A DNA stretch of 64,000 nt from Syntrophothermus lipocalidus DSM 12680 (GTDB lineage Bacteria > Bacillota > Syntrophomonadia > Syntrophomonadales > Syntrophothermaceae), in contig NC_014220.1 of NCBI RefSeq assembly GCF_000092405.1, positions 186,001 to 250,000 on the forward strand, in the 5' to 3' direction. The position numbers and the translations under genes are program-made. Shown in pieces: positions 1 through 64,000 of this stretch (positions are counted from its first letter, which is position 1; every line of letters starts with the position of its first letter). The notes under the pieces were generated by a model. The model saw nothing but the letters and a program-made list of their open reading frames with translations, had not been told where the DNA came from and did no database searches.

Positions 1-908
1 CCCCCATTGCCTTGATGGCACTAAAGGACCCCAGGCTTTCGCAAATGATGCGCGTTTATATTGATGGAGTTCCACTAGATTTGGCCTCAAAGTTGCTGCC
101 TGCAAGGACTAAGTTTGATTTTGGTCTCCAACTTCATATTCATCAGCACGCAAGGCAGCAACTCAAGCATGCCGATGACTTGGGTAGCACAGCCAAGAAC
201 ATAAAAATACCGAAAGCGTCGTTAATTGCCATTTTAAAACATCTTCGTTCTACTATAAAGAAACTTGACAAACGTAGTGGCACAACGCAATGGGTTGCCT
301 ATTATCAAGACATGCACAGTTATTCCGAAGAGGCTTTTTCAGAAAAGATAAACATCGTCCGCCAATTCCTTCGTCAAACGAACGCCCGAATCGTATGCGA
401 CATGGGGGCAAACATCGGTGTATTTTCCGCCATAGCCTCAGAAAACGCCGAATTGGTGGTGGCATACGATGTCGACCACGATGCGGTAGATGTTCATTAT
501 AATAGTCTTAAACGCTCGGGAATACACAACGTAATTCCGGCAGTTTTGGATATTGCAAATCCAAGCCCGGCGATTGGATGGGCACTTCGAGAACGGATGT
601 CTACTTTCGAGCGGGGGAATTTTGACTGCGTGATGGCGTTGGCACTTCTTCACCACATTTGCATATCAGGGAATGTCCCGTTAGATATGGCAGCTGAGAC
701 GTTCGCATCTTTGGGGAACTGGCTAATTATTGAGTTTGTGCCGAAATCGGACGGCCAAGTTAAAAAGCTTCTTTCCACAAGAGAGGATATATTCCCAGAC
801 TACAATGAGAGCGGTTTCGAGGAGACCTTCTCACAAAAATTTGAAATCATATCCAAGGGCGTTGTTACCGGTACCCAACGCGCCATATACCTAATGAAGA
901 GAAAATAA
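1..908 (+). CDS. SAM-dependent methyltransferase (3' part)
   Basis: The reading frame is open from the window edge, so the gene begins outside and only its C-terminal ~300 residues are seen. A class I methyltransferase fold is suggested by the glycine-rich SAM loop CDMGANIGVFS (about residue 128), the acidic strand end VVAYDVD, and a LALLHH segment typical of motif IV. The N-terminal stretch with YIDGVPLDLASKLLP matches what I recall of a family of larger (~450 aa) 'NoeA-like' methyltransferases, so a missing N-terminus is likely. The substrate is unknown. It precedes a glycan cluster on the same strand but is 190 bp away, so a shared operon is uncertain. Confidence 0.75.
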   Translation, partial: PIALMALKDPRLSQMMRVYIDGVPLDLASKLLPARTKFDFGLQLHIHQHARQQLKHADDLGSTAKNIKIPKASLIAILKHLRSTIKKLDKRSGTTQWVAYYQDMHSYSEEAFSEKINIVRQFLRQTNARIVCDMGANIGVFSAIASENAELVVAYDVDHDAVDVHYNSLKRSGIHNVIPAVLDIANPSPAIGWALRERMSTFERGNFDCVMALALLHHICISGNVPLDMAAETFASLGNWLIIEFVPKSDGQVKKLLSTREDIFPDYNESGFEETFSQKFEIISKGVVTGTQRAIYLMKRK

Positions 909-1005
909 CCACCAAAGTTGGTTGTAGTTCAATGAACATTTGTTTTTCATAATGCTCCATCTGCGTGTTCCTCAATCGATGCTGCGCCCAGAAACTATGT
1001 GTGAT

Positions 1006-1072
1006 TTCGTGAGACGGGGGGCTGAACCTCGAGAACTAACATGCTGACGAAGAGTAACACTTCGTGAGACGG
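1006..1072 (+). repeat. 12-bp direct repeat in leader of sugar cluster
   Basis: TTCGTGAGACGG occurs twice, at 1006-1017 and 1061-1072, 55 bp apart (about five helical turns), just upstream of the sugar transferase gene. The rest of the 908-1107 gap holds no gene I can recognise. A regulator binding pair is possible; this is inference only. Confidence 0.4.
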
Positions 1073-1107
1073 AATCCGCTGAGAAGGCCAATAAAGGAAT
1101 GACGCCA

Positions 1108-1770
1108 ATGAGTAAAGCCGCAAAGAGAGTTATGGATGTTTTGATATCGGTTTTGGGACTTATTGTCTTCACGCCTGTCATTTTTGTGGTGGCATTGCTC
1201 ATATTCATGAGCATGGGAAGACCGGTCTTATTCACTCAGGAGAGGCCGGGTAAGGACGGCAGGATTTTTCGTCTAATTAAATTTAGAACTATGACTGATG
1301 AAAGGAATGCCGAAGGCAACCTCCTGCCCGACGAACAGCGGCTGACGCGTTTGGGACGGTTTTTGCGCTCTACCAGCTTGGACGAGCTTCCGGAGCTTTT
1401 CAACGTTCTCAAAGGAGACATGAGCCTGGTAGGGCCGCGGCCGCTTCTCATGCAGTATCTGGACAGGTACACCCCGGAGCAGGCCAGGCGCCACGAGGTC
1501 AAACCGGGGATTACCGGCTGGGCGCAGGTCAATGGGCGGAACGCCATCACCTGGGAGGAGAAGTTTACACTTGATGTGTGGTATGTGGACAACTGGTCTC
1601 TGTGGTTGGACCTGAAGATTCTGGTCCTTACTTTAGTGAAGGTCATAAAGCGGGAGGGCATAAGTGCACCGGGCGAGGCAACGATGCCAGAGTTTTTGGG
1701 GAGTTTTCTTGAAAAGGACATTTCCCTGCGAGAGGCGGCGGCGGTTATAGACGAAGACTCGCGATTCTGA
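1108..1770 (+). CDS. PglC/WcaJ-type initiating sugar phosphotransferase
   Basis: This is a bacterial sugar transferase (monotopic phosphoglycosyl transferase) that moves a sugar-1-phosphate from a UDP-sugar to undecaprenyl phosphate at the cytoplasmic membrane face. One N-terminal hydrophobic re-entrant helix (VLISVLGLIVFTPVIFVV) is followed by the family blocks KFRTM, LDELPELFNVLKGDMS, VGPRPLL, KPGITGWAQVNGRN and the W-rich C-terminal block. At ~220 residues it is the short, single-domain PglC form. An ATG at 1099 touches the AAAGGA ribosome site, so ATG 1108, nine bases further, is the better start. With the following ATP-grasp, HAD and aminotransferase genes it forms a glycan biosynthesis cluster, so the sugar may be an amino sugar such as a bacillosamine type (inference). 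Confidence 0.88.
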   Translation: MSKAAKRVMDVLISVLGLIVFTPVIFVVALLIFMSMGRPVLFTQERPGKDGRIFRLIKFRTMTDERNAEGNLLPDEQRLTRLGRFLRSTSLDELPELFNVLKGDMSLVGPRPLLMQYLDRYTPEQARRHEVKPGITGWAQVNGRNAITWEEKFTLDVWYVDNWSLWLDLKILVLTLVKVIKREGISAPGEATMPEFLGSFLEKDISLREAAAVIDEDSRF

Positions 1771-1872
1771 TTTGGCAGAGTTGATGCTACCTCAACGGTC
1801 AGGTTGGAGAGTTTTCGTTGCCTGTGCGACGGGTACTTTGCAGCTATTGGCGAAAGTGAGGGTCGAACAATC

Positions 1873-2853
1873 GTGAATGTGCTCATTACCAGCGCAGGAA
1901 GAAGGACAAGCCTACTTGAGGCATTTAAGTGTGCTGTGGAAAAAAGAAACGGTCAAGTATTTGCTGGGGATTTGGACCACTTAGCCCCCGCTCTTTATTT
2001 TGCACACGGGGCTTTTAAGCTTCCCCCAGTCGCTAGTCCTGAATATGGAGAATCGCTAAAACAAATCGTGGCCGAAAAGGACATCAAGGTTATCATACCG
2101 ACGATAGATAATGAACTGCCGGTAATGGCCCGTATGAAAGATGAGTTCTTGAAGATGGGTTGCCGAGTGGTGGTTTCCTCATATGAGTTGATAGATATTG
2201 CTCAGGACAAGTGGAAAACCGTGCGGTTCTTCAAAGAGAGAGGCATATCGGTTCCTCAGTCATGGCTGCCAGAATCTGGTGGAAGCAGTACATTGGATAG
2301 ACAAATGAGCCTGCCAGAAGTTGTTTTCATTAAGCCGAGAAATGGAAGCGCAAGCCAGTTTACTTTCCGTATAAAGAAGGAGGAGGTTTCTTCTTTTGCC
2401 AAGGTTGTGCCCTTCCCTATTGTTCAGGAACATCTGCCGTACACGGAAATCACGGTAGATGCACTGCTTGACTTGAACGGTAACCTGGTTCATTATGTGC
2501 CAAGAAAAAGAATTCGCACCGTTGGTGATGAGTCGATACAAGGTGTCACTTTGCCGGATAACGATGTGAGAGACTGGCTGATTAGACTGCTAAATATCAT
2601 ATCGGAGCTGGGAGGGATAGGGCCGATTACGGTTCAATACTTTTCCTCCCCAGATGGGCCCATCTTGTCCGAGATCAACCCTAGGTTTGGCGGCGGGTTT
2701 CCGCTTACTTTGGCGGCGGGGGGGGATTATCCGGAGTGGATATTGCAAATGGTGGAAGGGATACGAGTTGAGCCCAGGATTGGAGAATACCGAACGGGAC
2801 TGTACATGTCTCGCTACTATTGTGAACTGATATTCGACCAGCCGGTGTGGTGA
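1873..2853 (+). CDS. ATP-grasp enzyme (carbamoyl-phosphate-synthase-like)
   Basis: An ATP-grasp ligase of the kind often mis-named carbamoyl phosphate synthase large chain. The N-terminal Rossmann-like segment VLITSAGRR and PTIDNELPVM precede an ATP-grasp core containing VFIKPRNGSAS (nucleotide binding) and the metal-binding end EINPRFGGGFPLT. Such proteins join a carboxylate to an amine; the partner is unknown. The frame is open from 1804, but GTG 1873 sits ten bases after GTGAGGG and starts directly at the first conserved strand. It overlaps the next gene, so the two are translationally coupled, and the pairing with an HAD phosphatase in a sugar cluster suggests modification of a glycan or nucleotide-sugar. 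Confidence 0.72.
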   Translation: MNVLITSAGRRTSLLEAFKCAVEKRNGQVFAGDLDHLAPALYFAHGAFKLPPVASPEYGESLKQIVAEKDIKVIIPTIDNELPVMARMKDEFLKMGCRVVVSSYELIDIAQDKWKTVRFFKERGISVPQSWLPESGGSSTLDRQMSLPEVVFIKPRNGSASQFTFRIKKEEVSSFAKVVPFPIVQEHLPYTEITVDALLDLNGNLVHYVPRKRIRTVGDESIQGVTLPDNDVRDWLIRLLNIISELGGIGPITVQYFSSPDGPILSEINPRFGGGFPLTLAAGGDYPEWILQMVEGIRVEPRIGEYRTGLYMSRYYCELIFDQPVW

Positions 2854-3542
2854 GTATGGTGACTCGGGGAGTGGTTTTTGACCTTGATGATACGCTCTAC
2901 CTAGAGGTGTCTTACGTAAAAAGCGGTTTTAGGGCTGTTGCCAGAAAAATTGGGGAAGCCGTGGAAACGGTCTCTGCGGACAAGATATATTCGTTTTTGT
3001 GGGAGAATTTTGAAGCTGGAAGAAGAGGAGATAATTTTGACCAGTTGCTGACCCGGTATCTTGATGTGGCGAGGGTTTTTAGCATAACAGACCTTATCAA
3101 TTGTTATCGGGATCATTATCCTGATATTAGCCTTTTGCCCGAAGCGACAGAAGTAATGAAGTTTTTCAGAAAAAAGGGAGTTAAGATGGGGATACTTTCG
3201 GATGGGATTCGCAAGTCCCAAGAACTTAAGATTGATGCGTTAGGCTTGAGGAACCTAGTTGATTCGATTGTTTTGACGGATGTTTGGGGCAAAGGATGGT
3301 GGAAACCAAACCCGAGGGGGTTCATTGCGATAGCCGATCAGTTGCGGAGTTTTCATGAAGAACTTTGCTACATAGGGGACAACCCAGAAAAGGACTTTCG
3401 AGCTGCGAACTCCCTAGGCTGGCTCACAATCAGGCTTCGTATGCCAGGGCAACTGAGAGAATCGCTTGAACCTAAGGACGAAATGGATGCTCCGAGAATT
3501 ACCATAAGGAGTTTAAAAGATTTGTTAAGTATATTGACATGA
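2847..3542 (+). CDS. HAD-superfamily hydrolase (phosphatase)
   Basis: A haloacid-dehalogenase-type phosphatase of normal length (~230 aa). Motif I is DLDDTLY (nucleophile Asp), motif II is LSDG, motif III is the Lys of KPNPRGF, and motif IV is YIGDNPEKDF. The helical cap lies between motifs I and II. The start overlaps the ATP-grasp stop by 7 bases; GTG 2847 or ATG 2856 could be used. Its substrate is likely a phosphorylated intermediate made by the neighbouring sugar enzymes (inference from position). Confidence 0.8.
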   Translation: MVSMVTRGVVFDLDDTLYLEVSYVKSGFRAVARKIGEAVETVSADKIYSFLWENFEAGRRGDNFDQLLTRYLDVARVFSITDLINCYRDHYPDISLLPEATEVMKFFRKKGVKMGILSDGIRKSQELKIDALGLRNLVDSIVLTDVWGKGWWKPNPRGFIAIADQLRSFHEELCYIGDNPEKDFRAANSLGWLTIRLRMPGQLRESLEPKDEMDAPRITIRSLKDLLSILT

Positions 3543-3582
3543 ACAGCCTTCATTCACTCAACATACAGGAGTGGTATGAGAG

Positions 3583-4725
3583 TTGAATCCAGAAACCCGT
3601 ATCTACCTCTCTCCTCCGCACATGAGCGGGGAGGAAATGGAGTACATAAAAGAAGCATTTGCGACGAACTGGATTGCCCCTCTAGGTCCTAATGTCGATG
3701 CCTTTGAGGCGGAGTTGGCGGAGTACGTCGGAGCGAAGGGGGCAGTGGCCGTAAGTTCGGGTACGGCGGCCATACACCTTGCACTGCGCTTGCTGGGGGT
3801 GGGATCCGGGGATGAGGTTTTCTGTTCCACCCTTACCTTCATTGGCAGTGTGAATCCGGTTCTGTATTTGGGAGCAGTGCCGGTTTTTATCGACTCGGAA
3901 CCGGCTAGCTGGAACATGTCTCCGGCGGCTTTGAAGAAGGCTTTTGCCGCGGCGGAGAAAAAGGGTAAGCTGCCCAAAGCGTTAATAGTCGTCAATCTTT
4001 ACGGGCAGAGCGCGGACATGGATCCAATCCTTAGCCTCTGCAACGAGTACGGGGTGCCGGTGGTGGAAGACGCAGCCGAATCGTTGGGCGCGACGTACAA
4101 GGGTAAGATGTCGGGCACCTTGGGAAGATTTGGGGTCTATTCCTTCAACGGCAATAAGATTATAACTACCTCAGGCGGGGGAATGCTGGTTTCAGACGAT
4201 CTCGAAGCTATCGAGAAAGCGCGGTTCTGGGCAACCCAAGCGAGGGATAAGGCGCCGTGGTACCAGCACAGCGAAATGGGCTATAATTACCGGATGAGCA
4301 ATGTCTTGGCCGGGATCGGGCGGGGGCAGTTGAAGGTCATCGAAGACAGGATAAAAGCGAGAAGAGAGATTTTCAGGCGATATGAGGAAGCCTTCCGCGG
4401 TGTTGAAGGCGTGGGCTTCATGCCGGAGGCCCCTTACGGCAGGTGTAACCGCTGGCTTACAGTTATGACCATAGATAAGAACAGGCTCGGCGTAACGCCA
4501 TTGGACGTGATCCGGGTCCTGGAATCCGAGAATATCGAGGCCCGGCCGGTGTGGAAGCCTATGCACCTGCAGCCCCTGTTTGCCGCGTGTCAATACTTTT
4601 CCCATGCCGAAGGAGCGAGCGTCAGCGATCTGCTCTTTGCGACAGGCATTTGCCTTCCCTCGGGATCATCGTTGACGGAGCAGGAGCAGCAGAGAGTAAT
4701 CGAATGCATAAAGCGGTGCTTTTAA
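3583..4725 (+). CDS. DegT/DnrJ/EryC1-type sugar aminotransferase
   Basis: A PLP-dependent aminotransferase that converts a 4-keto (or 3-keto) nucleotide sugar into an amino sugar. Conserved features are the cofactor phosphate site SSGTAAIHLAL, the strand end VEDAAESLGA, and the Schiff-base Lys192 in SFNGNKIITTSGGG. Length (380 aa) fits PglE/EpsN-type enzymes. The start is TTG 3583, eight bases after AGGAGTGG. It is the last gene of the glycan cluster and, together with the PglC-type transferase, points to an N-acetylated diamino sugar for a glycolipid, exopolysaccharide or protein glycan. Confidence 0.88.
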   Translation: MNPETRIYLSPPHMSGEEMEYIKEAFATNWIAPLGPNVDAFEAELAEYVGAKGAVAVSSGTAAIHLALRLLGVGSGDEVFCSTLTFIGSVNPVLYLGAVPVFIDSEPASWNMSPAALKKAFAAAEKKGKLPKALIVVNLYGQSADMDPILSLCNEYGVPVVEDAAESLGATYKGKMSGTLGRFGVYSFNGNKIITTSGGGMLVSDDLEAIEKARFWATQARDKAPWYQHSEMGYNYRMSNVLAGIGRGQLKVIEDRIKARREIFRRYEEAFRGVEGVGFMPEAPYGRCNRWLTVMTIDKNRLGVTPLDVIRVLESENIEARPVWKPMHLQPLFAACQYFSHAEGASVSDLLFATGICLPSGSSLTEQEQQRVIECIKRCF

Positions 4726-4750
4726 CTGCGTGCTCACAGTCTCGGGCGCA

Positions 4751-4784
4751 TTGATTATATGTATTATATTACGTACAATAATAC
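4751..4784 (+). promoter_or_regulatory. Promoter and operator of the Phd/RelE pair
   Basis: The -35 TTGATT (4751-4756) and -10 TACAAT (4774-4779) are 17 bp apart. A 24-bp inverted repeat at 4761-4784 (arms GTATTAT/ATAATAC around a TACGTA centre, 20 of 24 positions symmetric) covers the -10 box. This is the usual layout of an antitoxin-autorepressed TA promoter; the ribosome site AAGGAGG follows at 4788. Confidence 0.7.
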
Positions 4785-4802
4785 AAAAAGGAGGTGCAGG
4801 TC

Positions 4803-5093
4803 GTGCTGCGATTTGATATTGATAGCTTGGTGAGCGCAACCGCGTTGTCCAGGGCACCGGGAAAGTACTTGTCGCAGTGCAAGGAGAAGCCCCTTTTAAT
4901 ACTGAAAAATAATGAAGTAGAGGGGGTTCTGGTGAGCGCGGAGACTTACAGAGAACTATTGGAGGCCTATGAGCTTGTGCAGGATATGAGACTGGCCCGC
5001 GAAGTATTCGAACAGCCCACCGAAAACCCCGAGGACAAAGATGTGTTTCAGATAATGCAGGAAATCGAGGCGCAGGACGATGTACACGGTTAA
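4803..5093 (+). CDS. Phd/YefM-family antitoxin
   Basis: A small (~96 aa) antitoxin with an N-terminal DNA-binding Phd/YefM fold: the run SATALSRAPGKYLSQCKEKP-like is followed by the hallmark PLLILKNNEVEGVLVS and TYRELLE. The C-terminal acidic helix would wrap the toxin. Start GTG 4803 lies eight bases from AAGGAGG. It overlaps the RelE gene by 14 bases and should repress its own palindromic promoter just upstream. Confidence 0.82.
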   Translation: MLRFDIDSLVSATALSRAPGKYLSQCKEKPLLILKNNEVEGVLVSAETYRELLEAYELVQDMRLAREVFEQPTENPEDKDVFQIMQEIEAQDDVHG

Positions 5094-5529
5094 GCCTAAG
5101 AATGCCAACCGCTTTCGCCACGACTACGCAAGGCTCTCTCACAGGGAACGTCAGAAAGTCCGGAGTGCCATGGAACAGCTGGCCGAAAATCCCCGGCCGC
5201 CCGGATGCATCTGCTTGGAAAAGACCTATTACAGAATGCGGGTCGGGGATATCCGCATTCTTTACCAGATAATCGATGCTGAGAAACTGGTTCTTATTAG
5301 GCCCGGTGTGGCAGGGTTTTTAGCTTCAGGCACCGAGCTTGCGGGCGATGGCCTGGAGGGCCTGGCGCATTTCCAGCATGAGGTGGATCAGCCCGGCGGC
5401 CGAGCTCAGGACCAGGGTCTCAAGTTCCCGGTTGGGCTCAGTTTTCTCCTGGAGGGATTCCGAGAGCTTAAGTCCCGCCTCTTTACTTTTTATGGCCGTA
5501 TCATGGGTGCAGAGAAGCTCTATAGCTAG
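5080..5529 (+). CDS. RelE-family toxin with overwritten C-terminus
   Basis: Residues 1-74 match RelE/ParE-type ribonuclease toxins (MYTVKPKNANRFRHDYARL; then YYRMRVGDIRILYQI). The family normally ends shortly after this point with a basic RxGHRxxVY tail. Here homology stops at about nt 5300 and the frame runs on for ~76 residues through DNA that is the antisense of the neighbouring gene 5326-5913. The catalytic C-terminal strand is therefore missing and the toxin is probably inactive or altered. The antitoxin and promoter look intact. Confidence 0.65.
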   Translation: MYTVKPKNANRFRHDYARLSHRERQKVRSAMEQLAENPRPPGCICLEKTYYRMRVGDIRILYQIIDAEKLVLIRPGVAGFLASGTELAGDGLEGLAHFQHEVDQPGGRAQDQGLKFPVGLSFLLEGFRELKSRLFTFYGRIMGAEKLYS

Positions 5530-5913
5530 GCCGTTCTTCAGGGTGAGGCGGCAGCGGTTTTCGGGAGTCGGTTCGATGCTGGCTATGTGGCTGAGGTCGA
5601 CGTAGCCGTAGGCGGCGTCGGATTCGACCTGCGGCTGTCTCATTTTCAGGGGGATGAACACCCTGTCGGGAGCGAGGAAGAAGGGGAGGGCCAGTTCCCT
5701 GCCCAAAAGTTCCTTGACCAAGGTCCTTTGGGCTTCGGGGTCCATTAAGCAGCAGCGAAAAAGGGCCCTTTTGACCGAACGCACGTCACGTTTATCCCAC
5801 CATATTTCCCCGCTTTTGGTCATCACTTCCGTTGCTTTGCCGGTGTCGGTGTAGACCGGCCTGATGGCGATGACATCGGTGAAGATACGTTCGATACGAG
5901 TCCACTCGAGCAT
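5326..5913 (-). CDS. Protein of unknown function, weakly ComK-like
   Basis: A 195-residue soluble protein. I do not recognise a firm family. The middle (VFIPLKMRQPQV, YGYVDLSHIASIE, RLTLKNGLAIELL) resembles by eye the layout of ComK competence regulators, where a P-rich strand leads into an IsxxHI segment and a beta hairpin ending in a polar tail. It is divergent from the ParA-like gene and separated by ~440 bp. The RelE read-through frame runs antisense through its 3' part, showing that a rearrangement joined the two. Confidence 0.4.
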   Translation of the reverse strand: MLEWTRIERIFTDVIAIRPVYTDTGKATEVMTKSGEIWWDKRDVRSVKRALFRCCLMDPEAQRTLVKELLGRELALPFFLAPDRVFIPLKMRQPQVESDAAYGYVDLSHIASIEPTPENRCRLTLKNGLAIELLCTHDTAIKSKEAGLKLSESLQEKTEPNRELETLVLSSAAGLIHLMLEMRQALQAIARKLGA

Positions 5914-6352
5914 ACCGGTAGACGATACCTCCTTTGCGAGAATAGACTGGCTGAAGCCGGGCGGCGGGTCGGGTCAGGCCTGGATGCTTGTCCGGTGTGA
6001 AGAGTGGGTGCTTGGTGGATACCAGGTTTGAATGGTGGCGAAATAAATGCTCGTATATGCAGGACAAATATAGATATTATATCAGCAAGAATCGCCCCGC
6101 CGAGATATACCATACCACATTACGCTGCTAGAATCAAGACAAATTTCTTGAAAAAGGTAGGCCTACGATATGGCGTAATACAAAAAGATTGCGACAGAAT
6201 TCGACGCATAATGACGAATATTGACGGAATAATGGAGATTTTAGCAGGAGGTATGTTTGCTTTGTCGGCGAAGTAAAGAGTATGAAGAAATGTGTACTGC
6301 CGGGGCTCAGCGGATGAGCTGCCGGCAGTCGAGGTATCGGGAGGGATATGGA
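5914..6352. other. Gene-free divergent region with candidate parS-like repeats
   Basis: No convincing gene. It contains the perfect palindrome GTAGGCCTAC (about 6156-6165) and an irregular array of GACG/GACGAAT words at 6190-6235 with a period of about 11 bp. The 3' part (about 6190-6400) is partly repeated at 20620-20830 before a truncated ParA copy. In front of a ParA gene such conserved repeats could be the partition site. A TTG at 6257 after AGGAGGT could extend ParA N-terminally, but ATG 6353 is preferred. Confidence 0.35.
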
Positions 6353-7312
6353 ATGAGGAAATGCCGGACGTCGAGCATCGTTAACTGGAAAGAAGGGGTA
6401 GGGAAAACCACTATTACCTATCACCTGGGTACGGGGCTGGAGATGCTGGAACCGGAGCACAGGGAGGAGCACCTGGGATCAGAGGAGGTGCCGCGGGTGC
6501 TTTTGGTGGACAACGATGCCCAGTGCAACCTGACGATTGCCTGTGTCGGTTCCGACCAGTTTGAGAAAATGCTGGACAAAGGCGTAAAGACGATGAAGGA
6601 TCTCTACAAGGATTTTCTGGAGAATGACACCCCTGTAGTCAATGTCGAAGAGTACATACTGGAGGGGGTAGTGCGCAGGAATGGGAGCCAGACCTTCGAG
6701 CGGATTGACCTTTTGCCTGCTCACCCTGATCTGGTGTACACGGATATGAGTTTTGCCATATACTCGCGTGCCGATTTCAAAGAGAGCATGTCCGGGCCTC
6801 CCATGTACAAATTCCGGGTTTTGGACCGGATCCTGGAGCAGGTGCGGGACCGGTACGAATTCATGTTCATCGACTGTCCGCCCAGCATGCATTACCTGAC
6901 TCAAAACGCCATTTACGCCAGCGATTACTACATCATACCGACTTTGCCCGACTGGTTTTCGGCTTACGGGCTTCACTCGATCGTAGCCAAGGTACAAGAG
7001 TTCAACCGCTGGTGGGACTTGGCCGGCAACGGGCTGTACCGGGCCACCGAGCTGGTCGGGATCATTCCCAACAACGTGAAAGAGTACAATCAAGAACCGA
7101 TTCAGAGCCAGGCGGCCATTATAAACGGGCTGAGAGAGCGGTACGGGGACTTGGTGTTCTACAACTACCTCACGAACGGTGACGGCATCCCGCGGGCCCT
7201 GCACGAAGCCCAGCCGGTGTACTCCCTGGCAGGATCGGGCGGCAGCGCGGCCAAGCAGACGAAGCTTCTGCGTCGGATTCTGGTGGAGTTTCTGGACCGG
7301 ATTGCGGAGTGA
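6353..7312 (+). CDS. ParA-family ATPase
   Basis: A ParA/MinD-type deviant Walker ATPase (319 aa). It starts at ATG 6353 after GGGAGGG, giving an N-terminus RKCRTSSIVNW just before the P-loop KEGVGKTT (the usual second Gly of KGGVGKTT is Glu). Walker A' LLVDNDAQCNLT and Walker B FMFIDCPPS follow, then the switch region with PTLPDWFSAYGL. ParA proteins bind DNA non-specifically when loaded with ATP and move cargo or plasmids. The next gene overlaps or abuts its stop and probably encodes the partner. Chromosomal ParA pairs of this kind usually come from plasmids or integrative elements. Confidence 0.85.
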   Translation: MRKCRTSSIVNWKEGVGKTTITYHLGTGLEMLEPEHREEHLGSEEVPRVLLVDNDAQCNLTIACVGSDQFEKMLDKGVKTMKDLYKDFLENDTPVVNVEEYILEGVVRRNGSQTFERIDLLPAHPDLVYTDMSFAIYSRADFKESMSGPPMYKFRVLDRILEQVRDRYEFMFIDCPPSMHYLTQNAIYASDYYIIPTLPDWFSAYGLHSIVAKVQEFNRWWDLAGNGLYRATELVGIIPNNVKEYNQEPIQSQAAIINGLRERYGDLVFYNYLTNGDGIPRALHEAQPVYSLAGSGGSAAKQTKLLRRILVEFLDRIAE

Positions 7313-7317
7313 TGGGG

Positions 7318-7953
7318 ATGAAGGTGGACAGGGTGCTCGAGATTATGGAACTGGCGAGGCCGCTGTTGGAGCGGTACCGGGGCTGTTCGGTTGAGGACAT
7401 GATAATTGACCTGGTAGCGAAATGCGGGGGTGGAGCCGAGATGCTGGAAGCGGCGTCTTTGGCGGGGGCGAGGGTCGGGAAGCCGGCGACATTGCCGGCA
7501 ACCGGCGTGGTTTCGCCTTCTTCGAACGAGGTCAGAAGTGAGGGTGGGGAGATCCATCTCGGGGCGGGAGTAGGTGGGGAAGAAGGTTCACCAGCGTCCG
7601 GCCGGGCCCCAGTCGGCCGCGGTAAGCGAAATGAAGCGGGTAAGGCCGAAAAGAAGCCGCGGTCGAGTGCAAAAAAGACGCCGGTAGAGGATGTGGGGGT
7701 TGTGGTGGCGGAACTCGAGTCGATGGACACGGCGGTAATGCCGTCGTATCTGGAGTCGTTCTTAAAAAAGGACCTGGAGGAGATCGCGGCGAGGCTGAAC
7801 CTGAAGGGGCTGTCGGGCCGGAGTAAACCTCATATCGCTAGCCGTATCGTCCGGTACTACGAGGAGAAGCGGCTGCCGGAGAGGATCGCGCAGAGGGCGC
7901 CCGCCGATGACGAGGCCTTTATGGAGGAGATGCGCAAGAAGTACGGGTTTTAG
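7318..7953 (+). CDS. ParA partner candidate with SAP-like DNA-binding domain
   Basis: About 210 residues in three parts: a helical N-terminus, a low-complexity basic Gly/Ala/Lys linker (about 60-125), and a C-terminal helix-extended-helix segment (FLKKDLEEIAARLNL then GRSKPHIASRIVRYY) that resembles a SAP DNA-binding motif. The family name is unknown to me. It is coupled to ParA (alternative starts GTG 7309, ATG 7312 and ATG 7318 overlap or touch the ParA stop). A role as the centromere-binding or adaptor protein replacing ParB is an inference from position and the DNA-binding-like end. Confidence 0.55.
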   Translation: MKVDRVLEIMELARPLLERYRGCSVEDMIIDLVAKCGGGAEMLEAASLAGARVGKPATLPATGVVSPSSNEVRSEGGEIHLGAGVGGEEGSPASGRAPVGRGKRNEAGKAEKKPRSSAKKTPVEDVGVVVAELESMDTAVMPSYLESFLKKDLEEIAARLNLKGLSGRSKPHIASRIVRYYEEKRLPERIAQRAPADDEAFMEEMRKKYGF

Positions 7954-8015
7954 CCTGGCGGGGATGGTTTGGACAGCACAGTTTATATCGCACAGCACTA
8001 TTCATACATTATTTA

Positions 8016-8044
8016 TTGGCATGTTCGCACTATTTGAATATACT
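8016..8044 (+). promoter_or_regulatory. Promoter of the Phd/VapC pair
   Basis: TTGGCA (8016-8021) and TATACT (8039-8044) are separated by exactly 17 bp, 44 bp upstream of the antitoxin start. Confidence 0.6.
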
Positions 8045-8087
8045 ATAAATGCGAAACAGTATCCGAACCGGAAAGGAGGGGCTTGCT

Positions 8088-8306
8088 TTGATTATCACCG
8101 CCACAGAACTGAAAACCAATATCGGCAAATACCTTCGGCTCGCGGAAACGGAGGATATCATCATCACTAAGAACAACAAACCGATTGTTAAGCTGACGAG
8201 CTTGCGCGAGAACAAGCTTGATATTCTAACTGAGCTCGTGGGCGTCGTTCAAAACGATGGCTACACGCTGGATGATGCTAGAAAGGACAGGTTATCCCGG
8301 CAATGA
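8088..8306 (+). CDS. Phd/YefM-family antitoxin
   Basis: A 72-residue antitoxin with ITATELKTNIGKYL, EDIIITKNNKPIVKL and the tail DGYTLDDARKDRL typical of the YefM/Phd group. TTG 8088 is the start (AAAGGAGG eight bases before); the longer frame from 8049 lacks a ribosome site. It overlaps the toxin by ATGA. The same C-terminal sequence survives as a fossil at about 13310-13430. Confidence 0.85.
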   Translation: MIITATELKTNIGKYLRLAETEDIIITKNNKPIVKLTSLRENKLDILTELVGVVQNDGYTLDDARKDRLSRQ

Positions 8307-8737
8307 GGTTACTCGTCGATACCAATGTCGTACTTGATGTCTTGATGCACCGCAAGGAATTCTTTGACGCGTCTTATGAGGTGCTGAAACTGTCCGCCCT
8401 CGATAAGGCCGAGATATTGATTACAGCTAACACTATTACCGATATCTACTATATCTTTCAGCGTGCCAATAAAGACCACGCAAAATCCAAGGAAGCCATT
8501 GTTAAGTTGCTGAAGCTGGTTACCATTGCCGATGTCCTTGCATCTGACATTATGAACGCTTTATCCAGTAAGGTAACAGATTTCGAAGATGCCTTAGTCG
8601 GAGCCATTGCTAAAAGAGTAAAAGCCGCCTACATCGTCACCCGCAATACAAAGGATTTCCGTGATTCTCCGGTACCTGCTATCGATCCCCGAGACTTTCT
8701 TGCGCAGGTAAACCAAGGGAACAGTTCCTGCGGTTGA
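8303..8737 (+). CDS. vapC: VapC-family PIN-domain toxin
   Basis: A PIN-domain ribonuclease toxin (144 aa). The acidic metal-binding residues sit in LLVDTNVVLDVL at the start, ITANTITDIYYIF (Thr/Asp region), VTDFEDALVGAIA (central Asp) and VTRNTKDFRDS near the end. It is translationally coupled to the Phd-type antitoxin. All expected motifs are present, so it is probably functional. Confidence 0.87.
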   Translation: MRLLVDTNVVLDVLMHRKEFFDASYEVLKLSALDKAEILITANTITDIYYIFQRANKDHAKSKEAIVKLLKLVTIADVLASDIMNALSSKVTDFEDALVGAIAKRVKAAYIVTRNTKDFRDSPVPAIDPRDFLAQVNQGNSSCG

Positions 8738-8983
8738 TTTCGTGTTGTTGAAGGACGGTATGTTTTTGGTAACCTTGCCGCAATTACCCCGGGAAGGCCT
8801 GGGTCCTACTGTTTTTGATTCCCTATGAAGGGTAAAGCCATGTAAAGAAACATTTCCCTAGGGATTACAATAAGCGCCACGCCCGTCTTGCCAGTAAGGA
8901 AACATATTTTTGCTTGGGGTGTAATCATTGACAAATTCCCATATAATGAAATAGAGAAGCAGTCAGGGAAAGGAGGGGTTAGC

Positions 8984-9262
8984 ATGATAACGGGTGTGGG
9001 AACGGTGACAGGGAAAGGGCAGGTCCAGGTTCCGAAGGAAATTAGAGAGGCCATCGGAATTGTTCCCGGGGACGAGCTGGTCTTCGAGGTATCAGGGAAA
9101 AGGCGGATAACAGTAACGGTTCGTAAACGCAGACCGCTGTCAACCCTGGGAGGGGCTTTAGCAGGTGCAGTATCGGAATTTGCCGGGACTGAGCGGGAAG
9201 AAGAAGAGACTCGCAAGGCGGTAGCAAAAAGAATTGCTCAAGAGGGGTTCGACCATGACTGA
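8984..9262 (+). CDS. AbrB/MazE-type antitoxin (VapB)
   Basis: A swapped-hairpin AbrB DNA-binding domain at the N-terminus (TVTGKGQVQVPKEIREA, then PGDELVFEV) and a charged toxin-binding tail. ATG 8984 follows AAAGGAGG closely. An upstream TTGACA (8928) and TATAAT (8942) are only 8 bp apart, so the promoter is unclear. The gene overlaps the following VapC by 8 bases. Confidence 0.85.
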   Translation: MITGVGTVTGKGQVQVPKEIREAIGIVPGDELVFEVSGKRRITVTVRKRRPLSTLGGALAGAVSEFAGTEREEEETRKAVAKRIAQEGFDHD

Positions 9263-9659
9263 TGTATGGTTAGACGCAAACGTAATGCTCCGATACCTCT
9301 TGCGGGACAATGAGGAGATGTTTCGCCAAGCTTGCTCGTTAGTAGAGCAGGCTGAGGCCGGAGATATATGCCTCAGGTTGGCTTCACTTGCCGTGGCCGA
9401 AATGGTATGGGTTCTAGAATCATTCTATGGTTTAGAGCGTCGCATGATAACCCAGGTCTTGACCGATGTCATCATGGCGGACGGTGTAGTGGCCGAGGAA
9501 AAAGAATTGATGCTGAAAAGCTTACAAGATTACCAGGTTACCGGAGTAGACTTCATAGACGCCTACCTGGCGGCCAAGGCTCAGGCTCTGGGGCATTCCG
9601 TAGCTACTTTCGACAAGAAGCATTTCAAGCGATTGCAAGCGAAGCTCTATCCGGAGTGA
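9255..9659 (+). CDS. vapC: VapC-family PIN-domain toxin
   Basis: A 134-residue PIN ribonuclease. The start ATG 9255 begins directly before DVWLDANVMLRYLL (first Asp). Then follow VAEMVWVLE (Glu of the site), TGVDFIDAYLAAKA (third acidic pair) and SVATFDKKHFKRL (last Asp). The pair AbrB/VapC is of the same class as the modules at 14743 and 29168 but is only a distant relative of them. Confidence 0.86.
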   Translation: MTDVWLDANVMLRYLLRDNEEMFRQACSLVEQAEAGDICLRLASLAVAEMVWVLESFYGLERRMITQVLTDVIMADGVVAEEKELMLKSLQDYQVTGVDFIDAYLAAKAQALGHSVATFDKKHFKRLQAKLYPE

Positions 9660-9703
9660 GAAAAAGACTCTCATGCTGGGACGCTAGATGCCGAGCGAAC
9701 TGA

Positions 9704-9930
9704 CTTGGACATCTTATAAAAAGCTCGGCATCCAGCCGGGACAAAAGATGTTGTTAGAAAATCAAGGAGACAAAATCATTCTTTCGCCGAAAACTACAAG
9801 TTATACAGATCCGTTGGCCAGCTCGTTGAAGAACGTCTATGGCCGTACCCCGGAAGAGGTCAACACTTATATCAGGAATGAACGCGAAACATGGGACAGG
9901 ACGCTTTCCTGAACAGAATTGTCCATGTGT
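9704..9930 (+). pseudogene. Fossil AbrB/PIN module (relative of 30001-30689)
   Basis: The segment encodes LGIQPGQKMLLENQGDKI, LSPKTTSYT and NVYGRT, the same order and spacing as the intact antitoxin at 30001, but the DNA-binding N-terminus is gone. The following toxin start MGQDAF also matches that of 30237, and then the sequence breaks off. This is the remnant of a second copy of that module. The stretch from 9930 to 10138 holds nothing I can identify. Confidence 0.75.
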
Positions 9931-10137
9931 GCCCATCATATCCAGCAATCCCCGGCCAGGCAATACCGTCAGCTTTTGGACGTTATAAAGTGGCTGTAAC
10001 AGCCGGGCCTGGTGAGCGATTAACGCATTTGCAGGGCGTATTCGTAAGAAATGATGGCTCCCACCGGGGTTTTCTTCCACACTTCTTCCTTATGAGAAAT
10101 CTCCGAAAAGGCTCGGCGTCCCTCTAGACTCGGATTT

Positions 10138-10908
10138 TCAAGATGGTTCTTTCTCTGTCTTTGCCTTAAGCGTTTCTAGAAAAGGAGACAAGAGATCGAT
10201 GGGAAGAGGGAAAACGACTGTACTATTATTGTCAGCGGCAATCTCTCTCAGAGTCTGGAGATACCTGAGCTGCAGGGTTGTCGGTTGCTGAGCAAGGATT
10301 TTCGCTGCTTCGGAAAGCTTCTCTGCCGCCTGGTATTCACCGTCTGCATGAATGATCTTTGCTCTCCGTTCCCGTTCGGCCTCTGCCTGAGCCGCCATAG
10401 CTCGCTGCATCGTCGGCGGAAGCTCAACGTCTTTCACTTCTACCATGCTCACTTTTATTCCCCACGGCTCGGTGCCTTCATCAATGATCCTTTGGAGGCG
10501 GTGGTTGATTTCTTCCCGGTTAGCCAAAAGCTCGTCCAATTCGGACTGCCCCAGTACGCTTCTCAAGGTAGTTTGAGATAGCTGGGAAGTTGCCTTGATG
10601 AAGTCATAGACTTTTATCGCGGTGTCCACAGGATTAACCACCCGGAAATAGACGACGGCGTTGACTTTCACCGTGACGTTGTCCCGGGTGATGACTTCCT
10701 GCGTGGGAACGTCCATGGTGATCACTCTCAAGTCGATTTTTCGCATCTTTTCGATCCACGGGATCAAAATAATGAGGCCGGGTCCCCGCGCGCCCACACA
10801 CCGGCCCAGCCGAAAGACTACTCCCCGCTCGTATTCCTGAACCACTTTGAGCGATGCCGCAAGTATCATCAAAGCTAACACTATCGAAAAAGTTAAACCA
10901 AGCACCAC
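10138..10908 (-). CDS. Slipin / SPFH-band 7 membrane protein
   Basis: A stomatin-like protein (256 aa): one N-terminal membrane hairpin (residues 3-20), then the SPFH domain with [40 protein letters not shown] and a coiled region [17 protein letters not shown]. Slipins form membrane-bound oligomers and almost always pair with an NfeD protease, as here (44 bp downstream of it on the same strand). Start GTG 10908 lies after AGGAGG. Confidence 0.9.
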
Positions 10909-10951
10909 CTACGAACCTCCTTTTCGTACTGACGGTTTACAGGTCTCGCCC

Positions 10952-12343
10952 TTACTCCTTGCGCTTTACCTTCAGCATCAGCCCTTCAATCCCGGTAACC
11001 ACCACCTCTTCTCCGGCTTCAACTCGCCCCTCCTCGGACAAGGCATTCCAGTTCTCGCCTGCGATAAAAACCGTACCCCTGGGATTGAGCTCGGTACGGG
11101 CAACAGCGACTGCACCGATAAGTGTCTCTTTTCCCGTGGCTACAGGCATCTTTTGTCCTTTCACGACTGCCATGACAAGTAGAAAAAGGAGAGCCGCGAT
11201 AAAAGCGGAAGTAGTGACAATGAGGGAAACCCTTATTTTCAGCCCCGCCGGGTTGTTGCTGAACAGCATGATCGACCCCACGACAAAAGACACAACCCCA
11301 CCGGTTCCCAGAGCCCCGTGACTGGGGACAAAAGCCTCGGCAATGAAGAATCCAAAAGCAAGGATGATGAAAAGAATTCCACCCGCGTACGCATCGAGGG
11401 TACCCAGAGAATAAAGGCCGAGTAAAAGGCTTATGGCTCCGACCACGCCGGGAAAGATCAAGCCCGGATTGTATATTTCTACCATTAGTCCTGCCATTCC
11501 CAGGGTCATTAAGAGATAGGCAATATTTGGATCGCTTACGGTGTGAAGCACTTTTTCAAAAAAACTCATCTCTACCTGCATAAGGGCAGCGCCCTCTGTT
11601 TGAAGGGTTCTTCTTTCCCCACTTGCCAGGAGAACGGTCCTGCCATTGATCCCCGCCAGGAGATTTTTGAGATTACTCGCTCGGAGATCTATCAGGTTTT
11701 CTTTCAGGGCTTCAACATCCGAGAACGACCTGCTTTCCCTTACCGCCAGTTCGGCTGCCTGCGCGTTACGGCCGCGCATTTGGGCAATGGATCTTGCCCA
11801 GGCCGCCGCGTCTTCGGTGATCTTCTGCCCTGAAACTTCGGAAAGTTCCGGTTGTCCCACATTCACGGGGTGGGCCGCTCCTATCCTCGTTCCGGGCGAC
11901 ATGGCCGCAACGTGCGCGGAAATGGTAATGAACGTGCCTGCGGACCCCGCCCATCCTCCCTGAGGATGCACGAACACTACTACCGGAACGCGGGAATTGA
12001 GAATCTGGGCAACTATCTCCTGCGTGGTGGTATAAAGACCCCCGGGAGTGTTCAATTGCAGCACGCAAGCAGTCGCTCCTTTTTGTTCGGCAAGGGAAAT
12101 TACTCTTTCGACGAATCTTGCCGTAACCGGAACCACCGGTCCTGTAATGTCTGCCACCAGCACGAAAGAGTTCGCATCCCTAACGACCGCGGCCTTCGCC
12201 GAATACATGTCGGTAAAAGCAAGATGAGAAGTAACTGCAGCCGGAGGGTGTATCATTAGCGTCAACAGGCCCAGCACAATCGGTAGGCACACAACTGGTA
12301 TTCGCCACTTGTTGAAATACCCATCATGCGACTTTATATCCAA
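10952..12343 (-). CDS. NfeD-family membrane serine protease
   Basis: A long-form NfeD (463 aa). An N-terminal signal/membrane segment leads to a ClpP-like protease domain (about 60-250) with LQLNTPGG, the nucleophile Ser in GWAGSAGTFI and an IGAAHPV stretch. Several membrane helices follow (about 265-400), then a C-terminal OB-fold (residues ~405-463, GTVFIAGENWNA). Known members cut the slipin partner and affect membrane microdomain quality control. It heads a two-gene operon with slipin; TTG start after AAGGAAGAGG. Confidence 0.9.
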   Translation of the reverse strand: MDIKSHDGYFNKWRIPVVCLPIVLGLLTLMIHPPAAVTSHLAFTDMYSAKAAVVRDANSFVLVADITGPVVPVTARFVERVISLAEQKGATACVLQLNTPGGLYTTTQEIVAQILNSRVPVVVFVHPQGGWAGSAGTFITISAHVAAMSPGTRIGAAHPVNVGQPELSEVSGQKITEDAAAWARSIAQMRGRNAQAAELAVRESRSFSDVEALKENLIDLRASNLKNLLAGINGRTVLLASGERRTLQTEGAALMQVEMSFFEKVLHTVSDPNIAYLLMTLGMAGLMVEIYNPGLIFPGVVGAISLLLGLYSLGTLDAYAGGILFIILAFGFFIAEAFVPSHGALGTGGVVSFVVGSIMLFSNNPAGLKIRVSLIVTTSAFIAALLFLLVMAVVKGQKMPVATGKETLIGAVAVARTELNPRGTVFIAGENWNALSEEGRVEAGEEVVVTGIEGLMLKVKRKE

Positions 12344-12440
12344 TTCGCCTCTTCCTTATTCTAAGTGTACGCAGTCTCTCATTCTTTTTTTATTCCTAAT
12401 TATACCACTTGTTTCACCTTCCTAAGGGAAAAACAAACCC

Positions 12441-13187
12441 TCAGGAAAGCCCTGCCAAAAACGCGACAACGTTCTTCCCTAGTACCCGGTGGCTGTATCC
12501 CCCTTCAAGTGCTGCAAAAACAGGCAATCCCATCGCTTTCAGCATAGAAGCTATAGCGGTATAATCCTCTGTCTTGAGAAGCCCACCCCAGTCCGCTTCG
12601 TGGTTATCGAATCCGGCAGAAACGGCTATGAGCTCGATATCTGCGTTTCGCTCGAGACAAACCTCCAGCTGGCGCAGGACACTCTCCCGCATTTGCCCTG
12701 ATAAGTGGCAGTAGCGGACTTCTGAGTTGCCGGAAAATATCTTAGCCGTGCCGTCCCCGTAATGAAGGTCAAAATCGATAATCAAGGCCTTTCTTACATG
12801 TCCCTTCTGTCTGAGCTTTTCTACGGCTATCGCCACATTGTTGAACCAGCAAAAACCCCAGCAAGAATTAGGACCGGCATGATGTCCGGGAGGCCTTATG
12901 AGGGCAAACGCAGGTTCACCTTGGACGGCTAGGTCAGAGGCTTTTATTGCGCCTCCTGCCGCAAGTAGTGCCAGCTCGTACACATGGCTGTGTCTCCTCA
13001 CCCGTTCTAAGTGCTCTGGAGTGTGGACCAGGAGTATGTCCTCATCTGTGGCGGGTTCTGGTTCAACGAAGGTATACCTGTTCCCGAGTTCCTCAAGTAC
13101 GGCTTCGATTCGCCCGCGAGCTGCCGCAGGGTCGATGTCATAAACTTCGGTGAATCTGGGATGGTATACGACGCGCACTTTGGCCAT
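12441..13187 (-). CDS. Histone-deacetylase-family amidohydrolase (AcuC/AphA-like)
   Basis: A zinc amidohydrolase of 248 residues, shorter than the usual 300-375. The key motifs are kept: RPPGHHAG (catalytic His pair), GFCWFNNVAIA, DFDLHYGDGT (zinc Asp and His), SAGFDNH (zinc Asp) and EGGYS (transition-state Tyr). Bacterial members deacetylate polyamines or acetyl-CoA synthetase; nothing nearby decides between them. ATG 13187 follows AAGGAG. Confidence 0.85.
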   Translation of the reverse strand: MAKVRVVYHPRFTEVYDIDPAAARGRIEAVLEELGNRYTFVEPEPATDEDILLVHTPEHLERVRRHSHVYELALLAAGGAIKASDLAVQGEPAFALIRPPGHHAGPNSCWGFCWFNNVAIAVEKLRQKGHVRKALIIDFDLHYGDGTAKIFSGNSEVRYCHLSGQMRESVLRQLEVCLERNADIELIAVSAGFDNHEADWGGLLKTEDYTAIASMLKAMGLPVFAALEGGYSHRVLGKNVVAFLAGLS

Positions 13188-13307
13188 CTCCTTTCTCTCT
13201 TAAGACTCAGAATACCGGCCCCCTTCTTAGTTGTCCGGGGATAAACTGTGACCATATAAATTGCCGCATTCAAGCCTTTCCATATCTAGTCAAGTTCGCA
13301 TGATTGG

Positions 13308-13435
13308 GTGAAAATGGCATTACCCGAGCAACACCTTTTTCAAAACTCCTGGCTCTGGTTAATGACCTTGCCGGCATCGTTAAAGACGATGGCTACACGC
13401 TGGATGATGCCAGAAAGGACAGGTTATTTGCGGCA
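13308..13435 (+). pseudogene. Fossil Phd/YefM antitoxin C-terminus
   Basis: Encodes LAGIVKDDGYTLDDARKDRL, the toxin-binding tail of a Phd antitoxin, closely matching the tail of the intact gene at 8088 at both protein and DNA level. No N-terminal domain, start or partner toxin remains. It abuts the 3' end of the opposite-strand VapC. Confidence 0.7.
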
Positions 13436-13436
13436 T

Positions 13437-13856
13437 TCACTCCAGCCATATTATCTCGAAGCCTAGTTTACGGCTGGCTTTTTTAATTTCCGGGTCGCCG
13501 GTCACCAGCAGGCCTTTGTGTAGCTCGGCTGCCGCGATCGCAAAGCCGTCGGCATAGGCCAGCCGGTTTTGGGCTTTTATCGCCGCGGCCGCCAGGGTGA
13601 GTCGCGCGTCGGCGACCAGCAGTTCGACCGGCCAGGCCTGAACGAGCTCGATTATCTCAGCGGCTTCGTCTTTTCCATACTCCCGCCACACGCGGTAGTA
13701 GACCTCGCCGAGATTCACCCAGGTGATGTAGATTTTAGCTCTTCCCCTCTGGGCTTCCTTCAATATCGCTTCGACTTCTTGGGCTCCCGGTTCATTCTGG
13801 AGATAGCAGAGAACCGCATAAGAATCTAATATATAGCATTTCGGGCTGTTCTTCAT
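13437..13856 (-). CDS. vapC: VapC-family PIN-domain toxin
   Basis: A 139-aa PIN nuclease: YILDSYAVLCYL (first Asp), WVNLGEVYYRV (Glu), LAYADGFAIAAA (Asp) and LVTGDPEIKKA (last Asp). It follows its AbrB-type antitoxin with adjoining stop and start. Confidence 0.86.
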   Translation of the reverse strand: MKNSPKCYILDSYAVLCYLQNEPGAQEVEAILKEAQRGRAKIYITWVNLGEVYYRVWREYGKDEAAEIIELVQAWPVELLVADARLTLAAAAIKAQNRLAYADGFAIAAAELHKGLLVTGDPEIKKASRKLGFEIIWLE

Positions 13857-14095
13857 TACCTATCCTCCAGGCCTATTTCCTCTTCTCTGTGCCGTTTTTG
13901 GACTTCTCTCAACGGGGTCTTAGAACGCAAAATCCCGCGGGATCCCGTTACAGGGTCACTTGCTACCGGAGTTATTACCAGTTGCCCGTCTCTTTCCGTT
14001 ATCAGAGCTCTACCAGGCGTCTGCAGCCCGTGTTTCCGGCGAAACTCGGCCGGAATAACTACCTGTCCTTTGGCGGTGATTCTCACAATCGGCAT
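13856..14095 (-). CDS. AbrB/MazE-type antitoxin
   Basis: A 79-aa antitoxin. The swapped-hairpin domain reads IVRITAKGQVVIPAEFRRKHGL followed by GRALITERDGQLVI. ATG at 14095 has GGAGGTG at the right distance; a longer in-frame start at 14110 lies on that ribosome site. It forms a pair with the PIN toxin at 13437-13856. Confidence 0.86.
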   Translation of the reverse strand: MPIVRITAKGQVVIPAEFRRKHGLQTPGRALITERDGQLVITPVASDPVTGSRGILRSKTPLREVQKRHREEEIGLEDR

Positions 14096-14205
14096 TTTTC
14101 GCACCTCCACACGCGAGGTAATACTCTTGTCTAAATTGTAGCACTAGACTTGGGTAAGTACAACCGTAAGCACCGGACGGTCGTAGAGTTGCATGATATT
14201 TGTCA

Positions 14206-14443
14206 AGTCCGTATGTACAAACTGGAGTTAAAAAAACTTGACTGGCGGGAGTACATCCATAGCGATAATCCGGTAGCGGCAGCGCTGTTAAGCAAGATGG
14301 GCTTCAGGCCGGATGAAAGGGTCCGCGTAAAGCTAGAATTCCTGCGCATGCTGGCCCGGATGAAGCTGGACCCGGCGCGGATGGAGCTGTTGGCCGCTTT
14401 TTTCGAAACCTACCTGAAGCTGAACCGCGAGGAAGAAGAACAA
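14206..14443 (+). pseudogene. Rpn-type (YhgA-like) nuclease fragment
   Basis: Encodes the block DNPVAAALLSKMGF, LEFLRMLARMKLDPARMEL and FETYLKLNREEEE found in the C-terminal half of Rpn / PD-(D/E)XK recombination-promoting proteins. The N-terminal nuclease is absent, and at 14443 the sequence switches abruptly into the 1.03-kb repeat. A 40-bp stretch (14367-14406) recurs exactly at 17084-17123. Confidence 0.65.
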
Positions 14444-14682
14444 CTGGCAAAATCTCTTTTAGCCCAGTCATAAAATTGGTGTTGTCTGTTGACCCAATTC
14501 ATAACCTCACCGTAATATTCCACGATATCCTTGTCGGCAGTCGAGTCAAACCATCTGGCAAAAACTTTCTTGGCCCACTGGGCAAGATAGTCGTTCCCGC
14601 GCTCCAACTCCCGTTTAACCCAATCAACACTGCAGAGCAGACCATTGCTGGCGAAAATAGGGCCTTCTCTTTTGTTCTGGGC

Positions 14683-14711
14683 TTTACACCCGAGCTAAGG
14701 AGCTTTACAAT
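14683..14711 (+). promoter_or_regulatory. Promoter of AbrB/VapC copy 1
   Basis: TTTACA (14683-14688) and TACAAT (14706-14711) are 17 bp apart. The same promoter is present in copy 2 at 29108-29136. Confidence 0.55.
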
Positions 14712-14742
14712 CAATCTAAAGTAAAAAATGAGGGTGAGGTCC

Positions 14743-15000
14743 ATGTCAGTTGTAAAGATTTCGAAAAAGGGACAGGTAACTATTCCGGCCGAGATAAGAA
14801 AAGTTCTGGGAGCAGCTCCGGGGACCCGCCTGCGCTTTGTCGTGCAGGGGGACTCGGTGCAGGTGGTAAAGGCTGATGAAGGAATAGCTGCTTTAAGAGG
14901 TAGTGTGAAGGTGTCCGAAGCACAAGATTTTTTGGCAGTAAGGCAGCAGGTTATGGAGGAGGTAGCGAGGGAGGTTGCGGGCGAAGGCGAGGACGATTGA
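14743..15000 (+). CDS. AbrB/MazE-type antitoxin (copy 1)
   Basis: An 85-residue antitoxin with VVKISKKGQVTIPAEIRKVL and PGTRLRFVVQGDSVQVV. ATG 14743 follows GGGTGAGG; ATG 14728 has no ribosome site. The protein is identical to copy 2 at 29168. It overlaps the toxin by 26 bases. Confidence 0.88.
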   Translation: MSVVKISKKGQVTIPAEIRKVLGAAPGTRLRFVVQGDSVQVVKADEGIAALRGSVKVSEAQDFLAVRQQVMEEVAREVAGEGEDD

Positions 15001-15388
15001 TGCCAACGTTATACTGAGATTTCTCCTCAATGACAACCCCAGTCAGGCCGAGCGCTGCTCTCAACTGCTGCAGAGGGTCGAAAGCGGGGCCGAACAGGTA
15101 TTTTTGCCCGACTTGGTTATGGCCGAAGTGGTGTGGACGCTTGAAAAGTTTTACCGCCAGCCCAAGGCGAGGATAAGGGAGCTGTTGTTGCCGATATTGC
15201 TGCTTCGGGGCATGCGGCTTTCGAGCAAGTCCGTGGCAAGGAAGGCGCTAGATTGGTACGTGGGAAAAAACATAGACTGGACAGATGCTTTTGTTGCTGC
15301 CAAAATGGCGAGTGGAAATAGGGCCGAGATCTATTCCTACGACCGCCATTTTGACAGGTTACTGGAAATCAAGAGGATTGAGCCTTAA
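14975..15388 (+). CDS. vapC: VapC-family PIN-domain toxin (copy 1)
   Basis: A 137-aa PIN ribonuclease with RTIDANVILRFLL (first Asp), VMAEVVWTLEKF (Glu), NIDWTDAFVAAKM (Asp) and IYSYDRHFDRLL (last Asp). Start TTG 14975 follows GCGAGGGAGG. It is identical at the protein level to copy 2 (29400-29813), so either antitoxin can neutralise either toxin. Confidence 0.9.
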   Translation: MRAKARTIDANVILRFLLNDNPSQAERCSQLLQRVESGAEQVFLPDLVMAEVVWTLEKFYRQPKARIRELLLPILLLRGMRLSSKSVARKALDWYVGKNIDWTDAFVAAKMASGNRAEIYSYDRHFDRLLEIKRIEP

Positions 15389-15393
15389 AACAG

Positions 15394-15712
15394 GGGCGCA
15401 TGTTTCTGGTACCGGTCCAGGTGAACCGGGACCCGGCGGCTACCCAGGCCCTGAAGCGGTTGGCGGGGCCTTTTATACTGCGGCGGTTGACGACTGACCA
15501 AAGTGTCATCGCCGACCTGCCCGATAAAATGGAGATCAAGGTTTTCTGCCCCCGCACCCGGGAGCAGGCTTCTCTCTACACGGCGGTGGTGCGGGAGATT
15601 GAGGCGGTGGATCGAACGGAGGGGATTGAACGGAAGGGGCTGATCCTGGCCGCTCTGTCTAAGCTAAAACAGGTCTGCAATCACCCCGCCTACTTTCTCA
15701 AGGATAACTCGG
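15394..15712 (+). pseudogene. SNF2-family helicase fragment
   Basis: Encodes FLVPVQVNRDPAATQALKRL, PFILRRLTTDQSVIADLPDK and SKLKQVCNHPAYF, the region between the two RecA lobes of SWI2/SNF2 DNA translocases. Helicase motifs I-III and IV-VI are absent and homology ends near 15712. The same start is kept for ~75 bp in repeat copy 2 and then lost. The remaining stretch to 15965 contains no recognised gene. Confidence 0.7.
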
Positions 15713-15965
15713 CCATGCCGGTTCCGAAAGGTGCCGTCCCATTGGGGGAGGAACCCCATCCCCCGGCAGATGCGCCTCGGCTGGTCCTGCCGGCAGATCC
15801 CGACGCTTTTTGGCAGGGCCAAGGGATACCCGACATGCCGGACCCGGTAGGCGGGGGATCTGCCTTGAATATACTATGCGTCTTTTTTGAGCATGGCGTG
15901 ACCAGGCCTGGCCAGAGATGCATCTTGTGGTTCTGCTCAGGGGAGGTAGAGGGGAATGATCACTG

Positions 15966-16931
15966 GTGTTTAGGTGCATAATCTGCCTTAAGGATTTACC
16001 CGATGAAGTGGCTAGCCAGGAGCATATCTTCCCGGAGGCACTAGGTGGAACATTGGTTATCCACGAAGTCTGCCGGGCATGTAATTCCCGCCTTGGCCGC
16101 TTTGTGGACGACCCTCTGGTCAACAACTGGCTCATGCAGGCTAAGAGGATGATGCTGAGGCTTCCGGGCAAGAGCGGCCGCGTGCCAAATCCCCTGGAGA
16201 AGGGTGTTCTGGCAAATGAGCCAGGGGTCAAGGTACGCTATGAGTTCGACGCTGACGGAAAACCCCAAAGGCTGTATGTGATTCCCCAGGTAAAAAAAGT
16301 GACGGTGGAAGGCAAAGAAAGGGTTCATATTATCCTGGACAAGAGTGAAGAGGATAGGCTCCCTGAGATATTGGAAAAAATCGCTGCCCGCCATGCTAAG
16401 GTAGGGAACGGCTACACTCCGGTACAGATTGGACGCCGGGAAGTTATTACAGAGCACCCCTTGATCGAACAAAAGATATGTTTCAATCTTTGGGACTGGC
16501 AACGCGGTATCCTCAAGATCGCCTACGAACTGGCTTATAAAGAGCTGGGCCCCAGGTATCTGGCTGACCCTGCGGCGGCCAAAATACGTGCGTTGCTACA
16601 GAAAGAAACCATCAGCCGGGAGGAAGCTGCAAGGGTAGGGATAAGGGGGGAGATCCGTCTTCTGGGCCAGGAGAAGCCCCGGCTCTTTGTGGTAGACAAC
16701 CCCGACTGGCTCGCCGGCGGCCTCATAGCTCCGGGCGGCGCTATCTTCGGCTACGTCAATCTTTTCAACACCTTTGAAGGTTGCGTGGTGCTGAGCGAAG
16801 AACCCAGGGCTTACGGCCTGGATTGTGATTATGGTGCAATCTATATCGTGGACGTACCTCACCGGGTCACTCACCGGTACAGCCTGATCGAACTGATAGC
16901 AAACTTCGTAGAACAAGGTGCCGTGGACTGA
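15966..16931 (+). CDS. HNH-family endonuclease-like protein
   Basis: A 321-residue protein. The N-terminal module has two Cys pairs (CIIC near residue 4 and CRACN near 37) around QEHIFPEALGG, the typical zinc-supported HNH arrangement with a catalytic His. The rest (60-320) is unfamiliar and may bind a specific target. GTG 15966 is the start, after AGAGGGG. It stands alone between two gene fossils; restriction of foreign DNA is plausible but not shown. Confidence 0.65.
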   Translation: MFRCIICLKDLPDEVASQEHIFPEALGGTLVIHEVCRACNSRLGRFVDDPLVNNWLMQAKRMMLRLPGKSGRVPNPLEKGVLANEPGVKVRYEFDADGKPQRLYVIPQVKKVTVEGKERVHIILDKSEEDRLPEILEKIAARHAKVGNGYTPVQIGRREVITEHPLIEQKICFNLWDWQRGILKIAYELAYKELGPRYLADPAAAKIRALLQKETISREEAARVGIRGEIRLLGQEKPRLFVVDNPDWLAGGLIAPGGAIFGYVNLFNTFEGCVVLSEEPRAYGLDCDYGAIYIVDVPHRVTHRYSLIELIANFVEQGAVD

Positions 16932-16974
16932 GAGGCGTACGTGAAAGCAGGGAATTATTTGCCGGGACTATTTT

Positions 16975-17317
16975 TCATCTGGGCATCTCAGAGGCGACAG
17001 ATAAAGATAGATTTTTTAAGGATGCTAACCAGGATGCGGCTAGACCCGGCGAAGCTAGGGCTTATAACCGCGATATTTGATAGTGGACCCGGCGCGGATG
17101 GAGCTGTTGGCCGCTTTTTTCGAGAGCCAAGCAAGAGGTCATATGCAGGTACTTGGCTCGCAGGTTTGGAGCGGATTCTGCCGACATACAGGAAAAGGTG
17201 CCGCAACTGACCGACATGGATGCGCTGGATCGGGTGCTGGACCAGCTGTTTGCCGCCGGCTACCTGGAAGAAGCCCGGAACATCATATGGGAGGAATTGA
17301 GCGGGTTCGTTCAGTAA
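16975..17317 (+). pseudogene. Broken Rpn-type nuclease fragments
   Basis: Three overlapping pieces of Rpn-like proteins lie in different frames: QIKIDFLRMLTRMRLDPAKL (frame 1), DPARMELLAAFFES (frame 2; exact 40-bp match to 14367-14406), and a tail LTDMDALDRVLDQLFAAGYL ending at about 17317. Frame changes and duplicated words show two related copies recombined and then decayed. Confidence 0.65.
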
Positions 17318-17438
17318 GTGTATCTTGAATGTTATATTCCCCAGGGCAGGCAGGTTCCCGGTCGGCGGAAATAACAGCTCTTCTTCTCCGAAGCCCACGC
17401 CTTAATCGATTATTCCGGCCCAACGTTCTCAGCACTTT

Positions 17439-17786
17439 TTGCTTGACAAGAGGAAGCTCGAAGCTTTCCTCAAGGACAACCGCATTCTAGTTGACTGGGA
17501 ACTAGTTCCCCAGATCTGGTCTACAGCGACTGCCGCGTTCCGGCAGTACCTGGAGAATCGCCGGCGCAGCGGCTCTCTTTACTATTGTGCTGCTTGTGGT
17601 GCCAAGATCCAGGTTAACTGTCCTCGCTGCGGAAAGGCTCAAGGTTGTCTCCGCCATATTCTTCCGGATTTTTTCATCGGTGCTCATGCCCTACACCAAG
17701 CCGACCTTTTTCTTACTGCCGACAAGGGGATTCCGCGGAAGTACTTCCCCAACCTGAAGGTGTTGAACCCCCTAGAGCTACTTTAA
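17439..17786 (+). CDS. PIN-domain protein with inserted zinc ribbon (N-terminus missing)
   Basis: The C-terminal half of a PIN-like protein: RHILPDFFIGAHAL (central Asp) and FLTADKGIPRKYFP (last Asp). Between the helical part and these motifs is a treble Cys region CAACGAKIQVNCPRCG (residues ~49-64) plus a following Cys, which looks like a small zinc ribbon set into the PIN fold. The first Asp motif, normally at the very N-terminus, is not seen, and no ribosome site precedes TTG 17439, so this may be a 5'-truncated gene. The 17318-17438 gap shows nothing clear. Confidence 0.5.
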   Translation: MLDKRKLEAFLKDNRILVDWELVPQIWSTATAAFRQYLENRRRSGSLYYCAACGAKIQVNCPRCGKAQGCLRHILPDFFIGAHALHQADLFLTADKGIPRKYFPNLKVLNPLELL

Positions 17787-17832
17787 TTTGCAGCACTCAA
17801 ATGTGTTGGAAAATAATTACCAAAAGTTAATT

Positions 17833-17951
17833 TGTAGCTGTCGAGAGCACCTTTGACGGCAAGACCTACCTGGCAAGGACGGACCTCCAGGGTAAAGCCT
17901 ATGATGTTTTCAAGGCTGCGGGTTTGAGCCCGCCCAACAAGGTTCTTGAAG
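17833..17951 (+). pseudogene. Possible transposase C-terminal fragment (IS1634-like)
   Basis: Encodes ESTFDGKTYLARTDLQGKA and FKAAGLSPPNKVLE, which resembles the conserved tail of IS1634/IS4-type transposases. No start, no DDE motifs and no terminal repeats are seen. The identification is by eye and tentative. Confidence 0.35.
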
Positions 17952-18011
17952 GTATCTTAACCAGGTCCGACATTCTTTTCGAATGTATGTTTGTGATTAC
18001 TGCTTTTTTAT

Positions 18012-18230
18012 CATGTGACACAACACACACCCGATTCGAACATAGTTTGGGTGTAATGCATTTAGCTGGTAGAGTGATGGATTCTCTGTATAGAAGACCG
18101 CTGATGAAAATACCACACGCGGCCAACAACTCCCGATATTACGTACCTTGAATTGGCTGCTGAGCAAACGATGGAAGAAAGTGTAGAGGGAAGAATATTT
18201 TTTGCGGGACAAAAAGCCGCAGAAGTTGAA
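18012..18230 (+). pseudogene. HD-phosphohydrolase shard and unidentified tail
   Basis: THTRFEHSLGVMHLAGRVMD (about 18028-18087) is the HD motif region of dGTPase/HD phosphohydrolases, without the rest of the domain. A second open stretch ending at ~18246 (LELAAEQTMEESVEGRIFF) looks like a protein end that I cannot identify. Confidence 0.45.
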
Positions 18231-18232
18231 GG

Positions 18233-18988
18233 TTATATCGCAGTATAACCCCCGTCTACAACCAGGTTATGACCGTTAACAAATGAGGACTCATCACTTG
18301 CTAAAAATAAGGCGCAAGCGGCAACTTCCTCTGGTTTTCCGTCTCTTTTCAATGGAACACCTTCCACAAATTTGCCTACAATAGGAACGTCTGTCTCAGT
18401 CATTTCTGTAACAATAACACCGGGATTGATGGCGTTAACACGGATCCCCGATGGACCCAATTCCGCAGCTAGTGCTCTTGTAAAATTAGTAATAGCGCCC
18501 TTTGAAGTACAGTAAGTTGTTGCACTGGCTGCGCCAGCAATTCCGGCAACACTTGAGATGTTAATAATGCTTCCCTTTATTCCCCGCTTAAGCATTTCTT
18601 CAGCGGCAAACTTTGCCGCAAAATATGAGCCTTTAACATTAATGTTCATAAGCCTGTCGTATTCTTCTTCGGAAACTTCTGTAATTGGTTTCATCATAAA
18701 GATACCCGCATTATTTATCAAGATATCGATACGGTTGAAAGTATCTACAGCTTTTTTGATCAAATTCCTTAAGTCATCAAGTTCTGAGACGTCGGTCTTT
18801 TGAAAAACCGCTTCTCCACCCTGTTCAATAATCTCCTGATGGGTTGGCTTTCCTCCTTCACGAGGTTCTTCTCTGATATCCCCTATAACTATTCGTGCTC
18901 CTTCTTTGGCAAAATACAAAGCAATCTTTCTTCCGATACCCGAACTTGCACCAGTGATTACGGCGACCTTATCTTGTAGTAAAGGCAA
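18233..18988 (-). CDS. SDR-family oxidoreductase
   Basis: A classical short-chain dehydrogenase/reductase (251 aa): TGASSGIG cofactor loop, NNAG, catalytic Ser in INISSVAG, and YxxxK in YCTSK, ending with PGVIVTEM and GHNLVVDGGY. NAD preference is suggested by Asp after the second strand (IGDIREE). The start is TTG 18988 after AGGAAGGGG. No operon partner; substrate unknown (FabG-like or glucose-dehydrogenase-like). Confidence 0.88.
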   Translation of the reverse strand: MPLLQDKVAVITGASSGIGRKIALYFAKEGARIVIGDIREEPREGGKPTHQEIIEQGGEAVFQKTDVSELDDLRNLIKKAVDTFNRIDILINNAGIFMMKPITEVSEEEYDRLMNINVKGSYFAAKFAAEEMLKRGIKGSIINISSVAGIAGAASATTYCTSKGAITNFTRALAAELGPSGIRVNAINPGVIVTEMTETDVPIVGKFVEGVPLKRDGKPEEVAACALFLASDESSFVNGHNLVVDGGYTAI

Positions 18989-18999
18989 TTGAAAGACCC

Positions 19000-19303
19000 C
19001 TTCCTATTTATAAGTTTTCCATTTAGTTATCATGCCTTTAAAATGCTTTTTTATTCGTGATTCAGAATCTACTTTCTAGGGATTTTCCCGGTGACTACCG
19101 GGCTTTATTTGGTGCATGCACGTCTGAAGGAAACAAACAAAGGGACGGTTCTCTTGTTCTCGCAAGCAGACAAGGGTAAGTGATGAAACACGAAATATTA
19201 AGAGGAGAAGCTCAAAAAGGGTGCCTGTGATGTACTCCCTGTTTCGCCGGAGCGACTGGCCACTTCACATTTTTTAACCGCAACATCGTCCTCGATATAG
19301 GGC
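19000..19303. other. Gene-free stretch with a lone repeat end
   Basis: No gene recognised. At 19131-19160 it contains AAAGGGACGGTTCTCTTGTT, the same end sequence as the palindromic element at 62149-62268; the opposite end is not obvious. Confidence 0.35.
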
Positions 19304-19440
19304 GGCATCGGGTTGTTTGTGGTTGACGAAGCACATTGTATTTCCGATTGGGGCCACGATTTCCGTCCCGATTACCGGCGGATTGTCCGGACCGTTGAAA
19401 ACTTGCCGCCAAGTGTCCCGGTATTCGCCACGACGGCAAA
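19304..19440 (+). pseudogene. RecQ-family helicase fragment
   Basis: LFVVDEAHCISDWGHDFRPD and the next VPVFATTA are motifs II and III of RecQ helicases (DEAH box). Only ~43 residues remain; the sequence then runs into the 3' flank of the AbiEii-like gene. Confidence 0.7.
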
Positions 19441-19470
19441 GTTGTCATTTTGCTCTTCAGCGCTCAACTT

Positions 19471-20094
19471 TTACGTTATCAGAAACAGAAGGGTGTCAAG
19501 GAGTTCTTCAAAAAGGACGGGTGCTTGTGCGGCGAGCACAGTATCCAGGATGGCCAAGTGGGCAACTTCTCTATCGTAAAACGGTTTAATGACATCCCAC
19601 CTGCGCTTCAGTATATCTAGCTTCTCGCCTAATAAAGAAGCTTGGTTGAGCAGGTTTTGGCCTTCGTGGATAAAAACTGCGGCGGTATCGACAACGTCCC
19701 GCACCTTAATGCTGTGGGCACGGTAAAACAGTTTTTTGGTTACGATTTCAACCGGAGTTTCAACCTGAATGCGGTGCCCGCATATGTCTTCGGGAGTGGA
19801 GTGGTTGGGTGTGAGGTGGGGGCTCACTATGAAGTCGATCGCTCCTTCGTCGAAAGCAATTTTGACGTAGTTGCTGGCCTCTTCGTAGTCCTTGTGCCCG
19901 CGTAAACTTGGGTTGAGTCGGGGAGTCAGGTAGGGCAGCCATTGGGCATCGGTGATAGATATGTCTATGTCCTTGCTCTCGCGGTGTTTATATCTCAGAG
20001 CCAACGCAGTTCCGCCGCCAAAACTCCATTCGTCGGCGCTAAGCCCTGCTCCGTCCAAAATAGCGAGGGCAGTCTTAAAAAGGGTCTGCCACAT
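19471..20094 (-). CDS. AbiEii-type nucleotidyltransferase toxin
   Basis: A 207-residue member of the AbiEii/AbiGii nucleotidyltransferase toxin group. WSFGGGTALAL carries the GG/GS-type nucleotide site and SKDIDISI the metal-binding Asp-x-Asp. Later ETPVEIVTKKLFYRA gives the conserved Lys. Known members of the class transfer nucleotides to tRNA or proteins and block growth or phage. It overlaps its upstream partner by 20 bases. The C-terminal end lies 30 bp from a RecQ shard, so mild truncation cannot be excluded. Confidence 0.75.
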   Translation of the reverse strand: MWQTLFKTALAILDGAGLSADEWSFGGGTALALRYKHRESKDIDISITDAQWLPYLTPRLNPSLRGHKDYEEASNYVKIAFDEGAIDFIVSPHLTPNHSTPEDICGHRIQVETPVEIVTKKLFYRAHSIKVRDVVDTAAVFIHEGQNLLNQASLLGEKLDILKRRWDVIKPFYDREVAHLAILDTVLAAQAPVLFEELLDTLLFLIT

Positions 20095-20365
20095 TGAGCA
20101 TGTCCTCCAGTTCTACATTGGGGTAAACCGGTTTCACGTAAGTCTCATAATACTGCCTTATGTCTTGGTCCTTGAGGCCGTATTTTAGCTGAAACCTGGT
20201 GAACGTGACTGGTGGTACTTCTGTAAACAAATTGAACATCTGCACGACATACTCTTCAGGAAAAGCCAGCTCTTTTACGAGACTGGCAGCGTGCTCCTCG
20301 GTAAGATAGTTTTGAGTTTGCGCGTTTATGATGGCTTCCACAAGTGAAGTCTTCTTTTCCACCAT
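20075..20365 (-). CDS. Cognate antitoxin-like partner of AbiEii
   Basis: A 96-residue helical protein starting at ATG 20365 (MVEKKTSLVEAIINA). It has no recognised HTH, but the position, the overlap with the nucleotidyltransferase and the TxxRFQLKYGL segment fit the small partners of this class. The longer frame to 20491 carries at its start an unrelated DUF433 shard. Confidence 0.6.
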   Translation of the reverse strand: MVEKKTSLVEAIINAQTQNYLTEEHAASLVKELAFPEEYVVQMFNLFTEVPPVTFTRFQLKYGLKDQDIRQYYETYVKPVYPNVELEDMLNVADPF

Positions 20366-20443
20366 TGAGATGGCCCTCCGTTGCTTTGCTCCTATTATAA
20401 CACAACAAAGAAACCTCACGGACCATGTTGAGGGAATGAGGAT

Positions 20444-20491
20444 ACCCCTGACTTCTGGATCTATGGTTATCCTGGGGAAGATTTTTCGCAT
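20444..20491 (-). pseudogene. DUF433 antitoxin shard
   Basis: MRKIFPRITIDPEVRG matches the opening of DUF433 (VapB-like) antitoxins, in which FxRITIDPEVMGGKP is the hallmark. The rest is lost, and the sequence joins the upstream region of the AbiE pair. Confidence 0.5.
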
Positions 20492-20599
20492 TTTTGAGTC
20501 CTCATTGTAACCCCAAATCGATCACTACGCCCTGGCGCACATTCTTACCGGGCTCGGACAAGCAGCCACAGTTTCTTACAAAAGGAAAGTATATTCAGG

Positions 20600-20871
20600 A
20601 TAACGTAAGCAAAAGCTATCGCAAAATTTCGACAGATATTGGCGAAATATGGAGGAATAAAGCGAATTTACCCAGGAGGATAGGCGATTCTGTCGGCGAA
20701 TTAGTCAATATGAAGAAACGTGTGCTGCTGAGACGGTAGGTAGGAGTTCCCGGCAGTCGATTCATTAGGAGGGATACAGAATGGGGAAATGCCGTACCGC
20801 GAGCATCGTTAACTGGGAAGGTGTGGTAGGCAAGACTACGACTGCCTATCACCTGGGAGACGGTGCGTGAT
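20600..20871 (+). pseudogene. Truncated ParA copy with conserved leader
   Basis: ATG 20781 reads MGKCRTASIVNWEGVVGKTT, then AYHLGDGA and a stop. This is the N-terminus and P-loop of a ParA paralogue of 6353 (second P-loop Gly changed to Val). The leader, with TGTCGGCGAA, TATGAAGAAA and CCGGCAGTCGA blocks, also matches the leader of the intact gene (about 6190-6390). The coding part is cut after ~30 codons, directly before the SIR2/ATPase pair. Confidence 0.75.
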
Positions 20872-20966
20872 TTTCTGTCAAGTTGCGGGGAAACGGAAAA
20901 TGCAGCAGCACACAGGCCGGATAGGAGGGTAGACGGCCGGGGACTGTAAACCCGGCGTTATGCGTA

Positions 20967-22844
20967 ATGGTTTCATCAAGGGATACTAAGCTTATCTTCG
21001 AACGGTTGATTGGCAGATTGCTAGACGGCATGATTGTGCCGTTTATCGGGGCCGGCGTTTCTTACGATGCGAAACATCGCGGATGCATTGCCGACCTGAC
21101 CAGGACGAGCAGTATGGCTGGGCGTGTTTTCGTGGCACTTCTTAAAAAATGCCAAACAAGACAGGACGCTCGTTGCAGTACGTGCGTGGTACGCACTGAA
21201 ATCGAGAGTTCTCTGGAGACAGGCAAAGAAATATCTTTTGATAAAGCCTGCGAGTTATGGGAGTGGTCCTGTCCTGGTGACCGGGTCGGGGAATCCCGTC
21301 GGAGATGCGAGCTTGTCCGTGAGATTCTAAAAATCCCTGAATTCGCGAACGTAGAGCCGCCAAAGGCACACTACTACATTGCTTTTCTTGCTCGGGAGGG
21401 ACTCATCGATGAAGTGATTACAACCAATTACGACACCTGTATGGAAGAAGCTTTTTGCGCGACATTTGGGTTCGGGAGCGCCTCAGAAAGCGGCGATTCC
21501 CCTGCGTTGGTCGTAAGAAATCTGAACGAATACCGGGTCGAGGGCGGCAGAAAGTTCGCAAACGGGAGGACAAAGCGGCGTTACCTCAAGGTTTATAAGA
21601 TTAACGGGTGTGCAAGCAGCCTGTGCAAAGGCGGCAAGGATAAATGTGAAGACTACTGCAAGAATATTCTCCTAACAGAAAAGGATTTACAGGACTGGGG
21701 TAAAAGGCGCTGGGCCCGGGATCTGTTCCGCGACCGACTACGTTCGCGCGCCCTGCTCTTCTCCGGCTTCGGTAGTGATGAACCTCAGGTGCGCCATACA
21801 GCCCTCCAGGTCTGTGAGGAATTTTCTTCAGAACCACTAAACGCCGCATCCATATGGGATCAGGCCAGCGCTCCGTTTATAGTCTCATATTACGAGACCC
21901 TATCCTTTAGTCAAGCCCAAATAATGCAAGCCTACGCTTTTTTGGCAAATAACCCGGCTGATTCGGAAACAACGAATGTGAATGCATTTCTCGGTTCCGA
22001 TGTGAAATTCTTTAACGGAGGACGGTCATCAGATAAAAATCTGCTACCGGCCGACCTTTTCTGGGAGCGTCTTTTCCAAGCCGTCTTCTGGCGGCTGTTA
22101 CGTTTGGCATGCGGGCGTGAAAGCGCTGTTGTGTCCTTTCTTCTGCCGGTGTTGCCTTGTGCATCTTCTCTTTTGGTCGATACCATCAACTGGTTCGCTC
22201 CCCAGAATGCTCCGGACCACATTTGCGGGCGCTTTCCGGAAATGCTGGAGCTGGCGGAAGACGAGGACAAAGTAATTCCCTTGGCGCGGTGGGTGGAGCG
22301 TGTCCGCTCAATTCAGCCGCAAATCTGGCGCGGCCTGTATCACCCGCTGGCGGAACGTCCTGTCCTAATACCCGCCGTTCTCCTGTTAATCTATTTGATG
22401 ATCGGGACTTACCAATTGGATCGATCCGACATTTCTTGGAAAGAACTGAAGGCGATGATAAGAGATGACGCTAGCCCTCTGGGGCTCTCTGTTGAGGGAT
22501 GCTATGTTTTTGGCGACGTACCTGTAGGTGTGTATATTGCCCACCGCAACGTTGCAGAGCAGGTGCTTCATAAGGTCGTGTGCCACATGCCCACAGAGCT
22601 AACCGTGGCTATCCAAATAGTACTTAGCCCATATGGGGCAAGGAAACACAGGTTGTATTTTGCTTGTGGTGAACACAATAGCGTAAAGGTGGTTACAGTT
22701 CGGCAGGTATCGATTCTCGAACTTTTTGGGCAGGCCGCCAGTGTTCCCGAGGCCGTCAAGAGATTCCGCCGGACGCTGCACAAGACCTCTCTCTTAATCG
22801 ATGCTGAACGATCTAGGGTGCGCGAGCGGTCGATACCGATATAG
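20967..22844 (+). CDS. SIR2-like domain protein (putative defence effector)
   Basis: A 625-aa protein with an N-terminal SIR2-like NAD-binding domain: FIGAGVS (26-32), TTNYD (152-156) and SGFGSDEPQVRH (266-277). The usual KLHG site reads KING (211-214), so the expected His is Asn. Cysteines C62-C70-C73 and C215-C220-C227-C231 may bind metal. Residues ~350-620 form an unknown helical domain with no membrane anchor that I trust. SIR2-like domains in defence systems deplete NAD. It lies 30 bp upstream of an SMC-like ATPase. No good ribosome site precedes ATG 20967. Confidence 0.75.
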   Translation: MVSSRDTKLIFERLIGRLLDGMIVPFIGAGVSYDAKHRGCIADLTRTSSMAGRVFVALLKKCQTRQDARCSTCVVRTEIESSLETGKEISFDKACELWEWSCPGDRVGESRRRCELVREILKIPEFANVEPPKAHYYIAFLAREGLIDEVITTNYDTCMEEAFCATFGFGSASESGDSPALVVRNLNEYRVEGGRKFANGRTKRRYLKVYKINGCASSLCKGGKDKCEDYCKNILLTEKDLQDWGKRRWARDLFRDRLRSRALLFSGFGSDEPQVRHTALQVCEEFSSEPLNAASIWDQASAPFIVSYYETLSFSQAQIMQAYAFLANNPADSETTNVNAFLGSDVKFFNGGRSSDKNLLPADLFWERLFQAVFWRLLRLACGRESAVVSFLLPVLPCASSLLVDTINWFAPQNAPDHICGRFPEMLELAEDEDKVIPLARWVERVRSIQPQIWRGLYHPLAERPVLIPAVLLLIYLMIGTYQLDRSDISWKELKAMIRDDASPLGLSVEGCYVFGDVPVGVYIAHRNVAEQVLHKVVCHMPTELTVAIQIVLSPYGARKHRLYFACGEHNSVKVVTVRQVSILELFGQAASVPEAVKRFRRTLHKTSLLIDAERSRVRERSIPI

Positions 22845-22873
22845 GTCGGGGGTGACAAGGATGGACGAAGTCC

Positions 22874-25093
22874 TTGAGACTTTGCCGGTTCAGGGGGTTT
22901 GTAAACAGGGATCCAATGGTCCTGGACACGGATGCCGACGTTGTGTTATTGACTGGTCCTAACGGTTTCGGCAAGACGAGTCTCATCGACTCGCTGTGCC
23001 TACTGCTGAACGGTCACTATTACAGGGAGAGGCATCCGATGGTTTCGTATGTTGGGGTTGCTAACAGCTCCGGCGATGCTCGAGTCGAGGCTGTGGTTGA
23101 GTATGCAGGTTCCGAATTCGGTTCAAAGGTTGTGACCGTTTGCGACAACTCCAAGGGTGTTTCTGACATTTCGTCGGCGGACGGTTTCTGTCCTTATGGT
23201 ATTTCGCCGGAACTGGCCGCCCGATGCAGCTTCTATTATCAGGATCTCTTGAGCAGACTTTTCGAAGAAGAAGATCCGCAGGTCCCACGCTTGCTCGAAT
23301 TTCTGAGACCACTGCCTGAAGAGGTATCGACTGTCCAAGAGTCTCTGAAGAAGGCGCGGGTGCAATGGAAAGATTTTGTTACTCGTGAACTGAAAAAGGT
23401 GTCCGATATAGAGGGTCTGGCGAGCGAGAGCGCGATTAACGAGGAAAGGAAACGTGCGGCGATTGCGTTTCGGGATTCTTGGCAAGAACTGGCAAATATT
23501 TGTCAGACACAAGGTGGTATTACCCTTCCCCGACGTGAGGGGGATTGGCTATTTCTGATCAAATCGGACAACCTGCGCTCTGGCTGGGAAAGGGAACTCA
23601 GGAACCTGGCAGCAGACTGTTTGGCCTTGTTTCTGACGGAAAAAAGGCGGCCCGCCGCAAACGAGAAACCGTCGGTTTCCTTGGGTCTCATTGAAGAATC
23701 ACTTAACGCACTACGCCTTAACGTGATCAACCGGACAGGCCGCGTTGAAGAAAAGCTCCGCTCGCTACTCGAGGATCTCCCTGATGATACTGCGCTTTTA
23801 CCACCCCGTGCCTGGCCGATAGAAGAAAGGTACATAGCTGTAGCATCACAGGAGATACAGGAGTTGCAGGCCCAGGTTTCGGTTCTCGAAAGTTTGGAAC
23901 GTCACTTTGACAACCCCGCGGGGCCCAATCTACAGACAGTTCTGGTTACGCTGCGGGACAAGAGCACGGAGTGGCTTAAAGTGCCGGATGTTGGCGCTGA
24001 TTTTAGTCCTCCTTCCCCGGTTATCGAATGGCTGCGTCAGGCCGCGTCGTCCGATCTGACCGAATTGGCTGACCAGTTCGAAAAATGGCTGGCACGGGTT
24101 GCGGCAAGGCGCCTTGAGCTTGTACAGCGCGTGTCTGATTTGCAGAAAGCAACTCGACACAGGAAAGAGCTTTTGGAAAAGTCCAGACAGATCTACGATC
24201 TATTGCAGGATCCACGGCTCAAGAGCCAATTTGAGGCTTTAGCAGGCGGCGGCTCGCCTCTTTTTGTATCGATGCTGAAAACGGTGTTGCAGGGTACAGA
24301 CGTACCAAACAATCTTCTAACGGCCATAGAGCGCGTACGGAAAGCGGTCTTGCAGTGGAAAGAGATAGAGGACCTCGACGAACGAAGAAAAGTTGCTCTG
24401 CATCAAAAGACCATTTACCTGAAGGCCAAGGGGCTGACGGAGTCGGTTACCCAAGCCCTGGAACAGGAGGTCGGGAGAAATTCGGTGTTGAACACGGCAA
24501 TTCTTCCGCCGGATGAAGTTATCAAAGACCTGGAGGGCATCGTAAACCATGTTCTAAAGTGTTTCCGTCTCGTGGACGGTATCTGGCCCGTTCGCTTTGG
24601 AGTCAAACGCGAAAGAAGCAGAAAGTCAGGCTCATTCCTGGGAGTTTGCGCGGCAGACGGCCGGCCGCTGAGCGCTTTTTCTACAGGCCAGAAGGCCCAG
24701 CTGGGCTTAGCGATGCTCCTTGGTTTCAATTATTGCCTCAACAGTTACATTGGACACAACATTATCGCTTTGGACGATGTAACCACCGCCTTTGACATGG
24801 CACAGCTACCTCGAACCGCTGCTCTCATCAGGCAAATTGCGTATGCGACCGACGACGCGTCCGCCCGCCGGCAGGTCTTTATCGTCAGCCACCACGAAGA
24901 CCTTACTAATCGGCTCCTTGATTTTCTGATTCCTCCACAGGGCAAAAAAATGCGAATCTTGAACTTTGTCAATTGGACCCGAGATAAGGGGCCGCAGATT
25001 GAGCAAAGGGAGGTTGTTCCGGGGTTAAAAGCTTCCGCGGAGAATAGGAAGAAGTTTGTGGATGCCCTCGACTTCATTTGTTCAGGTAATTGA
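22874..25093 (+). CDS. SMC/RecF-like ATPase (putative defence sensor)
   Basis: A 739-aa AAA_23-type ATPase. Walker A GPNGFGKTS (28-36) and, after ~550 residues of helical coiled-coil-like sequence, the signature FSTGQKAQLG (602-611), Walker B IIALDD with Asp in place of the usual Glu (about 630-635) and the H-loop SHHED (671-675). The order fits Rad50/RecF/LmuB-type proteins that clamp DNA. Start TTG 22874 is weak: an ATG at 22861 with an upstream purine tract reads MDEVL in the frame one base off, so the N-terminus may need a frameshift. Paired with the SIR2 protein. Confidence 0.78.
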   Translation: MRLCRFRGFVNRDPMVLDTDADVVLLTGPNGFGKTSLIDSLCLLLNGHYYRERHPMVSYVGVANSSGDARVEAVVEYAGSEFGSKVVTVCDNSKGVSDISSADGFCPYGISPELAARCSFYYQDLLSRLFEEEDPQVPRLLEFLRPLPEEVSTVQESLKKARVQWKDFVTRELKKVSDIEGLASESAINEERKRAAIAFRDSWQELANICQTQGGITLPRREGDWLFLIKSDNLRSGWERELRNLAADCLALFLTEKRRPAANEKPSVSLGLIEESLNALRLNVINRTGRVEEKLRSLLEDLPDDTALLPPRAWPIEERYIAVASQEIQELQAQVSVLESLERHFDNPAGPNLQTVLVTLRDKSTEWLKVPDVGADFSPPSPVIEWLRQAASSDLTELADQFEKWLARVAARRLELVQRVSDLQKATRHRKELLEKSRQIYDLLQDPRLKSQFEALAGGGSPLFVSMLKTVLQGTDVPNNLLTAIERVRKAVLQWKEIEDLDERRKVALHQKTIYLKAKGLTESVTQALEQEVGRNSVLNTAILPPDEVIKDLEGIVNHVLKCFRLVDGIWPVRFGVKRERSRKSGSFLGVCAADGRPLSAFSTGQKAQLGLAMLLGFNYCLNSYIGHNIIALDDVTTAFDMAQLPRTAALIRQIAYATDDASARRQVFIVSHHEDLTNRLLDFLIPPQGKKMRILNFVNWTRDKGPQIEQREVVPGLKASAENRKKFVDALDFICSGN

Positions 25094-25126
25094 TAACGAT
25101 ATCAGATCTCGCGGCGATAACCCCAA

Positions 25127-25200
25127 AATAGTTAAAATATCACAAAAGGGACAGGTAACCATTCCGGTTACAATGAAAATAACGGGAGGCGTGCAACATT
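25127..25200 (+). pseudogene. AbrB antitoxin shard
   Basis: VKISQKGQVTIPVTMKITGG is the first half of an AbrB antitoxin, like the ones at 14743 and 29168. It has no C-terminal half and no toxin, and sits between the ATPase gene and murJ. Confidence 0.65.
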
Positions 25201-25257
25201 ATACCGATATTACCGTTTGGCTTCGTTTGTGGTAAGATGTGTGTCAGGTGAAGAGGG

Positions 25258-26844
25258 ATGGGTACGATTAACAACACAGCAGGAACCGTGGCCAGGGCTG
25301 CGGCAGTGATCGTAATATTTACGGGATTATCTAAGATTCTGGGGTTTATTCGGGAGATGGTTTTGGCCTACGGCTTCGGGGCGGGAGCAGCTACCGACGC
25401 TTATCTCGTGGCCTTGACCATTCCCGGCATCATTTTTGCGATCCTGGGAGGGGCATTGGCAGCGGGAGCGGTGCCCCTTTTTACTTCTTTCCGCAGTCGC
25501 TGGGGAGAGGATGAAGCCTGGCGGCTGTTTTCGGCTATGATTACCTTTCTTTTGGTGGTTTTGACCGGCTTTACCCTGGCCGGGGAGCCTCTGGCCAGGC
25601 AGTTGGTGTGGCTCATCACCCCGGGGCTGCCAGAGGAAACGGCGGTTCTTGCTGCTTCGCTGACTAGGATAGTATTGCCCAGCGTAATTTTCCTGGCTTT
25701 GGGGAACATATACTACGGGCTTCTCAACGCCAACGGGATTTTCGGCCCACCTGCTTTTTCTTCGGTTCTGACCAATGTTTTAGTAATCGGCGGCCTGGTA
25801 TTGGGCATGAAGTACGGCATCGTGGCCGCAGCCTGGGGGGTTCTTTCAGGCTATGCGGCTGCTTTTTTGCTGCAGGTCCCGTACATGCGCGGGGTGGGAT
25901 TCCGCTACCGGCCGGTATGGGACCTGAAACATCCGGGCATGCTCGAGGCCTGGCAGATGCTGGTGCCGGTCTTGATCAGTTCCGGGCTGGGACAGATCTA
26001 CCTCATAATAGACCGGATACTGGCTTCGGGCCTGCCGGAAGGGAGCATCACGGCCCTGAACTATGCCCAGAAGGTGGCGATGCTTCCCCAGGGGATGCTG
26101 GCGGTTCCCCTGGCCACCGCCATATTTCCGGCTTTAGCCGAACGGGCGGTGGCGGAGTCAGAGGAGGATTTTGCCCGGGCTCTGACCCGGGGGGTGAGCC
26201 TAATTTTAGTCACCACCTTGCCCTTGGCGGTTCTGGTCTTAGTTTTGGCCCGGCCGACGGTGGAGCTGCTGTTCATGCGCGGGGCCTTCGATGAGCGGGC
26301 GGCGGTCATGACTACCTTAGCCTTGGCTATGTTTGCCATCGGGCTGGTGGGGCAGTGCGTTAATCCCCTCATGACGCGCGGATTCTATGCCCGGCAGGAT
26401 TCGGTGACACCTCTGAAGTGCGGGGTGGTGGCCATCGGGCTGAACCTGGTATTAAGCCTTATATTAATTCATCCCTTGAAGCACGCGGGGCTGGCCTTGG
26501 CTAACTCGCTGGCGGCCACGTTCAACGTCTTCCAGCTGGGCTGGCGGTTGAGCCGGATGAGCGGCGGACAAGTGTCGTTTTCGGGCATCGGGCGTGACGT
26601 TGGCATGACGGTCGTGGCCGCCGCTGTTTGTGGCCTTGCCGCCTGGGCCTGTGATGCGGTGCTGGCGGGCATGGTCGGTATGGGAACGGTAGGGGCTTTT
26701 ATTCGCGTGGCGGTGGCTGGTTCGATAGGACTTGTCGTGTTCGGAACGGTGGCCTGGTTTTTGAGAGTGAGGGAGTTTGTGGCCTTGGTGGAGAAGGGCG
26801 TGGGGTTACTTCAGCGAAGGCCAAGCACGGGATCGGTGAATTAA
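25258..26844 (+). CDS. murJ: Lipid II flippase MurJ
   Basis: A MOP-superfamily membrane protein of 528 aa with ~14 predicted helices. The N-terminus has the family's SKILGFIREMVLAYGFGAG and ATDAYLVA; RGAFDERA and TRGFYARQDSVTP are the conserved later loops. MurJ moves lipid-linked peptidoglycan precursor across the membrane. It stands alone inside the accessory island and a decayed piece of a second copy exists at 49288-49425, so this could be an extra, mobile MurJ serving a different glycan lipid. Confidence 0.92.
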   Translation: MGTINNTAGTVARAAAVIVIFTGLSKILGFIREMVLAYGFGAGAATDAYLVALTIPGIIFAILGGALAAGAVPLFTSFRSRWGEDEAWRLFSAMITFLLVVLTGFTLAGEPLARQLVWLITPGLPEETAVLAASLTRIVLPSVIFLALGNIYYGLLNANGIFGPPAFSSVLTNVLVIGGLVLGMKYGIVAAAWGVLSGYAAAFLLQVPYMRGVGFRYRPVWDLKHPGMLEAWQMLVPVLISSGLGQIYLIIDRILASGLPEGSITALNYAQKVAMLPQGMLAVPLATAIFPALAERAVAESEEDFARALTRGVSLILVTTLPLAVLVLVLARPTVELLFMRGAFDERAAVMTTLALAMFAIGLVGQCVNPLMTRGFYARQDSVTPLKCGVVAIGLNLVLSLILIHPLKHAGLALANSLAATFNVFQLGWRLSRMSGGQVSFSGIGRDVGMTVVAAAVCGLAAWACDAVLAGMVGMGTVGAFIRVAVAGSIGLVVFGTVAWFLRVREFVALVEKGVGLLQRRPSTGSVN

Positions 26845-26921
26845 GCGGGACCGTTTGCAAACAGCCGCGCGTAGAAAGGGTATTCAGAGCAGTCATGCGG
26901 CGCGGCAGGGGATGGGCTTGC

Positions 26922-28082
26922 TCAGCTGCCGCTTTCCTTCAGTTTCCTTATCGGGAACGGCTTACGGCTGGTGAAGTACTCGGTCTCGGCCGGGGTTAGC
27001 TCCAGTCCCAAGTATTCCTTGAGTTGGGCTACGAGATAGCGGATGGCGGGAGCACGGTTGGCGACCAACCCGCCGGCCATGGCCGATCCTTCCCAGGCCG
27101 GGTTGTTCAGGCTCCAGTCGAGGCGGCTGAATTTTTCCCGGCAAAGATCTTTCCAATCCTGGGGACGCTGATCGATGGCGGCCCGGACAGCCCCCGCCAT
27201 GGCCTGCCAGCCCACGCTGTGCATGGCGATATAGCGGGAGCGGTGTTCGAATGGCATCATCTTTCCCGCTACCACTTTCTCGATCTCGGGCAGCGAAGGA
27301 AGCAGGACCTCGTCGAAGACCTGCACCAGCTCACCGGCGGCCCGGGAAACGAGTTCGGGAGGGATATCGGCCATTTCCGAATCGTAGTAGCCGTTGCGGT
27401 CTTTGAGGATTTCTTTGCTCATCTCGTAAAGAACTCCTAAAGTGATTATTTTTTTCGATTTTTGGGCTAGGGAATTGTGCTCAAGTTCAACCCGGTTGGC
27501 CAGCAGTGACGAGCGGTTCATGGCTTCTTTGGCGGCCTGCTCGAAGAGACCGCGCCATTCGAAAAGGATGTTCAAGGTTTTGGTAGTAGGTTTCGCGTTG
27601 CGGTTGAGGTCGCTGAACAGTTGCTGGGACTTCTTGAGGCCGCGGTGGGGTATAAGGATGACCGAGATCTTTTCGGCTGCAAGGCCCGGGCTTTCTTTTA
27701 AGGCTTCTTTGATGGCTACCAACCGGTGTTGCCCGTCTAAAGTACGCAGTTCCTCGGTTCCGTCCAGGATGACGTAACCCCATTCCCCGTTCACCGGTTC
27801 AAAGGTTATTTCGGATTTGGCATGGGCAGGGTATACCACTTCCACGGTGAGAGAGCTGAAGAAATGGTCCGGAACCTGTAAGAGGTAAGGCACTACCTCC
27901 CGACGCACGCGGGGCCAGTTGATCTTGCGCTGGGCCCGGAGGTCGGCCGGTATCTCGGCTTCTTGCCGTTTTTCCAGTTCTTCGGAATAGGTTATATTGC
28001 GGGCGGCCTCTCCCAGTCCCCACACGGTGAGGTAGTACTGGATGCCCCCCATTTCTCCCCGCAAAGCTGGAATGCGAAGCAT
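26922..28082 (-). CDS. DndB-like DGQHR-domain protein (orphan)
   Basis: A 386-aa protein with TLDGQHR (114-120) and FSDLNRNAKP (156-165), the two signatures of the DndB/DGQHR family. DndB regulates phosphorothioate DNA modification in dnd clusters. No dndA, C, D or E is present in the window, so this is an orphan, perhaps acting in another modification or defence setting. It has its own upstream region and no operon partner. Confidence 0.8.
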   Translation of the reverse strand: MLRIPALRGEMGGIQYYLTVWGLGEAARNITYSEELEKRQEAEIPADLRAQRKINWPRVRREVVPYLLQVPDHFFSSLTVEVVYPAHAKSEITFEPVNGEWGYVILDGTEELRTLDGQHRLVAIKEALKESPGLAAEKISVILIPHRGLKKSQQLFSDLNRNAKPTTKTLNILFEWRGLFEQAAKEAMNRSSLLANRVELEHNSLAQKSKKIITLGVLYEMSKEILKDRNGYYDSEMADIPPELVSRAAGELVQVFDEVLLPSLPEIEKVVAGKMMPFEHRSRYIAMHSVGWQAMAGAVRAAIDQRPQDWKDLCREKFSRLDWSLNNPAWEGSAMAGGLVANRAPAIRYLVAQLKEYLGLELTPAETEYFTSRKPFPIRKLKESGS

Positions 28083-28670
28083 AAACTATCCTCTCTTTCT
28101 ATCAGAAAGTATTGCAAGAAATATATCTAATGCAAGTATATTTAATATCAGACCACAAGTCAATCCGACTCGGGGAAGTTACCGGTACCACGGGAGACAA
28201 TACCGTTCTTAGCTCCTGTTATTGGCAAGACAGAGGTAGCTGTGGGTCGGAAGCGGGGGCTTGTGCGGCCTATGAAGCGCTCATCATGCGGTGGGACAAC
28301 GTGCCTACGCAAGACCAGCTTGCAGACACTTAGGGGAATCATTGACAAAGACAAAGGGTCAAACGCACAATGATGACGAACTCAGTTTGATCCTGGAATA
28401 GCAAAAGCTGGACTTTCCGTTTTAGGAAAGGCTCAGGCTTGGGCTAAACACAATCTCAACTCGGCTGGCATGTATCTTCTTCCATGCTACACCCTCTATG
28501 TAGTTTGTTCCCAAGACCATTGTAAACCTAGTAAGTGCTTGCAGCAATAACTTACCGACGGGTGAGCATCATGGTCCAAAACAACATCGACGACCTCCGC
28601 CTGTTCGCTCACCCTATCTAGGACGCCTTCTTATGACTCATAAAATCCCACCGTTTGGCTCTTTGCCACG
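28083..28670. other. Non-coding stretch with 16S-rRNA-like words
   Basis: About 590 bp without a convincing gene. In order on the plus strand it holds CAGTTTGATCCTGG (28383-28396), GGCTCAGG (28430), GTGCTTGCA (~28534) and CGACGGGTGAGCA (28556-28568), all words found in this order at the start of 16S rRNA, but the intervening sequence does not match. A decayed rRNA fragment is possible, not shown. Confidence 0.3.
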
Positions 28671-29090
28671 ATCACGGTGTCTCAAATCCAACCAATCTCA
28701 CCCCGAGCTCGCGCAACATAGTAAATGAGTCGATATGGTCAACTTCGAAGGCACGACATACGTTGGGAAGAGGAACCTTATTTTTTAACGTTAGCCTTGA
28801 ACTGTTCCTGAGTTACGAGTACTTTATTCCGGACCATTGCGTATGCAAGCAGCCAGCCGTCAGCTCCACTGGCAAAATCTCTTTTAGCCCAGTCATAAAA
28901 TTGGCGTTGTCTGTTGACCCAATTCATAACCTCACCGTAACATTCCACGATATCCTTGTCGGCAGTCGAGTCAAACCATCTGGCAAAAACTTTCTTGGCC
29001 CACTGGGCAAGATAGTCGTTCCCGCGCTCCAACTCCCGTTTAACCCAATCAACACTGCAGAGCAGACCATTGCTGGCGAAAATAGGGCCT
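28671..29090 (-). pseudogene. DUF4411 (PIN-like) toxin pseudogene
   Basis: Reading leftwards: VDWVKRELERGNDYLAQWAK, then WVNRQRQFYDWAKRDFA and ADGWLLAYAM, which fit DUF4411 toxins. At 28778 an A-run causes a frame change; beyond it VPLPNVCRAFEVDHID and FTMLRELGVR complete the C-terminus. The N-terminal Asp motif is absent. The left part is in copy 2 only; in copy 1 the repeat cuts the gene at 14443. Confidence 0.7.
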
Positions 29091-29167
29091 TAGCTTTTGT
29101 TCTGGGCTTTACACCCGAGCTAAGGAGCTTTACAATCAATCTAAAGTAAAGAATGAGGGTGAGGTCC

Positions 29168-29425
29168 ATGTCAGTTGTAAAGATTTCGAAAAAGGGACAG
29201 GTAACTATTCCGGCCGAGATAAGAAAAGTTCTGGGAGCAGCTCCGGGGACCCGCCTGCGCTTTGTCGTGCAGGGGGACTCGGTGCAGGTGGTAAAGGCTG
29301 ATGAAGGAATAGCTGCTTTGAGAGGTAGTGTGAAGGTGTCAGAAGCACAAGATTTTTTGGCAGTAAGGCAGCAGGTTATGGAGGAGGTAGCGAGGGAGGT
29401 TGCGGGCGAAGGCGAGGACGATTGA
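29168..29425 (+). CDS. AbrB/MazE-type antitoxin (copy 2)
   Basis: Same protein sequence as the copy at 14743, with the same start, promoter (TTTACA, 17 bp, TACAAT at 29108-29136) and 26-base overlap with the toxin. Third-position changes only. Confidence 0.88.
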   Translation: MSVVKISKKGQVTIPAEIRKVLGAAPGTRLRFVVQGDSVQVVKADEGIAALRGSVKVSEAQDFLAVRQQVMEEVAREVAGEGEDD

Positions 29426-29813
29426 TGCCAACGTTATACTGAGATTTCTCCTCAATGACAACCCCAGTCAGGCCGAGCGCTGCTCTCAACTGCTGCAGAG
29501 GGTCGAAAGCGGGGCCGAACAGGTATTTTTGCCCGACTTGGTTATGGCCGAAGTGGTGTGGACGCTTGAAAAGTTTTACCGCCAGCCCAAGGCGAGGATA
29601 AGGGAGCTGTTGTTGCCGATATTGCTGCTTCGGGGCATGCGGCTTTCGAGCAAGTCCGTGGCAAGGAAGGCGCTAGATTGGTACGTGGGAAAAAACATAG
29701 ACTGGACAGATGCTTTTGTTGCTGCCAAAATGGCGAGTGGAAATAGGGCCGAGATCTATTCCTACGACCGCCATTTTGACAGGTTACTGGAAATCAAGAG
29801 GATTGAGCCTTAA
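29400..29813 (+). CDS. vapC: VapC-family PIN-domain toxin (copy 2)
   Basis: Protein identical to the toxin at 14975-15388, with all four acidic motifs present. The complete identity of two toxins 14.4 kb apart means a recent duplication or continuing gene conversion. Confidence 0.9.
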   Translation: MRAKARTIDANVILRFLLNDNPSQAERCSQLLQRVESGAEQVFLPDLVMAEVVWTLEKFYRQPKARIRELLLPILLLRGMRLSSKSVARKALDWYVGKNIDWTDAFVAAKMASGNRAEIYSYDRHFDRLLEIKRIEP

Positions 29814-29938
29814 AACAGGGGCGCATGTTTCTGGTCCCGGTCCAGGTGAACCGGGACCCGGAGGCTACCCAGGCCTTGAAGCTTTTGACGGGGTCTCAAG
29901 GATAACGGGTTTGGCAATGAAAAAGTAATGGTATTCTG

Positions 29939-29967
29939 TTGTCATAACCACTTACTGAGTTTATAAT
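29939..29967 (+). promoter_or_regulatory. Promoter of AbrB/PIN module
   Basis: TTGTCA (29939-29944), 17 bp, TATAAT (29962-29967); 34 bp before the antitoxin start. Confidence 0.65.
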
Positions 29968-30000
29968 GGCTTTGGAAAAGAACTGAATGGAGGGGATAGG

Positions 30001-30258
30001 GTGGAACAGGTTATAGTGCGGGTTTCCAGTAAGCGGCAAATAACCCTTCCGGCTGCAATTTACAAAAGGCTTGGCATACAGCCGGGACAAAAGCTATTAT
30101 TAGAAGTTCAAGGGGACAAGATAATTCTTTCACCAAAAACCACGAGCTACACAGAACTGCTAGCGGGTTCTGTGAAGAACGTCTACGGTAGAACTGCAAA
30201 AGAAGTCGACGCATACGTCAGAAAGGAACGGGAAGCATGGGACAGGACGCATTCATGA
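30001..30258 (+). CDS. AbrB/MazE-type antitoxin
   Basis: An 85-residue antitoxin: VRVSSKRQITLPAAIYKRL and PGQKLLLEVQGDKIIL form the swapped hairpin, followed by a charged tail. GTG 30001 follows GGAGGGGATAGG. A fossil of a second copy is at 9704-9930. Confidence 0.87.
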   Translation: MEQVIVRVSSKRQITLPAAIYKRLGIQPGQKLLLEVQGDKIILSPKTTSYTELLAGSVKNVYGRTAKEVDAYVRKEREAWDRTHS

Positions 30259-30689
30259 ACAAAGTGGTCCGTGCCAAACGTTTATTACTCGACACCAACG
30301 TTATAATCTATTTTTTGCAGGGTATCAGCCCTTACGATGTTCTCTTACATCCTTTATTCATTCTTATTGAAGAGGGGAGACTGCGAGCTGTCATTTCTGC
30401 GATTACGGAGGCCGAACTCTTGGTTGGACCGCTTAAGAAGAACGACAGCGAAGCCTTAGCCAAGGTACAGCTGTTGCTCAATGAGTTTCCGGGGCTGAAA
30501 GTCATGCCGGTTTCGCGTCAGATAAGCCAGATGGGTGCTTCGATCAGAGCTGAAACTAATTTGCCCCTACCCGATGCACTCATTATCGCAACGGCTCAGG
30601 CAGATGGATGCGATGCAATTATTGGAAACGACAGGTCCTGGTCCAGGATTCATGCACCGGAAGTAATCCTTCTCGGTGATTACACGTAA
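30237..30689 (+). CDS. PIN-domain toxin
   Basis: A 150-aa PIN nuclease: RLLLDTNVIIYFL (first Asp), ITEAELLVGPL (Glu), LPLPDALIIATA (Asp) and IGNDRSW (last Asp). ATG 30237 has GAAAGGAA upstream; ATG 30255 overlaps the antitoxin stop as ATGA and is an alternative. Intact and promoter-driven. Confidence 0.87.
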   Translation: MGQDAFMNKVVRAKRLLLDTNVIIYFLQGISPYDVLLHPLFILIEEGRLRAVISAITEAELLVGPLKKNDSEALAKVQLLLNEFPGLKVMPVSRQISQMGASIRAETNLPLPDALIIATAQADGCDAIIGNDRSWSRIHAPEVILLGDYT

Positions 30690-30694
30690 ACCAG

Positions 30695-30838
30695 GGGACG
30701 GCAGGCTGTGTGAAAACGAAAGTCTTACGCGTAATCATGCATCCGGTTGCATAATATACACTTGTTTACGAGGCTAGTGGTGCCTGGCGTGTATATTTCT
30801 GCTACCACTAACCAATTTTCACACAGGCTGCCGTCTCC
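30695..30838. repeat. MITE-like palindromic element
   Basis: A 144-bp stretch bounded by inverted repeats: left GACGGCAGGCTGTGTGAAAA, right (reverse complement) GACGGCAGCCTGTGTGAAAA, one mismatch in 20. An inner pair AATATACAC/GTGTATATT (about 30752-30812) lets the RNA fold into a long hairpin. No coding capacity and no clear target duplication. It lies between two converging units and may act as a transcription stop for the resC operon. Confidence 0.65.
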
Positions 30839-30851
30839 GTGTGTTATTGTG

Positions 30852-31640
30852 TTAAGCGTAGCTGTGCAACCCAGACATCAAATAGTTTACTCCGAAAAAA
30901 GTGAATAACACTATCAGAAACCCTATGATGACCATCCAGTTGCTCCTCTTTCCCCTCCATTCCCTCCTCCTGTGTAAATGGAGGTAAGAGGCGTATACTA
31001 TCCAGCTTATCAAAGCCCAGTCTTCTTTAGGGTCCCAGCTCCAATAAGTGCCCCAGGCCTGTTCAGCCCAGACAGCACCAAAAACGATTGACAGGGTCAG
31101 CATGACAAAAGCAGCTCCTACGACCACATATACCCGATCATTCCGTTTTTCGCTTTTTGTTTGCATTACATCAACCAGCGCCATTCCGGCAGCCAGTGTA
31201 AATCCGGCATAAGCGAGCACTGCCGTGACCACGTGAAACGCCAGCCAGGGGCTTTTCAGCGCCGGCATCAAATTGCCGGCTTCTGTTAACTGCGCTTGCC
31301 CATTGGCCATCACAAATACAATCAGGAAAGCGGCAAGGGTCATTACCATCCAGCCCGCGCGCTGGCTCCCGCTCCTCCTCTCCAATATTAGGTACAAGAG
31401 CACAGTTACGAACACATAGCTTAAGATGAATTCGTACCCGTTGGCGAGCGGCAGCCTCCCAGCTACTATTGTCCTCATCATGATCGCCAAGAAGTTGCAA
31501 AAACCGCCCGCTGCGCTTGTCCACAATGCCAGTCTAAAAAAAGAAATCCGACCTGAATAATTACCCAGGAGGTAAAATACGGCCCCTGCAAAATACAAGA
31601 TAGAAACAATGTACAGCATCTCCTGCACGGGCAATACCAT
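30852..31640 (-). CDS. resC: Cytochrome c biogenesis protein ResC/CcsA
   Basis: A polytopic membrane protein (262 aa, ~8 helices) with the tryptophan-rich haem-handling motif WGTYWSWDPKEDWALISW. With ResB it forms the system II cytochrome c synthase, which ligates haem to CxxCH motifs on the outer face of the membrane. Last gene of the nine-gene minus-strand operon that also encodes a multihaem cytochrome. Confidence 0.92.
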   Translation of the reverse strand: MVLPVQEMLYIVSILYFAGAVFYLLGNYSGRISFFRLALWTSAAGGFCNFLAIMMRTIVAGRLPLANGYEFILSYVFVTVLLYLILERRSGSQRAGWMVMTLAAFLIVFVMANGQAQLTEAGNLMPALKSPWLAFHVVTAVLAYAGFTLAAGMALVDVMQTKSEKRNDRVYVVVGAAFVMLTLSIVFGAVWAEQAWGTYWSWDPKEDWALISWIVYASYLHLHRRREWRGKRSNWMVIIGFLIVLFTFFGVNYLMSGLHSYA

Positions 31641-31667
31641 CTATCCCATCACCCCGATCTCAAGAAT

Positions 31668-32687
31668 TCAAAACCCTTCCTCAGGCCTACTGCGTTGTTG
31701 GAAAATGCGGCGCCTGATGGCTGATTCGGCGGAAATAGCTGCTATCACGCCTGAGACTAACAGCATCCCACCGACGAGGGTAACCCTGAGCCCGGGATCA
31801 GACTTAACCCTCAGAATAGTCATCGGTTCAACGCCATGAAATACTACGAATACGTCGTCATCGACCATGATCTTGCTACCTAACTTGGCAGCTCCGACCC
31901 CGATCAGCCTGTCATTCTCGTATACAGAGTAGACTATACGAGGGTTACCCGTTTTCATCGATGTTTGGCGCATACCGCCTTCGGGATCAAAATCTGAAAA
32001 ATACCGGAATATCTTAACGACACGCTCGGTACCTGGGAATCTAAGGTAATCTCCCTGATGCAGCAGTCGTGCAGGTTGATGAACAGAACCGGTGATGGCC
32101 TCAACCCTCACCAAGTATTCAAAGCCTTCCTGATATACCTTCATTCCACCAAAGACTAACGGGTGATTTACGCTGATCACCCGTTTCATTTCTTGCCCCT
32201 TCGCTTCGTGCAAGGTCACGTGAGAATAGAATTGGGACGGAGAACCGTCTTCGTTGACCGCGATCTCAAACGCATCCAGGGTCATGAAAACAGGGTTGTC
32301 CAACTTCATCTTTTCAGATAGGTCAACCGTTTGCCCCTTCAAGATACTTATCTGACTGCTGTAGCCGTAAAAGTTGTTGACTATAGCACCGATCAAGGTC
32401 AGGACAACACCCAAATGCAGCACCAGAATCCCGGTATGCCGGATGACACACTTTGTATCCGCCGTACCATGTAAGGCCAGTGACCTGAACCGACTCAAGC
32501 GGCTGAAAGTGCACAGCACTAAGTTGAAAAGCAGCAGCAGAAGCAGTAGCCGGAACACAACAGTGTGGGAAAACCCAGAGGGAAAAGCTATACTTCCAAC
32601 AGCCGTATCCAGTCCGATAAGAAATAGCAAGATCAGTCCGGCGTCCACTGATGATATAGCGCGATAAAATTGTCTTGCGCGTGACAT
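31668..32687 (-). CDS. resB: Cytochrome c biogenesis protein ResB/Ccs1
   Basis: The ResB partner of system II. Three N-terminal helices (SSVDAGLILLFLIGL, VFRLLLLLLLFNLVL, ILVLHLGVVLTLIGAIV), a large extracytoplasmic domain, and a last helix (VTLVGGMLLVSGVIAAI). ATG 32687 follows AGGGG; a frame from 32759 would overlap the cytochrome gene. Located 28 bp before resC. Confidence 0.88.
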   Translation of the reverse strand: MSRARQFYRAISSVDAGLILLFLIGLDTAVGSIAFPSGFSHTVVFRLLLLLLLFNLVLCTFSRLSRFRSLALHGTADTKCVIRHTGILVLHLGVVLTLIGAIVNNFYGYSSQISILKGQTVDLSEKMKLDNPVFMTLDAFEIAVNEDGSPSQFYSHVTLHEAKGQEMKRVISVNHPLVFGGMKVYQEGFEYLVRVEAITGSVHQPARLLHQGDYLRFPGTERVVKIFRYFSDFDPEGGMRQTSMKTGNPRIVYSVYENDRLIGVGAAKLGSKIMVDDDVFVVFHGVEPMTILRVKSDPGLRVTLVGGMLLVSGVIAAISAESAIRRRIFQQRSRPEEGF

Positions 32688-32725
32688 GTTTCTACCCCTA
32701 GCGCGTTCTACAGCGGACACGTCTA

Positions 32726-33253
32726 CTACTTCCACCCTTTTCCTAGATCGTCCATCCACTCAAACTGGTGGCATTGAGCGCACATTACTTGCGATTCCCG
32801 ATGCATGTTATGACAGAGATTGCACTCCTGGTCTCCATTGTGATTATCATGAGGGTTAGATTCTTCAAAGTTAGTCGCGCTTTTCACCTTTTCAAAGTCA
32901 TGACAGGAAAGACAAAATTCCCTGGTCCCGAACTCACGCCTATTTAACGGGGTCTCGTAATCGCCTGTCAAGTACTTGACCCCTTCGCTGATCTTGTCCG
33001 AGACAGACTCCTGATGACAGTCGTGACAGGTAACATCATGTTCCGCGTGTTTATGGGCCAACAGGTCACCTTCATTCCAGGAATTGTAGTAAGGCTTTAT
33101 GATATGACAATAAGAACAAAAAGCAGGCTTCTCACTGGCCTTCAAAAGACCAATTCCGGTTCCGCTGCCCATTACTATTAGTGCAACGGCAATCAGCACC
33201 AAGTTTCTCGTTTTTCTTGGCCATTTCTTTGACTGGTCCTTCATCTCATCCAT
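32726..33253 (-). CDS. NrfH/NapC-type membrane-anchored multihaem cytochrome c
   Basis: About 175 residues: one N-terminal membrane anchor (LVLIAVALIVMGSGTGIGLL) and five CxxCH haem sites (CSYCH, CHDCH, CLSCH, CNLCH, CAQCH). NrfH/NapC proteins oxidise menaquinol and pass electrons to a soluble or anchored reductase outside the membrane. Here the likely acceptor is the flavoprotein encoded first in the operon. ATG 33253 lies eight bases from GAAGGGG. The dedicated assembly genes follow directly. Confidence 0.9.
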   Translation of the reverse strand: MDEMKDQSKKWPRKTRNLVLIAVALIVMGSGTGIGLLKASEKPAFCSYCHIIKPYYNSWNEGDLLAHKHAEHDVTCHDCHQESVSDKISEGVKYLTGDYETPLNRREFGTREFCLSCHDFEKVKSATNFEESNPHDNHNGDQECNLCHNMHRESQVMCAQCHQFEWMDDLGKGWK

Positions 33254-33314
33254 AGCGCGCACCCCTTCAGTTCAGAATCGCCTGGTACAAACCGAGTAAA
33301 CTCTAGAAATTCCC

Positions 33315-33803
33315 TTAGTCGCTTAGTATCGAGCCAAAATGATTGCTCTTTCTGATGTATTTCACTAATTCGTTGGTCAACAACCCCGTTAGCAACCCGG
33401 TAGGTACGGAGAACACCAGCATCAAGGGCAGGTACAAGAATATTCCGGGAAAATGCAATACAAACGTTGCCATAGCCAGCTGTCCGATATTGTGGAATGC
33501 AGCTCCCAGAATACTGATACCAACCACTCCCAGAATGTTACAGACCCGTAGCGCCAAGGCCATAACCGCCGCAGCCGTAACCGCACCCGCGAAACTCATA
33601 AGGAACCCCATGCCAAATAGAGTGCCTGCTAGCAAGGAGCCGAGAATCGTGCGCAAAACGGTGATTTGCAGGGCTGTCCTAAAATCAAATACCACTAAGG
33701 CCACCAGGGTAACAATGTTGGCCAACCCTAATTTCACACCAGGAATAGGAACAGGATTGGGAAACAAACTTTCAAGGTAATGAAGAGCAGTGGCCTGAGC
33801 CAC
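33315..33803 (-). CDS. eetB: EetB-like Gx transporter family membrane protein
   Basis: A small polytopic protein with VKLGLANIVTLVAL, typical of the Hpre_diP_synt_I / Gx transporter family, which includes EetB of flavin-based extracellular electron transfer and resembles ECF S components. The frame is open from the EcfA2 stop (33850) without a standard start before GTG 33803, although the upstream in-frame residues (STKRLAVIATL) look like real family sequence, so the true start may be non-standard. It is encoded with EcfT/A1/A2 and EetA. Confidence 0.8.
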   Translation of the reverse strand: MAQATALHYLESLFPNPVPIPGVKLGLANIVTLVALVVFDFRTALQITVLRTILGSLLAGTLFGMGFLMSFAGAVTAAAVMALALRVCNILGVVGISILGAAFHNIGQLAMATFVLHFPGIFLYLPLMLVFSVPTGLLTGLLTNELVKYIRKSNHFGSILSD

Positions 33804-33849
33804 AAGCGTGGCAATTACGGCCAGCCTCTTAGTCGATACCGTTCGATTT

Positions 33850-34773
33850 TCAGGTTCCAGTTAAGAACCCCTCCTTTCTCCTCGCCTTCATCAACTTGCC
33901 GCGACTAAGGGGTAAACGTCCGGATTCGTTCAGCAACCTCACGATCTCGCGAGCCGCTTCTTCGATATTTTTGATATCTCTCCTGATATCGACGTCCTTG
34001 GCAGCCAGGGCGAACACGACCTGCAAGTATTCGGGCAGGTCAAACTGGTATCGGGCCAGGATTTCGGGTTCATCCAGAAGCGCACTTACATAGCCGAAAA
34101 AGCTTAGACAGCCTCTGTCCAAAACAGCGATTCTGTCGGCCGTGCTCAGGACCTCTTTCAGGTCGTGCGATATCATTATCGTTGTCTCGTGTCTTTCCTG
34201 CCGCTGCCTGATAATGTCGAGAATCAATTTTCGACCGGCAGCATCCAAACCTGCCATAGGCTCATCAAGTATGAGTATTTCCGGCCGAATAGCCAATATC
34301 CCGGCTATGGCTACTCGCCTGCGCATTCCGCCGCTCAGCGTTACAGGATTAACTTTGACGATGTTCTCTGGAGTCAGTCCTACTTCTCTCAAAGCTTCAT
34401 ACGTTCGCTCCTGTACTTCCGCCTCGGGCAGCCCCAGGTTCCTAGGCCCGTATGCGACCTCATCATAAACCGAGGTCTGAAAGATTTGGTGTTCTGGATA
34501 CTGAAACACCAAACCAACCTTTTTCCATAGATCGCGGCTCGTCCGTGGATCTGAAGCATCGAGCCCACAAACAATCACCGTACCTTTTACCGGCCGGATC
34601 AGCCCGTTAAGGTGCTGGGCCAGAGTCGACTTCCCGGAACCATTAGGTCCAAATATACCGAGAAACTCTCCCCGGTCTACGGAAAAACTGATGTCATTGA
34701 GAGCCTTACGCTCATAGGCCGAACCGGAAGCGTAAGTATAGGAAAGATGTCTAACTTTTACAATCTCAGACAT
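33850..34773 (-). CDS. ecfA2: ECF transporter ATPase EcfA2/CbiO
   Basis: ABC ATPase of an energy-coupling-factor transporter (307 aa): Walker A GPNGSGKST, Q-loop FQYPEHQIF, signature LSGGMRRRVAIAG, Walker B ILILDEP, H-loop ISHD. The C-terminal extension (about 230-307) is the ECF-type tail. It overlaps ecfA1 by 16 bases. Confidence 0.9.
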   Translation of the reverse strand: MSEIVKVRHLSYTYASGSAYERKALNDISFSVDRGEFLGIFGPNGSGKSTLAQHLNGLIRPVKGTVIVCGLDASDPRTSRDLWKKVGLVFQYPEHQIFQTSVYDEVAYGPRNLGLPEAEVQERTYEALREVGLTPENIVKVNPVTLSGGMRRRVAIAGILAIRPEILILDEPMAGLDAAGRKLILDIIRQRQERHETTIMISHDLKEVLSTADRIAVLDRGCLSFFGYVSALLDEPEILARYQFDLPEYLQVVFALAAKDVDIRRDIKNIEEAAREIVRLLNESGRLPLSRGKLMKARRKEGFLTGT

Positions 34774-35597
34774 ATATAACCTACCAATTCGTCAATTGAT
34801 TTAACATTCGAGGGAACAGTCAGCCCGCTTGCCTCCAACTCCCCGATTAACTGGTAGACTGCCGGACGACCGAGCTCTAGATTTCTAATTTCTTCGCTCA
34901 AGAAAACATCCCGGGGCGTTCCATCCATATATACCGACCCCTGCTCAAGCACGATCAAGCGATCAGCTTGAATCAAGTCCTCAGGGTTATGGCTGATAAA
35001 GATAACGGTAACCCCTTCCTCCTTGTTCAACACTTGGAGTTGGGCTATGAGATTTCGCCGGCTTATGGGGTCAAGCATGGATGTAGGCTCATCCAGCACC
35101 AGATACTCCGGCAGCATTGCCAGAACCGAAGCCAGAGCCACCATTTGTTTTTGCCCGCCTGATAAGAGGTGAGGCGCGTGGTACCTCTTATCTTCAAGCC
35201 CGCAAACATATAAGGCCCATTCTATCCGGCGCCTAATCTCCGGCAGCGGCAGCCCTAGATTCTCGAGCCCGAAGGCGATTTCTTCCTCAACGACCGGGCA
35301 TACCAGTTGGTTATCAGGGTTTTGAAAAAGCATCCCCACCGAACGCCTAATCTCTGTGAGATTGGCCGGCTTATCCGTACTCAGCCCGTTCACATAAACT
35401 TTTCCTTCTGTTGGCTTGATGAGTCCGTTAAGCAGCCGGGCCAGGGTCGATTTGCCCGAGCCGTTCATTCCCAAAACGCCGATATATTCGCCTTTCCTTA
35501 TGGTCAGCGAGACGTTGCGTAAAGCCGCTACACCGTCTCCCAACGGAGTTTCATACTGCTTGGTTACGTTAACCAGTTCAATCCTGGCTCCCAGCAT
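34758..35597 (-). CDS. ecfA1: ECF transporter ATPase EcfA1/CbiO
   Basis: The second ECF ATPase (279 aa): GMNGSGKST, FQNPDNQLV, LSGGQKQMVALAS, YLVLDEPTSMLDP and ISHN. The pair A1/A2 forms the heterodimeric motor for the EcfT subunit encoded 16 bp upstream. Confidence 0.9.
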   Translation of the reverse strand: MLGARIELVNVTKQYETPLGDGVAALRNVSLTIRKGEYIGVLGMNGSGKSTLARLLNGLIKPTEGKVYVNGLSTDKPANLTEIRRSVGMLFQNPDNQLVCPVVEEEIAFGLENLGLPLPEIRRRIEWALYVCGLEDKRYHAPHLLSGGQKQMVALASVLAMLPEYLVLDEPTSMLDPISRRNLIAQLQVLNKEEGVTVIFISHNPEDLIQADRLIVLEQGSVYMDGTPRDVFLSEEIRNLELGRPAVYQLIGELEASGLTVPSNVKSIDELVGYICLRL

Positions 35598-35613
35598 AAT
35601 GCCTTTCCTCGCA

Positions 35614-36405
35614 TTACATTGGATAAATGGTCGTCGCTACAGCAACCAGAAAAAGAACCGCTGCAATGGTCAAGGCGGTGAAATCCCGCCCCTGCATTTT
35701 GAGACTGCCTAGGCGCAACAGATTAGGGTGAGGGTTGTAACACCGGCTGTCCATAGCCTCGCCCAAATCCGCAGCCCGCGTTAGAGAAGCGTTGAACAAA
35801 GGAATTACTATAGCCGCGTAACTCTTTATCTTAACCATGATTCGGGGCGAATCGAATTGAGCTCCCCGGGACCTCTGGGCGTTTTTGACAATAGTCGCCT
35901 CTTCGAACACAGTAGGTAGAAAGCGAAACGAAATTCCCAAAATAGTGGTAAGGTTCTGAACAGGGATGTTCAATCGTCTTAAGGGGCTCATAAGAGCCTC
36001 TATTCCGGTTGACAGTTTTATGGGAGTAGTGGTCATGAGCAGTATCAAAGACCCCACAAACAAAACAACAAGCCTTAGTATGTTAATAGCCCCGATGGCC
36101 AGCCCTTCCTTGGTTAGGGCCAAACCCCCGATAATTATTACAGGTTGACCGTGGGTAAGCAATCCTTGGCAAAGCAGGGTAACGAGCAACAAAGCCTTTA
36201 TGCGGTAGATACATTTCAGGATAAATCCCAAATTCAGTCGGGAAACCATAACGACTGCCAGCATCAGGGATAACAGCACAAGCAAGTAATAAACGTTGAC
36301 GCTGATCATCACCGAGACAACTGCCAAGGTACAGCAGATTATCTTTGTCCTGGGATCCAGCGCATGAATCACGGAATCACCGTGTACATACTGTCCTAAT
36401 TTCAT
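35614..36405 (-). CDS. ecfT: ECF transporter membrane subunit EcfT
   Basis: The coupling membrane protein (263 aa, ~6 helices), with DPRTKIICC near the N-terminus and coupling-helix motifs QRSRGAQFD and MDSRCYN that contact the ATPases. The module lacks a classical S component; the EetB-like protein probably takes this role. Confidence 0.9.
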   Translation of the reverse strand: MKLGQYVHGDSVIHALDPRTKIICCTLAVVSVMISVNVYYLLVLLSLMLAVVMVSRLNLGFILKCIYRIKALLLVTLLCQGLLTHGQPVIIIGGLALTKEGLAIGAINILRLVVLFVGSLILLMTTTPIKLSTGIEALMSPLRRLNIPVQNLTTILGISFRFLPTVFEEATIVKNAQRSRGAQFDSPRIMVKIKSYAAIVIPLFNASLTRAADLGEAMDSRCYNPHPNLLRLGSLKMQGRDFTALTIAAVLFLVAVATTIYPM

Positions 36406-36456
36406 GGCTGTCTACAAAACCCCTTTATGATTCTAGTCCCGAATATTCCTCAGGTG

Positions 36457-36819
36457 CTAATCGGTTGTTATCTCTACGATCACCCTGTTAGGCATACATA
36501 CGGCTATATCACCGTATTTTTCTAACCATCCGGTGTGTACGCAGATTTGGTTAGGGCAATCCGATTTTTCAAACCTGATTCTTCCTTTTTCAACCCGGAT
36601 CAGATTGTGGTAATCTCCTGATATCAATATGTTTCGAGGCTTTTCTACCTTATCCAGATTGATGCGTTCAATTATCCTGTTATCCTGAATGATGACCGCT
36701 ATCCGCTCGCCGCTGTGCTGCCCTTCATAGTATCCTTCGTAATACTTAAAGCCGGCTACACTGGCGATAATCCCCAAGACCACCAGGACGACAAGAAATA
36801 CCTCCTTCTTTGTGCCCAT
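36457..36819 (-). CDS. eetA: EetA-like NusG domain II protein
   Basis: A 120-aa protein with one N-terminal membrane helix and an extracytoplasmic NusG_II domain containing CPNQICVHTGW. It is the same architecture as EetA, which works with EetB in flavin-based extracellular electron transfer. Located between the flavoprotein and the ECF genes of one operon. Confidence 0.85.
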   Translation of the reverse strand: MGTKKEVFLVVLVVLGIIASVAGFKYYEGYYEGQHSGERIAVIIQDNRIIERINLDKVEKPRNILISGDYHNLIRVEKGRIRFEKSDCPNQICVHTGWLEKYGDIAVCMPNRVIVEITTD

Positions 36820-36972
36820 ATTGATTTCCCTCTTCCCAGTACGTATTGTCAGTAGCTAACCAAATGAAACTGCAGTTCTTGCCTGGACTGATTATATCAG
36901 GGCGGGCATGGGGAGTAAGAAAGGACATGCAGGAAACCTGATTCGCGGCGGTTTCCCGCATGTCCAAGACCG

Positions 36973-38514
36973 TTAACTGGTCAAACCCTTGGCGTATAAG
37001 GCTGCATTCTTGCCGGCAGTTCTGCCGGTATAGCACGAATATCCCTGGGCGGAACCAGGAAGAGTTAACCCATAAGTATCGCCGGTAAACCCGTCACAAT
37101 CGAGTCCTGCCGCGTAAAGCCCTGCGACAGGTTTATAGTCTTTGTCAAGGGCTTCCATTTTCTGATTAACCCTGATACCGCCACATGTAGCGAGGTTAGC
37201 CACCTTAAGCCGGAACCCGTAGAAGGGGCCGGTTTCCACAGGATGCAGGTATTGGGGATCCTTGCCGTAATCGAGGTCTTTACCCGTCTTGCAGTATTCG
37301 TTGTATGTCTTGACAGTTTCTAAGAAGGTAGCCCGGTCAACCCCCATTTTGTCAGCCAGTTCCTCCAGCGTGTCGGCCTTAAAGACAGTAGGCAGCTTCT
37401 TTTCGATCGCCTTCTGAAGCTCGGCTTCTAATTTATCGAGCTTCGTGCCCGGCGTGACATACATACCGTAGCCAACCGTGCACCCTTCTGTTGCCAGCCT
37501 CTTGATTTCGTTGCTATCCATCACGGAAAAAGCCCGGTGCTGGGTAGTCACAGCGTTGCCCGCGCGGGTGTAATACCATACGACATCTTCGTTGCAGAAC
37601 CGTTTCCCATCTTGGTTAACCCACAGAGAAGGCTCCATGGCACCTGCTGTGTTGATGTGAGAATCAATCGGGGTGCCTTCCAGAGTCAGGCCAAGCTTCA
37701 TCACTATCGCACGTTCACCCGTAAGGGCCCCGGCTGCCTTGGCCATATTTATCCCGTCACCCGTATGTCCAGGAGCAGCCCTGTCAACCAGGTTGTCCAC
37801 GTCAACACGCGTTAATTCATAAATCATTTCCTTATTGTTGGCAAAACCGCCAGTAGCTAAGACGACCGCCTTCGCGTTGATGATTAATTCTTTCCCGTCC
37901 TTGGTCTTTGCCTTAACTCCGGCCACTTTCCCATCCTTCAGGATCAGCTCAGTGGCGGGGGTGCTCGTCATGATTTCGACCCCCAGCTTTTCAGCTGCAG
38001 GTTTCATGTGTTCGTTGATAACGGTCTCGCCAAACCCTTCATAAACGTGCCAAGTCTTGTTGCCAGCACCAGTACTAGTTACCGTCTCGAACTTTACTCC
38101 CATATCCATAAGCCACTGAATGTCTTCGCCAGAGTGCTTCATTACGTCTTTCCATAAATTCCCATCTACCCTGTAATTGGAAAACTCAAACTCTTCCCTC
38201 AATAATTCTTCCTGATTGACGGTGATGCCCATTTCCTTCTGAATCGGGCTTTCGCAGCCGAATATGCCTTCCGCAAAGTTCGTGCTGCCGCCCAGAACAC
38301 TTTGTTTCTCCAGCAATATTACTTTTGCGCCTTGACTGGCGGCTTCGATGGCCGCTGACATTCCAGCCATGCCTGCGCCTACTACCACTACGTCCGCTTG
38401 TTTCGTGAGAGCGCTGCCCTCTTGCTTTTCGCTGCCAGCACCGCCGCAACCAACCAGGGTGAACATCATAGCTAGTACCAGGAATAACGCCAGTAACTTA
38501 TGAGCTTGTTTCAT
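36973..38514 (-). CDS. Extracytoplasmic FAD-dependent reductase (lipoprotein)
   Basis: A 513-aa flavoprotein of the fumarate-reductase/flavocytochrome c family (FAD_binding_2). The signal peptide ends in the lipobox LVGC (Cys23), so it is anchored outside the membrane. ADVVVVGAGMAGMSAAIEA binds the ADP part of FAD; GLYAAGLDCDGFTGD and PGSAQGYSCYTGRTAGKNAA close the FAD domain. There is no haem motif and no FMN-binding domain, so electrons must come from a partner, most likely the NrfH-like cytochrome of the operon. ATG 38514 follows AAAGGAGG. The organic electron acceptor is unknown. Confidence 0.88.
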   Translation of the reverse strand: MKQAHKLLALFLVLAMMFTLVGCGGAGSEKQEGSALTKQADVVVVGAGMAGMSAAIEAASQGAKVILLEKQSVLGGSTNFAEGIFGCESPIQKEMGITVNQEELLREEFEFSNYRVDGNLWKDVMKHSGEDIQWLMDMGVKFETVTSTGAGNKTWHVYEGFGETVINEHMKPAAEKLGVEIMTSTPATELILKDGKVAGVKAKTKDGKELIINAKAVVLATGGFANNKEMIYELTRVDVDNLVDRAAPGHTGDGINMAKAAGALTGERAIVMKLGLTLEGTPIDSHINTAGAMEPSLWVNQDGKRFCNEDVVWYYTRAGNAVTTQHRAFSVMDSNEIKRLATEGCTVGYGMYVTPGTKLDKLEAELQKAIEKKLPTVFKADTLEELADKMGVDRATFLETVKTYNEYCKTGKDLDYGKDPQYLHPVETGPFYGFRLKVANLATCGGIRVNQKMEALDKDYKPVAGLYAAGLDCDGFTGDTYGLTLPGSAQGYSCYTGRTAGKNAALYAKGLTS

Positions 38515-38852
38515 AGTCTGCCGCCTCCTTTTCCTAAATTGCGTCATTATAAAGATCAACAAAGCTTTCAACATCTGAGTGCGAGACAGGGTTGCGCTTC
38601 TTACCAGGGAATCACGTGTATAAGCCTTGTATGAAGAGCGGCCTTTTCAGTTCGAACAGAGAGTTGGCAATCTCCGATACTCGGAACCCGTGACCGTGTT
38701 TGCTTCTCGGTGAATCACAAGCTAGTTCAAGTCGGCACTCCTTTCACCCCCTCAACAGGCCACCCTTCGGATCGTCAATTCTTTACGACTAGATTCACGC
38801 GCCAATTCCGCATCCTGTCGTCCATTCGACCTGCTCTATTCTTTGTGATAAA

Positions 38853-38869
38853 TGCAAAAGTCGTGCCAA
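38853..38869 (-). promoter_or_regulatory. Sigma-54 promoter of the reductase operon
   Basis: Read on the minus strand TTGGCAC-GACTT-TTGCA, a perfect -24/-12 promoter (GG and GC spaced as required). Transcription would start near 38841 and give a ~325-nt leader before the flavoprotein gene. A sigma-54 activator is encoded divergently. Confidence 0.85.
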
Positions 38870-38901
38870 CCGCGAAAGGCCGTTTTGCGGCAATTGGTAA
38901 A

Positions 38902-38941
38902 TTTTGTGTCTCACAAAAACGTCTCACCAGTGTTTTTTGAG
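38902..38941. promoter_or_regulatory. Candidate activator sites upstream of the sigma-54 promoter
   Basis: TTTTGTG-TCT-CACAAAA is a perfect 7-bp inverted repeat and is followed by GTCTCA-N11-TGAGAC. Both lie 35-75 bp upstream of the -24 element, where enhancer sites for a divergent activator are expected. Confidence 0.5.
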
Positions 38942-39245
38942 ACTTAACTGAAGACATCTTGTGCTGTATCATAAGAAGTAAGACCAAAAACAACGGATTC
39001 GGTCAGGAAACGACACCGAGCATACCACTGCTCCATTAGATACCTGTGTTTCGTGATGAACACCGGCGCTGGAGGTGAAAATGACCAGTGGTCAAAACCG
39101 AAGACAAACTACGTCTTAATAGCATTCCGGTCTGATCGAGTCGGGTCAGTTTCTAAAACAGTTCATTTCTGACGAAAACCGGCAGTTTGGGATTGGCAGT
39201 CGCATGTGGGAACAAGTGGTGGGCTGAATAGGGGGAGTGGTATTG

Positions 39246-41339
39246 ATGGAATCTAGTCAGATCCTGAGCCCTATAATAACGAAGCTCGAAACCGCCGAGA
39301 AACGAAATCTAAACAACAAAGCAAAAGCTTTGATTAAGACGGTCCTGGAGTATAAGGTAGATATACTCAATCACAAGAGTCCTGATTCAACCACCGATTT
39401 AGTGCGTGCCGAACTCCTTGAATCCTGGATGAGATCGAAGAATTACGGTCTTGATCTCTATGATTTTAACTTCGCTCCCATCCTGGATGACGCTCGCTTC
39501 AATAAACTTCTCGAGGAGAAGGAATTGCTTTTGATAGCTGCGGACCCTTACATTAGGGAATTAGAGAACATGATGTACAACAACCCCAGCATGATACTTC
39601 TTTCCGATGAAAACGGGGTCATGTTGCGCGTAGCAACAGGGGAGCACAAGTTTTTCAAGATGGCTACAGAAGAGTTCGAGTTAGTTCCTGGAGTCAAATG
39701 GTCAGAAGATACCGTAGGAACCTGCGCACACGTGATGACCCTCATCAAAGGAGTCCCCTACCAGCTGGCCAGCTCAGAACACTATTGCCAGAGTTACGAA
39801 CGTTTTTCCTGCTCTTCCGCGCCTATCTGGGATTTAAACGGTAACATTGCAGCTACTCTTTCTATCGTCAGCCCTTATGTCCATCTTCAAACCTCGCATT
39901 CCCTAGGCCTGGTGACATCCATGGCTTGGGCTATCCAGAACAGGTTCCAGCTGGTATTAAACGGCCATTTGGTGGAAACACACCCCCAATCCGATCGCGA
40001 CATCGTCTTAGCCGTCAATAAACGCGGTATAATAACTGCTGCTAATAATACTGCCAGAGAGTACTTTCGTTATTTGAATCCCAGTGTTATTGGGGTGCCC
40101 GTCGAGTCACTCCTCGGCCACCTGTCTTTCATGGATTCTGTATTAGCAGGGAATCCGGTACAGGACATGATAATCGAAACCGAGACCCAAAGATTACAAT
40201 TGAAACTTGCCCGGCCTATTATCGACAACCGCGGCAGTATATACGGTCTGGTTTTAGTACTTTCAAAGACGATACCAACGCTCAAACACCGGATAGAGTC
40301 CAAGGCAACGGGAACTACCGGGTTGACCTTTGCCGACATTGTAGCGGAGTCCCCACAGTTAATAAAATCGATCTCTTTTGCTAAAAAAATTTGTAGATTA
40401 GACGCAAGTATTCTGATTCAGGGGGAAACTGGCACAGGTAAAGAAATATTGGCGCAGGCCATCCATAATGAGAGTCGTCCTTATGGTCCTTTTGTGGCCA
40501 TAAACTGCGCTGCCCTACCGCGCAACTTGATCGAAAGCGAACTGTTCGGCTACGAAGGCGGAGCTTTTACCGGCGCGGAGCGTCGTGGGAGGCCAGGGAA
40601 AATCGAGATTGCCAATGGGGGAACTCTCTTTCTCGATGAAATAGGAGACCTGCCTCTGGAAGTGCAGGCCGTGTTACTCCGGGTCTTGGAGGAAAAGAAA
40701 ATCATGCGGGTGGGCGGAACCCGTTACATTCCTGTGGATTTTCGACTGATAGCGGCTTCCAACCACGATTTGCTAGAACTGGTGAACAAACAACAATTTC
40801 GTCAGGATCTATATCACCGTCTGGCCGCATTTAAGATATACCTGCCGCCTCTGCGAGAAAGAAAGCACGATATCCTCTTACTAGCAGAGAGATTCATAGC
40901 TGATATTTCCCGAAAACAGCATCTGTCTCCTCCGGTGCTGACCGACGAAACGAAGGCTCTTCTGCTACAGTACTCTTGGCCAGGGAACGTGCGCGAATTG
41001 CAGAATTGCATTTTGTATGCAATTAACATGTCCGACGACGGTCGTATCAAACCCGAGGACCTCCCGGCCGAAGTTAGTTTGCTTTCAAATACCGCTGGTA
41101 GCACAAAACATGAAGAGGCGGATTCTTTTCTACTGTCCGAGTTAGACCTCAAGAAGCCGCTGCCCCCTGACCAGGAGAAAACCATGATGGTCTATGCTAT
41201 AATTAAGGCCGGTTACCGCGTGTCAGATGCTGCGAAGATACTCAAAGTGAGCCGTTCCACGCTTTATCGGAAGATAAGAGAGTACGGGTTGGAAAATATT
41301 TTTGCTAGGAGAGCTCGTAATATCGTTAAGAAAAGCTGA
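39246..41339 (+). CDS. Sigma-54-dependent activator, AcoR type
   Basis: A 697-aa enhancer-binding protein. N-terminal sensor region with LLESWMRSKNYGLD and a GAF-like domain (about 80-230), then a PAS-like segment (250-340), the AAA+ domain with GETGTGKE, the sigma-54 contact loop GAFTGAE, Walker B TLFLDEIGD and arginine region PLRERKHDI, and a C-terminal Fis-type HTH (VSDAAKILKVSRSTLYRKI). ATG 39246 follows GGGGGAG; GTG 39237 is possible. It most likely controls the divergent reductase operon in response to its electron acceptor. Confidence 0.9.
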   Translation: MESSQILSPIITKLETAEKRNLNNKAKALIKTVLEYKVDILNHKSPDSTTDLVRAELLESWMRSKNYGLDLYDFNFAPILDDARFNKLLEEKELLLIAADPYIRELENMMYNNPSMILLSDENGVMLRVATGEHKFFKMATEEFELVPGVKWSEDTVGTCAHVMTLIKGVPYQLASSEHYCQSYERFSCSSAPIWDLNGNIAATLSIVSPYVHLQTSHSLGLVTSMAWAIQNRFQLVLNGHLVETHPQSDRDIVLAVNKRGIITAANNTAREYFRYLNPSVIGVPVESLLGHLSFMDSVLAGNPVQDMIIETETQRLQLKLARPIIDNRGSIYGLVLVLSKTIPTLKHRIESKATGTTGLTFADIVAESPQLIKSISFAKKICRLDASILIQGETGTGKEILAQAIHNESRPYGPFVAINCAALPRNLIESELFGYEGGAFTGAERRGRPGKIEIANGGTLFLDEIGDLPLEVQAVLLRVLEEKKIMRVGGTRYIPVDFRLIAASNHDLLELVNKQQFRQDLYHRLAAFKIYLPPLRERKHDILLLAERFIADISRKQHLSPPVLTDETKALLLQYSWPGNVRELQNCILYAINMSDDGRIKPEDLPAEVSLLSNTAGSTKHEEADSFLLSELDLKKPLPPDQEKTMMVYAIIKAGYRVSDAAKILKVSRSTLYRKIREYGLENIFARRARNIVKKS

Positions 41340-41404
41340 ACTTCTCAGTTTGGTCGTGAAGCCTACTCAAGAGTGCGCTAGCAGATGCTTTATCATTTTC
41401 TTCA

Positions 41405-41509
41405 ATAACATGGGGCGGTATACCACACCTTGGCTAGGTTTCTATACCTCGCCTTTATTTCGGTCTGAGAAGCGCTCTCCGGGACTCCTAATATCGAATA
41501 GTAATCCTT
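41405..41509 (-). pseudogene. DnaJ J-domain fragment
   Basis: KDYYSILGVPESASQTEIKA and RYRNLAKVW are the first two helices of a J domain; the HPD motif and the rest are missing. The longer open frame up to 41920 has no recognisable domain. The 41340-41855 stretch contains no other gene. Confidence 0.55.
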
Positions 41510-41855
41510 TGAAATAGCCGATCTGAACCGCACCTTGGCAACCCCCTGAAATGGTTTGCCTACTGCTTGAAAGCAATTAGATCCCACGATTGGAAAAGCG
41601 ATCACAAAAACCCAGCAGGAAAACACGCTCATCAACTTCAAAGACCGAACTAAACGAAGTGGTAATACAGAATTGCCGACATAACTTTGACCAGTTGTCC
41701 TGAGAAAGGAGCGGTTGCCTTTTGTGTTAATACAAAACTTCGCTAACTTTAGGTCTTTGTCACCGTACCGTGTATTCGCCAAAAGAACACTAGGCATATC
41801 CAACAGAGCAGTCACACTTGTCCACGACATGGAAACAGTGGTTTTAGGGTTAACA

Positions 41856-43043
41856 TCACTCATACCGCAGGGCTTCAATTGGATCCAGCCGTGCCGCCTT
41901 GTTAGCCGGATAGATGCCAAAGAAGATACCTACCGCTGCTGAAAACACAAAGGCCAGCGCTATGGTCAACGGCGAAATCTCAGGAGGCAGCTTTAACATC
42001 AGGCATACAATGGCCGATCCAGCGATGCCTAGAATCATCCCTATGGTTCCGCCTATGAGGCTTAAGACTAAGGCCTCAATCAGAAACTGCACCAGGATGT
42101 CCCTTCGCCGGGCACCTACAGCCATCCTAATACCTACCTCGCGGGTTCTCTCTGTCACCGAGACCAGCATAATGTTCATAACGCCTACTCCGCCGACAAG
42201 CAGCGAAATCCCCGCGATCGCCCCAATAATCGTGGTCATAATACCCATCACGCGGTCAGCCACCGCCATCTCTTCCTCCATAGTAAAGGAACTGTACCGG
42301 TCCGTGGTATGGTGGCGCCTGTTCAGTATATTCTTGGCCTGTTTCACCGCTTCGTTGACCCTGTCCTTGTTAACCGCCTTTCCTTCAAGCTGGTCTACCC
42401 GCGAGGAGTTGAACAGGCTCTGCCAGTAGGAAAAGGGAATATAGACGTTTCTAACCTGTCCCTCCATGAAGATGCTTTCGCCAGCTTTGGCCACCCCGAT
42501 CACCAGGGTCGGGGTATTCTTCAATAGTATCTTTTTCCCTATCGGGTCGGCCCGCCCAAACAGGTTCTCCCCCAGCTTTTCATCGATAACCGCAACTCGC
42601 CGAACCGCCCTGTTATCGATTTCCGAAAAGAAACGTCCCCGTGCAAGGTCTAAGTTGCGGACTTTAACAAAATCGCCAGTCGTTCCGACGGCCAGTACCT
42701 GTTTGCTCCCTCTGCGGCTCTTAACTTCTGCGTACTCATAACTAGAAGGGGCCAAGGCCAGTATGGCTGGCACTCGTTCCTTGATCACGCGGATATCCTG
42801 CAAGTTTATCCTTTCTGAGTCAGTGACCGTATCCGTGCTGACACTTTGGATGTAGATAACGAACAACGTGGATCCAATCTGTTCCATCTCGCTCAGCAGC
42901 TTGGATCTCCCGCCCTGCCCGATGGCCACCACCAGTATGACAGCAGCAACCCCTATCACGATGCCGAGCATGGTAAGAAACGACCGCATCTTGTTGACCC
43001 AGATACCCTCCAGCGCGATTCGAATGCTCTCCATCCAGTTCAC
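41856..43043 (-). CDS. MacB-type ABC permease
   Basis: A FtsX/MacB-family permease (395 aa): first helix [21 protein letters not shown], a large extracytoplasmic domain (residues ~45-260), and three C-terminal helices with [19 protein letters not shown]. It forms an operon with the ATPase and adaptor upstream, overlapping the ATPase by 4 bases. Function: export of a peptide, lipid or drug. Confidence 0.9.
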
Positions 43044-43777
43044 AAGCTCGGCGCCTCCTCTATCGGCATCTTGGCCAGCACTTCTTCTGCGGAAACCGGT
43101 GTCGGAACCGGTTCATCTCTGACTATCCGCCCGTCGCGAAAATAGATAACCCGCTGGCAGTGCCTAGCAATCTCCGGATCATGAGTGACAAGAACAATCG
43201 TTGCCCCCTCGCGATTCAGATCCTGAAAAACGGCCATGATCTCCTCCCCCGAACGGGTATCAAGGTTGCCTGTCGGCTCGTCGGCTAGTATGAGGCTAGG
43301 GTTGTTCACGAGGGCCCGGGCAATCGCCACCTTCTGTTTCTGGCCGCCCGACAACTCATTGGGACGATGATTGCCGCAGTCGGCCAGCCCTACCCTAGCC
43401 AGGGCCTCCTTTGCTCTGTGCCGCCGGACATCGGTCGGCACGTTGGCATAGATCATAGGAAGTTCTACATTGCGTAAGGCAGTCAACCGCGGCAGTAGGT
43501 TGAACGTTTGGAAGACGAACCCGATACGCTGGTTTCTGATTTCCGCCAGTTCTTCTTCCCTCAGAACAGAAGTTTCTAACCCATCAAGGGTGTACGAACC
43601 GCTGGTGGGACGATCGAGACAACCGAGGATGTTCATCAAGGTGGACTTCCCTGACCCTGAGGGTCCCATCACCGCGACAAACTCGTGAGCGGCTACCTGC
43701 AAGTTAACGTCCTTCAGGGCATGCACCGCTAGGCTCCCGTTTTGATAAATCTTACTCAAGTTATTTGTTTTAATCAT
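43040..43777 (-). CDS. MacB-type ABC ATPase
   Basis: A 245-aa ABC ATPase of the LolD/MacB class: [10 protein letters not shown]-loop [40 protein letters not shown] and VTHD. All catalytic residues are present. It overlaps both neighbours, so it is cotranslated. Confidence 0.93.
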
Positions 43778-44988
43778 TGACTTCTCACCAAGGATCCGTC
43801 CTCAAGTTTTTCCGGAGGATTGAGTATCACCCTGTCCCCGGAGGACACCCCATCCAGAATCTCCACACGCATCTCGTCGCTAATCCCGGTTCTGACCTGC
43901 CGTTTCCGGGCTACCCCGTCCTTGACCACAAAAACAGCGCTTTCATTTCCATCTTCCACAATCGCCTCGTAGGGAACAACCAGAGCGGCTTTCCGTCTGG
44001 CAGTAGTGATGTTCAGGTCCACGTTATACCCTGGCCTGAGCAGTTCGGCGTTCCCAATCACACCTATTGTTACGGGCACAATGGTCTGTTCGCTCTGATT
44101 CTTGATCTTGTTTTCTGCCCGGGGAGCAATGTCCTTAACCCGCCCCCGGTACTTGTTGGTGCCCAAAGGTTCTCCCGTAATCTCCACATCCTGTCCCACA
44201 GCGAGCCGCAAGACATCAACCTCACTGATGTCGGCCTGAACCTCAAGGCTGCTTAGGTTGCCGATGGTAAACAGCGCCGTGCCGGCAGAGACAAACTGGC
44301 CTTTTTCTACAGTCCTTGCTAGGATGGTTCCGTCACACGGGGCCGCAATCCTGGCCGCCTGAAGCCGGTTAACAGCCAGTTTCCAGGATGCCTCGGCCTG
44401 TCTTACCCTCGCTTCATAAGACTGGCGACTGGCCGCCGCTTGGGCAAGGGCACTCTCGTACTGCGACTTCTTGAGATCCGCATCCAGCTGCGCCGCTTCC
44501 AGCTGTTCTAAGGATATTGCTCCGGCCGCGTACAGTTCCTGATTGCGTTTCAGCTTTTCTTTGGCGTTGTCGTAAACCAGCTTTGCCTGCTGCACCGCCG
44601 GTTCGGTCTCGCCCTTTGCCTGTAACACCGCCTGCGCCCGCGCCTCCATCAGCGCCGCCTCCGCCTGCTGTGCTTCCAGTATCAAATCCCGGTCATTGAA
44701 CTGAAGCAGCACCTGTCCTGCCTTCACCTGATCACCTACTTTAACTTTTACGTCCTGGACGATGCCGCTGGTCTTAGCAGTGATGACCTCCTTATCACGA
44801 ACCACAACCGTACCGGTAGTAAAAATGTTGGCTACCAAAGGGGCCTTTCTTACTACTGCCGTTTGAACCTCAAGCACCTCTTTCTGTCTGAAACGGTAGA
44901 TGTTGATCCCGAACAGAAGGGCAACAATCGCCGTCATAGTGACACCGATGATGACCTTGTTACGTTGGTTGAAAGGAATCTGTGGCAA
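43774..44988 (-). CDS. MacA/HlyD-type periplasmic adaptor protein
   Basis: A 404-aa membrane-fusion-type protein: N-terminal anchor helix ([20 protein letters not shown]), lipoyl half [21 protein letters not shown], a long alpha-hairpin rich in Ala/Gln (95-205), the second lipoyl half and a beta-barrel. First gene of the MacAB-like operon. Confidence 0.9.
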
Positions 44989-45076
44989 AAAAATCTCCTC
45001 CCCCGACGCTTCCCGAAAACTACCCTGGCGATGTGCCCGCGCGGCAACAAAGTAGCCTTCTTCCCTAGGTCAGGTT

Positions 45077-45787
45077 TCACCCGCTCAGCGGCAGCTTTGG
45101 ACCAAACGCCCGCGCCAAAATCGCTGTCAAACCCAGGTACAGCACCCACAAGGTAAAGATGTACACCGCCGCACGCCTGGTTCCGATTTTTAGAGTTATC
45201 CCCGCTCCGATGGCTAGCAGAATGAGATTCCAGACCACAAACAGGTCAACTTTTGATAAAACCGCAAACAGCGCCCCGGACGTCTGTCCCCTGGGTAGAA
45301 GAACTGCCAAGCTTGTCTGTATCAGCATTAGATCTTTGGCCTGAGCAAACAACGACAGCAACATTTTGACCAGATTCCCAATAGCAGCCGGGACCCACGC
45401 CACAACAGCAACAGAAAACAGCGTTTTGAACGGGGTTCCGCGTACTGTGAACTGATCGATTAGCTTCAGTACAGCAGCTTCCATCAGCCAAATCAACAAG
45501 GGTACCACGATGGCCGTCGCTGCCGTGCTGACAGCGACCGCCTTCAACGATATCGCTATCTGCTCGGGAGGAGCATGAAGCTCTTCCAGCGTAATTCTGG
45601 TGAATTCCTTGACTTTAGGCAGCATCACCAAAGCTACGATGAGGTTCACCGCCACAAGCATGAGCACTGGTATAAGAGGCCGGGGTGCTTCTGCAACGGC
45701 TGCAAAGGCTTCTCCTGGACTTGTGACAACCTTGTACAATATCTGGATAGCTCCCGGTGCCTGTTTGGCTTTCTGGCTTTCCTCCAT
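45077..45787 (-). CDS. Yip1-domain membrane protein
   Basis: A 236-aa protein with five membrane helices and the YIP1 pattern (ILYKVVTSPGEAFAAVAEAP near the N-terminus). The start is ATG 45787; the frame from 45820 lacks a better site. Such proteins often accompany MacAB-type ABC transporters in Clostridia, as here 88 bp upstream of the adaptor gene; the role is unknown. Confidence 0.75.
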   Translation of the reverse strand: MEESQKAKQAPGAIQILYKVVTSPGEAFAAVAEAPRPLIPVLMLVAVNLIVALVMLPKVKEFTRITLEELHAPPEQIAISLKAVAVSTAATAIVVPLLIWLMEAAVLKLIDQFTVRGTPFKTLFSVAVVAWVPAAIGNLVKMLLSLFAQAKDLMLIQTSLAVLLPRGQTSGALFAVLSKVDLFVVWNLILLAIGAGITLKIGTRRAAVYIFTLWVLYLGLTAILARAFGPKLPLSG

Positions 45788-45897
45788 AAATATCAACCCC
45801 CACGGACTTCTTGGTCCCAATCATATTGGTTATTCTATTCTCCTTGTCGACTTCCGTTTCCTGCCGGATTCAACCAGTTAACTCGGGCCGCACTTCT

Positions 45898-46090
45898 TCC
45901 AGTCTCACTTCTCCTTCGTAGCAGGCCCAGAATACCTCTCTCTAAGTCCGGTTAATCCTTTCTACCACCCCGTTCAGCTTCGGGCTTCGGGATGGTAAAC
46001 AAAGCAGCCTTATCCCATATTCCTTGCATGCTAACTCAAAATCGGCGTAAAACTCGCTCCCTCCATCTACCTGTATTGCCTTTATTTCAA
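45898..46090 (-). pseudogene. Integrase-core transposase fragment (IS481/IS3-like)
   Basis: IKAIQVDGGSEFYADFE and RSPKLNGVVERINRT are the second Asp and the Glu-containing block of an rve integrase core. The frame is then interrupted by TAG (at about 45942) where Trp is expected, and EVFWACYEGEVRLEE continues the homology. Start and first catalytic Asp are absent. Confidence 0.7.
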
Positions 46091-46091
46091 A

Positions 46092-48550
<2,459 letters not shown>

Positions 48551-48585
48551 AGGTAACATCTCCCTCCCTAATATTTTGTGAGATT

Positions 48586-48616
48586 AGTTTAATACTTGGA
48601 GTTAACTTTAAGGCAA
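48586..48616 (-). promoter_or_regulatory. MerR-type operator in a 19-bp promoter spacer
   Basis: On the minus strand TTGCCT (48616-48611) and TAAACT (48591-48586) are 19 bp apart, the long spacer of MerR-controlled promoters. The 18-bp near palindrome CTTGGAGTTAACTTTAAG (48595-48612, plus strand) lies inside it. This is the typical site of AdhR/NmlR-like aldehyde sensors. No MerR gene is seen in the window. Confidence 0.65.
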
Positions 48617-48699
48617 TACCTTTTGGAGTATAAATCTTAGCAACTACCTTTGGGTGTCTTTGTCAACGGACCTGTTGCCGAACCCCTATCGGTAAGGCT

Positions 48700-49297
48700 A
48701 AGTCAGTGAGAATGATAAGGAATTGGGTGACCATAGCCGGAGAAAAAATGCCGTTAAACCGGAGCTCTGCCCGGGTTCCTTTCGTTTACCTCCCATCCAT
48801 TTTACCAACTGCCTGATATTGTGCGCCGCCAAAGCTAACAGGACCTGAGTATGTACCTTCGTACTACCAAACTTCGTCCGGATATTCTTTTACCGTCTTT
48901 TCCTGTTCATGATAAAATCTACCCTTTACTAAGGAGTCCAAGGAAGCATTAACTTGCATGACGGTAGCATCTACGAACACTTTTTCGCCTTGGATTAATC
49001 CTTGCTCCTGGCATACTTGGACAATGTGTCGGAAGAACTGTTCGTAAACCTCTCTTCCAAAACGAACCCGAGCTTTGGAAAGAATGCTGTGGTCAGGTGG
49101 TGTTTCGTCCAGGTCGTATCCAAGAAACCACATAAACGCTAAATTTAACCGACACTCTTCGGCAAGTTTCCTCTCGCTGATTATCCCGTACAGGTATCCG
49201 AGCAGAGCCATCTTGAAAATAACAACCGGGTCTACAGAGGGAGAACCGGTATGGCTGTAGTACGAACGGACGTAGTCGTAAATTTTTGCTGCAGGTT
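48700..49297 (-). mobile_element. Defective IS1182-type transposase with internal deletion
   Basis: From right to left: IYDYVRSYYSHTGSPSVDPV, FKMALLGYLYGIISERKLAE, PPDHSILSKARVRFG and FVDATVMQVNAS are the N-terminal half (first Asp) of an IS1182-type transposase. At ~48866 the frame jumps to KVHTQVLLALAAHNIRQLVK, its C-terminal end. The middle, with the second Asp and Glu, is deleted. The left end of the protein and the terminal repeats are not seen. Confidence 0.75.
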
Positions 49298-49425
49298 CCG
49301 CACATGCGCGGGGTGGGATTCCGCTACCGGCCGGTATGGGACCTGAGACACCCGGAAATGGTCGAGGCCTAGCCCCCTCATGACCCGGGGATTTTACGCC
49401 CGTCAGGACTCGGTCACACCGTTAC
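49288..49425 (+). pseudogene. murJ fossil, two joined pieces
   Basis: The DNA at 49288-49370 (encoding RGVGFRYRPVWDL) matches murJ around 25870-25950, and 49375-49425 (TRGFYARQDSVTPL) matches it around 26365-26415. The ~430 bp between them in murJ are deleted. This remnant of a second murJ copy is joined to the IS1182 remnant on one side and to the 3' end of tetR on the other. Confidence 0.8.
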
Positions 49426-50012
49426 GGTTTTGCCCCGCCAAAGAAAAGGGCACAAAGCCGGTTTTCGATGTCGTTCCAGTCGACAGGAGTGGGCTTGCCC
49501 AGAAAATGCAGGGCGGTTACTGCGGTCATGCCGAAAAAGGCGACGGCGAGGACTTCGGGATCTTGTCGGCGTATGGCGCCCTCTTCCATTCCCCGCAAGA
49601 AATACCCACCGATTAGGGCATAATACTCGGTCAAGAGCTCCTGGAGCCTCTGCTGGCGGTCTAGCGATCCCCAGGCTTCGGCCAGGATGACCCGGCATAC
49701 ATCCCAGTAGTCTGTGAAGAAAGCCAGGTGGACCTGGACCAGCTTTTCCAGTATGGCAGGGGTTTCTTCTTCGATTCCGGCCAGAGCTCGGTTTAGTCGT
49801 TGCTTCAGGATGGCCATCGCTTCGTCGATGAGAAAGAGGAAGATATCTTCCTTTCCCTTGAAGTAATAATAGACTGTACCTTTAGCCACGGCTGCGGCTT
49901 CGGCGATCTCGTCGACCGTGGTTTTTTCAAATCCTTTTTCGGCAAACAGGCGGGCTGCCGCTTCAAACAGCTTCTTTTTCTTTCCCGTGTCTTGGGGCGG
50001 GCTCTTGTCCAT
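49422..50012 (-). CDS. TetR-family regulator of the exporter operon
   Basis: A 196-aa TetR-type repressor: HTH in the N-terminal 60 residues (FAEKGFEKTTVDEIAEAAAV, AKGTVYYYFKGKEDIF), then a helical ligand domain. It is the last gene of the HlyD-ABC operon on the same strand and should bind the TGAC-TG-GTCA site at 54240. Confidence 0.88.
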   Translation of the reverse strand: MDKSPPQDTGKKKKLFEAAARLFAEKGFEKTTVDEIAEAAAVAKGTVYYYFKGKEDIFLFLIDEAMAILKQRLNRALAGIEEETPAILEKLVQVHLAFFTDYWDVCRVILAEAWGSLDRQQRLQELLTEYYALIGGYFLRGMEEGAIRRQDPEVLAVAFFGMTAVTALHFLGKPTPVDWNDIENRLCALFFGGAKP

Positions 50013-50044
50013 CAGGTACTGCTCCTTTTAAAGTTTATTTTCCC

Positions 50045-52429
50045 TCAGTCCGGTTCGTCGTACTGCTGCCACTGGACATTCCTTATCCTGCAGGTAGAGA
50101 GTACAGCCAGGCCAACGAACACCACTGCCATGATAGCCAGAACCAGGATGTCGGTCAATACCTCGTTCAAGCCTGCCGATTTCATGGTTATGGCACGGGC
50201 GGCGTGGGTCATCCAGGTGGCAGGGCATAAGTATCCGAAATACCGAACCCAGGCGGCCATGCTCTGGTGCGGCCAGGTGAATCCGGTAGCCAGAGCCATA
50301 GGCAGGTTGAAGAGGCAAATGACAGTGGTGGCCTGTACGGTGTCGCGGAAGACGCCGGAAAGGGCGTAGCCCAGGCCTACTACGGCCAGGCCAAACAGGG
50401 CCAAGGCCAGCCACAAAAGGAATATATTGCCGTGCACGGGCAGCCCCAGAAAAAGATGCGAACCGGCCAAGGCCAGGCCGCCGTTGGCCAACAGCACCAG
50501 GTAGTAGGGAATGACCTTGCCCCAGAATATCTGGGCATTGCTCAAGCCAGACATGGCAAAATGGACCCACGTGTTATCCTCTTTTTCGCGGGCAAGGGTG
50601 AGGCCTTCTCCTAAGAGGCAGGTTTGCTGGACCGCGATGACGACGAGCAGCAGGAAAAGGAAATAGGTATAGTTGTACGTGGGGTTATACCGCGACTCCG
50701 AGACGAATTGAATAGATTTGAGAACGTCTTCGGCCTGATCCGGTTCCAGGCCAGCCCCGAGCATGGTCTTGGACATCAGTTCGGCTCCTACCGAACGGTT
50801 CACCTCGGCCGCCGCTTTGCGAAGGTTGTACGCATAGATCAGGTTGCACCCGTCTATGATCACCTGAACCCGCGCCGGATCGCCTCTGGTCAGAGATTTT
50901 TCAAAGTCTTCGGGGATGACTACCGCGGCTCGAACGCGGTTTTCATCGAGAGCCCGGTCCATTTCCCGAATCGTATCGGGATAAAAAACGATGGCCATGC
51001 GGGGATGGGCTTCCAGCATGCGGACCAGCTCGCGGCTGGCGGGGCTGTGATCCCGGTCCACCACTGCCACGGGGATTTCCGTTAGAATGCCGGCACAGTA
51101 AGCCAGGCCGAACAGGGTCAAGTAGAAAGCGGTAGCAGCAAAGAGCACCATTATTATAAACTTGTCGCGGGTGATTGCCAGCCACTCCAGGTATGCTACG
51201 CTTGCTATGTTACGCAGGGATTGCACTTTAAAAACCTCCTGCTCGGAATTACAGGTTGCCGACAGAGGGCATTGAACCAGGTAACGGTCGGTTATTTTCA
51301 GGGCTAAAGCCGCCAGGACGCCACAGACCAGGCTGATGAGAGCCAGGTTGACGACATAAGGGCTGATGGCACTCCAGCCAGCTCCCTTCATGGTGATGGT
51401 TTGGAAAGCCTGAAGATACCAGGTCAGGGGCAGGCACTCCCCGATTATCCGGGCTACGGGATGCATGGCGTCCAACGGCCAGGTAAACCCCGACAGTATA
51501 AAAGAGGGCATGGCCATTACCATCGTGAACCGAACTGAGTTTATTTTAGCGGTCAAGGCTGAAACCAGGATGCCAAATAGCCCGACGGTTACCAGGAAAA
51601 CCGCGGTGGTTAAGGCCAGGAGCCAGGCCGAACCGTGTACCGGAAGGCGGTACAGGCAGGCCCCGCCCAGGAGGATGAGCCCCGCCTGTGCCAGGGCTGT
51701 CAACAGGTAAGGCAGCAGCTTACCCGCGCAGATGAGACCGTAGCCGTAGGGCAAGGCGCGGTACTGCACCCAAGTTCCCATTTCCCTTTCCCGGGAAATG
51801 GTAGTAGCCACTCCCAGGAGGTAAGTCTGCTGGAGGATGTAAAAAGCCATGCCGAAAAGGAGGAAGAAGGCGTAGTTGTAAGCCGGGTTGTAGCGGGCGG
51901 TAACAGGAAACTGCACCGCTGTGAGGATGCGTTGAACCTGCACGGTCAAAAGCCCCCGGGAAAGGAGAAGCCTGCTGCGCAGGGTGGCGGCCAGCTCGTT
52001 TATCACGTCCCCGGTGGCTGAAGTGGCGATGTTGGTGAAAACCATGTTGCTCCCATCGATGATGGTCAGGATGCGGGCAGGTTCTCCCCGCCCCGCCCGG
52101 CGGTCCAGGTTCTCGGGGATAACGACCGCCACCCGGGCTTTTTCTTCTTTGAGCCAGGATTGGGTTTGTTCATAATCGGCGGCGTAACCGACCACCTCGA
52201 GGGACGGATTGGCTTTGATGGCTTGGATTATTTCCCGGCTCATGGGACTGCGATCGAGATCCAGGATAACGGTGGGGATGTGGACAATGACCTGATCGCG
52301 GTAGACACCGCCTAAAAATATTAGCATCAAAAGAGGAACTGCGATGAAGATCACGGTCAGCGTCCGGTTACGCAGCAGGCACAAGGTTTCCGCATAGGCA
52401 ATTCCTGCCAAAGCACGCAGCCGCATCAA
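50045..52429 (-). CDS. Tandem-fused ABC-2 permease
   Basis: A 794-aa protein made of two complete ABC-2 permease units joined head to tail (about 1-390 and 405-794). Both halves have an early helix, an extracytoplasmic domain with matching words (ILDLDRSPMSRE vs VVDRDHSPASRE; VVIPENLD vs VVIPEDFE; IIDGSN vs IIDGCN), RYNPAYNY vs RYNPTYNY, and five late helices with FTWP. YhhJ/YbhR-type exporters usually encode two separate permeases; here one gene supplies the full dimer. Confidence 0.9.
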   Translation of the reverse strand: MMRLRALAGIAYAETLCLLRNRTLTVIFIAVPLLMLIFLGGVYRDQVIVHIPTVILDLDRSPMSREIIQAIKANPSLEVVGYAADYEQTQSWLKEEKARVAVVIPENLDRRAGRGEPARILTIIDGSNMVFTNIATSATGDVINELAATLRSRLLLSRGLLTVQVQRILTAVQFPVTARYNPAYNYAFFLLFGMAFYILQQTYLLGVATTISREREMGTWVQYRALPYGYGLICAGKLLPYLLTALAQAGLILLGGACLYRLPVHGSAWLLALTTAVFLVTVGLFGILVSALTAKINSVRFTMVMAMPSFILSGFTWPLDAMHPVARIIGECLPLTWYLQAFQTITMKGAGWSAISPYVVNLALISLVCGVLAALALKITDRYLVQCPLSATCNSEQEVFKVQSLRNIASVAYLEWLAITRDKFIIMVLFAATAFYLTLFGLAYCAGILTEIPVAVVDRDHSPASRELVRMLEAHPRMAIVFYPDTIREMDRALDENRVRAAVVIPEDFEKSLTRGDPARVQVIIDGCNLIYAYNLRKAAAEVNRSVGAELMSKTMLGAGLEPDQAEDVLKSIQFVSESRYNPTYNYTYFLFLLLVVIAVQQTCLLGEGLTLAREKEDNTWVHFAMSGLSNAQIFWGKVIPYYLVLLANGGLALAGSHLFLGLPVHGNIFLLWLALALFGLAVVGLGYALSGVFRDTVQATTVICLFNLPMALATGFTWPHQSMAAWVRYFGYLCPATWMTHAARAITMKSAGLNEVLTDILVLAIMAVVFVGLAVLSTCRIRNVQWQQYDEPD

Positions 52430-53151
52430 ACCCTGCCTCCCTCCTGTTCTTGCGAAGGTGCGGCCTCACGCTCACCGCTGCGGGCAAACAATTCGAAGAA
52501 CTCCTGGGGCTGGTACACGGTAAGACTCCCTTCTCGCAGATACCCGATGCGGAGACTGCAGGCACGAGCCAGGGTCCTTATTTCTTCTAGCCGGTCGGTG
52601 GCCCATATGCAGGTACTGCCTTCATCTACGCGGCGCAGAAGGGCCTCGATGATAACCTGGGCCGAGTCGGGGTCGGTACGGGCCAAGATGTCGTCCAGGA
52701 GGAGGAGCTTCGGTTCATTTATGAGGGCGCAGGCCAGGCTCACCCGCTGTTTTGCTCCCTGCGGCAGGTGCGTCACCCGGCGGTTTTCTAACGCGCCTAG
52801 ACCGAGCTCCTCCACCAGTAACGGCACCAGGCGGGCAAGATCAGACGCAGGTATTCCCTTCATCATACCGATAGCCTGCAGGTTCTCACAGGCGGTAAGG
52901 CGGGGAAAAAGGCTGGGGAACTGGGTTACCAGGCCGATCTCCCGCCGGTCACAGGTCTGGACCTTGCCCCAACGGTAGGGGAGGAGACCCGCGAGAACCG
53001 ATATTAGCGTGGTTTTGCCAGACCCGGAGTAACCGAACAGGGCGAATACCGTCCCGGGACCGGCCTCAAAATCCACTCCATTCAACACCGTTTCCCCTCT
53101 ATATGCACATGTCAATCCGGAAACCCGTACCCTAGACTCAGCACTACTCAT
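52426..53151 (-). CDS. ABC ATPase with atypical catalytic motifs
   Basis: A 241-aa ABC ATPase. Walker A GYSGSGKTT (40-48) is normal. The signature reads LPQGAKQR (129-136) instead of LSGGQ; Walker B LLLLDD (149-154) has Asp where the catalytic Glu is expected; the H-loop reads WATD (183-186) without His. It is coupled by 4-base and 8-base overlaps to the permease and HlyD genes. Slow hydrolysis or ATP-gated binding only is inferred. Confidence 0.85.
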   Translation of the reverse strand: MSSAESRVRVSGLTCAYRGETVLNGVDFEAGPGTVFALFGYSGSGKTTLISVLAGLLPYRWGKVQTCDRREIGLVTQFPSLFPRLTACENLQAIGMMKGIPASDLARLVPLLVEELGLGALENRRVTHLPQGAKQRVSLACALINEPKLLLLDDILARTDPDSAQVIIEALLRRVDEGSTCIWATDRLEEIRTLARACSLRIGYLREGSLTVYQPQEFFELFARSGEREAAPSQEQEGGRV

Positions 53152-54217
53152 CTGCCGAAAACCTCACTGTCTCGGTCATTCCCGTTTTCAATTCCAGATC
53201 CGGATTGGGGATACTTACTTTTACCTCGAAGCTGCGGATGTCCCGGTCATACTGGTCATTTACCGCCTTTTGGGTGGCGAAATCGCCGGCAGGGTTGACC
53301 CATTTGACTACGCCGCCGAACTCCCGGTTGTCAAAAGCCGCGACTTTGACCTTCGCTTTGGTCCCCGGTTTGACGCGGCCGATTCTATTTTCGCCGACGA
53401 ATACCTTGACCCATGTGTTTTTGAGGTCGGTGATGCGCAGAACCGGTGTGCCGGCACCTACGGTTTCCCCCGGTTCCATAAGGCGCAGGGTAACTATTCC
53501 GGCCAGAGTCGACTTAAGGGTAGCGTTGTTCAAGTAAACCACGGCTTCGTCGTACTTGGCTTGAGCCAAGGCTACCTGAGCCTGGGCGGCGGCTACGTCG
53601 TTTTCGCTCAAGGTCACCTGCAGTTCTCCCGACTTGGCTTTTTCTAAGGCGGCCTGCGCCTGGGCCAGTCGCGCGAGAGCGGCTTTGTATTCGGCTTCGG
53701 CCTTGTCTTTATCTTGCGCGGAAACGGCTCCGCTGGCATAAAGGTCCTGGATCCGCTTCCAGGTGGTTTCACAGATGTCGAGGTTGGCTTGCGCTTGTCT
53801 GACCGCTGCTTCGGCTTCTTGTACCTGGCTTAAGCTGACACCGCTCTGCAACCCTACAGCGTTTTGAGCCTTGATCAGCTCGACCTTGGCCGCCTCCAGA
53901 GCGGCTTTGGCCTGGGCTACTTGGGTCTTGAGCTCGTCTGTTTCCAACGTGGCCAAAACCTGACCCGGTTTTACCTCGTCTCCTTCGTCTACAGCGAAAC
54001 AGGCGATTTTACCCGGGACCTTGAAAGCTACCATCACCTCGTCCGCTTCGATATTACCGGTTACTTCCAACTCGGCGCCCCTGCTGGCCAGCAGTTTTTG
54101 CTCACGGTAATTGAGCCATCCAAAGGTCGTCAAGCTCAAAGCGAGCAATCCTACCGCTACGAGGGCGATGACGCGATAAGGGTTGTATGTACCGCGGTTT
54201 ACAGGCCTCTGGTCCAT
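53144..54217 (-). CDS. HlyD-family periplasmic adaptor protein
   Basis: A 357-aa adaptor of the YbhG/HlyD type: one anchor helix (VIALVAVGLLALSLTTFGWL), lipoyl part FAVDEGDEVKPGQVLATLETD, a long coiled hairpin (95-215) and barrel domain with VKVFVGENRIGRVKPG. First gene of the operon; TetR site immediately upstream. Confidence 0.9.
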   Translation of the reverse strand: MDQRPVNRGTYNPYRVIALVAVGLLALSLTTFGWLNYREQKLLASRGAELEVTGNIEADEVMVAFKVPGKIACFAVDEGDEVKPGQVLATLETDELKTQVAQAKAALEAAKVELIKAQNAVGLQSGVSLSQVQEAEAAVRQAQANLDICETTWKRIQDLYASGAVSAQDKDKAEAEYKAALARLAQAQAALEKAKSGELQVTLSENDVAAAQAQVALAQAKYDEAVVYLNNATLKSTLAGIVTLRLMEPGETVGAGTPVLRITDLKNTWVKVFVGENRIGRVKPGTKAKVKVAAFDNREFGGVVKWVNPAGDFATQKAVNDQYDRDIRSFEVKVSIPNPDLELKTGMTETVRFSADE

Positions 54218-54239
54218 GCCGTCTCCTCTCCCCGTATGT

Positions 54240-54285
54240 ACTGACTGGTCAGTTTAATTTTAGGAAGTTTATTCCACGAAGTCAA
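54240..54285 (-). promoter_or_regulatory. Promoter and TetR operator of the exporter operon
   Basis: On the minus strand TTGACT (54285-54280), 17 bp, TAAAAT (54262-54257). The near-perfect palindrome ACTGACTGGTCAGT (54240-54253; arms of six) overlaps the transcription start region, fitting repression by the operon's own TetR. Confidence 0.75.
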
Positions 54286-54382
54286 CCGGTTTTTGGTTTG
54301 CCCGGAGGCTAGTTTTTGCGAAGCATGTATAAAGGATGTATAATGTTTGCGTGAGTTGGGGAAGGGGAAAGGAGTAGAAATA

Positions 54383-54853
54383 ATGGGGATCAAAGACGTG
54401 CGTGAGTATCTTCGGCAGTGGGATAGGGAGAAGGATATTTTGGAATTCGACACCTCGAGCGCTACGGTCGAGCTGGCTGCTCAGGCGGTAGGAGTAGAGC
54501 CGGCCCGGATTGCCAAGACCTTGGCTTTTAAAAACGGGGAAGGGGCTTTGCTGGTGGTCGCTGCGGGCGATGCTAGAGTCGACAACAAGAAATTCAAGCA
54601 GGAGTTCGGGTTCAAGCCCCACATGCTGAGCCCAGACGAGGCCTTGGCCCTGACCGGGCACCCGGTGGGCGGAGTCTGTCCGTTTGGACTGAAGCAGGAC
54701 GTGCCTGTTTTCTGCGACGTGTCGCTCAAACGGTTTGATACGGTCTTTCCCGCCTGCGGCAGCAGCAACTCGGCCATCGAGCTCACCTGCGAGGAGCTCG
54801 ACCTCTACTCGCGGAACGTGAGGTGGGTCGACGTGTGCAGGGGCTGGGCCTAA
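54383..54853 (+). CDS. YbaK/EbsC-type aminoacyl-tRNA deacylase
   Basis: A 156-aa YbaK/ProX-family editing protein: AKTLAFKNGEGALLVVAAGD, DNKKFKQEFG (conserved Lys), TGHPVGGVCPFGL and CGSSNSAIELT. The family removes wrong amino acids (for example Cys or Ala from tRNA-Pro). ATG 54383 follows AAAGGAG. Overlaps the 3' end of the opposing regulator gene by 4 bases. Confidence 0.9.
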   Translation: MGIKDVREYLRQWDREKDILEFDTSSATVELAAQAVGVEPARIAKTLAFKNGEGALLVVAAGDARVDNKKFKQEFGFKPHMLSPDEALALTGHPVGGVCPFGLKQDVPVFCDVSLKRFDTVFPACGSSNSAIELTCEELDLYSRNVRWVDVCRGWA

Positions 54854-55236
54854 CGCAGGGATTGAGCCGAGGTGTAGGCTAGGAGCAGCTTGACGATTTC
54901 TTTTATCAATTCGAGTTCCTGGGAAGAACAGCGGGCGAGGAGCTCCGTGAGCTCGGGGTCGGGTTTGCTGGAAGCAAAGTAGTGCGTGTGGCCCGGGTCG
55001 CCCACAGAAAGGATATTGTCGTTTTGGGCCCCGGTTAACAAATAATCGGGAGAGACGCGAAGACAGAAAACAAACCTCATGAAAACCGCAAGACTCATTA
55101 CCCGTTCACCTCGCTCCAACTGACCGACATAGTAATCAGAAACCCCGATGATTTCGGCCAGTTGGCTGCGGGATAGCCCGAGTTTCTGCCTTTGTTCCCT
55201 TATTCTTCGACCGAGAGCTTTCAAATCCAATTGCAT
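54850..55236 (-). CDS. XRE-family transcriptional regulator
   Basis: A 128-aa protein with an N-terminal Cro/C1 HTH (RIREQRQKLGLSRSQLAEII, VSDYYVGQLERGE) and a short C-terminal helical part without a known sensor. Convergent with ybaK; no target is evident, though the divergent spo0E-like gene is 168 bp away and might be one. Confidence 0.88.
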   Translation of the reverse strand: MQLDLKALGRRIREQRQKLGLSRSQLAEIIGVSDYYVGQLERGERVMSLAVFMRFVFCLRVSPDYLLTGAQNDNILSVGDPGHTHYFASSKPDPELTELLARCSSQELELIKEIVKLLLAYTSAQSLR

Positions 55237-55403
55237 CGCAATCTCCGCAAAAATGTACTCAAAATAACTTTAACGGACTTGAGCGCCTATCTGAATAGGC
55301 AACGAGCTCATAAATAGAATTTGCTCTAAGCATATATTTCATGTACAATTTTGCTTTGAGACTAACTTGTCGTGTTCAAAATACCAGTTGGGGAGGATTA
55401 GGG

Positions 55404-55565
55404 TTGGACGTGAAAGAAAGAATCGAACTTGCGCGCACACTTCTCAATAATGCGGCCAGGATGAACGCTCGTAAGGAGCTGATTTACAGGCTCAGTCAGA
55501 AGGTTGACCAGTACGTGGTCGAGTACATGCGGAAGGAGTTGAAATCGGAGGACAAAAGCAACTAG
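55404..55565 (+). CDS. Spo0E-like aspartyl-phosphate phosphatase
   Basis: A 53-aa protein whose two-helix layout ends in LSQKVDQYVVEYM, the SxxxD signature of Spo0E phosphatases that remove phosphate from Spo0A. TTG 55404 follows GGAGGA; the longer frame to 55341 has no ribosome site. It supports a sporulating host. Confidence 0.75.
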   Translation: MDVKERIELARTLLNNAARMNARKELIYRLSQKVDQYVVEYMRKELKSEDKSN

Positions 55566-55732
55566 GTTGCTGATTCGGGGACATGTGTGAAACCTTATGG
55601 CAAGGGGCGTTAAACAGGCAAGGAGTTTTGGAAACGGGCCGGTTAACGCCCCTCGACCGTCTGGGCAATCGAATTTTCGTCATCTCGCGAGATGCTACCC
55701 GGAGGCTTGCTTTTTGAAAGTCAACGATGAGG
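55566..55732. other. Short intergenic region without recognised feature
   Basis: Nothing could be supported here apart from GGGCGTTAAC/GTTAACGCCC inverted words (55605-55653), which may form a hairpin after the spo0E-like gene. Confidence 0.35.
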
Positions 55733-55776
55733 AAAAAGCGTGACCGGGAATTTTCCCGGTCACTTTCACGCTTTTT
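55733..55776 (-). terminator. Intrinsic terminator of rubrerythrin gene
   Basis: A strong hairpin GTGACCGGGAA-TT-TTCCCGGTCAC flanked by complementary AAAAAGCG/CGCTTTTT, with the stem reaching into the rubrerythrin stop codon; the minus-strand transcript would end in a U run. Confidence 0.8.
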
Positions 55777-56308
55777 AGTAGTTGTCGCAGGCCGGCTCGT
55801 AGTAACCGCGGGGATGGGCGCAGGCCGGGCAGACTTCAGGCGGCTCAGGACCTTCGTGTACATACCCGCAGTTGCGGCAGCGCCAGCGGATGGGCTCATC
55901 GCGGCGGAACAGGGTTCCTTCATTAAGCCGCTTTAACAGGGCCAGGTACCGCTTTTCGTGCTCTTCTTCCACTTCCGCTATTTCCCGGAAGACATCGGCG
56001 ATGTCGTCAAAGCCTTCTTCCCGGGCTATTTTCTCAAACTCTTTGTACATGGTGGTATGTTCGTAGTTTTCGCCTTTGGCCGCTTCCTCCAGGTTTTGGG
56101 CAGTAGTGCCTATGCCTTCGAGGAATTTGAACAACCGCTTGGCGTGCTCTTTTTCATTGTCGGCGGTTTCGAGGAAGATGCCGGCAATCTGTTCCAGTCC
56201 TTCTTTCTTGGCCTGGCTCGCGAAGTAGGTGTATTTGTTGCGGGCTTGGGACTCACCGGCAAAAGCTGCCCAGAGGTTGGCTTCGGTCTTCGATCCTTTC
56301 AATTCCAT
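55775..56308 (-). CDS. rbr: Rubrerythrin
   Basis: A 177-aa non-haem diiron peroxide reductase. The four-helix domain carries the iron ligands in [10 protein letters not shown] and [11 protein letters not shown], then the second pair in [13 protein letters not shown]. The C-terminal rubredoxin-like domain has [10 protein letters not shown] and CPACAHP. ATG 56308 follows AAAAGGAGG. Oxidative stress protection in an anaerobe; monocistronic. Confidence 0.93.
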
Positions 56309-56517
56309 CCAGTTCGCCTCCTTTTGCTTAGTTTCTGTAAGTACCATTATCATACCAGTTATTTCTATAAAATGCGACTCCAATACATTCCTTGTCCATA
56401 TTTTCAGTACCGGAATTTGCTTCGAGAACTTTTGCAGGGTGGCTTCTTTCCGATGCTTTAAACCGGTGGCGAAAATAAGCCTATAAGGTATAATCATTAA
56501 TAACAGCAGCACATCGT

Positions 56518-56615
56518 GAGATTAACCCGGTGGGGGTGCCGACAAGGCTGAGAGGCATGATGCCAACCCTTAGAACCTGATCTGGGTAATGCCAGCGGAG
56601 GGAAACGGGGGACGA
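56518..56615 (+). ncRNA. TPP (THI-box) riboswitch
   Basis: The consensus blocks GGGGGTGCC, GGCTGAGAGG, ACCCTTAGAACCTGATCTGG and TAATGCCAGCGGAGGGAA stand in order and spacing. A TATAAT at 56489-56494 may be the -10. It controls thiDE and thiC by TPP binding. Confidence 0.95.
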
Positions 56616-56638
56616 ACATCACCAGGTGATGGTCAACC

Positions 56639-56670
56639 GCACTCTCTTCGGGGAGTGCTCGTTTATTTTT
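56639..56670 (+). terminator. Riboswitch expression-platform terminator
   Basis: GCACTCTC-TTCG-GGGAGTGC is an eight-pair stem with a TTCG tetraloop, followed by TCGTTTATTTTT. It lies between the riboswitch and thiDE, fitting transcription attenuation. Confidence 0.85.
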
Positions 56671-56689
56671 GGGGAAAGAGGTGGAGGCC

Positions 56690-58183
56690 ATGACACCGGA
56701 CGAGGTGCACAAAGTTCTTACCATAGCCGGTTCGGATTCGGGAGGCGGGGCAGGGATACAGGCGGACCTCAAGACTTTTGCGGCTTTAGGGGTCTACGGC
56801 ACGAGTGTGATCACCGCGGTTACCGCTCAGAATACCTTGGGAGTTCAGGGCGTGGGTGGCATAGACCCGGCTCTGGTGGAACAGCAGATGGACAGCGTGT
56901 TCCTTGACATAAAAGTGGAGGCAGCCAAGACGGGGATGCTTTACGATGAGGGCATCATCCGGGCCGTGGCTAGAAAGCTGGGGGAACACCGGGTCAGAAA
57001 TGTAGTTGTGGATCCGGTGATGGTTTCCACTACCGGACACCGGCTGCTCTTGCCGGAAGCGGAACGGGCCATGCGCGAGTTGATGATGCCGGCAGCCGAC
57101 TTCGTCACTCCTAACCCGGATGAAGCGTCGGTCCTGTGGGGGGCTAGCATCCGTAAGGAAGCGGATCTGCACCAGGCGGCCCGGGCTATACGGGATATGG
57201 GAGCACGGTTCGTGATCATTACCGGGGTAAAGCGAGGGGAACGTTGTCTAGACCTGGCCTTCGACGGGCGGGAGTTTCGAGAACTGGAGGGTCCTTATAT
57301 TCCTACTCCTAACACGCACGGGACCGGGTGCACTTATTCGGCAGCCCTGGCCTCGTTTCTGGCCTACGGGATGGAACCTTGGGAAGCGGCCCAGGCGGCC
57401 AAGGATTTTGTAACTACCGGGCTCCGCTATTCATACAGTCCGGGAAAAGGATCCGGGCCAGTCAATCACTCGGCTTTGTACTATCCGGGGACAGTGGCCG
57501 ACCGGGCGGTGGCTCGGCTGCGCAGCCTGGTTTTTGCGAACTGGAGAAAAAGGCCCGAGCCGGGACGCGAGCCAGTCTTAAATCTCATCATAGGGAGCCC
57601 TTGGTGTAGCGGGCAGGACTACGCAGAGCTGGCTGAAAAGGCCATACGGATGGGAACCCGAGTCATTCAACTGAGGGAAAAGGAAAAGGATAGCAGGGAG
57701 ATGATAGAAGTAGGTCTACGGGTAGCCCGATCCTGCCGGGAACACGGTGCGATCTTCATCGTCAATGACCGGGCAGATGTGGCTGTTGCCGTGGGAGCTG
57801 ACGGCGTGCACTTGGGGCAGACTGATATTCCGCCCGAGGTCGCCCGAGCCATGATGGGCCCGGGCAAAATCGTTGGGGTATCGGTGAGTACCGTTGAGGA
57901 AGCCAGGGCGGCGATAGCGGCAGGAGCTGATTACCTGGGGTTGGGGCCGGTATTCGCGACGGCCAGCAAGCAGGACGCGGCTCCTCCCTGTGGTCTGGAA
58001 ACGGTGCGGCAAGTGGCTAGCTTTTCTCCGGTGCCGGTGATAGCCATCGGGGGAATCACGCCTGAAAACGCGCGCGAAGTTCTCAATGCCGGGGCAGCGG
58101 GAGTTGCTGTTATTTCGGCGGTCTGGGACAGCCCGGATCCCTGGGACCAGATGCGGAGGTTCATAGAGATGATGCGGATTTGA
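56690..58183 (+). CDS. thiDE: ThiD-ThiE fusion (HMP-P kinase / thiamine-phosphate synthase)
   Basis: A 497-aa bifunctional enzyme. ThiD (about 1-265): [47 protein letters not shown]. ThiE (about 295-495): [58 protein letters not shown]. It makes HMP-PP and joins it with thiazole phosphate. ATG 56690 follows GAGGTGGAGG. Riboswitch-controlled; thiC follows in 42 bp. Confidence 0.93.
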
Positions 58184-58225
58184 GACAATTGAGACGCAGA
58201 CGGACGCAGGATTGGAGGAATTGGA

Positions 58226-59503
58226 GTGACGCAGTTAGAAAAGGGAAGACAGGGAAAGATAACCCAAGAGATAGAATCGGTAGCAAAGGCCGAGGGGATT
58301 CATCCTGAGGTACTGCGGCAGCGAGTGGCTGAAGGGTTGGCGGTTATACCGGCCAATCCTAACCACCGGGGCTTGGTGCCTTGTGGTATCGGACTGGGCC
58401 TGCGCACAAAAGTGAATGCTAATATCGGCACATCGCCTGTGTTTCCCGATTGGCAGACTGAGGTAGAAAAACTGGAGGCAGCTTTAGCTGCGGGGGCGGA
58501 TACGGTGATGGATCTCTCTACTGGAGGGGATGTTAAGATCTGCCTGCGCGAGATACTTAGCCGCAGTCACGTGCCAGTGGGTACTGTGCCGGTGTACGAG
58601 GCGGCGGTGAGGACCAGAGAGAAGTCTCGCCCGGTAGTAGAAATGGAGCCAGAGGAACTTTTTGCGGTCATCGAGGATCAGGCCATAGCCGGGGTAGACT
58701 TTATGACCGTGCACTGCGGGGTAACCCGGAGAATAGTCGAAGGGCTGAAGCAGCGCCCTCGCCTTGCCGGAATCGTCAGCCGGGGCGGGGCCATAATGGC
58801 CGGTTGGATGCTGCACCGAGGAGAGGAGAACCCGCTATACGCCCAGTTCGACCGGCTGTTAGAGATATGCCGCGAGCACGACGTTACCTTGAGCCTGGGA
58901 GACGGGCTACGGCCGGGGTGCCTGGCAGATGCTACCGATTGGGCCCAGCTGCAGGAACTGATGGTTCTGGGAGAGTTGGTCTTGAAGGCGCGCGAGGCCG
59001 GGGTGCAGGTTATGGTGGAAGGGCCGGGACACGTGCCTTTGAACCAGGTTCAGGCCAATATCCAGCTGCAGAAGCGGCTGTGCCACGGGGCTCCTTTTTA
59101 CGTCCTCGGCCCTATCGTGACCGACATAGCCGCGGGGTATGATCACATCGCTGCTGCTATCGGAGGGGCCCTGGCGGCTTGGGCAGGGGCCGATTTTCTC
59201 TGCTACGTCACCCCGACCGAGCACCTGGGGCTGCCCACGGGTGAGGATGTGAGAGAAGGGGTCGTGGCCTCGCGCATTGCCGCCCATGCGGCGGACATCG
59301 CCAAGGGGCTGCAGGCAGCCTGGGCCCGCGACGAGGCTATGGCTCAGGCCCGGCGCGAACTTGATTGGGGGAAGCAGTTCGAGCTGGCGCTTGACCCTGA
59401 GAAAGCGCGGCAGATTCGCCGTGAACGTAACCCCTTTGACCAGGAGGTCTGTTCCATGTGTGGGGAGTACTGCGCGATCGACTTGGTAAACAAGTATTTG
59501 TAG
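58226..59503 (+). CDS. thiC: Phosphomethylpyrimidine synthase ThiC
   Basis: A radical-SAM-type enzyme that turns aminoimidazole ribotide into HMP-P. The 425-residue length is the short, anaerobe form. [50 protein letters not shown] and the C-terminal cluster motif [10 protein letters not shown] are present. GTG start after TTGGAGGAATTGGA. Operon with thiDE. Confidence 0.95.
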
Positions 59504-59636
59504 CCACAGATTTATAGCCACAGATTCACACTGATGTATTTTGAATCTTAGCTAATACGATGTCCAAGTTAATCAGTGTCTAATCAAATAATCATCAGTG
59601 TTAATCTGTGGGCATCTGTGTTCATCTGTGGCTAGA
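59503..59636. repeat. Palindromic repeat element with TAGCCACAGAT ends
   Basis: Begins TAGCCACAGATT and ends ATCTGTGGCTA, with inner CACTGATG and AATCAGTGT/CATCAGTGTTAATC words. A second related element is at 60600-60812, so cysK is flanked on both sides. No coding content. Confidence 0.75.
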
Positions 59637-59650
59637 AAGGAGGATGACTG

Positions 59651-60565
59651 GTGATTGCTAACAGCGTTACGGAACTGATAGGGAAAACCCCGATCATGCG
59701 GCTGAACAAGCTGGCTGGCCCGGAGGCGGCCGAGGTGCTTTTGAAACTAGAGTTTTTCAATCCTGGAGGGAGCATCAAGGACAGGATAGGGACTGCCATG
59801 ATCCTGGACGCCGAGGCCAAAGGGCTCATTAAGCCGGGAGGCACGATAGTTGAGCCTACGAGCGGAAACACGGGCATCGGCCTGGCGGTGGCAGCAGCAG
59901 CCCGGGGTTACCGCCTGGTCATTGTCATGCCCGACAGCATGAGCGCCGAGCGGCGCCAGATGCTTAAAGCCTACGGGGCCGACCTGGTACTGACGCCCGG
60001 GGACCAGGGCATGGCCGGAGCGGTGCGGAAAGCCGAAGAGTTGGTGAGAGAAAACCGCGGCTGGTTCATGCCTAACCAGTTTGCCAACCCCTCAAATCCG
60101 GAAATTCACTACCGCACTACCGGACCCGAAATCTGGCAGGCGGTGGAAGGACGGCTGGATTACTTCGTGGCCGGAGTCGGCACTGGGGGGACACTTACGG
60201 GTACTGCACGTTATCTCAAGGAGAGAACGCCGGAACTCAAGGTCATTGCGATAGAGCCGAAGAACTCGCCGGTGTTATCTGGGGGTCAGCCTGGGTTGCA
60301 TCTTATCCAGGGGATTGGCCCTGGCTTTGTTCCCGAGGTGCTGGACATGAGCCTGGTGGATGAAGTGGTGCAGGTGAGTGACGAGGACGCCTACCGGATC
60401 ACCCGGCGGCTGGCCCGCGAGGAAGGGCTTCTGGTCGGGATTTCGTCCGGAGCCGCGGTATGGGCTGCCCTCGAAATAGCCGGTCGCCTGGGCAGTGGTC
60501 ACCGTATCCTGGCTATAGCTCCGGACACCGGCGAACGTTACCTGTCCACGGGCGTTTTTGATTGA
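59651..60565 (+). CDS. cysK: Cysteine synthase A (O-acetylserine sulfhydrylase)
   Basis: A 304-aa PLP enzyme with NPGGSIKDRIG (Lys43 Schiff base), PTSGNTGIGLA, GVGTGGTLTG (phosphate loop) and GISSGAA. It makes cysteine from O-acetylserine and sulfide. GTG start after GAAAGGAGG. Not obviously in an operon; no cysE is present in this window. Confidence 0.93.
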   Translation: MIANSVTELIGKTPIMRLNKLAGPEAAEVLLKLEFFNPGGSIKDRIGTAMILDAEAKGLIKPGGTIVEPTSGNTGIGLAVAAAARGYRLVIVMPDSMSAERRQMLKAYGADLVLTPGDQGMAGAVRKAEELVRENRGWFMPNQFANPSNPEIHYRTTGPEIWQAVEGRLDYFVAGVGTGGTLTGTARYLKERTPELKVIAIEPKNSPVLSGGQPGLHLIQGIGPGFVPEVLDMSLVDEVVQVSDEDAYRITRRLAREEGLLVGISSGAAVWAALEIAGRLGSGHRILAIAPDTGERYLSTGVFD

Positions 60566-60599
60566 TGATTGGACGCGGATTGACGCAGAAATCAAGGAA

Positions 60600-60812
60600 C
60601 AGCCACAGATGGACACAGATGTTTTCCTAATATTAGGAATCAGTTGCTTTGTTCTGATAGAGAATCATATTCTAGCTCTGAATAGATTCTTCTGATGTAG
60701 CATCTGCTTACGAAAAGGGGAAAGTCGCAGTTTATGATGACATTTTTCAAGTATCGTGAATATCTGCGTAAATCAGCGTCTAATGAAAATCAGTGTTCAT
60801 CTGTGGCTTGTG
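60600..60812. repeat. Second element with CAGCCACAGAT ends
   Basis: Begins CAGCCACAGATGGACACAGATG and ends CAGTGTTCATCTGTGGCTTG. Related to 59503-59636 but longer, with an unrelated AT-rich centre. It lies between the convergent cysK and transporter genes. Confidence 0.7.
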
Positions 60813-60816
60813 GACG

Positions 60817-62088
60817 CTATCGCCAGTAAAACAGGTATAGGTACAGGCTCGATAAGACTATTGACAGCAGCATCAAGGGAAAGCCGAGTTTCAGAAACTC
60901 GATGAAGCCGATGGGACGGCCGTATTTGGCGGAGATGCCGGCTACGATGACATTGGCTGAAGCCCCGATAAGGGTGCCGTTGCCGCCCAGGCAGGCGCCC
61001 AGGGATAGGGACCACCACACGGATTCCATCGGGATATGGCTTATGCTGCCAACGGTTTGCAGTAAAGGTATCATAGCCGCAGTAAAGGGGATGTTGTCTA
61101 CGAAGGCGGAGGCTACGGCTGAGAGCCAAAGCACCAGCAGGCCCGTTGCTACCAGGTGGCCGTGCGTCAGTTCCAGAGATTTTTTCGCTATGGCTTCGAT
61201 AACTCCGGCGTGCTCCATGCCCCCGACCATTATAAACAGCCCGGCAAAGAAGAAAATGGTGGTCCAGTCTACAGTCAAGAGAACCTCTTCAGGGCTGTCG
61301 GCTGGCCACAGCATCAAAAGGGCGGCCCCGGTCAGGGCGATGGTAGCCGACTCCAGGTGGAGAGCCTGGTGCAGGACAAACCCCAGCATCGTAAGCCCCA
61401 GGACGACCAGGGATCTTTTCATCAAGGCTCGGTCTTTGATATATTCCTCGTCGTTAACAGCCATAATGCTTGCCGTTTTTTCGGGAGAGGACAGGAGCTG
61501 CTTGCGGAACATAAGCACCAAGATGCCCAGGGTGACGGCCAGGATAATGACGGCCGGCAGAGTCACGTTGGCGAGGAAGTCTATAAAACCAAGACCGGCG
61601 GCGCTTCCTATCATTATATTAGGGGGATCACCGATCAGGGTAGCGGTGCCGCCGATGTTGGATGCCATGATCTCGGCGAAGACCATGGGAAATGCCGGTA
61701 CCTCCAAGCGGTCGGCGATGGCAAAGGTGACGGGAACTACCAGGAGCACGGTGGTCACATTGTCCAGGAAAGCGGAGGCCACAGCGGTGAAGAGCGCCAA
61801 GGCCACCATAATGAGGACCGGTTCGCCTTTGGCCAGTTTGGCAGATTTTATGGCCAGGTATTCGAACAGGCCGCTTTGCCGGGTTATACCTACGATTATC
61901 ATCATACCGGTGAGCAGGCCGATGGTGTTCCAATCGATCGAGGCAAAAGCCTTCTCCTGGCTCAGTATCCCAGCCCACACCACTATGACACCGCCGATCA
62001 TAGCGATAACGGTGCGGTGTACTTTCTCCAGCATGATCATGGCATAGGCGGCAAGAAATATGCCGATGGACAACCAGAATTCCATCAT
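60817..62088 (-). CDS. ArsB/NhaD-type (IT superfamily) ion transporter
   Basis: A 423-aa membrane protein with ~11 helices in two repeats. The two loop motifs ASAFLDNVTTVLLVVP and ASAFVDNIPFTAAMIP and the SNIGGTATLIGDPPNIM segment define the ArsB/NhaD/YbiR family. Substrate (sodium/proton, arsenite or dicarboxylate) cannot be decided. ATG 62088 or 62085 follows TTGGAGG; the frame from 62148 adds no homologous sequence. Confidence 0.85.
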   Translation of the reverse strand: MMEFWLSIGIFLAAYAMIMLEKVHRTVIAMIGGVIVVWAGILSQEKAFASIDWNTIGLLTGMMIIVGITRQSGLFEYLAIKSAKLAKGEPVLIMVALALFTAVASAFLDNVTTVLLVVPVTFAIADRLEVPAFPMVFAEIMASNIGGTATLIGDPPNIMIGSAAGLGFIDFLANVTLPAVIILAVTLGILVLMFRKQLLSSPEKTASIMAVNDEEYIKDRALMKRSLVVLGLTMLGFVLHQALHLESATIALTGAALLMLWPADSPEEVLLTVDWTTIFFFAGLFIMVGGMEHAGVIEAIAKKSLELTHGHLVATGLLVLWLSAVASAFVDNIPFTAAMIPLLQTVGSISHIPMESVWWSLSLGACLGGNGTLIGASANVIVAGISAKYGRPIGFIEFLKLGFPLMLLSIVLSSLYLYLFYWR

Positions 62089-62148
62089 ACCCACCTCCAA
62101 ACCAACCACTATGATAGCTAGACTGGAGCATTTTGTCAAATCAACCAT

Positions 62149-62268
62149 AGGGACGGTTCTTCTGGTTGACTTTTGCTGACTGCAGGTTCCCGGAGGCCAG
62201 CAAGCTCCGCGAAGCCGGAACCGAGACTTAGCACCCTAAAATAAACCGCAGGAACCGTCCCCCTGGTT
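62149..62268. repeat. Palindromic element with GGGACGGTTC ends
   Basis: Begins AGGGACGGTTCTTCTGG and ends AGGAACCGTCCCCCTGG (inverted). The ~100-bp interior has further short complementary words. One end of the same kind lies at 19140-19160. Confidence 0.6.
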
Positions 62269-62368
62269 TGTCTATGCAAGCCTGTTTTCCCGAAGCCGCC
62301 AACACGGTATGATATATATAATGTGAAAGTGCTAAACCTGAATACCTCGGGACGAAGGAGGAGTGTTC

Positions 62369-62854
62369 GTGGTAGGGTTTTCCGGCTTCACTTCTGGTTC
62401 GACTAAAACTTACAAAAACCGGGCTTACGGGATAAGCCTGGAATACCCCAGGGAGTGGAAGAAGAAGGAAGGGGATAAAGGGGTAATAGTGATGTTTCTG
62501 GCCCCCAAGGATGCAGGCAGCAGCATGTTTCAGCCTAATTTCAACATTACCGTGCAGGAGTTGTCGGGGACGGAGACTGACCTGGACCAGTACGTGCAGT
62601 CTATGACCGAAAAGGAAAAAGAGATAATCCCTTCCTACCGGCTGGAGACCATAGAAGCGGCCGAGCTGGCTGGGCAGCCCGCCCGCCGGATAGTTTTTAC
62701 CAGCAAACAAGGGTATGTGAATCTAAAGGTCGTTCAATTGTGTACTCTGCTGGGAACCAGGGCTTATGCCCTCACTTTCGCGGCTGAGGAAAACGGGTTC
62801 GACGAGTTATGGCCAGCAGCAGAAGGGATGATAGGTTCTTTCGCCGTTTCGTAA
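62369..62854 (+). CDS. DUF1795/PsbP-like protein
   Basis: A 161-aa protein with KNRAYGISLEYPREWKKKE at the N-terminus, as in DcrB/PsbP-like (Mog1 fold) proteins. No clear signal peptide is visible, although the family is usually exported or a lipoprotein. GTG 62369 is eight bases from GAAGGAGG. Function unknown. Confidence 0.65.
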   Translation: MVGFSGFTSGSTKTYKNRAYGISLEYPREWKKKEGDKGVIVMFLAPKDAGSSMFQPNFNITVQELSGTETDLDQYVQSMTEKEKEIIPSYRLETIEAAELAGQPARRIVFTSKQGYVNLKVVQLCTLLGTRAYALTFAAEENGFDELWPAAEGMIGSFAVS

Positions 62855-62946
62855 CAGAGGGAGTGGTTGGAGTGAAACTCTACAGAGCCTGGGCTATGGT
62901 AGATAACGACATTGTCTAATGCTCCCGGAGAGGCAAGGGGGATTAT

Positions 62947-63078
62947 ATGGCTAAACTGATAGTTAGACAGGCGGTGTTTCGCACCCGGTCCAGTTCCTAC
63001 CGGGCAGTGATAAAGAGAAACAAACAACTTGAGATAATAAACGAGATCGCGCAAAACATAACCCTAGAAATGTTGTGA
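62947..63078 (+). CDS. Possible small protein, 43 aa
   Basis: ATG 62947 with AAGGGGG at a good distance opens a 43-codon frame (basic; MAKLIVRQAVFRTRSSSYR at the start). No homologue is recognised. A chance ORF is possible. Confidence 0.3.
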   Translation: MAKLIVRQAVFRTRSSSYRAVIKRNKQLEIINEIAQNITLEML

Positions 63079-63266
63079 TGTATTATTAGTTTAACGGCTT
63101 GCAGGTAATGATAGTATTTGTTATCATAATGGCCAATGAGGACTTACATAAGAGATCATTATAATTATAATTACAATATGTTGGATTTTGCTGCGCTCGG
63201 TAGTAGATGATAAAGTAACGGGGATACCGAGAATATTCAGACGTTTGGGCAAGGGGGAAATGGAGG
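63079..63266 (+). promoter_or_regulatory. Promoter region of the nuo operon
   Basis: TTACAT (63144-63149) and TATAAT (63166-63171) are 16 bp apart; an earlier inverted repeat ATGATA-N8-TATCAT (about 63106-63125) may end the preceding transcript or bind a regulator. Confidence 0.5.
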
Positions 63267-63629
63267 TTGTCTGATTCTGCGACCTTGGGGGTATTCTTTT
63301 TCCTGGCTGCGGCTTTTCCGATCGCGGCCCTAGCGGCGGCGTGGGTGTTTCGCAGGAAGCCTAAAGTAAAAAAAGGAGACGAAAAGCTGCTTCCCTACGA
63401 GTGTGGGGTTGATAGTATCGGCCCGACTTGGGGGCGTTTCCGGGTTAACTATTTCCTGTATGCCCTGGTATTTCTGGCGTTCGACGTGGAAATCGTGTTT
63501 CTTTTGCCGTGGGCGGTAAAATTCGGCCGGCTCGGCTTGTTCGCTTTGATCGAGATGCTCGTTTTCATTATAATACTGGTTGCCGGGCTCTGGTACGCGT
63601 GGAAGGAGGGGGCTCTGCGGTGGTACTAG
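63267..63629 (+). CDS. nuoA: NADH-quinone oxidoreductase subunit A
   Basis: A 120-aa membrane subunit with three helices and the family motif [35 protein letters not shown] 63267 is the start, after AAGGGGGAAATGGAGG. First gene of a complex I operon. Confidence 0.93.
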
Positions 63630-64000
63630 ACACGGGTCCGAACATTATCGTAACTACTCTCGAGAAGATCTGGAACTGGGGACGTTCCCGTTCTTTTTGG
63701 CCTTTGACCTACGGCTGCAACTGCTGTCCGATCGAGATGATGGCCGCCGGAGCGGCCCGGTTTGACATCGCCCGTTACGGCTACGAAGTCTTCCGCGCTT
63801 CGCCCCGCCAGGCCGACCTTTTAATCGTGGCCGGCCCGGTTACCTTGAAGATGAAGCCGGTAGTAGAGCGGGTATGGGCCCAAATGCCGGAGCCGAAGTG
63901 GGTTCTGGCCATGGGCAACTGCGCCACCAGCGGGGGACCGTTCAAGGACGGGTACAGCGTTCTTCCCGGTTGTGATTCTTTTCTTCCGGTCGACGTGTAC
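63620..64000 (+). CDS. nuoB: NADH-quinone oxidoreductase subunit B (3' end outside window)
   Basis: The frame from GTG 63620 is open to the window end (127 residues). [18 protein letters not shown] carries the paired Cys of iron-sulfur cluster N2; the other two ligands are in [10 protein letters not shown] and [13 protein letters not shown]. It overlaps nuoA by 10 bases and has GGAAGGAGGG before it. Confidence 0.93.

Follow-up and report, generated by a model that had tools for sequence, protein, structure and literature searches.

The locus described here lies in Syntrophothermus lipocalidus DSM 12680, whose genome comprises 2,405,559 bases in one contig, within a stretch of 64,000 nucleotides (positions 186,001 to 250,000 of NC_014220.1) that was analysed as a whole and is hereafter called the window. 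On its minus strand, an operon encodes, in this order, an HlyD/YbhG-like membrane fusion (adaptor) protein (53144..54217), an ABC ATPase of 241 aa (52426..53151), which is the operon's only ATPase and whose start overlaps the adaptor gene by 8 bases, an ABC-2 permease ORF of 794 aa (50045..52429), which shares 4 bases with the end of the ATPase gene and holds two YbhS/YbhR-like permease units in frame, and a TetR-family regulator recognized by a Pfam match (49422..50012). Between the regulator gene and a gene for an iron-containing alcohol dehydrogenase lies a 115-aa fragment of a DUF772 transposase (48864-49211, minus strand). Of the NCBIfam models, the adaptor passes TIGR01730 RND_mfp alone, with 144.7 bits for a cut-off of 94.9; against PRK03598 it scores 184.7 bits, under the cut-off of 393, and the regulator matches CecR weakly (22 vs 365 bits). 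Matches in the host genome to PF02321, taken as a sign of an outer-membrane partner (TolC), include the window adaptor itself, so that coiled-coil cross-matches among them are likely. The gene cluster resembles that of a drug exporter, and its predicted function is export.

Ahead of the adaptor gene, a promoter-like site TTGACT-17-TAAAAT (54257..54285, minus strand) was identified by consensus match only, and such sites number 8 in the 6.2 kb scanned vs 2.8 expected. The adaptor gene is also preceded by an imperfect palindrome, ACTGAC-CA-GTCAGT (54240..54253, minus strand), read from 54253 to 54240 as ACTGACCAGTCAGT. Since ACTGACCAGTCAGT recurs at nearly the same place in locus L031, 33 bases before the HlyD gene, it may represent a TetR operator; it was not found in L032, from the third genome of the window's taxonomic family. 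Furthermore, ACTAACTAGTTAGT-like palindromes stand ahead of the HlyD gene in L034, L191 and L193-L196, which belong to one other genus, and are likewise candidate TetR operators.

The permease had been described as fused in the original prediction, which holds for the reading frame (50045-52429) but not necessarily for the protein, as an internal AGGAGG followed by GTG at 51226 (GAGCAGGAGGTTTTTAAAGTG, 51244-51224, minus strand) allows two polypeptides. This is the site where relatives start their second permease gene, and by comparison with them the second permease of the window would be read from this GTG (50045..51226, minus strand). In relatives with a complete operon the permease is encoded by two genes, as opposed to the single frame of the window; because GAGCAGGAGGTTTTTAAAGTG retains a ribosome site and a start codon, the fusion looks like the loss of a stop codon, and two chains may still be made.

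Concerning the ATPase, its membership of the ABC superfamily is evident from the match to PF00005 (86 bits vs a cut-off of 25 in Pfam) and from the fold, for which AlphaFold2 predicted a complete nucleotide-binding domain (NBD) with a mean pLDDT of 91.7. Among the 50 structural matches listed, this fold resembles the NBD chains of EcsA, FtsE, MacB, LptB and others, with a query TM of 0.75-0.83. According to the alignment, Walker A (GYSGSGKTT, residues 40-48; 53008..53034, minus strand like all motifs that follow) and the Q-loop Gln77 (52921..52923) are intact, and Walker B Asp153 and D-loop Asp160 are retained. The protein has no LSGGQ-type signature with Ser; residues 129-136 read LPQGAKQR instead (52744..52767), with Ser replaced by Pro and the first Gly by Gln while the second Gly is kept. 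The catalytic Glu at the end of Walker B (LLLLDD, residues 149-154; 52690..52707) is replaced by Asp154, and the H-loop region (WATDRL, residues 183-188; 52588..52605) carries Asp186 in place of His. These three departures are the ones first noticed in the original prediction, and the alignment bears out each residue.

Many genomes of the phylum contain members of the clade to which the window ATPase belongs, and their operons agree in gene order and have a single ATPase. Among the 398 genomes of the phylum survey, 26 had a match to profile A2 at E <= 6.4e-81, the next matches being at 6.6e-50 or worse. Other surveys, whose genome sets overlap, covered the order (family present in 12 of 63 genomes), the class of genome G209 (33 of 113) and three further sets (7 of 22, 3 of 20 and 3 of 4). 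Of the four genomes in its taxonomic family, three contain the window's own clade and the fourth (G002) has no family member; the distribution of the family is patchy. As to its occurrence beyond the phylum, a scan of genome contigs gave, among the 80 loci listed, only L081 and L082 as clade members, and L081, a repeat of L031, was excluded from the locus counts. Profile A2 favours sequences sharing its members' residues because it was built from 14 of them; its scores leave an empty gap between the family (271.2 bits or more) and all others (170.1 bits or less). The family set comprises 61 distinct ATPases, the other 50 of the 111 family ORF rows being letter-identical copies, and excludes three matches without a locus (one from G540, two from G542). 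It was compared with 140 other ABC domain rows from 138 ORFs, including YbhF and paired NBDs, which form a non-random ABC sample because they were found by similarity to the family itself.

The genes around the ATPase were compared at 33 family loci with flanks (the window and genome stretches). ABC-2 permease genes lie beside the ATPase, an HlyD gene is present at 32 loci and a TetR-like ORF at 29, and HlyD, ATPase, PermN and PermC were all seen, by the criteria used, at 27. A contig end falls inside the operon at L041, L043, L050, L199 and L207, and every locus missing HlyD or TetR is cut by a contig end except L205, a 5-kb contig. Genome G055 contains two copies of the operon start, L043 on contig 192 and L050 on contig 191, whose ATPases are 92.9% identical, reflecting either a mixed assembly or a duplication. 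A tree was built from 36 other domains and 21 of the 61 members; in it the family forms one clade with a support of 100/100, placed apart from the YbhF NBD1 and NBD2 groups. Descent from one YbhF domain after loss of the other is not supported, as the clade lies outside both NBD groups, although it stands on a long branch of a tree whose bootstrap had yet to settle. In the literature text available to our search, no description of such an ABC ATPase family was found.

The conservation check in homologues that the original prediction had called for identified the lesions as a family trait. The signature Ser is found in none of the 61 members vs 137 of the 140 other rows, and the H-loop His in a single member vs 124 of the 135 ungapped other rows (5 have gaps); none of the 140 lacks both. 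Walker B Glu is kept in 46 members (14 have Asp, 1 has Gln) vs 139 of 140 other rows, and parsimony counts 5 changes for its replacement, at least 3 of them forced by well-supported branches. Walker A Lys, Walker B Asp, the second Gly of the signature and the Arg of its QR end are invariant (each 61/61), and the Q-loop Gln is present in 59. Because the residues for binding are invariant and catalytic ones are lost, nucleotide binding appears to be under selection, with hydrolysis slowed or dispensed with.

Relatives within the family are under purifying selection, with dN/dS of 0.10-0.42 in all 15 chosen close pairs of family ATPases, from which the window's own clade was left out as too diverged. 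Together with the family-wide conservation, these values led us to reject a pseudogene or a sequencing error. One could still suppose that the window gene itself is a dying copy in a decaying lineage, as the ATPase of its clade evolves fast (46.6-55.7% identity vs 65.0-73.7% for HlyD) and has also lost Walker B Glu. Yet its frame is intact and its genes overlap, the same lesions recur in two other genomes of its taxonomic family and in the whole clade, and dN/dS is low in other family members, so that we regard such decay as hardly credible. Across the family, HlyD is likewise better conserved than the ATPase (mean 54.2 vs 48.3%; 351 pairs, 27 loci), whereas in control operons with paired NBDs these are more conserved (61.6 and 65.9%) than HlyD (52.9%; 5 operons, 10 pairs, two of the operons, L244 and L245, being near copies). 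Such relative rates are only suggestive, because the control permeases (77.8%) are themselves more conserved than their NBDs.

The sandwich of two NBDs is built such that each site takes Walker A, Walker B and His from one domain and the signature from the other. With both lesions in one chain, a dimer containing the window ATPase therefore never has a fully canonical site: a homodimer would hold two sites of the degenerate type, and pairing with any canonical NBD would give two half-broken ones. The original prediction had spoken of a single ATPase, and a second intact partner, which would have overturned it, was sought in the window operon and at the 33 family loci. No second transporter ATPase was found beside that of the family, be it in the window operon or at the other loci among the 33, five of which have part of the operon hidden by a contig end. 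ATPase-like ORFs do occur elsewhere in six loci, kilobases off in L041, L198 and L200, whereas those in L202, L203 and L206, ORFs of 959-975 aa on the opposite strand right after the permeases, gave weak profile matches and were identified as UvrA. Elsewhere, at L251 (2799-3830, plus strand), a LytTR DNA-binding domain forms one protein with an ABC domain in which no Walker A is recognizable, and its gene directly adjoins that of a normal ABC ATPase; this fusion is a putative ABC-like transcription regulator.

A partner, or a replacement, could also be encoded elsewhere in the genome, which has 34 full-length ABC_tran matches (the window ATPase included), and three other ABC ATPases with canonical signature, Glu and His lie within the window (about 34252-34701, 35079-35522 and 43271-43717 (-)). 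However, not even an intact partner could restore a canonical site, because the window chain has neither the His for its own site nor the signature Ser for that of its partner; considering also the absence of a second transporter ATPase from all 33 operons, we judge this explanation very improbable. A homodimer, which the original prediction took as compulsory, is rather a probable arrangement: two copies would most likely pair beneath the two-part permease, and both ATP sites would therefore be of the degenerate kind.

The closest parallel is the YbhFSR-YbhG-CecR system of E. coli, which shares with the window operon the adjoining HlyD-type adaptor, ATPase, two ABC-2 permease units and TetR-family regulator. 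In YbhF (L208, 4246-5982), NBD1 has the signature LSGGM and a Ser for the H-loop His, whereas NBD2 has the signature LPLG and retains the His. Because the two lesions fall on separate domains, YbhF is predicted to form one canonical and one degenerate site. In contrast, the window ATPase unites both lesions in a single NBD of a separate clade, so that no canonical composite site can form; it also differs from YbhFSR in that its permeases share a single ORF. The available sections of the report on YbhFSR give its motifs as conserved and leave the asymmetry unmentioned (PMC7190983). The host genome itself contains a second system of this kind, L046 (genome positions 748000-762000), which like the window operon has HlyD, an ABC-2 permease, TetR and non-canonical catalytic motifs, but whose two separate ATPases carry complementary lesions (NBD1 LSGGM with His replaced by Pro, NBD2 LNLG with His) and fall in the YbhF NBD1 and NBD2 groups; one permease gene was found there. 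The paired operons L244-L248 show a milder pattern, in which NBD1 has a good signature without His, and NBD2 keeps the His; its signature (LSSG in three, LSVG and LSMG) still has the Ser but not the first Gly, a residue also missing in 30 of the 140 other rows. It is thus E. coli YbhF and L046 that show the clear split of lesions.

With respect to more distant systems, in the heterodimeric ABC exporters TmrAB and TM287/288 one site is degenerate and the other remains canonical, whereas all lesions of the window ATPase sit on one chain. The degenerate site of TmrB is likewise marked by an Asp where the catalytic Glu would stand; this residue, D500, is described as only regulatory (PMC8277102). 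In RbbA, ATPase and permease form one chain; the RbbA model NF033858 matches the window permease ORF with 236.6 bits, far under its cut-off of 1050, and also matches the window ATPase.

How such an ATPase could work is a matter of inference. In other ABC proteins, losses of His and Glu cripple hydrolysis, and the original prediction had suggested either very slow hydrolysis or another mechanism. Because the binding residues are invariant and the catalytic ones lost, and because the Asp of the degenerate TmrB site is portrayed as only regulatory, our preferred reading, to which we give about an even chance, is a switch that works by ATP binding and in which hydrolysis is slow or dispensable. 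The window ATPase would act as the sole NBD of a YbhFSR-like tripartite ABC-2 exporter under TetR control; ATP binding would close the dimer and switch the permease, and release would depend not on fast turnover but on nucleotide exchange or slow hydrolysis, so that the main role of ATP would be that of a gate or an allosteric ligand. For the window ATPase this would mean ATP binding with slow turnover, and in its clade, where Walker B Glu is lost as well, hydrolysis is probably nearly absent. Against this switch, Walker B Glu in 46 of 61 members is unexpected if hydrolysis were irrelevant everywhere, and family-specific changes at Walker A position 3 and signature position 2 could form a new working site.

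The latter points belong to its main rival, in which catalysis has been re-engineered and ATP is usefully hydrolysed with substitute residues, for example an Arg/Lys of the P-loop by the gamma-phosphate, an acidic signature residue, Ser at the His position and Walker B Glu. Hydrolysis with such an altered chemistry is possible because those 46 relatives retain the catalytic Glu. Furthermore, the substitutions recur: Ser replaces the H-loop His in 51 of the 61 members and Phe precedes this position in 53, Arg/Lys occupies Walker A position 3 in 49 and Glu/Asp signature position 2 in 46, the last two changes occurring in none of the 140 other rows. However, the Glu was lost several times within the family, and the basic P-loop residue shows no association with the acidic signature residue (38, 11, 8 and 4 members; Fisher p 0.47), so that a charge swap between P-loop and signature was rejected, widespread as both changes are. 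The window clade has neither of the two substitutes: its P-loop and signature carry Ser and Pro (Ser42 and Pro130 in the window protein), and the protein is also without Glu and His. Re-engineered catalysis is a weaker case for the window protein than for relatives that have Glu together with the Arg/Glu set, and overall we hold it to be rather unlikely.

A gradient of protons, sodium or substrate might alternatively drive the exporter, with the ATPase reduced to a structural or regulatory lid. The available text on YbhFSR reports Na+(Li+)/H+ transport, as well as an inhibition that is stronger with CCCP than with vanadate, and its authors were unable to exclude proton-coupled efflux (Feng et al. 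2020, PMC7190983). On the other hand, nucleotide binding seems to be still selected in the family, since all 61 members keep the Lys of Walker A and the Asp of Walker B. Moreover, judged by hydropathy only, no obvious ion-coupling residue was seen in the permeases of the window or in those of relatives (29 first, 31 second), and the invariant or nearly invariant charged residues sit at the ends of hydrophobic segments. We therefore consider a purely gradient-driven exporter improbable; the same null result weighs against the ATP-binding switch, as the energy source of a hydrolysis-free exporter was sought among these permease residues by hydropathy and none was found.

Judged from its sequence and that of its relatives, the window system is a real, conserved and unusual variant of the YbhFSR-like ABC-2 exporters. 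What the present analysis adds to the original prediction is that the lesions are conserved family-wide and that one chain unites what YbhF splits between two domains, a comparison that also brought out the asymmetry of YbhF itself. The general view of ABC transporters is that one or more of their composite ATP sites must be canonical. A lone NBD that offers neither His in cis nor Ser in trans makes the need for hydrolysis in ABC exporters, and the residues used for it, directly testable, and the natural variants at the catalytic position (Glu, Asp and Gln) allow a comparison. As a broader and distinctly tentative idea, to which we assign a low probability, a clade of ABC exporters of the Bacillota, probably with many members in anaerobes, may have given up fast ATP hydrolysis, with both composite sites degenerate, ATP gating the permease as a bound ligand, and an ion or substrate gradient paying for net export. 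If true, export paid for by a gradient would spare ATP in energy-poor syntrophs.
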